32,497 nt of DNA from contig CP070701.1 in the NCBI GenBank assembly GCA_020349885.1, positions 1 through 32,497 on the forward strand, given 5' to 3'. Shown in pieces: positions 1-32,497 of this stretch (its first letter is position 1; each line of letters opens with the position of its first letter). Under the pieces are notes generated by a model. The model had not been told where the DNA came from. It was given only the letters and a program-made list of their open reading frames with translations, and searched no databases. The position numbers were made by a program, and so were the translations under genes. The DNA comes from Acidobacteriota bacterium. Lineage in GTDB: Bacteria; Acidobacteriota; G020349885.

Positions 1-64
1 TACCCCGAAGTCAAGCATTCGGCGGTCCGGGCGCGCACTCCATCTGGCGCCGACGAGGAAAAGC
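1..64. other. Window edge, no gene called
   Basis: I see no supportable gene in these bases. One plus-strand frame is open but has no start inside the window and runs on into the tRNA, so it cannot be called. The stretch is probably the spacer upstream of the tRNA-Leu promoter. Confidence 0.4.
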
Positions 65-93
65 TTGCCGACTCCCTGAAAATAGGGGATAAT
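65..93 (+). promoter_or_regulatory. sigma70-type promoter of tRNA-Leu
   Basis: A -35 box TTGCCG (65-70) and a -10 box GATAAT (88-93) are separated by 17 bases. The predicted start of transcription, near 100, lies just before the mature tRNA 5' end at 103. Confidence 0.7.
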
Positions 94-102
94 GAAAAGC
101 GT

Positions 103-190
103 GCCGGGGTGGCGGAACTGGCAGACGCAGGGGACTCAAAATCCCCCGGGCCTCGCGCCCATGGGGGTTCGACTCCCCCCCTCGGCACCA
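103..190 (+). tRNA. tRNA-Leu (anticodon CAA)
   Basis: An 88-base class II tRNA that folds completely. The acceptor stem pairs GCCGGGG with CCTCGGC. The anticodon stem GGGGA/TCCCC encloses the loop CTCAAAA, giving anticodon CAA, which reads UUG. A long variable arm, as expected for leucine tRNAs, and a T arm with GTTCGA follow. The 3' CCA is encoded at 188-190. It has its own promoter and terminator, so it is likely a single-gene transcript. Confidence 0.95.
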
Positions 191-200
191 GCCGTGTTTG

Positions 201-223
201 CGGGCAAGGGCCCGGGTTTTTTT
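201..223 (+). terminator. Rho-independent terminator of tRNA-Leu
   Basis: The stem CGGGC (201-205) pairs with GCCCG (210-214) around the loop AAGG. GG and seven T residues (217-223) follow. It lies 10 bases after the tRNA and 30 bases before the next start codon, so it separates the tRNA from the downstream operon. Confidence 0.8.
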
Positions 224-252
224 CGCTACCGAAGGTTCTATCCTAGACCGCC

Positions 253-1089
253 ATGAGCAAGCTGAACTTTCTCACCGCCGGCATTCCCCACAGCGCCAAA
301 GGGGCGAGCGTCCTAGAGGGGCTGCGCGAGGTGAAGCGCCTCGGCCTCGACGGCATGGAGCTCGAGTTCGTCCGGGGCGTGTATATGCGTGAGCCGCAGG
401 CGCGCGAGGCGGCCGGCGTGGCCGAGGGCGAAGGCCTCGCCCTCACCGTCCATGCGCCGTATTACATCAACCTCCACGCGAAAGAGCCGGAGAAGCGCAG
501 GCAGAGCGCCCGGCGCCTGTACGAGGCGGCGCGCATCGGGCGGATGGCCGGCGCGGTGAGCGTCGCGTTCCACGCGGGCTTCTACCTCGGCGACACGGCG
601 GAAAGTACCTACGCGAGCATCCTCGAGGGGACGAGGGCGGTGCGGGAGCGCCTCGAGCGAAACGGGAGCAACGGCGCCGCGCTCGCCCCGGAGCTTACGG
701 GCAAGCCGACGCAGTGGGGCGACCTGGAGGAGTTGCTTCGCCTGAGCCGCGACGTCGAGGGCGTCGCCCCGTGCATCGACTTTGCTCACTGCCACGCGCG
801 CTCGAACGGCAAGCACAACACCTACGAGGAGTTCACGGCCATGCTGAACCGGGTTGAGGAGGAGCTCGGCCGCAGCGCGCTCGAGCGCCTGCACATTCAC
901 GTCGCAGGCATCCGCTACGGCGCCAAGGGCGAGCTCAAACACCTCAACCTCGATGACTCGGACATGGACTACCGCGCGCTCCTGCGCGCCCTGCGGGACA
1001 AGAAGGTCGCGGGCTGGCTCGTGTGCGAGAGCCCGAACATCGAGGACGACGCGCGGCTTCTCAATAGAACCTACGAGGAGCTTTCGTGA
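253..1089 (+). CDS. Endonuclease IV-like TIM-barrel protein (AP endonuclease family 2)
   Basis: A 278-residue protein of the xylose-isomerase-like TIM-barrel/endonuclease IV group. Family members cut DNA at abasic sites using three zinc ions. The expected metal ligands are in order: H67 in VHAPYYINL, H107 in FHAGF, E147 in PELTGK, D176 and H179 in CIDFAHCHA, H214 or H216 in HIHVAG, H230, and E259 in CES. The usual Asp-x-His of Escherichia coli Nfo (D229/H231) is replaced by GELKH, so that Asp is missing and E227 may substitute. The protein resembles the shorter archaeal-type Nfo relatives, so AP endonuclease activity is likely but not certain. Its stop overlaps the moaD start by four bases (GTGA), so it is translated with molybdopterin genes. 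Confidence 0.82.
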   Translation: MSKLNFLTAGIPHSAKGASVLEGLREVKRLGLDGMELEFVRGVYMREPQAREAAGVAEGEGLALTVHAPYYINLHAKEPEKRRQSARRLYEAARIGRMAGAVSVAFHAGFYLGDTAESTYASILEGTRAVRERLERNGSNGAALAPELTGKPTQWGDLEELLRLSRDVEGVAPCIDFAHCHARSNGKHNTYEEFTAMLNRVEEELGRSALERLHIHVAGIRYGAKGELKHLNLDDSDMDYRALLRALRDKKVAGWLVCESPNIEDDARLLNRTYEELS

Positions 1090-1331
1090 AGGTAGACGTA
1101 CGGCTCTTCGCGGCGCTTGCCGAGGCCGCCCGGACGCGCGGCGGGGCGGTGGAGCTTCCCGCGGACGCCTCGGTGCGGAGCGCGTGGGCCGCACTCGTGA
1201 AGGAAAATGGACGCCTAGAGCGCTTCGAGCGCTCCATGCTGTGCGCCGTGAACGCCGAGTACGCGGAGCTCGACGCGCCGCTCCGCGACGGCGACGAGGT
1301 GGCCTTTTTCCCGCCCGTGAGCGGAGGATGA
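1086..1331 (+). CDS. moaD: MoaD, molybdopterin synthase sulfur carrier subunit
   Basis: An 81-residue ubiquitin-like (beta-grasp) protein starting with GTG inside the stop of the upstream gene. It ends in the diagnostic Gly-Gly (VSGG). In the family this C terminus is adenylated by MoeB-type enzymes, thiocarboxylated, and then gives sulfur to precursor Z in the MoaD2-MoaE2 complex. Length is typical. The partner MoaE follows after seven bases. ThiS or another sulfur carrier is the alternative reading, but the adjacent moaE and moaB favour MoaD. Confidence 0.9.
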   Translation: MKVDVRLFAALAEAARTRGGAVELPADASVRSAWAALVKENGRLERFERSMLCAVNAEYAELDAPLRDGDEVAFFPPVSGG

Positions 1332-1338
1332 CGCGCCC

Positions 1339-1758
1339 GTGCACGTGCGGCTGACGACGGAGACGATTTCGCTCGACGCGCTTCGGCGGCGCGTGGCGCG
1401 CCCCGAGGCGGGCGCCGTCGCCGTGTTCGAGGGCGTCGTGCGCAATCACCATGACGGGAAGCGCGTGGACTACATTCACTACGAGGCGTACGACGAAATG
1501 GCCGAAAAAAAGATGCGCGAGATCGTGGAGCGCGCCGCCGAGGAGTTTTCCCTCTGCGACGCGGCCGTGGAGCACCGGACGGGACGCCTCGAGGTGGGCG
1601 ACGTTTCCGTGGCCGTCGCCGTTTCCGCGCCGCACCGCGACGAGGCGTTTCGCGCCTGCCGTGGTATCATCGACGGGATAAAGCGCCTCGTCCCCATCTG
1701 GAAAAAGGAAGGAAACGACGAAGGCGCGGAGTGGGTGGAAGCCCCGCACGGCGGATAA
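1339..1758 (+). CDS. moaE: MoaE, molybdopterin synthase catalytic subunit
   Basis: A 139-residue protein starting with GTG seven bases after moaD. It converts cyclic pyranopterin monophosphate to molybdopterin together with thiocarboxylated MoaD. Family signatures are clear: FEGVVRN near residue 30, HYEAYDEMA near 47-55, HRDEAFRAC near 99-107, and PIWKKE near 119-124, which carries the active-site lysine region. moaA and moaC, needed for the first step, are not in the window and must lie elsewhere. Confidence 0.95.
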   Translation: MHVRLTTETISLDALRRRVARPEAGAVAVFEGVVRNHHDGKRVDYIHYEAYDEMAEKKMREIVERAAEEFSLCDAAVEHRTGRLEVGDVSVAVAVSAPHRDEAFRACRGIIDGIKRLVPIWKKEGNDEGAEWVEAPHGG

Positions 1759-1794
1759 AGTTTTATAGCTTACAAGAAATAAGAAAGGAGTCTT

Positions 1795-2304
1795 ATGGGA
1801 GAAGCGGAACACAAAGAGAAATCCCCCGACCATGTGCGCTGCTACGTGCTGGGCGTAAGCGACACGCGCACCGAAGAGAACGACTTCAGCGGCCAGCTTG
1901 TGAAGGAGCTCCTCAAGGACAACTTCCACAAGGTGGTGGGCTACAGCATCCTCAAGGACGACAAGGCGAAGATTAAGACGGCCGTCAAGAAGCTTGCCGC
2001 CGACGACCGCGTGGAGGTCATCCTGCTCACGGGCGGCACGGGCATCTCGCCGCGCGACGTGACGGTCGAGGCGATCGAGGAAATCTTCGACAAAAAGATC
2101 GACGGCTTCGGGCAGGTTTTTCGCAGCCTGAGCTATGCCGAAGTCGGCCCGGCGGCCATCCTGAGCCGCGCGACGGCCGGCGTCATTCAGCGGAAGGTCG
2201 TGGTGGCCATGCCGGGAGCGCTCGAGGCCGTGCGCCTCGCCATGAACGACATCCTGCTCCCCGAGCTAGGGCACATGGTCTTCGAGGCCGGAAAAGGCTC
2301 TTGA
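1795..2304 (+). CDS. moaB: MoaB/MogA family molybdopterin adenylyltransferase
   Basis: A 169-residue cytoplasmic protein of the MoaB/MogA fold, which adenylates molybdopterin before molybdenum insertion. Visible motifs are the early strand with SDTRTEEND (22-30), the nucleotide-binding TGGTGISPRD (79-88), SRATAG (124-129) and MPG (139-141). It has a strong ribosome binding site (AAAGGAG, seven bases before ATG) and follows moaE after a 36-base gap, so it probably shares the transcript. The length and the absence of a MoeA or MoaC fusion fit stand-alone MoaB. Confidence 0.92.
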   Translation: MGEAEHKEKSPDHVRCYVLGVSDTRTEENDFSGQLVKELLKDNFHKVVGYSILKDDKAKIKTAVKKLAADDRVEVILLTGGTGISPRDVTVEAIEEIFDKKIDGFGQVFRSLSYAEVGPAAILSRATAGVIQRKVVVAMPGALEAVRLAMNDILLPELGHMVFEAGKGS

Positions 2305-2345
2305 CGGATCGGTGTCCCGGCCTTCCGGATTGTGACGGCCCCGCC

Positions 2346-3503
2346 TCAACCTGCGGCGGAGACGATTTCCCGGAACGTTTTTAAGGGCTCCAGCTCGACG
2401 CCGCGGGAGAGGACGCACACCTTGAAGAGGCCGCCCATGCCCGTCGGGTCAAGGAGCGACAGGAGTCCCCGCCGCGCGGGGCCTTGGAATTTTTCGTCCC
2501 GCACGTAGCGCTCGGCGCCCATCGCGAGCAGGAAGGCGCACAGCTCGACGGTACGCGCCTCGAAGCCCCGCGCGCGCGCCGCGTCTTCAAGGTAGCTGAA
2601 ATTGACGCTCGCCGTGATGTCCTTCTCGCCCGCGCGCTCGAGCGGGCGCGCGTCCACCGCGTGGCGGAAGTGGCACTTCAGGGTGCCGAGCCTGCGCACG
2701 GGGGAGTAGAGGGGCTCGGCGAGGTCGCCGTAGTCGAAGACCGCGGCGACGCCGCGCCCCGTCAGCGCCGCGACGTCCCCGAGCCACGCCTCGATCCCCG
2801 GCTCCCGGCTTTCCGGGCTCGAAGCCGGCGCCTCGACGCGCTGCCCCGCCTCCGCGTGCTCGGCGTAGCGTTCGAGATAGCGCCGCAGGGGGCCGTCGTC
2901 CGGGACGGACCGCCACGCTTCGGCGAAAGTTTCTCCCCGAAGCTCGACGTGGAGCGTTTCCCAGCCCCCGTCGTCCCTCCGGCGCGCGACCTCGACGGGA
3001 AAGGAATCGAGGAATTCGTTCGCGAGCACGAGGCAGCACTTGCCTCCGGGCGCGGAGAGAGCGCTTGGAAGCGGGTAGGGGAGCGCATCCGCCGGGAGTC
3101 CTTCCTTCACGAGGGAGGCCGCGCCTTGCGCGGCCGCCGGGTGGTTGTCGACCAGGACGTAGCGCACGGGGCGTGCCGGGGGGGAAAGCGCCCGGAGAAC
3201 GCTCCGTGCCAGCGTTCCCGCTCCGGCGCCGAACTCGTAGAGCGTGTACGACGGGAGTGATGGGGCGAGGCGCTCCGCGAACGCCGCCACGAGCCCTCCG
3301 AACGCCGGCGTCATCTCGGGCGCCGTCACGAAGTCCCCCGCCTGGCCCGTGGGGTGTGCCCCGCGCATGTAGTAGCCGAGCTTCGGATGGTAGAGTGCTT
3401 CGCGCATGAAGCGCGAGAAGGGCAGGGCGCCTTCGCGGCGAATCGCCTCGCGTAGCAGGCGCTCCAGGGCCGCGCCGGCAGGTCTGGAAGGGGAGACGCT
3501 CAT
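2346..3503 (-). CDS. MidA/NDUFAF7-family SAM-dependent methyltransferase
   Basis: A 385-residue protein of the family once called DUF185. Its mitochondrial member NDUFAF7 (MidA) methylates an arginine of a complex I subunit. Bacterial substrates are unknown. Diagnostic features are MREALYHPKLGYYM (33-46), GDFVTAPEMTPAFG (56-69), the SAM-binding glycine loop EFGAGAG (90-96) and LANEFLDSFPVE further on. It lies downstream of the cupin gene on the same strand after 73 bases and converges with moaB. No strong Shine-Dalgarno sequence precedes the ATG. No complex I genes are in the window, so a role there is inference. Confidence 0.88.
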   Translation of the reverse strand: MSVSPSRPAGAALERLLREAIRREGALPFSRFMREALYHPKLGYYMRGAHPTGQAGDFVTAPEMTPAFGGLVAAFAERLAPSLPSYTLYEFGAGAGTLARSVLRALSPPARPVRYVLVDNHPAAAQGAASLVKEGLPADALPYPLPSALSAPGGKCCLVLANEFLDSFPVEVARRRDDGGWETLHVELRGETFAEAWRSVPDDGPLRRYLERYAEHAEAGQRVEAPASSPESREPGIEAWLGDVAALTGRGVAAVFDYGDLAEPLYSPVRRLGTLKCHFRHAVDARPLERAGEKDITASVNFSYLEDAARARGFEARTVELCAFLLAMGAERYVRDEKFQGPARRGLLSLLDPTGMGGLFKVCVLSRGVELEPLKTFREIVSAAG

Positions 3504-3576
3504 TAGTGGCCGCGCCGCAGCGGGGTAAGCATGACGGTACCGCAGGGGGGAAAGGGCCTGGACGCCTCTCGCGCGG

Positions 3577-3933
3577 CTACATCACGTCCAGGTCCATCAC
3601 GTCCGCTTCGCCGAACGAGCGCTTTCGGCGCGACTCGAACTGGAGCGCCACGGCGCCTCGTCCTTTGGCCACGGGGCGCCACCGGGTGCCGCCTTTCGCG
3701 AGGAACGCCTCGCCTTTTTCGAGCGACAGCTGATCGTCTTCCATTTCGACTTCGAGCTCCCCCTCGAGGAGCAGGCAGAACATGTCTTTCTCGTTCTGCT
3801 GGGTTCCGCACTCGCCCTGGTACCGCGCGAGGTAGACCCAGTAGCCGTCGTCCACGAGCGCGACGGGCGTCGGCGCCGAGGGCTTAGAGCCCAACGCTCG
3901 AAACAGCCTCTCGCCCAGGTTGATTTTTTCCAT
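3577..3933 (-). CDS. Small single-domain cupin protein
   Basis: A 118-residue protein with one cupin beta-barrel. The middle carries a pattern close to the two cupin boxes (CLLLEGELEVEMEDD and LEKGEAFLAKGGTRW). It lacks the full set of histidines expected in the first box, so metal binding and enzyme activity are uncertain. The start is supported by GAGGA just before the ATG. The start lies 50 bases inside the end of comF, which implies translational coupling. It may be a ligand-binding or structural cupin; the sequence names no substrate. Confidence 0.75.
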   Translation of the reverse strand: MEKINLGERLFRALGSKPSAPTPVALVDDGYWVYLARYQGECGTQQNEKDMFCLLLEGELEVEMEDDQLSLEKGEAFLAKGGTRWRPVAKGRGAVALQFESRRKRSFGEADVMDLDVM

Positions 3934-4810
3934 CGTGTTCCTCGCTTTCGATGTTCCATGTCCGCGCCACCGTCAGGATTCGGATGCGGCGGGCGCCGCC
4001 GCGCCGGAGAGCGCGTGCGCACGCGCGGGCCGTGGCGCCGGTGGTGTACACGTCGTCGACCAGGAGCACGCTGCGCGGCCGGTTCCCCCGCATGCGCCGC
4101 GTCGGCGCAAAGGCGCGCCGCACGTTGCTCTTCCGCTCCGGAAGCGACAGCCCCACTTGGTTGGTGATGCGCGTATTGCGCAAAAGCTTCGCCGCCAGCG
4201 AGAGCCTCGCCACCAGCGAAAGCTTCTTGCGCAAAAGCGTCTTGAGCAAAAGCCTCGCCATCAGCGAAAGCCTCTTGCGCAAAAACCTCTTGCGCAGAAG
4301 TCTCGCCGCCGGAAGCCCCGCGTCTCGCGCCAGCTCCATGGCCAGGACGCGCACCGGCTCGAACCCGCGCGCCAAGCGCCGCGTCCAATGCGACGGCACG
4401 TAAGTCACTGCGTCCACGTTTTCCAAGATTCCGTGCCGCTCGGCCGCCTTCCGCAGGAACCGCGTCAGCACTCGCCCGGCGGAAAGGTCGGCGCCGTATT
4501 TAAATCCGTGCACCATCGTGCGGAGGCCGTCGCGGTAAAGCCCGAACGAGCGCGCCGCCTCGAAAGGCGGACGTTTGCGAAGGCACTGGCCGCAGTTGCG
4601 ACTTGCTTGCACAAGCAAGTTCGAGCGCGCCGATCCTTCTCCTAGAAACGGCCGACCGCACGCCGCGCACACGGAGCTCAGGATTTCCGGCGCGGCCTCG
4701 CGGCAGGCATAGCAAATCGTCTCGCTCCTAAGGGCCGTGGCGGCACCGCACACCTTGCACTCCACCGCAAAAAGCAGATGCACAAGCGAGTCGACGACGG
4801 CCGCTCTCAT
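3884..4810 (-). CDS. comF: ComF-family phosphoribosyltransferase-like protein with a repeat insertion
   Basis: A 308-residue ComF homologue, longer than the usual 220-250. The N-terminal zinc region shows four Cys pairs (C18/C21, C33/C36, C48/C51, C73/C76). It continues with the family motifs HGFKYG (101-106), P..W..R...RGF near 139-150, RITNQVGLS and ERKSNVRRAF, and the PRPP loop VLLVDDVYTTGAT (248-260). Residues 170-212 are an insertion made of five- and six-residue modules, encoded by a two-module DNA repeat, which interrupts the usual link between the LA..LA helix and the R.T..Q..L motif. A 20-residue C-terminal tail overlaps the cupin gene. ComF proteins act in natural transformation and DNA repair; the biochemical role is unsettled. 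The start overlaps the gpmI stop (ATGA). Confidence 0.87.
   Translation of the reverse strand: MRAAVVDSLVHLLFAVECKVCGAATALRSETICYACREAAPEILSSVCAACGRPFLGEGSARSNLLVQASRNCGQCLRKRPPFEAARSFGLYRDGLRTMVHGFKYGADLSAGRVLTRFLRKAAERHGILENVDAVTYVPSHWTRRLARGFEPVRVLAMELARDAGLPAARLLRKRFLRKRLSLMARLLLKTLLRKKLSLVARLSLAAKLLRNTRITNQVGLSLPERKSNVRRAFAPTRRMRGNRPRSVLLVDDVYTTGATARACARALRRGGARRIRILTVARTWNIESEEHDGKNQPGREAVSSVGL
4175..4303. repeat. Two-module tandem repeat (15-base A and 18-base B units) inside comF
   Basis: Read on the plus strand, eight units follow each other without gaps in the order A B B A A B A A. A is close to CTTGCGCAAAAGCCT (15 bases) and B to CGCCACCAGCGAAAGCCT (18 bases). All units are multiples of three, so the comF frame is kept. 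In the protein (minus strand) A gives RLLRK, RFLRK, RLLLK, TLLRK and KLLRN, and B gives RLSLMA, KLSLVA and RLSLAA. A partial B-like sequence (CGCCGCCGG) follows directly after 4303. Confidence 0.9.
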
Positions 4811-6342
4811 GGAGCTTCCACCAGGGAGGGGGCGGCCATTTCCGGCGGCTGCGGGATCTCGAGGAATTCGAAAAGCGTCGGCGCCACGTTGGCGAGCGTT
4901 CCGCCGTCACGCAGCGAGAATTTCTTTCCCTCCGGCGTTACGGCCACGAAGGGCACGAGACTGGTCGTATGCGCCGTATGCGGGTCGCCGTTTTCGTCCA
5001 CCATGCGCTCGGCGTTGCCATGGTCGGCCGTTACGAAGGCGCTTCCCCCCAGCGCAAGGGCCCGCTCCACCAGCTCGCCCACGTAGCCGTCGACCACTTC
5101 GCAGGCGCGCCGCGCCGCCTCGAAGTCTCCCGTGTGGCCGACCATGTCGGGGTTGGCGAAGTTCACGAGGATGACCTGCTTCTTGGGGCCCTGCTCCAGG
5201 CGCTGCAAGGCCTCCTCGGCAATGCCCCTGGCGCTCATCTCGGGCGCCTCGGCGTAGGTTTTGACCGCGCGGTTCGAGGGCACCAGCACGCGTTCTTCGC
5301 CTGAATACGTCCGCTCTTCGCCCCCGTTTAAGAAATAGGTCACGTGGGCGTATTTCTCCGTCTCGGCCACGCGGAACTGGGGAATGCGGTGGCGGCTCAG
5401 CGTTTCTCCAAAGATCCCCGCGAGCTTCCGCTTTGAATAGGCCGCGGGCAGCGTGAAGCGTTTGTCGTACTCGCTCATGCAGGCGAAGTAGCCCAGGCCG
5501 GGCCGCACGTCCGGGGTGAATTCCTTGAAATCCCCCTCCGTGAACGCGCGCGTGAGCTGGCGGGCGCGGTCTCCGCGGAAGTTGAAGAACACGACCGCGT
5601 CGCCCTCGCCGACGCGGTTTTCCTTCGGGGGGCCCACGACGTGCGGCTTCACGAACTCATCGGTCGTTCCGCCTCGATAGGAGGCGCGCAACGCGTCCAG
5701 CGGGTCGAGCGTCCCGTGCCCTTCCCCCTTGACGAGGGCATCGAAGGCCGCACGCGTGCGATCCCAGCGGTTGTCGCGGTCCATGGCGTAGAAGCGCCCC
5801 ATGAGCGTCGCGAGCGTCCCCACGCCCGTCTCATTCATATAGGAAAGCAGGCGCTCGACGTAGCCCACGCCGCTTTCGGGCGGCGTGTCGCGCCCGTCCA
5901 GAAAGGCGTGGACCGCGACGCGCCGGCATCCCGCCTCCCGGGCGGCCCGAAGCAGTGCCTCGAGGTGCGCCTGGTGGCTGTGCACGCCACCGTCCGAAAG
6001 GAGGCCCATGAGGTGCAGGGCGGCGCCGTCTTCCCGGGCGCAGCGCAGCGCTTCCCGAATCACCGGGTTTTGAAAAAAGGCTCCGCTCTCGATGTCAGTG
6101 AAAATTTGCGTCAAAAGCTGAGGAACCGTGCGGCCCGCGCCGATGTGGAGGTGCCCCACTTCGGAGTTGCCGATGTAGCCGTCGGGAAGGCCCACCGCCA
6201 GCCCGGATGCCGTGAGAAGCGTCGAGGGATAGCGATCCGAAAGGCCGTACACGTGGCGCGGGTTCGCGGCCAGCACGGCGTTGTGGCGCGTCTCCTCACG
6301 CCATCCCCACCCGTCGAGGACGATGAGGAGGCAGGGGTACAT
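4807..6342 (-). CDS. gpmI: 2,3-bisphosphoglycerate-independent phosphoglycerate mutase
   Basis: A 511-residue glycolytic enzyme interconverting 3- and 2-phosphoglycerate with two manganese ions. The start is placed at the ATG giving MYPCLLIVLDGWG, the canonical family N terminus. The frame stays open further upstream, but that extension lies inside the preceding gene. Active-site serine S60 sits in GNSEVGHLHIGAGR, FLDGRDTPPES is the conserved substrate loop, and TADHGNAE near residue 440 holds metal ligands. The start follows the lapB stop after eight bases and the stop overlaps comF by four, so it is within an operon. Full length with no missing motif. Confidence 0.96.
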   Translation of the reverse strand: MYPCLLIVLDGWGWREETRHNAVLAANPRHVYGLSDRYPSTLLTASGLAVGLPDGYIGNSEVGHLHIGAGRTVPQLLTQIFTDIESGAFFQNPVIREALRCAREDGAALHLMGLLSDGGVHSHQAHLEALLRAAREAGCRRVAVHAFLDGRDTPPESGVGYVERLLSYMNETGVGTLATLMGRFYAMDRDNRWDRTRAAFDALVKGEGHGTLDPLDALRASYRGGTTDEFVKPHVVGPPKENRVGEGDAVVFFNFRGDRARQLTRAFTEGDFKEFTPDVRPGLGYFACMSEYDKRFTLPAAYSKRKLAGIFGETLSRHRIPQFRVAETEKYAHVTYFLNGGEERTYSGEERVLVPSNRAVKTYAEAPEMSARGIAEEALQRLEQGPKKQVILVNFANPDMVGHTGDFEAARRACEVVDGYVGELVERALALGGSAFVTADHGNAERMVDENGDPHTAHTTSLVPFVAVTPEGKKFSLRDGGTLANVAPTLFEFLEIPQPPEMAAPSLVEAP

Positions 6343-6350
6343 GGGTCGGC

Positions 6351-7727
6351 CTAGGTGCCCGAGGCGGCCGAGTAAACCGGCGCTTCGGCAAGGCCCATTT
6401 CGTCGGGCGTGAGCTCGGTGCGAAAATCGAGCTCTGTGCTTCCCCATGTGCGGCAGCGCTCGCATCGGTCGCTCCAGGATTCGCTGGAGGCTCCGCAGCT
6501 TCGGCACACGTACTGAAGGGCAAGGACGCCGCTTTCTTCGATGACGCGCTTGTAGCTTTCGAGCGCCTCCGGAAGCGCGCCCCGACGCTCCCGGAGCTTT
6601 CCCATGAAGTAGTGAAAGGTGGGGGAGTGGGACACGCGCGACTCGATGGTGCGAAACTGCTTGTAGGCTTCGTCCATCATTTCGAGCCGGTGATAGAGCC
6701 TGCCCAAAAGGAATTGAGAGAGCACGTTGTTCTTCTCCGAGGCTGCGATCCCGCGAAACGCTTCGAGTGCCTTGTCCGGGCGCTCGGTGGCGAGGAAGTG
6801 TTCTTCCAGCATGGGGAGAAAGGCGAGCGATCCCGTGACGCGCATCCCCTCAACCCACGTTTCGACGCCTTCGCCCTCGCGGCCGAGGAACATCCGGGCT
6901 TTTCCCAGGGCGACATACGCGGGCGCGAATTTCGGCTGCTCCTTCACGAGCCGGCGAAGAATTTTTTCCGCTCCCTTGAAATCCTTGGCCTCGATGAGCG
7001 CCGTTGCCTTGCAGTAGGGAAGCACGTACTGGCACTCGGGGCGCGGGTCATCGCGGCGCTCCGACTCGGCACGCTTCTGGATCTGCTCGTACACGTCCTG
7101 CGCGCGGTCCCACTCTCCCGCCGCCATGTGGATGTCCAGCAGGAGCAGATTTCCCTCCTCCCATCGCGCCGGGTGCTGCTTGAGCGCGTGGCGCATCGTG
7201 TCGACCGCCTCGTCGCGGCGTTCGAGCGCCATGAGATCACGCGCGATTTCAACTTGGGGCGCCCAAGCCTCTGGGGTTTGCGCGAGAAGTATCTGATGCT
7301 CCCGAAGCGCTTCCTCGGCCCGCCCTTCCAAGCGGTGCACGTGCCCGAGCCACAGGCGGGCGCGCGGATGGTCGGGTTGAGTACGTAGCGCGTCCGCCAG
7401 AAGGCGCTTTGCGTCCGCGAGCCGCGCTTCCATGATGGCGTCCATCGCGGCGAACGTGAGGGCGTCGGCGCGGGCGGCCTCCTTCTTGCCCACGCGGCCT
7501 CGCCACTTGCCCGCGAGCGCCTCGGCCTCCCGAAGACCCAGCATGATGACCGAGACAAGAAGACCGAGCACGAACGCCAGGATGATCACCAGAAGCGTCG
7601 GCATGCGGTAGACGCCAAAGAACTCGAATTCTTGCCCCAGGATGTTCCGGTTGGCGTCGGCGATGAAGGCAAGCACGACCAGAATCGCCAAAAGAAGAAT
7701 GAGCTTAACCGTAGTCCAAGGACGCAT
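6351..7727 (-). CDS. lapB: LapA-LapB fusion: membrane-anchored TPR protein with rubredoxin-type zinc domain
   Basis: A 458-residue inner-membrane protein. Residues 1-70 look like LapA (DUF1049): a first membrane helix (about 7-24), the Asn-rich turn and Phe motif, then a second helix beginning MPTLLVIILAFVLG. Residues 90-400 are TPR-like helical repeats. The C terminus has C408, C411, C422 and C425 in the pattern CRSCG...CERCRTW, matching the rubredoxin-like domain of E. coli LapB (YciM). LapB controls LpxC turnover and LPS assembly with FtsH. In E. coli, LapA and LapB are separate neighbouring genes; here they appear to be one chain. It heads the gpmI-comF-cupin run and has its own promoter. 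Confidence 0.85.
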   Translation of the reverse strand: MRPWTTVKLILLLAILVVLAFIADANRNILGQEFEFFGVYRMPTLLVIILAFVLGLLVSVIMLGLREAEALAGKWRGRVGKKEAARADALTFAAMDAIMEARLADAKRLLADALRTQPDHPRARLWLGHVHRLEGRAEEALREHQILLAQTPEAWAPQVEIARDLMALERRDEAVDTMRHALKQHPARWEEGNLLLLDIHMAAGEWDRAQDVYEQIQKRAESERRDDPRPECQYVLPYCKATALIEAKDFKGAEKILRRLVKEQPKFAPAYVALGKARMFLGREGEGVETWVEGMRVTGSLAFLPMLEEHFLATERPDKALEAFRGIAASEKNNVLSQFLLGRLYHRLEMMDEAYKQFRTIESRVSHSPTFHYFMGKLRERRGALPEALESYKRVIEESGVLALQYVCRSCGASSESWSDRCERCRTWGSTELDFRTELTPDEMGLAEAPVYSAASGT

Positions 7728-7751
7728 CTCGTATTACACTCTCACCCAAGG

Positions 7752-7781
7752 AGTATATCGCAAACGTGGCAAAAAAGCCAA
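7752..7781 (-). promoter_or_regulatory. Promoter of the lapB-gpmI-comF operon
   Basis: Reading the minus strand, TTGGCT (7776-7781) and TATACT (7752-7757) are 18 bases apart. Predicted transcription starts near 7745, about 18 bases before the lapB ATG. Confidence 0.55.
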
Positions 7782-7811
7782 AGCGGTTCGTTTTTTTGGC
7801 GCAGAGGATTT

Positions 7812-7841
7812 TTGCTTTCCTGCGCTCAAATAGGATATACT
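7812..7841 (+). promoter_or_regulatory. Upstream promoter of the PIN-TRAM gene
   Basis: TTGCTT (7812-7817) and TATACT (7836-7841) are separated by 18 bases, giving a leader of roughly 60 bases. Confidence 0.55.
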
Positions 7842-7842
7842 G

Positions 7843-7871
7843 TTGGGATAGGTTAAATATAGGCTTATGAT
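7843..7871 (+). promoter_or_regulatory. Second, downstream promoter of the PIN-TRAM gene
   Basis: TTGGGA (7843-7848) and TATGAT (7866-7871) have a 17-base spacer. It lies directly behind the first candidate, in an AT-rich stretch that stands out from the GC-rich surroundings. Use of both is inference. Confidence 0.45.
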
Positions 7872-7906
7872 GACGGCAAAACACTATTTTATGGAGGATT
7901 GTTACC

Positions 7907-8986
7907 ATGAAGCGATACCTGACTCGTGTTTTCGTGTTTGCCCTTTTCCTGATACTCGGTTACTCGCTCCACCCCTGGGAGCTCAACCGCTGGGAGGGCA
8001 TGGGGCTGGGCGCGGTGCTGGGGCTTGGGATGCTCTACCTCGAGCGGCGCATTCCGCAGATGTCCCTCAACGTCGTCCTTGGCGGCTGGGTGGGCATCAT
8101 GTGCGGCGCCCTGGTCGCGTTCCTCATCAACAAGGCCATCGCCGCCTCGACCACCGCCTACCGCCACCACATCGAGTTCGTCTACGTGGCGACGCTTTTG
8201 TTCATGGGCTACCTGGGGCTTCGCATCGGGGCGCATTTTGGCCAGTGGCTTGACTCGAACACCATCAAGGCGCTTTTCGGGGACAAGACCCCGAGCACCA
8301 TCAACAAGATCCTCGACACGAGCGTGATCATCGACGGCCGCATCGCCGACATCACGGAGGCGGGCTTCATCGAAGGGGACATCATCGTTCCCCAGTTCGT
8401 CCTGCGCGAGCTCCAGCACATCGCCGACTCGGCCGACTCCATCAAGCGTACCCGCGGCCGCAAGGGGCTGGACCTGCTCCAGCGGATGAAGAAGAACAAA
8501 AACATCAACGTGGTCATCATGGAGGCCGAGTTTCCCGAAATCCGCGAGGTGGACCTCAAGCTCATCGAGCTGGCGACCCGCCTCGGCGCCAAGGTCATCA
8601 CGAACGACTTCAACCTCAACAAGGTGGCGCGCCTTCGGGGGGTGGACATTCTGAACGTCAACGAGCTGGCGAACGCCCTCAAGCCCATAGTGCTTCCCGG
8701 AGAGCTGATGGAGATCTTCATCCTCAAGGAGGGCAAGGAGCGCACGCAGGGCGTGGGGTACCTCGACGACGGCACCATGGTCGTCGTCGACGACGGGCGC
8801 CGCCACATCGGCCAGACGGTTTCCATCACGGTCACGTCGGTCCTTCAGACCACTGCGGGCAAGATGATTTTCGGCGAGGTGGCGGGCTCCGGCGAGTCGC
8901 GCTCGCATGCCGATCCCGCGTCGGGCCATGGCGGCGGCCGCTCCGAACCCCCGCACTATCGCGAGCGCGGCGGGTACCGCGCGTAA
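7907..8986 (+). CDS. Membrane PIN-TRAM domain protein (YacL-like)
   Basis: A 359-residue protein with four predicted membrane helices in residues 5-110, then a PIN nuclease domain (about 133-255), a TRAM domain (about 270-325) and a Gly/Ser/His-rich tail. PIN acidic residues are visible: D137 in ILDTSVIIDGR, E168 in VLRELQ and D234 in TNDFNLNK. The TRAM part includes TQGVGYLDDGTMVVVD. This is the architecture of Bacillus subtilis YacL and its homologues, presumed membrane-bound RNA-binding or RNA-cleaving proteins of unsettled function. A strong site GGAGG sits nine bases before the ATG. It stands alone after two promoter candidates, divergent from lapB. Confidence 0.88.
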   Translation: MKRYLTRVFVFALFLILGYSLHPWELNRWEGMGLGAVLGLGMLYLERRIPQMSLNVVLGGWVGIMCGALVAFLINKAIAASTTAYRHHIEFVYVATLLFMGYLGLRIGAHFGQWLDSNTIKALFGDKTPSTINKILDTSVIIDGRIADITEAGFIEGDIIVPQFVLRELQHIADSADSIKRTRGRKGLDLLQRMKKNKNINVVIMEAEFPEIREVDLKLIELATRLGAKVITNDFNLNKVARLRGVDILNVNELANALKPIVLPGELMEIFILKEGKERTQGVGYLDDGTMVVVDDGRRHIGQTVSITVTSVLQTTAGKMIFGEVAGSGESRSHADPASGHGGGRSEPPHYRERGGYRA

Positions 8987-9022
8987 TCGCTTCCCTTCGG
9001 AGCGCGCATCCCGCTGGCGGGG

Positions 9023-10042
9023 ATGGGACAAGGCAAGAAAGCGATGAGCGCCGGGCAGGGCAGCCGGATAGTCGAGCGGTTCGACAGCGAGCTGCTCAAG
9101 GGGAATCCCCTCGGCGACCCGAGCGAGAGGGATCTTACAATTTACCTGCCTCCCGGCTACGGGGAGAGCGCGAGCGAAAGATACCCGACCCTTCTTGCGG
9201 CGGCGGGATTCGCGGGGACCGGGGCGGCGCTCTTCAACGTCGACCCCCTGGGCGAGGATCTCAAGGAACGCCTCGACCGGCTCATCGGCTCCGGCGCGTG
9301 CCCGCCTCTTATCGTCGTCGCCCCGGACTGCTTCACCCGCCTCGGGGGCAGCCAGTACATCAACTCGACGGCCGTCGGCCCCTACGAGGATTACCTGCTG
9401 CAGGAGATCGTACCGTTCGTGAGCGGGCGCTACCGGACGGGGAGGTGGGGAATCTTCGGAAAATCCTCCGGGGGCTACGGTTCCCTCGTGCTCGGGATGC
9501 GCCACCCGGAAATCTTTGAGGCACTCGCCGACCACTCGGGGGACTCGAACTTCGAGCTCTGCTACCTGCCCGACGTTCCCGACGCCCTGGAGCGGTTCCG
9601 TGAGGCGGGGGGGCCGGCCGCGTGGCTCGAGAAATTCTGGGCCGACGTCGACCGGAAGGGGAAGGAGTGGGCGAAGGCGCTCAACGTGCTGGCCATGGCG
9701 GCCCACTATTCTCCCAACCCCGACTCTCCGCACCTCGGGATCGATTTCCCTTTCGACCTGGAGACGGGCGTTTTCAGGCCGGAGGTGTGGGAGCGGTGGC
9801 GCGCGTGGGATCCCGTCAACATGGTCGCAAGGTACGCGGAGAACCTGAAAAAGCTGCGCCTCGTCTACCTAGACTGCGGCGCGAGGGACGAGTACAACCT
9901 ACAGTGGGGAGCGCGCGCTCTCGCGGCGGAGCTCGGGCGGCACGGCCTCGCGGTGCGCTACGAGGAGTTCGACGGCGGCCACCGGGCCGTCTCCTACCGC
10001 TTCGACGTGAGCCTGCCGCTTCTCGCGAAGGCGCTTGCATAA
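9023..10042 (+). CDS. Putative esterase of the esterase D/Fes family (alpha/beta hydrolase)
   Basis: A 339-residue alpha/beta hydrolase without a signal peptide, so probably cytoplasmic. The nucleophile elbow is GKSSGGYGS with S148 as likely nucleophile. An acid candidate lies in LDCGARDEYN and the histidine in DGGHRAVS near the C terminus. DLTIYLPPGYGE near residue 38 is typical of the enterochelin esterase/esterase D group, whose members act on siderophores, acyl-CoA-like or S-formylglutathione substrates. The real substrate cannot be read from the sequence. A second ATG lies seven codons downstream (9044) and could be the true start. Confidence 0.8.
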   Translation: MGQGKKAMSAGQGSRIVERFDSELLKGNPLGDPSERDLTIYLPPGYGESASERYPTLLAAAGFAGTGAALFNVDPLGEDLKERLDRLIGSGACPPLIVVAPDCFTRLGGSQYINSTAVGPYEDYLLQEIVPFVSGRYRTGRWGIFGKSSGGYGSLVLGMRHPEIFEALADHSGDSNFELCYLPDVPDALERFREAGGPAAWLEKFWADVDRKGKEWAKALNVLAMAAHYSPNPDSPHLGIDFPFDLETGVFRPEVWERWRAWDPVNMVARYAENLKKLRLVYLDCGARDEYNLQWGARALAAELGRHGLAVRYEEFDGGHRAVSYRFDVSLPLLAKALA

Positions 10043-10140
10043 AGAAAACCCGTTCGCCCTCCCCTGTCCCCGGGGTAAACGGAGTCCCGACGAAGACTCG
10101 TCGCTCGCACTCTGTTAGAATAGCGAAGGAGCAAAACACC

Positions 10141-11329
10141 ATGCCCGTCTACTCGCACTCGCGCCTGACCACGTTCGAGCAGTGCCCGAAGAAATTCTAC
10201 TTCCGCTACGTCAAAAGGCCGGACGTTCCCGAGTTCAAGGGCATCGAGATGTTCCTTGGCAGCGTCGCGCACAAGGCGCTGGAGAACCTCTACCGCGCCC
10301 TCCTCGTGAGCAAGGTTCCGGCGAAGGAAGACGTCGTGAAGGACTACCACAGCGTCTGGGAGAAGGAGTGGGGCGACGACGTGACGATCGTCAAGGAACA
10401 GTACACCGCCGACGACTACCGCCGCACGGGCGAGCGCTGCGTCGCCGATTATTACGACAAGCACCACCCGTTCGACGGCGAGGGCCGCATCCTCGGCCTC
10501 GAGGAGAACGTGCGCTTTGCCCTCGACGACGCGGGGCAGTACAGGATGCAGGGCGTCATTGACCGCCTCATGGAGCCCAAGCCGCGCGAGGTCGAGATAC
10601 ACGACTACAAGTCCTCCATGCGCCTTCCCTCGCAGGACGACATGGAGAAGGACCGGCAGCTCGCGCTCTACGGCATCGGAGTCCGGCAGACAATGCCGGA
10701 CGTCGGGCGCGTTGAGTTCGTCTGGCACTACCTCGTGTTCGGGCGCGAGATCCGCGTCTCGCCCACCCCGGCGAAGGTCGAGGACACGCGCCGGTGGGCG
10801 GTTTCCACAATCCGCCGTATCGAGCGTGAGGAAACGTTCGAGCCGCGCGAATCGGTCCTCTGCAACTGGTGCGATTTCCAAAGCGTCTGCCCGGCGAAGA
10901 ATCCCGCGCCGCCCAAGGTCACCCCCGAGCGCCGCGAGGCCCTTAAGGAGGGCGCCGCGCTCGTGGACAAGTGGGAGGAGCTGGAGGGGCGAAGGAAAAC
11001 TCTCGAAAAAGGAGATCGACGAGGCGAAGGAGCGGCTCAGGGAGCTCGCCGAAAGCTGCGAGATCGATTCCTTCGAGGGGGCGGAAAAAGCGGCCATGGT
11101 CCGGCACAAGGAATACCTCGCCGCGCCCACGATCGACTCCGGGAACCGCGCCCCCCTGGAGGAGTTCCTTCGGCGGGAGGGCCTGTGGGAAGAGTTTTCC
11201 GAGCTGAAGCACGCCGCCCTCAACAAGGCGTTCCTCACGGGCCGATTCGACGACCGGCTTCAGAAAAGAATCGAGAAATTACTCGACCGGCGCGACGAGT
11301 GGAAGATCAGCCTCAAGAAGAAGGGGTAG
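10141..11329 (+). pseudogene. RecB-like PD-(D/E)XK nuclease with Fe-S cluster motif, frameshifted
   Basis: The frame from ATG 10141 (site AAGGAG just upstream) encodes a Cas4/AddB-like nuclease: H44 in GSVAHKALE, D141 in GVIDRL, the D-x-K core at D155-Y-K157, and four Cys for an iron-sulfur cluster (C15, C241, C244, C250 in CNWCDFQSVC). At about 10986-10989 (GGGG) the coding sense moves to the +1 frame and continues to the TAG at 11327-11329 with a charged helical C terminus (KLSKKEIDEAKERL). Deleting one G from that run restores an uninterrupted protein of about 395 residues. It is therefore either a recent frameshift or a one-base assembly or sequencing error; the intact coding on both sides favours error or a very recent event. 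Confidence 0.8.
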
Positions 11330-11338
11330 GGGAGGCGG

Positions 11339-12082
11339 CTACTTGGATCGGCGGCCGGTCAGCAGCCGCCAAAGCCACGTCAACGGGTCGTAGAACCGGT
11401 CCACCACCCTTTCCTTGAGGGCGATGATGGCGTTGTCGGTGATCGTGATCTTCTCGGGACACACCTCGGTGCAGCACTTCGTGATGTTGCAGTAGCCGAT
11501 GCCGCCCTCGTCCTTGAGGTACCGGAGGCGGTCGGCGACGTCCAGCGGGTGCATCTCGAGCCCCGCGGTGCGCACCAGGAAGCGCGGCCCCATGAAGGCG
11601 TCCTTCAGATCGTGGTCGCGCAGGACGTGGCACACGTTCTGGCAGAGGAAGCATTCGATGCACTTGCGGAACTCCTGCGCGCGCTCCACGTCGTGCTGAA
11701 AAAATTTCCAGTCCGCGTCGGCCTTCGGCGTAAACGGCGTGATCCGCTTGTTGGTCTCGAAGTTCCACGAGACGTCCGTCGCCAGGTCCCTGATGACGGG
11801 AAACGTCTTGATGGGGGTCACGGTGAGGGGCTCGCCCTCTGGGAACAGGTCGAGGCGCGTCATGCACATCAGGCGCGGCCGGCCGTTCACCTCGGCGCTG
11901 CAGGAGCCGCATTTTCCCGCCTTGCAGTTCCAGCGGCACGCGAGCTCGTTCGACTGCCGCGACTGGACGCGTAGGACGGCGTCCAGCACCACCATGCCTT
12001 CCTCGACCGGCACGCGGTATTCCCGTATCTCGCCGCCCTGGGCGTCGCCGCGGAACAGGCGCAGCGTGAGGTCCGACATCAC
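11339..12082 (-). CDS. sdhB: Succinate dehydrogenase iron-sulfur subunit SdhB
   Basis: A 247-residue electron-transfer subunit. The [2Fe-2S] ligands are C53, C58, C61 and C73 in NCKAGKCGSC and LMC. The [4Fe-4S] motif is CIECFLCQNVC (141-151). The third cluster has C198, C203/C204 and C208 in CNITKCCTEVCPE. The run RWNCKAGKCGSCSAE is, to my knowledge, typical of the actinobacterial Sdh1-type subunit rather than of E. coli SdhB. The GTG at 12082 overlaps the sdhA stop by four bases and an ATG follows at once (12079), so either could start; AAGGGGAG precedes both. It ends nine bases from the convergent nuclease gene. Confidence 0.94.
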   Translation of the reverse strand: MMSDLTLRLFRGDAQGGEIREYRVPVEEGMVVLDAVLRVQSRQSNELACRWNCKAGKCGSCSAEVNGRPRLMCMTRLDLFPEGEPLTVTPIKTFPVIRDLATDVSWNFETNKRITPFTPKADADWKFFQHDVERAQEFRKCIECFLCQNVCHVLRDHDLKDAFMGPRFLVRTAGLEMHPLDVADRLRYLKDEGGIGYCNITKCCTEVCPEKITITDNAIIALKERVVDRFYDPLTWLWRLLTGRRSK

Positions 12083-13875
12083 GCGCTCTCCCCTTCGAGC
12101 AATTTTTTCAGCTCGTCCGGCATTTCGGGAAGCGGCTCCTGGGCCACTTGCATCGCGCCGTCGCGCCTTCGAATCACGACGTTGACCTTCGCGAACGCCT
12201 TGTCGTAGTCGGGATAATCCTCGCGCGTGTGGGCGCCGCGGCTTTCCTTCCTCTCCAGCGCGGCGCGCGCGAGCAGCTCGCTCACCGTCAGGAGATTCTT
12301 TAAATCAATCGCCTCGTTCCAGCCGGGGTTGTACTGCCGGGTGCCGCTCACCTTGACGCCGGAGGCGCGCTTGCGAAGCCCGGCGAGCGCATCGATGGCC
12401 GCGCGCAGGTCCTTCTCGTTCCGGACGATGCCCGCGTTCTTTTCCATCATATCTTGAAGGGCCTCGTGGACGACGAAGGGGTTTTCCCCTTCGCTGCGGT
12501 TGAACGACTCCAGCAATTCTTTCGCACACGCTTCCGCCTCGGCCAGGTTGACGCGCGGCTTTTCCCGGAGGGATTTTGCGTATTCCGCCGCGCCCTGTCC
12601 CGCGCGCCGGCCGAACACGACCAGGTCCGAGAGCGAGTTGCCGCCCAGGCGGTTCGCGCCGTGCATGCCCCCCGCCGCTTCCCCGGCGGCAAAGAGGCCG
12701 GGCACGGTCGCGGCCTGCGTCTCCGGGTCCACGCGGACGCCGCCCATGGCGTAGTGAGCCGTGGGGCCGACCTCCATCGGCTCCTTCGTGATGTCCATCC
12801 CGGCCAGCTCCATGAACTGGTGGTGCATGCTGGGCAGCCGTCTCTTGACGTACTCGGAGTCCATGTAGGCGATGTCGAGAAGAACGCCGCCGTGCGGGCT
12901 GCCGCGCCCCTCGCGCACCTCGCTCACGATGGCCCGCGCGCAGACGTCGCGCGTGAGAAGCTCCGGAGGGCGGCGCGCCTGCTTGTCTCCCGCGAGCCAG
13001 CGGGAGGCTTCCTCCTCCGAGGCGGCCACGTCGTTTTTGAACGCTTCGGGAATGTAGCTGAACATGAAGCGCTCGCCCTTCGAGTTTTTCAGGACGCCGC
13101 CGTCTCCGCGCACGCCCTCGGTCACGAGCGTGCCGCGCACGCTCGGCGGCCAGACCATGCCCGTCGGATGAAACTGCATGAATTCCATGTCGACCATGTC
13201 CGCGCCGGCTTCGTAGGCGAGAACGTGGCCGTCGCCCGTGTACTCCCACGAGTTGGAGGTCACCTTGAAGGCCTTGCCGACGCCCCCCGTGGCGAGCACG
13301 ACGGCCTTCGCGCGGAACAGCACGAACAGCCCGCTCTCGCGGAAGTAGCCGAAGGCGCCCGCGATTCTTTCGCCGTCCTTCAGCAAGTGGGTGATGGTGC
13401 ACTCCATGTGGACGTCCATGCCCGCGTGCACGCCCCTGTCCTGGAGGGTGCGGATCATCTCGAGGCCCGTGCGGTCCCCCACGTGGCAGAGCCGCTTGTA
13501 GGTGTGGCCTCCGAACGCGCGCTGCGATATGCCGCCCACGGCCGTGCGGTCGAAGATCGCGCCCCACTCCTGGAGCTCGCGGACGCGCTCGGGGGACTCC
13601 ATGGCGTGGAGCTGCGCCATGCGCCAGTGGTTGAGCATCTTGCCGCCTTTCATCGTATCGCGGAAGTGGACTCTCCAGGTGTCCTCCGGGTCCACGCTCG
13701 CAACGGCCGCCGCCATGCCCCCTTCGGCCATGACCGTGTGCGCCTTCCCGAGGAGCGACTTGCAGACGAGGCCCGTTTTCACGCCCAGGGCCGACGCCTC
13801 GATGGCCGCGCGCAGCCCCGCTCCGCCCGCGCCGACGACCAGCACGTCGTAATCGCGTGTTTCGTAGCTCGCCAT
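12079..13875 (-). CDS. sdhA: Succinate dehydrogenase flavoprotein subunit SdhA
   Basis: A 598-residue catalytic subunit oxidising succinate to fumarate. It has the FAD-binding VLVVGAGGAGLRAA near residue 11, the covalent-flavin histidine H46 in KAHTVMAEGG, MQFHPTGMVWPP, the catalytic-arginine region TEGVRGDGG, HYAMGGVRVD, and GANRLGGNSL. Gene order is C-A-B on one transcript with a three-base gap from sdhC and overlap into sdhB. Fumarate reductase is the alternative, since the families are not cleanly separable by sequence. The menaquinone pathway marker mqnD in this window means the quinone is probably menaquinone. Confidence 0.95.
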   Translation of the reverse strand: MASYETRDYDVLVVGAGGAGLRAAIEASALGVKTGLVCKSLLGKAHTVMAEGGMAAAVASVDPEDTWRVHFRDTMKGGKMLNHWRMAQLHAMESPERVRELQEWGAIFDRTAVGGISQRAFGGHTYKRLCHVGDRTGLEMIRTLQDRGVHAGMDVHMECTITHLLKDGERIAGAFGYFRESGLFVLFRAKAVVLATGGVGKAFKVTSNSWEYTGDGHVLAYEAGADMVDMEFMQFHPTGMVWPPSVRGTLVTEGVRGDGGVLKNSKGERFMFSYIPEAFKNDVAASEEEASRWLAGDKQARRPPELLTRDVCARAIVSEVREGRGSPHGGVLLDIAYMDSEYVKRRLPSMHHQFMELAGMDITKEPMEVGPTAHYAMGGVRVDPETQAATVPGLFAAGEAAGGMHGANRLGGNSLSDLVVFGRRAGQGAAEYAKSLREKPRVNLAEAEACAKELLESFNRSEGENPFVVHEALQDMMEKNAGIVRNEKDLRAAIDALAGLRKRASGVKVSGTRQYNPGWNEAIDLKNLLTVSELLARAALERKESRGAHTREDYPDYDKAFAKVNVVIRRRDGAMQVAQEPLPEMPDELKKLLEGESA

Positions 13876-13878
13876 GGC

Positions 13879-14649
13879 CTAGAAAATCCTCACGTCCGTC
13901 CAGGCGCCGGAGGCGACCATACTCACGTAGAAATCGGCGAAGCCCACCATGAAAAGGCTCGTCCACGCCCAGAACATGTGGGTTCGGTTCAGGATGCTCA
14001 CGAGGCTCCACGTCTTGTGTCTCGTGCCGCCGAGAGAGGCGCATGAGAAGCAATCCACGTTACCCCCGATCAGGTGGCGCAGGGCGTGGCATCCGCACAC
14101 GTACAGAGTGAGAAGGCTCGTGTCCGCGAGAAGCACCAGGCTTCCCACCCCTACGCCGAAGCCGTCGTCGAAGAAGAACGCCAACCCCACGTCATGCCAG
14201 TGAAACACCAGCAGGGCGAGAGCGACGTAGAGGAAGTAGCGGTGGAGGTTTTGCAGGACAAAAGGAAACGCCGTTTCCCCCTTGTAGCGGCGCTTCGAGC
14301 GCTCGCCAACCGCGCAGGCGGGCGGGTCGAGGAAATACGCGCGGTAGTAAACCTTGCGGAAGTAGTAGCACGTGAGGCGGAAGCCCGCGGGCGCCCACAC
14401 GATCAGAAACGCCGGCGAGCGCGGAATCCACTCCGGCCAGAACTCGGGAAAGGGGAACTGGGGAGAATAAAAGGGCGATGTGTAGGGCCCCCACTCGTAG
14501 TGCATTCCCTGGAACGCCCGCCATGTGGAGTACACGATGAAGAGGAACAGTGCCGTTGCCGTCGCAAGAGGCCCCATCCACCAGAGGTCGCGCCGCAGGG
14601 TGACTCCGAAACCGCCTGGAGAGGAAACCGCGCTGGTTGGATTTGTCAT
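13879..14649 (-). CDS. sdhC: Sdh1-type membrane anchor subunit (fused SdhC/D) with Cys/His cluster
   Basis: A 256-residue integral membrane protein with about five helices (near 28-46, 78-95, 133-155, 168-186 and 222-245). It replaces the separate SdhC and SdhD anchors. A striking motif starts at residue 184 and holds C185, C187, H188, H192, C200, C203 and H211 (CGCHALRH, then DCFSC). As I recall, the mycobacterial Sdh1 structure showed a membrane-embedded Rieske-type [2Fe-2S] cluster in this subunit. The residues here would allow such a cluster, but the ligand assignment is inference. Other membrane histidines (H136, H150, H152, H224) could bind haem. The upstream site is weak, but the promoter is strong. 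Confidence 0.8.
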   Translation of the reverse strand: MTNPTSAVSSPGGFGVTLRRDLWWMGPLATATALFLFIVYSTWRAFQGMHYEWGPYTSPFYSPQFPFPEFWPEWIPRSPAFLIVWAPAGFRLTCYYFRKVYYRAYFLDPPACAVGERSKRRYKGETAFPFVLQNLHRYFLYVALALLVFHWHDVGLAFFFDDGFGVGVGSLVLLADTSLLTLYVCGCHALRHLIGGNVDCFSCASLGGTRHKTWSLVSILNRTHMFWAWTSLFMVGFADFYVSMVASGAWTDVRIF

Positions 14650-14718
14650 AAAGTTGTTGCGTAACCTATCACGCGTCGTGTCGGAGTCTTTTAGGCAAAA
14701 TCACAAGTATTGAAATAG

Positions 14719-14747
14719 AGTATAGAACAACTCTTAGGGACATGCAA
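14719..14747 (-). promoter_or_regulatory. Promoter of the sdhCAB operon
   Basis: Minus strand: TTGCAT (14742-14747), a 17-base spacer, then TATACT (14719-14724). Transcription would start near 14712, leaving a leader of about 60 bases. Confidence 0.7.
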
Positions 14748-14798
14748 GTCTTTTTGGCCCGGCCGGCCCGGGAGGGAGGCGGGGAGCCTTGACGGGGT

Positions 14799-14827
14799 TT
14801 GCAATTGCTGCGGGGCTTCGCTATGCT
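14799..14827 (+). promoter_or_regulatory. Possible additional promoter upstream of the GAF-domain gene
   Basis: TTGCAA (14799-14804) and TATGCT (14822-14827) have a 17-base spacer. A transcript from here would carry a GC-rich leader of about 115 bases before the GAF-domain gene. Confidence 0.35.
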
Positions 14828-14879
14828 ACCTGAGAGGGCCGGGAACCCCGTCCAAGGGGCGGGGCGGATGGCCGCCGGT

Positions 14880-14908
14880 TTGCGGTGTCGGTGGTGTTAT
14901 GCTATATT
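14880..14908 (+). promoter_or_regulatory. Promoter of the GAF-domain/response regulator pair
   Basis: TTGCGG (14880-14885), 17 bases, TATATT (14903-14908). A good ribosome binding site (AAGGAGA, 14934-14940) follows before the ATG at 14951. Confidence 0.6.
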
Positions 14909-14950
14909 GCACTTTCTAAAATGTAATGAAACAAAGGAGAATTCTTTAAA

Positions 14951-15844
14951 ATGGCGGACGAATCGAAGAAGAAAACGGCGGCCACGGCTCCTCAATTGCA
15001 AGGGGGTGAGCCCCAGAGCGACCTCCTCAAAAAGGGAGAGAAATTTCTTGAAATCTACAACATGGGCAAGCAGTTTACCGAGGAGGTGCTGCGCGAGAAC
15101 GAGAAGCTGCGCTACAAGGTCGCCTCGCTAGAAAGCCGGGTGCAGTCCGGAGGGGGCGACGTTCCGGAAGAAGTCTCGCACCTGCAGAAGAAGCTCGAGC
15201 GGGCCGAGGACGAGAAAAAACTCCTCGAGTCCAAGTACCGCGAGGTCGAGAGCGAGAACAAGGACTTCGCCCGCCGCTACCTCGAGATCGAGGAGCAGAA
15301 CAACAACCTCGCCAACCTCTACGTCGCCTCCTACCAGCTCCACTCGACGCTCGACTTCCAGGAAGTCGTTCAGATCGTCATGGAAATCATCATCAACCTC
15401 ATCGGCGCCGAGGAGTTCGCGCTGATGCTTCTCGACGAGAAGACGAACGAGCTTTCCGTCGTGGCGCACGAGAGCATGGAAAACTACCCCCGGACGAGCA
15501 TCTCGATAGGCAAGGGCATCATAGGGACGGTTGCGAGGACGGGCGAGCCGTACTACATCAACCAGGACCCCAAGCACTGCGACGTGGGCTACGAGCACCC
15601 GCTGGTGTGCATACCGCTGAAGATCAAGGAGCACGTCATCGGGGTGATAACGCTCTACAAGCTGCTGGTGCAGAAGGACAGCTTCTCGGCGGTGGACTAC
15701 GAGCTGTTCACGCTGCTTGCGGGGCACGCGGCGACGGCGCTGTTCAGCTCGAAGCTCTACTCCCAGTCGGAGCGCAAGCTCTCCACCATCCAGGGATTTC
15801 TCGACCTGCTCACCACCACGTCGGACGAAAAAGGCGAAGAGTAA
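14951..15844 (+). CDS. Coiled-coil and GAF domain signalling protein
   Basis: A 297-residue soluble protein. Residues 1-30 are polar and low in complexity, about 45-125 form a coiled coil rich in Glu, Lys and Leu, and about 135-275 form a GAF domain. The GAF part includes LDFQEVVQIVMEI, VVAHESM, the ISIGKGIIGTVARTGEPYYI segment, LVCIPLKIKEHVIGVITLY and the final helix LLAGHAATAL. No output domain (histidine kinase, GGDEF, phosphatase or HTH) follows, so it is probably a sensor that works through partners. The response regulator gene begins with the base after its stop, so the two are coupled. The ligand is unknown. Confidence 0.85.
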   Translation: MADESKKKTAATAPQLQGGEPQSDLLKKGEKFLEIYNMGKQFTEEVLRENEKLRYKVASLESRVQSGGGDVPEEVSHLQKKLERAEDEKKLLESKYREVESENKDFARRYLEIEEQNNNLANLYVASYQLHSTLDFQEVVQIVMEIIINLIGAEEFALMLLDEKTNELSVVAHESMENYPRTSISIGKGIIGTVARTGEPYYINQDPKHCDVGYEHPLVCIPLKIKEHVIGVITLYKLLVQKDSFSAVDYELFTLLAGHAATALFSSKLYSQSERKLSTIQGFLDLLTTTSDEKGEE

Positions 15845-16225
15845 GTGGCTTCGAATTCCATCACGTTCCTGGTCGTGGAGGACTCGCCCACGATGCGGCA
15901 GCTCATTTCGTTTTCGCTGAAGCGTTTCGAGGGGTGCCGGATCGTGGAGGCGGTGGACGGGGTGGACGCGTTGAAGAAACTCTCTACCGACAGCGTGGAC
16001 ATGATAGTGACGGATATCAACATGCCGGTGATGGACGGCCTCAAGCTCGTCAAGCTCGTGCGCGAGAACGACAAGCTGAAGCACCTCCCGATCATCATCA
16101 TCACGACCGAGGGCGCCGAGGAGGACCGCGAGCGCGGCCTCCAGCTTGGCGCGAACGCCTACATCGCCAAGCCCATCCAGTCTTCCAACCTCATCAAGAC
16201 CATCACCAGCCTCCTGCCGGCGTAG
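15845..16225 (+). CDS. Single-domain CheY-like response regulator
   Basis: A 126-residue receiver domain with no output domain. The key residues are E12/D13 (VVEDSPTMRQ), phosphoacceptor D57 (MIVTDINMPVMDGL), T87 or T88 (IIIITTEG) and K109 (AYIAKPI). SPTMRQ after the acidic pair resembles CheY/Frz-type receivers. It starts with GTG directly after the stop of the GAF gene, so the pair is one translational unit. No kinase is in the window. A chemotaxis-like or phosphorelay role is possible but unproven. Confidence 0.92.
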   Translation: MASNSITFLVVEDSPTMRQLISFSLKRFEGCRIVEAVDGVDALKKLSTDSVDMIVTDINMPVMDGLKLVKLVRENDKLKHLPIIIITTEGAEEDRERGLQLGANAYIAKPIQSSNLIKTITSLLPA

Positions 16226-16385
16226 ACCCGCCAGCGCGCCTTGGCGCCGACCGGGAAAGTTTTGCCGCGGGGCTGGACAGGCGACGTAAACAGTAAGGCA
16301 GAGGCATAGAGGGGAGCTTCGGCCCACCATTATAAGGAAATTGCGGAACGAATCCCGGTGTCTCAAGCATCAGGGCGGGTCCGAC

Positions 16386-16410
16386 GCGGCGCGCGGCGCC
16401 GCTATTTTTT
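16386..16410 (+). terminator. Rho-independent terminator after the response regulator
   Basis: GCGGCG (16386-16391) pairs with CGCCGC (16397-16402) around CGCGG, followed by TA and six T residues. It overlaps the stop codon of the convergent DnaC-like gene. The 160 bases between the response regulator and this hairpin hold no gene. Confidence 0.6.
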
Positions 16411-17319
16411 CCGGCGGCGGTAATCGTCGCCCTGCATGCGGACGACCATGCACATCTCGTAGAGGCGCGAGCGGATGCGGGGGCCGACGCGCTCCTCGAG
16501 CGTGTCGGACTCGATGGGATCGGAGGGGGTCCGCTTGGACGAGGAGCGTGCGCGGCGGGGAGGGGCGTCCATGAAATTAGTGGTCGCGAGCGTGAGGCGT
16601 CCCCGGGTGTAGCGGGTGTTCACGACGAGATAGAGCATGTCGCGCGCCCACTCCGAAAGGCGTGAGGCCCCGAGATCGTCGAGCAGAAGCACCTCGGCGT
16701 CGTAGACGGGCGCGAGGATCTCCTGCTCGTGGGGAAGTGCTTCGGCGCGCGGGTCGTACGAGCGGCGGATGCGGGCGAGAAGCTCCGAAAAATCTTCAAA
16801 GCGCACCCGGACGCCGAACGTCTCGTGCAGCCGGTTCAGGATGGCCGCCGCCAGGTGCGTCTTTCCGACCCCGGGACTGCCCATGAAGAGGAGTCCCTTC
16901 TTCATGGGAAATTGCTTGACAAAGCCCCGGGAGGCCTGAAGCGCGCTCCGAATGTCCTCGCCGAGGCCGGCCGTCTTGAAATTATCGAGGGTGCATCGGG
17001 CGAATCGGGGCGGAATGCCCGCCTCTCGAAGCGCGGCCTCGCATGCACGCTCCGTCCGGCACGCGCAGGGACGCACGCGCATGTAGCCGCGCTCGCCCGC
17101 TTCTTCCTCGACCCACCCCGTATCCCGGCACCGGGCGCAGCGCCATGAGGCTTCCGCGAATTCCTCGGGTGGCGCCAGTCCCGACGCAAGCGCCGGGGCA
17201 AGCGACGCGTCCCTGCGCGCCGCCCCCCCGCCGGGCCGGTCGGAGGGCCCCTCCCGGGCGCGTCCGCCGACCGAAGGCGTTTCGGGTGGGGCAATTGATT
17301 TCGGGGTGGTCTTGGCCAT
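16402..17319 (-). CDS. DnaC/IstB-type AAA+ ATPase
   Basis: A 305-residue AAA+ protein of the DnaC/DnaI helicase-loader group. Residues 1-55 are low-complexity. Four Cys (C61, C64, C85, C87) form a probable zinc knuckle, as in DnaI-like loaders. Walker A is GSPGVGKT (147-154) and Walker B is LLLDDLG (about 211-217), with sensor I in LATTNF. There is no adjacent transposase, so it is not an IstB of an insertion sequence. It follows the sigma factor after 11 bases with site GGAGG, so it is co-transcribed. Loading of the replicative helicase is the likely role; a segment rich in Arg and Ser (about 255-270) is unusual. Confidence 0.83.
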   Translation of the reverse strand: MAKTTPKSIAPPETPSVGGRAREGPSDRPGGGAARRDASLAPALASGLAPPEEFAEASWRCARCRDTGWVEEEAGERGYMRVRPCACRTERACEAALREAGIPPRFARCTLDNFKTAGLGEDIRSALQASRGFVKQFPMKKGLLFMGSPGVGKTHLAAAILNRLHETFGVRVRFEDFSELLARIRRSYDPRAEALPHEQEILAPVYDAEVLLLDDLGASRLSEWARDMLYLVVNTRYTRGRLTLATTNFMDAPPRRARSSSKRTPSDPIESDTLEERVGPRIRSRLYEMCMVVRMQGDDYRRRKK

Positions 17320-17330
17320 GGGGCCTCCAC

Positions 17331-18449
17331 TCAGTTCAAACTGCCGCGCAACTGGAACGCCAGGTGCGAGCGGCGCAGCTTGTTGATCGCGCTTTTCTCG
17401 ATCTGGCGCACCCGCTCGCGCGACAGGTACATGACCTCGCCGATCTCCTCCAGGGTCATGGCATCTCCCCCGTAGATGCCGAAGCGCAGGCGGAGGACCC
17501 TTTCCTCGCGCTCGCTCAGGCGCGCGAGGACCTCCCCGACGCGCGCAATCAGCATGTGGCGAAGCAGAGAGTCCTCGGCCGAGGGCACGGTTTCCTGCTT
17601 CAGGCTGTCGAGCAGCGTGAAGCCCGATTCCTCGTCGAGCACCTCGTCGAGCGACTCCTTGCGCATGCCGTAGAGCTCGGTAACCTCTTCGAGCGTCGTG
17701 CCCGCGTCTTCGGCAATCTCCTCGAGGGTCGGCTCGCGCTCGCGTTCGGAGCGCAGGGACCTCGCACTACGCGCGATTTGGTGCGAAAGCGCCACCTTGC
17801 GGGGCGGAAGCTTGAAGGGTTGTTCGTACTCGCTCAGGGCGCGCAGAATGGACTGGCGAATCCACCACATGGCGTAGGTGACGAAGCGGACGTTTTTCTC
17901 CGGATCGAAGCGGCGTGCGGCTTGAATAAGGCCCACGTTTCCTTCGTTAATGAGGTCGTGAAACGAGATGCCCCCGCGGTGGCGGTAGCGCTTCGCCACG
18001 GCCACGACGAAGCGCAGGTTGGCCTCGATGAGCTGTCTGAGCGCCTCTTCGTCCCGGCCATGGAAATACCTACCGCCGAGTTCCTTTTCCACCTCCGGCG
18101 TGAGCATCGAGATCTCGGAAATTTCCCGGAGGTAAGTTTGGAGCGAGTCGGCGGTGATGCCCTCGTCGTACACCCGCTCGAGAACGCTCCGTTTTTTCTT
18201 CGAGGTCGTCCGGGCCTCTCGCCTCCGCGAAGCCTTTGGCAGAGCGTGGGTTGGCGGCTCGCATGGTGTCGCGGAAGAAGCCTTTCGTCTTTCCCGGCTC
18301 CGCCGAGCCGGGGCGGGCGAGGTCGCGCCCGCTCGGGTTGACGACGGACGCGGTCCTGGCCGGACAGGCCGGCGGCGTCGGGCGTCTGCCGTCTTTTTTG
18401 AGGGCTTCGCCTTAGCCGCGCTCGCCTTTCTTTTCTTTGCCTTGGCCAT
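17331..18449 (-). CDS. RpoD/RpoS-related sigma-70 factor (group 2-like)
   Basis: A 372-residue sigma factor. Residues 1-90 are a very basic low-complexity tail. Region 1.2 begins near YLREISEISMLTPEVE. Region 2 has the core-binding and -10 recognition elements (LIEANLRFVVAVAKRY, LINEGNVGLIQAARRFD, FVTYAMWWIRQSI). Region 3 follows. Region 4 ends with the -35 helix-turn-helix (MTLEEIGEVMYLSRERVRQIE). Region 1.1 and the large non-conserved insert of housekeeping RpoD are absent, so it is an alternative or group 2 factor. Its start overlaps the upstream HspR-like gene by 38 bases. Its regulon cannot be inferred from the window. Confidence 0.9.
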   Translation of the reverse strand: MAKAKKRKASAAKAKPSKKTADARRRRPVRPGPRPSSTRAGATSPAPARRSRERRKASSATPCEPPTHALPKASRRREARTTSKKKRSVLERVYDEGITADSLQTYLREISEISMLTPEVEKELGGRYFHGRDEEALRQLIEANLRFVVAVAKRYRHRGGISFHDLINEGNVGLIQAARRFDPEKNVRFVTYAMWWIRQSILRALSEYEQPFKLPPRKVALSHQIARSARSLRSEREREPTLEEIAEDAGTTLEEVTELYGMRKESLDEVLDEESGFTLLDSLKQETVPSAEDSLLRHMLIARVGEVLARLSEREERVLRLRFGIYGGDAMTLEEIGEVMYLSRERVRQIEKSAINKLRRSHLAFQLRGSLN

Positions 18450-18930
18450 GGGAAGAAGGGGAAAGGGTGCGCTCTCGGTGTTCGAGCGCGTAATCCTCTC
18501 GGTACAAATCCTTGAGCCGCACGAGCGCCTGCGTGAGCGGAGGCTCCATGCGGCGCGCCGCGAATTCCCGCTGCATCCTCTGAAGCAGTTCTTCCACCTC
18601 GCGCTGGATCTCGAGCATGCGTCCGCGCATGTTCAGCACGACCTCGACCCCCGCCAGGTTCACGCCCAGGTTTCGCGTCAGGTTCAGGATGAACTCGAGG
18701 GTTTCAAGGTCTTCTTCGGAGTAGAGGCGCGTATTGCCCTCGCTGCGGGCGGGGACGAGGAGGTTTTCGCGCTCGTAGAGGCGCAGCGTCTGCGGGTGAA
18801 TGCCGTAGCGCTCCGCGACCGCGCCGATGGCGTACGCGGCGCCGGAGCGGCCGCGGCGCTCTCCGGAAACCGTGCGTGCACGAGTCTTGGCCTTTGGAGT
18901 CGAATCGGCTTTGGCTGCGCGGCGTACCAT
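18412..18930 (-). CDS. HspR-like MerR-family transcriptional regulator
   Basis: A 172-residue DNA-binding protein. The winged helix-turn-helix covers about 34-105 with IHPQTLRLYERENLLVPARS, GNTRLYSEEDLE and LGVNLAGVEVVLNM, all typical of HspR, the heat-shock repressor of dnaK operons. A short coiled coil and a basic tail follow. The chosen ATG (18930) has GAGG eight bases upstream; a GTG at 18954 would add eight residues but lies upstream of a TATACT box. It precedes and overlaps the sigma-factor gene rather than dnaK-grpE-dnaJ, which is unusual. Autoregulation through the nearby palindrome is inference. Confidence 0.87.
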   Translation of the reverse strand: MVRRAAKADSTPKAKTRARTVSGERRGRSGAAYAIGAVAERYGIHPQTLRLYERENLLVPARSEGNTRLYSEEDLETLEFILNLTRNLGVNLAGVEVVLNMRGRMLEIQREVEELLQRMQREFAARRMEPPLTQALVRLKDLYREDYALEHRERTLSPSSHGQGKEKKGERG

Positions 18931-18942
18931 GGAAGCATCCTC

Positions 18943-18970
18943 AGTATACCACACCGAGGTCCCGACCTCG
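18943..18970 (-). promoter_or_regulatory. Palindromic operator candidate at the hspR-like promoter
   Basis: CGAGGT (18955-18960) and ACCTCG (18965-18970) form a perfect six-base inverted repeat around CCCG. It sits just upstream of a minus-strand -10 box TATACT (18943-18948), in the place where MerR-family proteins usually bind. No good -35 box is visible, which would fit an activator- or repressor-controlled promoter. Confidence 0.45.
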
Positions 18971-19007
18971 ACGAAATGTTTTCACGGGCATGCATGAAAG
19001 CCCGGCG

Positions 19008-19037
19008 TTGACAATTCCAATTTTGTCCCCTTACCAT
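19008..19037 (+). promoter_or_regulatory. Promoter of the rodZ-like operon
   Basis: A perfect -35 TTGACA (19008-19013) is followed after 18 bases by TACCAT (19032-19037). The predicted leader is very short: AGAGAGG (19044-19050) lies right at the expected transcript start, five bases before the ATG. Confidence 0.55.
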
Positions 19038-19055
19038 GTAGCAAGAGAGGTTCTC

Positions 19056-19859
19056 ATGTCCGGCCAAAACTCACCCCTTTCGTTCGGAGAGGCCCTGCGC
19101 CGCGAGCGCGAGGCGCGCGGGGTGTCGCTTGAGGAAATCGCGCGCAAGACGCGGATCTCCAGGCGCCACCTCGAGGCCCTGGAACAGGAACGCTTCGAGA
19201 GCCTTCCGGGCCGCGTCTTTGCGAAGGGCTTCGTCCGAGCCTATTGCGAGTGCATCGGCGCGAACGCCGCCGATTTCTTGGAGCGCTGCACCGCGCTTTC
19301 GGAACGCCAGGCGGCGGACGACGTCTCCCCGACGGACCGCCGCGCCCAAAGCGACCCGTCCTCCGTAGTCTCGACGCTTGCGTCGATGCGGAGGATGGAA
19401 CCGCGGAAAGAAGCGTTCCTTTTGTTTGTGGTGCTGGTAGGCCTGGCGCTTGCCGGCGTGGTCCCTGCGGTGTGGTCGGCATTGCGGGCGACGCACCGTC
19501 AGACGCCGCCTGCTTCGCCTTCCGTGTCCAGTGAGGTTATTGACCGAACGCCGCAGATTCTGCGGGCCATCGGCGAAGAAACGCTGCTTACGGTCCGTGC
19601 CCTGCGCCGCACGCATGTCTACGTGGAGCGGGAAGGGGACGTGTTCCTCGACCGCGAGCTCTTTCCGGGCGAGGAGCGCACGTACCCCCTCGGGCGCGCG
19701 TTTTCCCTCCGCGCCGGGTACGCCGCCGCACTCCGGCTGACGGTGGCCGGGAAAGAGCTATCGACGCCGCCCGGACGGAGTGCGTTGTATCTTTACGCCG
19801 CAGAAGGTAAATTGGAGTATGGCACAAGCCCTATTAGCGACGCCGCAGCCCTCCATTAA
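19056..19859 (+). CDS. RodZ-like protein: Cro/CI helix-turn-helix, membrane helix, periplasmic DUF4115
   Basis: A 267-residue bitopic membrane protein. Residues 8-75 are the RodZ-type HTH (FGEALRREREARGVSLEEIA, then LPGRVFAKGFVRAYCECIG). A polar linker precedes a membrane helix at about 120-141. The periplasmic part (about 175-255) has the DUF4115-type pattern with FLDRELFPGEERTYPL. RodZ links MreB filaments to the membrane and shapes rod cells. The ATG at 19056 is chosen because AGAGAGG precedes it; the open frame upstream crosses the promoter. Its last 41 bases overlap the next gene. Confidence 0.84.
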   Translation: MSGQNSPLSFGEALRREREARGVSLEEIARKTRISRRHLEALEQERFESLPGRVFAKGFVRAYCECIGANAADFLERCTALSERQAADDVSPTDRRAQSDPSSVVSTLASMRRMEPRKEAFLLFVVLVGLALAGVVPAVWSALRATHRQTPPASPSVSSEVIDRTPQILRAIGEETLLTVRALRRTHVYVEREGDVFLDRELFPGEERTYPLGRAFSLRAGYAAALRLTVAGKELSTPPGRSALYLYAAEGKLEYGTSPISDAAALH

Positions 19860-20970
19860 TCTTTCGAATCCCATCCTCCAGAGACTGGCCACGGGCCAGG
19901 CCGAGGAGCGCATTCGGAGCGCGGGGGCGAAAGGCGCCCTCCCGCTCGACCGCGCCGACCTGGCGCGCTCGTTCTACCTTTTAAGCCGGGATCCTGACAA
20001 GGACATCCGCCTCACCCTGAAGAAGACCATCGACACCTACGACGAGGAGATGCTCGCCGCGATGGCGAGCGACAAACGCGTCGAGCCGCCCGTTCTGCAT
20101 TTTCTGTGCGCCGCGTGCCCGAACCGGACGCGTGTCCTGGAAGAGGTGGTGCTCAACACCAGCGTGGACATCGGAACCGTTCAGTTTCTCGCGCAGAGAG
20201 CCGACTCGGACCTCCTCGAGCTCATCAGCATCAACGAGGAACTCCTGATGCGGGCGCAGCCCCTGGTGGAGGCCATGCTCGCGAACCCCGCCCTTACGCC
20301 GCGCGTGCGCCTGCGCCTGCGCGAGCTTCAGATCCGCCACTTCGGCCTTAAGACCGACGACAAGGAGTTCGCGCACCTTCAAGCCGAAGCCCAGGCCCAG
20401 GAGGAGCGGGAAACCCAAGCCGCGCTCGCCGCACCGCCGCCGCCCGAGGCCGAGGAGATGCTCTCGGAAATCAAGGGCCAGCTCAAGGCGAGGCACGCCG
20501 AACCCGAAGAAGAGGACGAGAAAGAGGAGGAGGATCTCTCGACCTACGCAAGAATCAAGGCTATGAACACGGGCCAGAAGATCCTCGCCGCCATACGCGA
20601 GGGGCGGGACGCGCGCATGATTTTGGTCCGCGACGCCAACCCCTCCGTGCAGAAAGCCGTTGTCAAGAGCCCCAAGCTTACCGCGTCGGAGGCCGAGATT
20701 ATTGCCCAGCTGCGGAACGTGTCGGGCGACGTGCTTGCCATGATTTCCGAGAACAAGAAGTTTCGCAAAAGTTATTTCATCGTCCATTCCCTCATTAAGA
20801 ATCCGCTCACGCCGCAGCACACGTCCATCAATCTCATGCCCATACTCTCGGCCAAAGATCTCCAGGTCGCCCAGACCGACAAAAACATCCCCGAGGCCGT
20901 CCGCAAGCAGGCGAAGTTCGTTCATATGCGCAAGACGCAGCCGAAGAAAAAGGCGAAAGTCAAGAAATAA
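19819..20970 (+). CDS. Helical-repeat protein of unknown function (HEAT-like)
   Basis: A 383-residue soluble protein I do not recognise. Residues 10-185 are regular amphipathic helix pairs resembling HEAT/DUF2336-type repeats. About 195-250 is an acidic, Pro/Glu-rich linker, and about 250-365 is a second helical block (YARIKAMNTGQKILAAIREG, then RDANPSVQKAVVKSPKLT) with a HEAT-like look. The C terminus is a Lys-rich tail. No enzyme motif is visible. The ATG at 19819 lies inside the end of the rodZ-like gene and the stop is six bases before the J-domain gene, so it is a tight operon member. A scaffold or adaptor role is a guess. Confidence 0.75.
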   Translation: MAQALLATPQPSINLSNPILQRLATGQAEERIRSAGAKGALPLDRADLARSFYLLSRDPDKDIRLTLKKTIDTYDEEMLAAMASDKRVEPPVLHFLCAACPNRTRVLEEVVLNTSVDIGTVQFLAQRADSDLLELISINEELLMRAQPLVEAMLANPALTPRVRLRLRELQIRHFGLKTDDKEFAHLQAEAQAQEERETQAALAAPPPPEAEEMLSEIKGQLKARHAEPEEEDEKEEEDLSTYARIKAMNTGQKILAAIREGRDARMILVRDANPSVQKAVVKSPKLTASEAEIIAQLRNVSGDVLAMISENKKFRKSYFIVHSLIKNPLTPQHTSINLMPILSAKDLQVAQTDKNIPEAVRKQAKFVHMRKTQPKKKAKVKK

Positions 20971-20976
20971 CGGGCC

Positions 20977-21624
20977 ATGACTTATTACGAAGTCCTGGAC
21001 GTTTCCCCGAAGGCGAGCCAGAGCGAGATTTACGAGCGCTACATGAAGCTCATGCGCGAGAATCATCCCGACCGCTTTTCCGACCCTGCGCGGCGGGCGG
21101 AAGCCGAAAAATACGTCCAGGCGATCAACGAGGCCTTTAATACGCTGCGCGATTCCGCCGCGCGCGCCAAGTACGACCAAGGGCTTCAGCAGGAAGTGGA
21201 GCGAAAAACTCCCGAGGAAGAGGCGCGCGTCTACTTCGGCCGGGGGCAGACGGCGGAGCAGGTCAAGGATTTCCACACCGCCATCGAATGCTACAAGCGC
21301 GCCAGCGCCCTCGACGGCAAGGTGGGCAAATACCCCTACCACTTGGCGCGCCTCCAGGAGTCCAACGCCAAATGGCGACGCGACGTAGTGGGAAATTACC
21401 AGAAAGCGGTTGCCTTGGAGCCGAAGAATGTGGAATACTACAAAGCGTTTATCAGTTTTTACCAAAAGCAAGGCATGAAGATACGCGCCCAGAAACTCGC
21501 CCAGAAGGCCCTGACGCTCGCCCCGCAGGACACCGAACTCCAGAGCATCGCCCAAGGCCCCGAAGCCCCGCAGGAGCGAGGCTTCATGACGGGCGCGTGG
21601 TTCAGGAAACCGAAGGACAAGTAA
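20977..21624 (+). CDS. J-domain (DnaJ-like) protein with TPR repeats
   Basis: A 215-residue protein. Residues 1-65 are a J domain with the HPD motif in MRENHPDRF, YYEVLDVS at the start and AFNTLRDSAARAKYD at the end. Residues 75-195 form about three TPR-like helix pairs (ARVYFGRGQTAEQVKDFHTA and similar). There is no Gly/Phe region, zinc finger or C-terminal client domain, so it is a specialised co-chaperone rather than DnaJ itself. It should stimulate DnaK ATP hydrolysis for a defined partner, perhaps the neighbouring helical-repeat protein. That partner is inference. Confidence 0.88.
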   Translation: MTYYEVLDVSPKASQSEIYERYMKLMRENHPDRFSDPARRAEAEKYVQAINEAFNTLRDSAARAKYDQGLQQEVERKTPEEEARVYFGRGQTAEQVKDFHTAIECYKRASALDGKVGKYPYHLARLQESNAKWRRDVVGNYQKAVALEPKNVEYYKAFISFYQKQGMKIRAQKLAQKALTLAPQDTELQSIAQGPEAPQERGFMTGAWFRKPKDK

Positions 21625-21693
21625 GCAAGGATAGCGTCTGTTTTTTTTCAACGAACGATCCGCCGACCGTCCTGGATTTGTCGACAGGCAAGC

Positions 21694-21723
21694 CCCGATG
21701 AATCGAGGCAAGCTTCGGTCGGG
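21694..21723 (+). other. Possible RNA hairpin in the leader of the PP2C gene
   Basis: CCCGA pairs with TCGGG, and the inner TCGAGG with CTTCGG (with wobble pairs), around the loop CAAG. A TGAA bulge separates the two stem parts. It ends 23 bases before the ATG. No Shine-Dalgarno sequence is visible between it and the start codon. Confidence 0.3.
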
Positions 21724-21746
21724 ATTAAACCTCTGAAAAAAGCGCC

Positions 21747-22529
21747 ATGAACATCTGCGCCTACGGCACGACGACCGAAGGACTTGTGCGGGAGCATAAC
21801 GAGGACTGCTTCTTGGTGGACGAGGCGCGGCGGCTCTTCATCGTGGCCGACGGCATGGGAGGCCACGCCGCGGGCGAGGTGGCGTCCCGTCTGGCCGTCG
21901 ACACGGTGAAGGAATTTCTGGAAAGCGCCGACGAGGAAGCCACATGGCCGTATGAGTCCAATCCGCGCTTAAGCCTGGAGGGCAACAAGCTCGCCCAGGC
22001 CATCCGGATCGCCAATCGGCGCGTGCTCGACGAGGTCAAGAAGAACGAGCGCTATCGCGGCATGGGAACGACGCTCGTCGCCTTGACGGTGCGCGCCGAC
22101 GAGGCGGACAGCGAGCACGCCTACATCGGGCACGTGGGCGACAGCCGCACGTATCGAATCCGCGAGGGCAAGATCGAGCAGCTTACGACCGACCACTCGT
22201 GGATCAGCGCCCAGGTGGAAAGCGGCGCCATCTCGACCGAGGCCGCGCGCCGCCATCCCCTGCGGAACGTCATCACGCGCGCTCTCGGAAGCGACGAGGA
22301 GGTCGAGGCGGACATCATCGAGTGCGACGTGCAGCCGGGCGACCTGTTCATCCTCTGCACCGACGGTTTGAACACCATGATTTCGGATGAGGAAATTCTT
22401 AAACGAGCCCTGGCGGGCGCGGACGATCTGGAAGCTATGTGCAATAAACTCATCGAAGGCGCGAACGAAGCCGGGGGCGAGGACAACACCACCGTGGTCC
22501 TGGTGTCTGTGGAGGAAGATGGCCAATGA
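21747..22529 (+). CDS. PP2C-family (PPM) serine/threonine protein phosphatase
   Basis: A 260-residue cytoplasmic, metal-dependent protein phosphatase of the Stp/PrpC type. The PP2C motifs run in order: VREHNED, VADGMGGHAAGEVAS, GMGTTLVAL, HVGDSRTYRI, LTTDHSW, ITRALGSD, LCTDGLNTMISDEEI and GGEDNTTVVLV. All metal-binding aspartates appear present. Such phosphatases usually counter Hanks-type Ser/Thr kinases, but no kinase gene is in the window. It follows the J-domain gene after 122 bases on the same strand. A heptad-repeat block begins over its stop codon. Confidence 0.95.
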   Translation: MNICAYGTTTEGLVREHNEDCFLVDEARRLFIVADGMGGHAAGEVASRLAVDTVKEFLESADEEATWPYESNPRLSLEGNKLAQAIRIANRRVLDEVKKNERYRGMGTTLVALTVRADEADSEHAYIGHVGDSRTYRIREGKIEQLTTDHSWISAQVESGAISTEAARRHPLRNVITRALGSDEEVEADIIECDVQPGDLFILCTDGLNTMISDEEILKRALAGADDLEAMCNKLIEGANEAGGEDNTTVVLVSVEEDGQ

Positions 22530-22601
22530 CCGGTGATCGATGCCGGCTGTCCTCATTCTTTGCCGGTCATCAATAATCAATCATTGGTCATCGGTCATTA
22601 A
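22523..22601. repeat. Degenerate heptanucleotide repeats, two inverted blocks
   Basis: Right block on the plus strand, 22567-22601: TCATCAA, TAATCAA, TCATTGG, TCATCGG, TCATTAA, strictly every seven bases. Left block on the minus strand, 22543-22523: GCATCGA, TCACCGG, TCATTGG. The left block overlaps the PP2C stop codon. The consensus is near TCATYGG. The spacer is much richer in A+T than the flanking genes. Confidence 0.7.
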
Positions 22602-22605
22602 AAGC

Positions 22606-23427
22606 ATGACCCGCCTGACGCTCGCCCACAGCCCCGACGCCGACGACGCGTTCATGTTCTACGCGCTCGCGCACGAGAGGGTGCCGACCGACGGGCTCGT
22701 GTTCGAGCACGTTCTCGCGGACATCGAAACCCTCAACCGCAAGGCCCTCGAAGGGGCGTACGACATCACGGCGGTCTCGTTCCATGCCTATCCCCGCCTC
22801 TCGGAGCGCTACGCGCTCATGCCCCTCGGGGGAAGCGTGGGCCGCGGCTACGGCCCCGTCCTGGTGGCGCGCAATGACGACAAGGCGTTTTCCCCGGCCG
22901 GCGCGACGGTGGCCACGCCGGGGGAGATGACGACGGCGCACCTTCTCCTGCGCCTCTACGAGCCCCGCGTGCAAACGGTCGTGATGCCCTTCGACACCAT
23001 CCTCGACGCCGTGTCCGAGCGGAAAGTCGAAGCGGGCCTTCTCATCCACGAGGGACAGCTCACCTACGCCAAGCACGACCTTGCGAAGGTGGCCGACCTT
23101 GGGGCCTGGTGGCTCGACGAGACCAGGCTTCCCCTGCCCCTGGGCGGAAACGTCATCCGGCGAAGCCTTTCCGACGGCGTGCGCGCCAAGGCGGAGCGCG
23201 CCATGCGGCTCAGCATCGAGTACGCCCTGGCGCACACGGACGAGGCGCTCGACTACGCCATGCGGTTCGGGCGGGGACTCTCGCGCGAGGCGGGCAAGCG
23301 GTTCGTCGCCATGTACGTCAACGGCTACACGCTGGACTACGGAGCGGAGGGGCGCCGCGCCATAAAAACGCTTTTTGACATGGCGCACGAGCGCGGGCTC
23401 CTTCCCGCGGTTTCTCTGGACTTTTGA
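22606..23427 (+). CDS. mqnD: MqnD, 1,4-dihydroxy-6-naphthoate synthase (futalosine pathway)
   Basis: A 273-residue enzyme with a periplasmic-binding-protein-like fold but no signal peptide. MqnD converts cyclic dehypoxanthine futalosine to 1,4-dihydroxy-6-naphthoate in menaquinone biosynthesis. The start AHSPDADDAFMFYAL is a family hallmark, followed by DITAVSFHAYP, the substrate loop VATPGEMTTAHLLLRL, LIHEGQLTY and LPLPLGGNVIRRSL. The frame is open upstream into the repeat block, but ATG 22606 gives the standard N terminus. The stop overlaps the hpnC ATG by one base (TGATG). mqnA, mqnB and mqnC are not in the window. Confidence 0.92.
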   Translation: MTRLTLAHSPDADDAFMFYALAHERVPTDGLVFEHVLADIETLNRKALEGAYDITAVSFHAYPRLSERYALMPLGGSVGRGYGPVLVARNDDKAFSPAGATVATPGEMTTAHLLLRLYEPRVQTVVMPFDTILDAVSERKVEAGLLIHEGQLTYAKHDLAKVADLGAWWLDETRLPLPLGGNVIRRSLSDGVRAKAERAMRLSIEYALAHTDEALDYAMRFGRGLSREAGKRFVAMYVNGYTLDYGAEGRRAIKTLFDMAHERGLLPAVSLDF

Positions 23428-24371
23428 TGGCACCCACGCCCAGCGCCGCCGCAAGCCGCGCGCTCCAAGCGGGGGCGCCGCCTACCAGCCTGGAAGAGGC
23501 CTACCGCGCCTGCGAGCGTCTGGCGAAAACCCATTACGAGAATTTCCCCGTCGCCTCATGGCTTCTTCCCCTGGAGGAGCGCCGCGCCTTCTGCGCCGTC
23601 TACGCCTTCTGCCGCGGGGTGGACGACCTGGGCGACGAGGCGGCGACGGAGCGCCGCCTCGCGCTTCTCGACCGATGGGAGGAAGAGACGCGCGCGGCCT
23701 TCCAGGGAACTTCCTCCCACCCGACGTTTGTGGCCTTGGGCGACGTCATAGCTCGATACGACCTCGAGGCGGAGCCTTTCTTGAAGCTCATCGAGGCCAA
23801 CCGGATGGACCAGCGCCGGAGCCGCTACGCGACCTACGCGGACCTTCTCTACTACTGCGACCACTCGGCCAACCCCGTGGGGCGCATCGTGCTCGCGCTC
23901 TACGACCTGCGCGACTCGAGGCGAGGAAAGCTTTCCGACGCCGTCTGCACGGCGCTCCAGCTCGCGAACTTCTGGCAGGACGTGCGCGAGGATTCTTCAA
24001 GACGCGGCCGCATCTACATTCCTGAGGAAGATATGCGGCATTTCGGCGTCCGCGAGGAGGCGATTGCGCGGGGCGAGGCGGACGAGCGCTTCGCGGCGCT
24101 CATGCGGTTCGAGGTCGAGCGCGCGCGCATGCTCTTCGACGAGGGCGAGCCCCTCGTCGCGGAGGTGCCGCCGAGCCTTTCGGGCGAGGTGCGGCTTTTT
24201 CTCCGCGGGGGCCGCGCCGTGTTGCGCGCAATCGAGCGCGCCCGCTACGACGTCCTCCGCGCCCGCCCCGCCGTGCCGCGCTGGAGGAAGATTTTCTGGG
24301 TCGCGGCGCTGTGGGGACGGCGGCGTTTCCTCCCCGGCGGATTCCTTGCGAACCCGAGGGTTTCCTCGTGA
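23427..24371 (+). CDS. hpnC: HpnC, hydroxysqualene synthase
   Basis: A 314-residue squalene/phytoene synthase-fold enzyme. In the HpnCDE route HpnC converts presqualene diphosphate to hydroxysqualene. The early motif ENFPVASWLLP distinguishes HpnC from HpnD. The two Asp-rich metal motifs are DDLGDE near residue 67 and NFWQDVREDSSRRG near 185, then IYIPEEDM. The start is ATG 23427, coupled to the mqnD stop; a TTG one codon earlier is less likely. The C-terminal 40 residues are basic and aromatic, possibly for membrane contact. Confidence 0.9.
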   Translation: MAPTPSAAASRALQAGAPPTSLEEAYRACERLAKTHYENFPVASWLLPLEERRAFCAVYAFCRGVDDLGDEAATERRLALLDRWEEETRAAFQGTSSHPTFVALGDVIARYDLEAEPFLKLIEANRMDQRRSRYATYADLLYYCDHSANPVGRIVLALYDLRDSRRGKLSDAVCTALQLANFWQDVREDSSRRGRIYIPEEDMRHFGVREEAIARGEADERFAALMRFEVERARMLFDEGEPLVAEVPPSLSGEVRLFLRGGRAVLRAIERARYDVLRARPAVPRWRKIFWVAALWGRRRFLPGGFLANPRVSS

Positions 24372-25228
24372 TGAACCTGGCCGACGGCTACCGCCACTGC
24401 CGCATCATCGCGAGGAAGAAGGCGCGCAATTTCTATTACGCCTTCCTGTTCCTTCCCCGCCCGAAGCGTGAGGCGCTCTACGCCATCTACGCTTTCTGCC
24501 ACTCTTGCGACTCCATCGCCGACGGCGAGCTCTCGGTTGACCAGAAGCTCACGATGCTCAACGGCTACCTCGAAGACTTGCGCCGCATCGAGCGCGGCGA
24601 GGAGGTGGACGACGCCGTGTTCGTCGCCCTTGCCGACACCATCCGACGCTACCAAATCCCCCGCTCCTATTTCGAGGAACTCGTGGACGGCGTCATGATG
24701 GACCTGGGCACGACCTCCTACGCCACGTTCGAGGAGCTTAAAGGCTATTGCCACAAGGTCGCGGGCGTCGTCGGCTTGATGGTGCTCGAAGTCCTGGGCT
24801 ACCGGAGCGAGGAGGCCAAGCGCCACGCCGAGACGCTCGCGCTCGCCATGCAGCTTACGAACATTCTGCGCGACCTTCGCGAGGACGCCGAGCGGCACCG
24901 CGTGTACCTGCCGGAGGAGGACATGCGCCGCTTCGGCTACACGCGGGACGAGCTTTTCCGGTGCGAGACCAACCGCGCCTTCCACGCGCTGATGGAGTTC
25001 GAGACGGAGCGCGCGCACCAGTGCTTCCGGGACGCAAACCCCCTCTTTCGGCTAATCCCCCGCCGCGCGCGCTACTGCCCCCGCATGATCGCGGCGCTCT
25101 ACCTGGGAATCCTCCGAAAAATCGAGCGCTCCCGCTACGACGTTTTCTCCCGGAACATCGGGCTCAACGGCGGGGAAAAGTGGAGCCTCGCCGCGGGCGT
25201 CTTCCTGCGCAACGCGCTTCTGCCTTGA
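24371..25228 (+). CDS. hpnD: HpnD, presqualene diphosphate synthase
   Basis: A 285-residue paralogue of HpnC that condenses two farnesyl diphosphates to presqualene diphosphate. Signatures are NFYYAFLFLPRPKREALYAIYAFC near residues 20-43, the first Asp motif DSIAD (a variant of the more usual DDVVD), and the second motif NILRDLREDAERHR followed by VYLPEEDM. The start ATG overlaps the hpnC stop by one base. It is a full-length family member. Together with HpnC and HpnE it makes squalene for hopanoids; no squalene-hopene cyclase is in the window. Confidence 0.92.
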   Translation: MNLADGYRHCRIIARKKARNFYYAFLFLPRPKREALYAIYAFCHSCDSIADGELSVDQKLTMLNGYLEDLRRIERGEEVDDAVFVALADTIRRYQIPRSYFEELVDGVMMDLGTTSYATFEELKGYCHKVAGVVGLMVLEVLGYRSEEAKRHAETLALAMQLTNILRDLREDAERHRVYLPEEDMRRFGYTRDELFRCETNRAFHALMEFETERAHQCFRDANPLFRLIPRRARYCPRMIAALYLGILRKIERSRYDVFSRNIGLNGGEKWSLAAGVFLRNALLP

Positions 25229-25265
25229 GAAAAAAACCGAGACCTTCCGTCCGGCGCCCCAGGGC

Positions 25266-26612
25266 ATGACGAAGCGCCCTCGCGTGCTCGTGGTGGGAGG
25301 AGGCGTGGCCGGGATGGCCGCGGCCTGCTCCTTGGCCGACGCCTGTGAGGTCACCCTTCTCGAAAAGAGGCCGTTCCTCGGAGGCCGCGTCTATTCCGTG
25401 CGCGACGCGCGGATGGACTGCGCTGTGGACAACGCCCAGCACGTGTTCCTCGGGTGCTTCGAGCGGCTGCGCGGCTTTCTGAAGAAATTGGGGCTGCAAG
25501 AGGACGCACACCTTCAGGAAATTTTCCGCCTGCGCCTCTTCACGCCCCGGGGGCAGGTCGTGTTTCACGCCGCGCCCCTTCCGGCGCCACTGCACCTTGC
25601 GCCGGCGCTTTTCCGGCTGAAGCCCCTCTCGTGGCGCGAGCGCCTCGCCGTGGCGCGCGCGATGGACCGGATTCGGCGCATGGGCGAGGACGAGGTGCGC
25701 GGCTTCGAGGGAAAGAACTTCGGCGAGTGGCTGCGCGCGACGGGCCAGAGTCCCGCCGCCGTGACTTATTTCTGGGATTTCTTTGCGCTCGCGGCCCTCA
25801 ACGCGCACGTCGACCAGGCCGACGCCGCCGCCGCCTTCTTCGTCTTCCGCAAGGGACTTCTCGAATCGAGAAAATTCTCCTCCGTGGGCTATCTCCTGCG
25901 GGGCCAGGAAGCCGTAGGGCGCGCGGCGCGCGCCTACGTCGAATCGCGCGGCGGCCGCGTCCTCACCGAGCGCGGAGCCGCGGCCCTGACGCTCGAGCGC
26001 TCCAGCGTCGCGGGCGTGCAGGACGTAACCGACAAGCGGCACACCGCCGACGCATACATTCTGGCTCTTCCCCCGGCGGAGCTCTACGCGCTCGCGCCGC
26101 CCTCGCTCCGCACCCTGAAGCCTTTCTCGCATCTCCCCCGCCTTGAAGGTTCTCCCATAGTCGGCGTGCACCTCTGGTACGACCGGCCCGTCGTGGACTT
26201 CGACTTCGCCGGCTTCCCCGGCCACCGCCTCCAGTGGGTCTTCAACAAAAGTCGCATCTTCGGAATCCCCTCCCGCGACACTCAGTACCTGAGCGTCGTC
26301 CTGAGCTCGGCGCGGGAGTGGCTCGACGCGCCCAAGGAGCGAGCCGTGCAGGCCATGGACGAGGCGATCAAGGAATTTTTTCCCGAAGCGAGGCGCGCGG
26401 CGCTCGTGTACTCGCGCGTCGTCAAGGAGCCCGCCGCCACGCTCCTTCCATTTCCCGGCTACCACTGCCTGCGCCCCGCTCCCCGCGCCGGAATCCCGAA
26501 CCTTCTCCTTGCGGGCGAGTGGACGGCGACGGGCTGGCCCTCATCGATGGAGGGCGCCGTGCGGAGCGGCGAGGCGTGCGCGCGCCTTGTGCTGGAAAGA
26601 GATTTCTGTTAA
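25266..26612 (+). CDS. hpnE: HpnE, hydroxysqualene dehydroxylase
   Basis: A 448-residue FAD-dependent amine-oxidase/phytoene-desaturase-like protein that reduces hydroxysqualene to squalene. The N-terminal dinucleotide-binding fold reads VLVVGGGVAGMAAA, then LLEKRPFLGGRVYS. DNAQHVFLGCF near residue 60 is typical of HpnE. The C-terminal FAD motif is LLLAGEWTATGWPSSMEGAVRSGE. It follows hpnD after 37 bases with only a weak ribosome site. The position after hpnC and hpnD settles the assignment over phytoene desaturase. Confidence 0.9.
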   Translation: MTKRPRVLVVGGGVAGMAAACSLADACEVTLLEKRPFLGGRVYSVRDARMDCAVDNAQHVFLGCFERLRGFLKKLGLQEDAHLQEIFRLRLFTPRGQVVFHAAPLPAPLHLAPALFRLKPLSWRERLAVARAMDRIRRMGEDEVRGFEGKNFGEWLRATGQSPAAVTYFWDFFALAALNAHVDQADAAAAFFVFRKGLLESRKFSSVGYLLRGQEAVGRAARAYVESRGGRVLTERGAAALTLERSSVAGVQDVTDKRHTADAYILALPPAELYALAPPSLRTLKPFSHLPRLEGSPIVGVHLWYDRPVVDFDFAGFPGHRLQWVFNKSRIFGIPSRDTQYLSVVLSSAREWLDAPKERAVQAMDEAIKEFFPEARRAALVYSRVVKEPAATLLPFPGYHCLRPAPRAGIPNLLLAGEWTATGWPSSMEGAVRSGEACARLVLERDFC

Positions 26613-26636
26613 CCTTAACTCTTAGGGCTAATTTCC

Positions 26637-27035
26637 ATGTTTATTATTCTTCTTCCAGCCACATTTTTGGTTGCCTTGCTTACCTCTTGGGTTGCTGTTT
26701 TGTTTTTCCGAAAACCCATTCAAGGCATCCTCGAAAAAATTATCGATGATCCTATCGCTGCAGCCTGGCACCGCTTCTTGGTGTTTGCCATCTTCGTGGT
26801 CGGTGTATCCGCAGGCGTTAAAATATGGAAAATAGAACGGTACATCAAGCCAAAGGGCGACAAGCCGCCTGATCCTTTAAATGTGAACGCATGGATTCTG
26901 GAAATATATCGCTCCTTTATCGAAACGCTTCAGGGCATCGCGTGGGCGCTACTTGCATTTTTCGTTATTGCGCTTTTGGCTTATGCAGTGTTGCGCGCTG
27001 TAGCGATTTGGACAGAGAAAAGAAAAGTGGAATGA
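26637..27035 (+). CDS. Small membrane protein of unknown function
   Basis: A 132-residue protein with about three hydrophobic helices (near 1-23, 46-66 and 99-123) and a short charged loop (WKIERYIKPKGDKPPDP). I recognise no family. The gene is clearly poorer in G+C than its neighbours and uses A/T-ending codons, which suggests acquisition by transfer together with hicBA. Its stop overlaps the first possible hicB ATG by four bases, so it may belong functionally to the toxin-antitoxin unit or be a passenger. Confidence 0.65.
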   Translation: MFIILLPATFLVALLTSWVAVLFFRKPIQGILEKIIDDPIAAAWHRFLVFAIFVVGVSAGVKIWKIERYIKPKGDKPPDPLNVNAWILEIYRSFIETLQGIAWALLAFFVIALLAYAVLRAVAIWTEKRKVE

Positions 27036-27268
27036 TGCAACGAACCTATCCCATCGTATTGGTTCAAGAAGGCCGCAAGTGGTGGGCCTATTTGCCGGAC
27101 GTGCCGGGCGTATACGGCCTGGGAAAAACGGAAAGAGAAGCCAAGGAAGATCTCTCCCAAGCCCTGCAGCTTTACATTGAGGATGCCCTTGCCGACGGCG
27201 ACACCATTCCGCAGCCCCGTGCCAAACGAGTGGAGGTGGACGAGGTTCGTATTGCCGTCGGCAAGTAA
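27035..27268 (+). CDS. hicB: HicB-family antitoxin (short form)
   Basis: A 77-residue protein with the HicB partial RNase H-like fold: TYPIVLVQEGRKWWAYLPDVPGV, then GLGKTEREAKEDLSQALQLYIED. The C terminus is short, without a visible ribbon-helix-helix or helix-turn-helix DNA-binding domain, as in the compact HicB/UPF0150 proteins. It neutralises HicA by direct binding. ATGATG at 27032-27037 offers two starts; both overlap the upstream stop. The order is antitoxin first, toxin two bases later. Confidence 0.88.
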   Translation: MQRTYPIVLVQEGRKWWAYLPDVPGVYGLGKTEREAKEDLSQALQLYIEDALADGDTIPQPRAKRVEVDEVRIAVGK

Positions 27269-27270
27269 CG

Positions 27271-27501
27271 GTGGCTACGGCCAAGCAAATCACCCGCTTT
27301 CTCAAACGAAAGGGGTTTAAGGAGAAAAGGCAAACCGGCTCCCACTTGGTTTTAAAGAGTCCCGCAACGGGGCACCGTGCCGTTGTTCCTATACATCGAG
27401 GTGACTTGCCCAAAGGATTGTTTCTGAGGATATTGAAGGACGCGGGATTCTCCCTAGAAGATTACCTCGAAGAGCGCAAGCCGTGCTTTAAGGCAAAATA
27501 G
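27271..27501 (+). CDS. hicA: HicA-family mRNA interferase toxin
   Basis: A 76-residue double-stranded-RNA-binding-like protein starting with GTG. The catalytic histidine H25 lies in the diagnostic GSHLVLKSP; VVPIHRGDLPKGLFLRILKDAGFS is the standard second half. HicA toxins cut mRNA independently of the ribosome. It is full length with its histidine intact, so the toxin is probably active. The downstream 44 bases before the convergent permease gene hold no gene or clear terminator. Confidence 0.9.
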   Translation: MATAKQITRFLKRKGFKEKRQTGSHLVLKSPATGHRAVVPIHRGDLPKGLFLRILKDAGFSLEDYLEERKPCFKAK

Positions 27502-27545
27502 CCGGCCCTGACCGGAGGCGCGGCGGGGCGGCCCGCTTCAAAAAA

Positions 27546-28451
27546 TCAGAACACCCGCTCCCTGCTGCGGGGGTCGAGGGCGTCGCGGAGGCCGTCGCCG
27601 AAGAAGTTCATGGCGAAAAGCGTGAGGGCGAGCAGGCCCCCCGGAAACACCACCAGCCACCAGTAAACGCGCAGGGGATTGATGTTCGCCGCGCCCTCGG
27701 CCGCGAGCGAGCCCCACGACGCCATGGGCGCCTGCACGCCGAGGCCCAGGAACGAGAGGAACGCCTCGTTCAGCATCACCTGCGGCACGGTGAGCGTGGC
27801 GTAGACGATGACGGGGCCCAGGATGTTCGGGATGATGTGCAGGAGCATGATGCGCCGCCCGCTTGCGCCCATGGCGCGCGCACCGTCGATGAATTCCTGC
27901 CCCTTGACGTGGAGCACCTGCCCGCGCGTGATGCGCGCCAGCGTGAGCCACTGCACCAGGCCGAGGGCGAGGAAGAGATTGTAGATGTTCCGTCCCAGGT
28001 AGAGAACCAGTAGAATCACCATCACGATGTAGGGAAGCGCGTACAAGACGTCCACGACGCGCATCAGGAACTCGTCCGTCTTGCCGCCCACGTAGCCCGA
28101 AACGGTGCCGTAGAGCACGCCTACGACCAGCGAGACGGCCGTTGCGATGACGCCCACGGCGAGCGAGACGCGCCCGCCGTGGAGGCAGCGGACGAGGAGG
28201 TCGCGCCCCTTGGCGTCGGTGCCGAACCAGTGCTCCGCGCTTGGAGACTCGAACTGCCGTGCGAGATTCTGCTCGTCGTAGGCGTAGGCGGAAAGCCAGG
28301 GGCCGGCGATGCATGTCAGCGTCATGAGCACGATAAGCAGCCCGCCCACCATGGATGCCTTGTTGCGCAGGAGGCGCCGCATCGCGTCCTGCCAGAGCGA
28401 GCGGGGCTTCCCCGAGCGGCCCTGCTCAAAGGTTTGCGAAGTCGCCTCCAC
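27546..28451 (-). CDS. OppC/DppC-type peptide ABC transporter permease
   Basis: An inner-membrane permease of about 301 residues. It has an OppC-type N-terminal helix (MVGGLLIVLMTLTCIAGPWL), the HWFGTDAKGRDLLVRCLHGGR segment diagnostic for OppC/DppC, five further helices and the EAA loop (EFIDGARAMGASGRRIMLLHIIPN). GTG 28451 has AAGGA nine bases upstream; TTG 28457 is the alternative. The usual partners (OppB, binding protein, OppD and OppF) are absent on both sides within the window, so it is an orphan half-permease here. The substrate is unknown. Confidence 0.88.
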   Translation of the reverse strand: MEATSQTFEQGRSGKPRSLWQDAMRRLLRNKASMVGGLLIVLMTLTCIAGPWLSAYAYDEQNLARQFESPSAEHWFGTDAKGRDLLVRCLHGGRVSLAVGVIATAVSLVVGVLYGTVSGYVGGKTDEFLMRVVDVLYALPYIVMVILLVLYLGRNIYNLFLALGLVQWLTLARITRGQVLHVKGQEFIDGARAMGASGRRIMLLHIIPNILGPVIVYATLTVPQVMLNEAFLSFLGLGVQAPMASWGSLAAEGAANINPLRVYWWLVVFPGGLLALTLFAMNFFGDGLRDALDPRSRERVF

Positions 28452-28481
28452 GCGCAACTTTCCTTGCCTGCCGAGTTTCGT

Positions 28482-29159
28482 TCAGGAGCTTCTGGACGCT
28501 TCCGCCTTGCGCCGGAGTTCCTCGCCTACGATGCCCGCCGAGACGACGAATTTGAAGGCGTCCTCGACGGCGTAATCGATCTCCACGGCCGATTCCTTCG
28601 GCACCAAAACGAGCATTCCCGACGTGGGATTGGGCGTCGTGGGGATGAAGACCGAGAGCATGCGCTTGCTCGGGGAAAGTCCGGCCGAATCGGGCCGCTC
28701 GGCCGCCACGAGGCCCATCGTCCACACGCCCGGCCGCGGGTATTCCACGAGGACCACTTTCTGAAAGCTGCCGCGGTTCGAATCGCGGAAGGTGTCCACG
28801 AGCTGTTTTGCGGCCCCGTAAATGCTCTTCACGATGGGCAGTCGGAGCAGGAGCATGTCGAACGCCTCGAGGGCCCGCCGCCCCAGGACGTTCGTGCCCA
28901 CGAGCCCCAACAGAAAAATGACGAAGAGCGTAAAGATAAGATTCGCGGCTGGAATCACGAAAGCGAACCACCTTTCGTCCTCGAGCCATCCGAGGTCCAG
29001 GAGCTGCAGCGCCCCTTTGACAACCGGCGTGCCGGCGCCGCTGAAGAGGTTGAAGAGGAAGGCAACCAGAACGTACGTCACAAAGAGCGGGATCATAATG
29101 AGGAGCCCCGCCAGGAAGGTGCGGCGCAGATAGGCCCCGAAAGTTTTTTCTTTTTTCAT
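28482..29159 (-). CDS. DUF502 family membrane protein
   Basis: A 225-residue membrane protein with two long hydrophobic helices (near 13-38 and 64-90), then a soluble domain. It matches the DUF502 pattern: LRRTFLAGLLIMIPLFVTYVLV, RLPIVKSIYGAAKQLVDTF, FQKVVLVEYPRPGVWTMG, VFIPTTPNPTSGMLVLVP. The function of the family is not established. The start overlaps the pgsA stop by four bases (ATGA), so the two are co-translated. It encodes no nuclease or transporter motif. Confidence 0.9.
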   Translation of the reverse strand: MKKEKTFGAYLRRTFLAGLLIMIPLFVTYVLVAFLFNLFSGAGTPVVKGALQLLDLGWLEDERWFAFVIPAANLIFTLFVIFLLGLVGTNVLGRRALEAFDMLLLRLPIVKSIYGAAKQLVDTFRDSNRGSFQKVVLVEYPRPGVWTMGLVAAERPDSAGLSPSKRMLSVFIPTTPNPTSGMLVLVPKESAVEIDYAVEDAFKFVVSAGIVGEELRRKAEASRSS

Positions 29160-29716
29160 GGCGATTCCTCCGCGGAAGCCTCGAAATCAATGCGCTTCCA
29201 GAATTTTTGCAGGTAATCCGCCCCCGAGGAGAGGCTCAGCAGAAGCACGATCCATAGCCCCGCCTTTCCGGCTATCGGCCCCACAGGCCCAAGCCATGTC
29301 TCCCCGAGGATGAGCACGACGAGCGTCGGCGCCTCGGCGAAGGTCTTCGCCTTGCCGAGAAAATGGGCTGGGATGACGAGCCGCTGGCTTGCGGCGATCA
29401 TGCGAAGGCCCGTGACGGCGAATTCCCTCGCGATAAGCACCACGACCATCCACGCGGACACCCCCCCCAACTGCACGAGCGTGATAAGCACGGCGGAGGT
29501 GAGCATCTTGTCGGCGACGGGGTCGAGCAATTTGCCGGTGACCGTCACCTGTCTCCAGCGCCGCGCGAGAAATCCGTCCAGCCAGTCCGTGAGCGCGGCC
29601 AGCAGGTAGACGGCGACGCCGTAGACCTCGCGGTTCTCGAATCGAATGAGCAGGATGGCCACGAGCGCCGGAATCAGAAAGATGCGGAAAACCGTAATCG
29701 CGTTGGGCAGGTTCAT
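29156..29716 (-). CDS. pgsA: PgsA, CDP-diacylglycerol-glycerol-3-phosphate 3-phosphatidyltransferase
   Basis: A membrane enzyme of about 186 residues making phosphatidylglycerophosphate. The CDP-alcohol phosphotransferase signature is complete: D..DG..AR, then G...D...D (DWLDGFLARRW, GKLLDPVADK). The start giving MNLPNAITVFRIFLIP matches the family N terminus; ATG 29728, four codons upstream, is also possible. The frame is open through tRNA-Ala, but a start there is not credible. The gene lies 35 bases after tRNA-Ala on the same strand, so it may be transcribed from the tRNA promoter. Confidence 0.93.
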   Translation of the reverse strand: MNLPNAITVFRIFLIPALVAILLIRFENREVYGVAVYLLAALTDWLDGFLARRWRQVTVTGKLLDPVADKMLTSAVLITLVQLGGVSAWMVVVLIAREFAVTGLRMIAASQRLVIPAHFLGKAKTFAEAPTLVVLILGETWLGPVGPIAGKAGLWIVLLLSLSSGADYLQKFWKRIDFEASAEESP

Positions 29717-29750
29717 CCGAGTTTTCATTTCCGGATCAGGCCGACCAAAA

Positions 29751-29823
29751 TGGAGCAGATGGGGATCGAACCCACGACCTCCAGACTGCCAGCCTGGCGC
29801 TCTCCCAGTTGAGCTACTGCCCC
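29751..29823 (-). tRNA. tRNA-Ala (anticodon GGC)
   Basis: A 73-base cloverleaf without encoded CCA. The acceptor GGGGCAG pairs with CTGCTCC. The anticodon stem CCAGG/TCTGG encloses CTGGCAG, giving GGC, which reads GCC. The T arm is GTGGG TTCGATC CCCAT. Confidence 0.93.
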
Positions 29824-29828
29824 GCAAA

Positions 29829-29856
29829 CAAGTTTCAGAGTTAAGAGTTCCGAGTT
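29829..29856. repeat. Degenerate heptanucleotide repeat between two tRNA genes
   Basis: Plus strand: CAAGTTT, CAGAGTT, AAGAGTT, CCGAGTT, at exact seven-base spacing, consensus NNGAGTT. It fills the spacer between tRNA-Ala and tRNA-Glu and would be part of their joint precursor transcript. Confidence 0.65.
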
Positions 29857-29882
29857 GATGAAGAATAACCCTTAAACTCTTT

Positions 29883-29957
29883 TGGTGGCGCATACGGGAA
29901 TCGAACCCGTATTACCGCCTTGAGAGGGCGGCGTCCTAACCGTTAGACGAATGCGCC
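29883..29957 (-). tRNA. tRNA-Glu (anticodon CTC)
   Basis: A 75-base cloverleaf including encoded CCA (29885-29883 on the minus strand). The acceptor GGCGCAT pairs with ATGCGCC. The anticodon stem CCGCC/GGCGG encloses CTCTCAA, giving CTC, which reads GAG. The T arm is ACGGG TTCGATT CCCGT. It lies 59 bases before tRNA-Ala on the same strand. Confidence 0.95.
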
Positions 29958-29969
29958 TACGAACCATTT

Positions 29970-29999
29970 ATTGTATCTTGTCGGCGAAGAGACTGTCAA
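29970..29999 (-). promoter_or_regulatory. Promoter of the tRNA-Glu/tRNA-Ala/pgsA unit
   Basis: Minus strand: perfect TTGACA (29994-29999), an 18-base spacer, TACAAT (29970-29975). The predicted start near 29963 is only a few bases before the tRNA-Glu 5' end. Confidence 0.7.
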
Positions 30000-30014
30000 C
30001 GCGCGACCCGGCGG

Positions 30015-30041
30015 CGCCCCGGATAGAAGCGGGGCGATTTT
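30015..30041 (+). terminator. Terminator-like hairpin facing the plus strand
   Basis: CGCCCCG (30015-30021) pairs with CGGGGCG (30030-30036) around GATAGAAG, followed by ATTTTT. It follows the SurA-like gene's stop on the opposite strand, where the hairpin could still end transcription, but without a T run. No plus-strand gene is known here. Confidence 0.35.
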
Positions 30042-30056
30042 TCGGTCGCGGAGGCC

Positions 30057-30848
30057 CTATTCGTACACATCGATCGTGCTGCGCTGCGACAGCTCGTACA
30101 AGAACTCGCTCTTGAGGCGGTCGCGGAGGTCTTCCTCCATCCGGAGGAAAATCTGCGGCCGCATGGCGCTGTACGAGGGCGGCTCCCGGTCCGGATTTTG
30201 GGCCTTGAATTTTTCCAACGTGGCGTCGTAGGCGGCGCGGGCGTCCTCTTCCCTAAGGTTGATCTTGTCCTTGAAGACATGCGCTTCAAGAAACTTACTG
30301 ATCATCACCATGCGCTTCATGTCCCCCATGAAAGCATCCATGGTGATCCCCTGGTGCTTCAGGGCTTTGAGGAAGTGCACCTCTTCGGCGAACTTCATCT
30401 TTTCCAGTTGAAGCTGCTTTTCGATTTCCTCGGGTGTCGCCTCGTAGCCGTGCCGCACGGCCTCCTGGTACAGGAGCTCGTTGGCGATGAGCATATCAAG
30501 CGTACGGTGGCGATATTCCTCGACCTCCTCCGGCCTCAGCTTGCGCTGCGCACGCAGCTCGCGGTTTTCCACAATGCGGGCGAGGCGCGCCTCGAGCTCG
30601 TCACGCGAAATCTCCACCCCGTTTACCCTGGCGACGGCTTCGGCGGGCTCGCCCCGACTCGTCGCGGGCTTGTCCGACCCGGCGGGCTCGTCCCGACTCG
30701 TCGCGGGCTTGTCCGCCTCGGCGAGCTTTTCGGGCGCGGGCGCCTGCGCTTCGGGCTCGGTTTTCTTTACCGGCCCTTCGCCCGCGCACCCTGCGCAGGC
30801 CGCAGCGAGCAGGAAGACGGCGGCAAGTCCTATAAGGCGCTGGAACAC
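30057..30848 (-). CDS. SurA-N/peptidyl-prolyl isomerase-like lipoprotein without PPIase domain
   Basis: A protein of about 263 residues. From GTG 30848 it begins with a lipoprotein-type signal (FQRLIGLAAVFLLAAAC, C18 or C21 as lipidated Cys). TTG 30884 is an alternative start that overlaps the aldehyde dehydrogenase gene. A Pro/Lys-rich linker with a doubled 13-residue repeat precedes a SurA-N-like domain (VNGVEISRDELEARLARIV, TLDMLIANELLYQEAVRHGYEATPEEIEKQL). No parvulin domain follows; the C terminus is helical (YELSQRSTIDVYE). It is probably a periplasmic chaperone for outer-membrane proteins anchored to a membrane, but chaperone activity is inferred from the fold only. Confidence 0.8.
   Translation of the reverse strand: MFQRLIGLAAVFLLAAACAGCAGEGPVKKTEPEAQAPAPEKLAEADKPATSRDEPAGSDKPATSRGEPAEAVARVNGVEISRDELEARLARIVENRELRAQRKLRPEEVEEYRHRTLDMLIANELLYQEAVRHGYEATPEEIEKQLQLEKMKFAEEVHFLKALKHQGITMDAFMGDMKRMVMISKFLEAHVFKDKINLREEDARAAYDATLEKFKAQNPDREPPSYSAMRPQIFLRMEEDLRDRLKSEFLYELSQRSTIDVYE
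30641..30718. repeat. Two-copy 39-base direct repeat within the SurA-like gene
   Basis: Copies 30641-30679 and 30680-30718 differ at only about three positions. The repeat is in frame and doubles a 13-residue segment (DKPATSRDEPAGS / DKPATSRGEPAEA) in the linker after the signal peptide. Confidence 0.85.
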
Positions 30849-30864
30849 GAAAGGACGCAGTCCC

Positions 30865-32289
30865 TCACGCAGCGAACACCGCAAGGCGCAACTCGGTCAT
30901 TTCCTCGATGGCGTAGCGCAGGCCCTCGCGCCCGAAGCCCGAGTCCTTGACGCCGCCGTAAGGCATGGAGTCGACGCGGAACGTGGGCGACTGATTCACC
31001 ATGACGCCGCCCACCTCGATTTCGGTGAAGGCTTTCCGGGCGCGGTCCAGGTCGCGCGTGAATACGGCGGCCTGAAGCCCGAAGCGCGAGTCGTTCACCA
31101 TGCGGAGCGCGTCGTCGAAATGTTTATAGGGAGCGAGGGCCGTCACGGGGGCGAACACCTCCTCGCACCACACCTCGCAGGAAGGCTCTACGTTTTCGAG
31201 CACCGTCGGCTCGTAAAGGGTGCCCCGGCGCTTTCCGCCCACGAGCACCCGCGCGCCCCTCGAGGCCGCCGCGTTGACCCACTCTTCCGTGCGCTTGGCC
31301 GAGTCCTCGTCGATCATGGGGCCGACGATGACCGACTCGTCGTACGGATCGCCCATCTTGGCGCCCTCGCGCACGGCCGCCACGAAGCGTTCGCGGAAGT
31401 CCTTGTAAATGGACTCCTGCACCATGATGCGCTGGGTGGAGATGCAGACCTGCCCGGCGTAGCCGTAGCCGGAGAGGATGAGCTGCGACGCGGCCTTCTC
31501 CTGGTCGGCGTCGTCGTGGACCACGGTGGCGGCGTTGCCGCCGAGCTCCAGCGTGACGCGTTTTCTCCATGCCTTCTCCTTGAGCGACCAGCCGATTTCC
31601 GCCGAGCCCGTGAAGGTCAGCTTCTTTACGCGGTCGTCCCGCGCCATGGCCTCGGCGACCCGGCCCGGCGAGGGCACCACGGCCACGGCGCCCTTGGGAA
31701 GGTCGGTCTCCGCCGCCACGCCCGCAAGGAGCACGGCCCCGCCCGGGGTCTGCGAGGCCGGCTTCAGCACTATGGTGTTGCCCGAGGCGAGGGCGGGCAC
31801 GAGCTTGTGCGCCACGAGGTTGAGGGGGAAATTGAAAGGCGCGATGCCCCCGACCACCCCCAGCGGAAAGCGCCGCATGACGCCCCAGAATCCCTTGGTC
31901 TTCTCCGTGGTGTCGAGCGAGATCGATTCGTCGCCCATGCGCTCCGCCTCGACGGCGCCGATGCGGGCGGTATGGACGGCCCGCGCCACCTCGCCGCGCG
32001 CGAGCGAGATGGGCTTGCCGGCCTCCTCGACGATGGCGCTAGCGAATTCGTCCCGCTGCTTCTCGATCCCGTCGGCGATCTGGTTCAATATCTTGGAGCG
32101 CTGCCATGAGGAGAGACGGCGCATCTCCTCGAAGGCGCCGTGCGCCTGCTCGACGGCGTCGTTTAGGTGCTTCTCGCCGCCCATTTGGCAGCGCGCGACG
32201 ACCTTGCCGTCGTAGGGGCTCCGAACCTCCTTCACCTTCTCCCCCGCTTGCCACTTTCCTCCGTAATAGAGCTGGTATTCGCGTGACAT
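30865..32289 (-). CDS. NAD(P)-dependent aldehyde dehydrogenase
   Basis: A 474-residue enzyme of the aldehyde dehydrogenase superfamily, cytoplasmic and full length. Catalytic residues are N153 (APFNFPL), K176 (LKPASQTP), E248 (LELGGN) and C282 (AGQVCISTQR), with the glycine motif FTGSAEIG near 226. The C terminus has MPYGGVKDSGFGREG. The closest style is the lactaldehyde/glyceraldehyde-3-phosphate-dehydrogenase-like group, but the aldehyde cannot be read from the sequence. The ATG follows AGGAG at a proper distance. The downstream SurA-like gene begins at or just after its stop. Confidence 0.92.
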   Translation of the reverse strand: MSREYQLYYGGKWQAGEKVKEVRSPYDGKVVARCQMGGEKHLNDAVEQAHGAFEEMRRLSSWQRSKILNQIADGIEKQRDEFASAIVEEAGKPISLARGEVARAVHTARIGAVEAERMGDESISLDTTEKTKGFWGVMRRFPLGVVGGIAPFNFPLNLVAHKLVPALASGNTIVLKPASQTPGGAVLLAGVAAETDLPKGAVAVVPSPGRVAEAMARDDRVKKLTFTGSAEIGWSLKEKAWRKRVTLELGGNAATVVHDDADQEKAASQLILSGYGYAGQVCISTQRIMVQESIYKDFRERFVAAVREGAKMGDPYDESVIVGPMIDEDSAKRTEEWVNAAASRGARVLVGGKRRGTLYEPTVLENVEPSCEVWCEEVFAPVTALAPYKHFDDALRMVNDSRFGLQAAVFTRDLDRARKAFTEIEVGGVMVNQSPTFRVDSMPYGGVKDSGFGREGLRYAIEEMTELRLAVFAA

Positions 32290-32497
32290 GACGTAACTCT
32301 CCTAAATTGTTAGTTGGAAGTTTGTTGCAGCGTTCGTGCTAGGCTATCAAACGCCCCGGGGAAAAGCAAACTCATCGATCTTCGTGCCCGGGTTCTCGGG
32401 TTCGTTAGGGGAGCGAACCTGAGGAAACCTTTTGTTTATGCGCGCTTCCCGGGTTCGTTCCGTAATTTCTTTAAGGGGGCCTGTTTTTGCCCTGATT
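32290..32497. other. Upstream spacer with short inverted and direct repeats
   Basis: This stretch has no gene. It holds the aldehyde dehydrogenase leader, a 10-pair inverted repeat (CTCGGGTTCG at 32395-32404, CGAACCTGAG at 32414-32423, one wobble pair), a direct repeat CGGGTTCGTT (32397-32406 and 32450-32459) and a weak heptad pattern at 32307-32327 (TTGTTAG, TTGGAAG, TTTGTTG). Promoter boxes for the minus-strand gene are not convincing. Confidence 0.5.

Follow-up and report, generated by a model that had tools for sequence, protein, structure and literature searches.

Heme-bearing complex II anchors use pairs of histidines, and in the work on the structure of Mycobacterium smegmatis Sdh1, a change of two histidine ligands reportedly stopped quinone reduction. 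Sdh1 belongs to class F of complex II; according to the accessible part of a review, which takes 7D6V as its example, the single membrane subunit of this class has six helices and coordinates a Rieske cluster within the membrane (PMC10238741). A first-pass annotation of the DNA analysed here had referred to a reported Rieske-type cluster in the anchor of mycobacterial Sdh1 and had looked for the ligands of such a cluster in an anchor from another lineage. The accessible parts of PMC10238741, PMC13332983, PMC12695928, PMC9461714, PMC10154673 and PMC7447783 name no cluster ligand residue; the structure paper (PMC8054011) lay outside this search.

We analysed the first 32,497 nucleotides of contig CP070701.1 from an Acidobacteriota bacterium (hereafter the window). 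By computation we showed that all three subunits are homologous to those of 7d6v, and we determined the order of the operon, the fold of the anchor and its conservation. With a probability of roughly 85%, sdhC of the window encodes the anchor of a class F succinate:menaquinone oxidoreductase, in which invariant Cys and His residues would hold a putative Rieske [2Fe-2S] cluster and the menaquinol would be re-oxidised by cytochrome bd.

The sdh operon and its genome

Three genes make up the operon:

13879..14649, minus strand: sdhC, class F (Sdh1-type) succinate dehydrogenase membrane anchor, 256 aa (PDB sequence match and model fold match to 7d6v_C)
12079..13875, minus strand: sdhA, flavoprotein subunit (NF005866/PRK07803.1, 981.5 bits, cut-off 819; 7d6v_A, 770.7 bits)
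11339..12082, minus strand: sdhB, iron-sulfur subunit with Fer2 and 4Fe-4S domains (NF009052/PRK12386.1, 412.2 bits, cut-off 256; 7d6v_B, 348.9 bits)

The first gene, sdhC, starts with ATG and is separated from sdhA by 3 bases, and sdhA and sdhB overlap by 4 bases. A plus-strand reading of 13879-14649 was rejected, as sdhC lies on the minus strand. The stretch 14951-16225, transcribed in the direction opposite to the operon, encodes a GAF-domain protein and, after it, a lone response-regulator receiver domain.

For SdhC, 7d6v_C/7d6x was the sole PDB sequence match up to E 10 (175.9 bits, E 1e-50), with 100 of 233 aligned residues identical. The best PDB sequence for SdhA was 7d6v_A, far above a runner-up at 327.1 bits, and that for SdhB was 7d6v_B, with the next at 77 bits. 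Because all three subunits have 7d6v/7d6x as their best PDB sequence, by wide margins, the assignment of SdhC as a class F (mycobacterial Sdh1-type) anchor is well supported. SdhA and SdhB both also exceed the curated cut-offs of their NCBIfam models, which bears out the earlier view that SdhB is of Sdh1 type. As neither Pfam nor NCBIfam has a model that matched SdhC itself at E up to 0.1, class F anchors of this kind are easily left unnamed.

The host genome (2,398,617 bases in one contig, 95.29% complete) contains one class F SdhC and one SdhB match at E ≤ 0.001. Of 14 control genomes, 11 gave a match to the SdhB model, which should therefore also have picked up SdhB proteins of other types here; SdhCAB is the sole complex II that we found the genome to encode. 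Cytochrome bd subunit I, citrate synthase and two UbiA-family prenyltransferases are also encoded, as is LpxC, from which we take the host to be Gram-negative. Two genes of the menaquinone-biosynthesis family PF02621 are present, one of them in the window, about 8 kb from the sdh operon:

22540-23427: menaquinone biosynthesis gene (PF02621, MqnA/MqnD type)

No match to COX1 was obtained in the genome at this completeness, and its oxygen-respiring chain is possibly bd-only. Most likely, menaquinone receives the electrons of succinate and hands them to cytochrome bd; we infer both this direction and the quinone and oxidase partners. Menaquinone has a low potential and, together with the missing COX1 match, this would suit an enzyme that runs mainly in reverse, as a menaquinol:fumarate reductase. 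We regard that direction as possible, with the odds clearly against it. The genome encodes cytochrome bd and citrate synthase and has only this one SdhB match, and SdhCAB is therefore likely to be its citric-acid-cycle enzyme. In addition, work cited in the accessible part of PMC13332983 found no fumarate reductase activity for Sdh1 or Sdh2 of M. tuberculosis under hypoxia.

Candidate ligands in the anchor

An AlphaFold2 model of SdhC was built from the window protein and 59 of 80 relatives from a set of genome contigs, with locus L047 excluded for a stop within its range. The model had a pLDDT of 84.9 and a pTM of 0.81, and its TM-score to 7d6v_C was 0.78. A fold search with it returned 7d6v_C at Z 23.1 (rmsd 3.1 over 239 residues), followed by a next row at Z 6.8; Z-scores below 8 (polycystin, cytochrome b6f and others) denote common arrangements according to the tool and were left unused. 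Ten helical segments are predicted, four of at least 18 residues and one broken at 79-105. The model is weak across residues 91-130 (mean pLDDT of ten-residue blocks 72, 57, 50 and 60), a stretch that contains C94 and C112. The operon holds a single anchor gene, and one membrane subunit, of six helices, is what the accessible part of the review gives for class F (PMC10238741). An internal duplication of SdhC, with helices 2-3 repeated as helices 4-5 and one Cys and one His in each, was rejected, as its hhalign probability of 0.1 (E 0.55) was no better than the 0.6 and 0.1 of reversed controls.

Conservation was assessed in anchors from 60 same-phylum genomes, the named genome contigs, 396 phylum genomes (30 best loci), plasmid records and 7d6v_C. 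Removal of identical or contained sequences left 118 non-redundant rows from 126 proteins; L009, the second piece of the L008 gene, was given no separate row. C94, C112, H136, C187, H192 and H224 were invariant in all 118 rows, 7d6v_C included, and H188 was kept in 115, with Asn in the remaining three. Thus, every Cys or His that is invariant over the alignment is common to 7d6v_C and the window protein. The patterns that seeded the genome-contig search contain C94 and H136, which biases its 80 rows toward those two residues. The remaining 38 rows were selected without a peptide pattern, although also by similarity to the family, and all seven conserved Cys/His (H188 included) were present in 38 of 38. 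The positions concerned are as follows:

14368..14370, minus strand: C94 codon (7d6v C114), TCYYxR motif, candidate ligand; 118/118 rows, 38/38 non-pattern rows
14314..14316, minus strand: C112 codon (7d6v C132), loop PPACAVGE, candidate ligand; 118/118 rows, 38/38 non-pattern rows
14242..14244, minus strand: H136 codon (7d6v H155), NxHR motif, candidate ligand; 118/118 rows, 38/38 non-pattern rows
14089..14091, minus strand: C187 codon (7d6v C206), helix break, candidate ligand; 118/118 rows
14086..14088, minus strand: H188 codon (7d6v H207), nearly invariant His; 115/118 rows
14074..14076, minus strand: H192 codon (7d6v H211), candidate ligand; 118/118 rows
13978..13980, minus strand: H224 codon (7d6v H240), start of last long helix, candidate ligand; 118/118 rows
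14041..14052, minus strand: C200 and C203 (CFSC), lineage-specific extra Cys pair outside the conserved set; pair in 25/118 rows, His and a gap in 7d6v
14095..14097, minus strand: C185 codon, Cys nearly private to the window protein; 2/118 rows
14017..14019, minus strand: H211 codon, not conserved; 22/118 rows

In the model, C187 sits at the break between helices 168-185 and 188-195, and H224 opens the last long helix (224-247). Lys and Arg residues outside the helices fall mostly in two loops, with 8 in 93-129 and 4 in 186-223. As these loops adjoin the conserved Cys and His, the positive-inside rule suggests that they probably face the inner side, where SdhB docks.

If the family shares a 2Cys/2His site, this site must, judging from the alignment, draw on the invariant set, and at least one of its cysteines must come from C94 or C112, outside residues 185-211. 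Three invariant Cys and three invariant His would allow several such sets. In the model that we favour, FAD in SdhA would take the electrons of succinate and hand them to the Fe-S clusters of SdhB. A Rieske-type [2Fe-2S] cluster, located where the SdhC helices meet the cytoplasm, would receive them next and pass them to menaquinone, whose reduced form cytochrome bd would re-oxidise. Two Cys from C94, C112 and C187 and two His from H136, H192 and H224 would hold the cluster, with H188 as a weaker candidate, and C185, C200, C203 and H211 would be unnecessary for it. We infer the cluster itself, the choice among its candidate ligands and the membrane side; the invariant residues could alternatively serve in quinone binding, SdhB contact or folding. 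The candidates are narrowed to six or seven and four of the seven residues first proposed are removed, which brings the question within reach of a small mutagenesis test.

The extra cysteine pair, the Cys/His patch and a paralog

In residues 200-219 of the window protein (13993-14052) and the same region of the 117 other rows, an extra cysteine pair occupies one of two places or neither. The pair was found at 200/203 in 25 rows, at 216/219 in 54, at both in none and at neither in 39 (n = 118). An 80-row branch of the tree contains all 54 rows of the 216/219 kind, and of the 25 rows of the 200/203 kind, 24 are among the other 38 rows. This deep split has support 100/100 in a bootstrap not yet settled. 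Such a pattern would suit an anchor with two sites, namely the family-wide Rieske cluster and, close to SdhB, a second metal site or a disulfide formed by the extra pair, which is C200/C203 here and, for most rows of the other large branch, C216/C219. We consider this unlikely. The full pair is absent in one third of rows, the mycobacterial protein included, no partner ligands have been identified for it, and it only presumably lies close to SdhB. Moreover, the mutual exclusion of the two places (Fisher p 2e-8, which ignores kinship) overstates the evidence, as about one change of place on the tree may explain it; the pattern is one to explain and is weak as statistics. More doubtful still is the specific proposal that many Gram-negative class F anchors have, beyond the Rieske cluster, a cysteine-based site in the inner loop beside SdhB (200/203 or 216/219) that would tune or gate the electron step to menaquinone and be absent from mycobacteria. 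On sequence grounds, the extra pair cannot supply the putative Rieske ligands of the family.

The first-pass annotation had instead drawn the ligands from C185, C187, H188, H192, C200, C203 and H211. These seven residues are present as numbered, within 27 residues (185-211) of a protein that has 6 Cys and 8 His in total. At least seven Cys/His in any 27-residue span arose in 663 of 100,000 shuffles of SdhC, a density above chance but not extreme. Within the patch, C187, H188 and H192 are conserved, whereas C185 (2 of 118 rows), C200 (27), C203 (25) and H211 (22) are not and are absent from the mycobacterial protein, where 7d6v_C has Leu, His, a gap and Tyr, respectively; the invariant C94, C112, H136 and H224 lie outside the patch. 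Since more than three quarters of the rows are without C185, C200, C203 and H211, no shared cofactor can rest on them, and it is very improbable that the patch, with C200 and C203 among the ligands, holds the cluster. Alignment with the mycobacterial Sdh1 anchor, on which the original idea had been staked, was made by conservation with 7d6v_C rather than from a published ligand list; it places the conserved candidates partly elsewhere and finds them conserved in the window protein, so that the original idea holds up in modified form.

Least probable of all is that the conserved His bind heme b, as in heme-bearing anchors, rather than an Fe-S cluster: the three invariant His probably lie close to one membrane face, but the closest solved relative belongs to a class described with a Rieske cluster and the three invariant Cys would be left unexplained. 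Heme-containing anchors of other complex II classes showed no sequence match to SdhC (PDB, E up to 10; Pfam/NCBIfam, E up to 0.1) in searches that distant kinship may escape.

The favoured assignment of the invariant Cys and His to a cluster can be set beside a Cys/His-poor relative of the anchor. In the search of 396 phylum genomes, two genomes of one genus (G250 and G364) gave a partial anchor match only. The locus has an ORF of 222-223 codons, or 219-220 aa from the first Met, which the family profile matched at 82.4 and 86.5 bits (with E-values that apply to a two-sequence search only):

L129 (minus strand), L130:2248-2904 and L131-L134: anchor paralog, by family profile match

The paralog keeps the first membrane segment and the C-terminal DLYIRLCSMG stretch. 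Of the seven conserved Cys/His, six are missing: C94 and H188 fall in gaps, and the paralog has Leu or Ile in place of C112, Glu in place of H136, Ala in place of H192 and Arg in place of H224, in an alignment of distant sequences whose gaps could be placed otherwise. One Cys aligns with C187 but without its motif. The sequence retrieved around two copies (5.0 and 4.7 kb) gave no match to sdhA or sdhB at E up to 1. Among 41 genomes of that genus, six carry a full-length paralog: the genome of the search query itself, plus five in which the protein is 72-91% identical to the query. This conservation suggests a kept gene. Loss of the Cys/His in an anchor away from sdhAB fits, without proving, a cofactor role for the conserved residues.

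Relatives and known systems

The scan of genome contigs returned at least 591 pattern-matched stretches, and 581 of those listed encode relatives, some of them possibly one gene found through both patterns; the 80 rows used above are the best distinct loci among the matches listed. In the phylum of the window, relatives occur in 84 of 396 genomes, the host's own included, and two of the 84 are the paralog. The relatives from the contig scan stand in records titled Acidobacteria, Planctomycetota, Deltaproteobacteria/Myxococcales, Gemmatimonadetes, Verrucomicrobia, Roseivirga and Cyclobacteriaceae (Bacteroidota), Zixibacteria, Chloroflexi and others. The order sdhC-sdhA-sdhB was found in 67 of the 80 best loci; the remaining 13, of which 11 show sdhA alone and 2 neither gene, lie on stretches too short to tell. 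Many rows from the phylum of the window group in the tree with records titled Acidobacteria, which by itself would make Acidobacteriota the probable phylum. The window protein shares a set of four rows with records of Calditrichaeota, Planctomycetota and Zixibacteria (support 99/82, from the same unsettled bootstrap). It is a typical representative of an established class, and the company it keeps is as expected.

The first-pass annotation had spoken of an unusual electron path, through a membrane [2Fe-2S] cluster to menaquinone, in a Gram-negative lineage. The path stands as the best reading of a class F anchor, LpxC and two PF02621 genes in one genome, but the word unusual does not, as relatives are common in many Gram-negative phyla. 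A mycobacterial speciality is thereby placed in a much wider setting. Our literature search, in the parts of the sources that were accessible, turned up no account of class F from these Gram-negative phyla. One may well be given by Hards et al. 2019 and by Karavaeva and Sousa 2023, and we claim no first sighting of Gram-negative class F. The present analysis contributes a corrected set of ligand candidates, the Cys pair with its two alternative places, and the paralog.

Among known systems, the anchor of Wolinella fumarate reductase (class B, 1qlb_C) is likewise a helical membrane anchor, and its fold match to the window SdhC is weak (Z 4.0, within the tool's range of common arrangements, versus 23.1 for 7d6v_C). 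The class A diheme Sdh of M. smegmatis (Sdh2, 6lum) has SdhA and SdhB subunits homologous to those of the window (327.1 and 64.7 bits), but differs in the anchor, as the window anchor matches no PDB chain other than 7d6v_C at E up to 10. M. smegmatis Sdh1 (class F, 7d6v/7d6x) differs in several points. Where it has C209 and H219, the window protein has L190 and C200 (7 of 118 rows have Cys at the C209 position). No His in the window protein corresponds to H223 of Sdh1, and the window loop is three residues longer, with CFSC; unlike the Sdh1 host, the window host is Gram-negative. Overall, Sdh1 is the system that the window complex resembles, as the best match of all three subunits and with the same anchor fold, and its C114, C132, C206, H155, H207, H211 and H240 are C94, C112, C187, H136, H188, H192 and H224 of the window SdhC.
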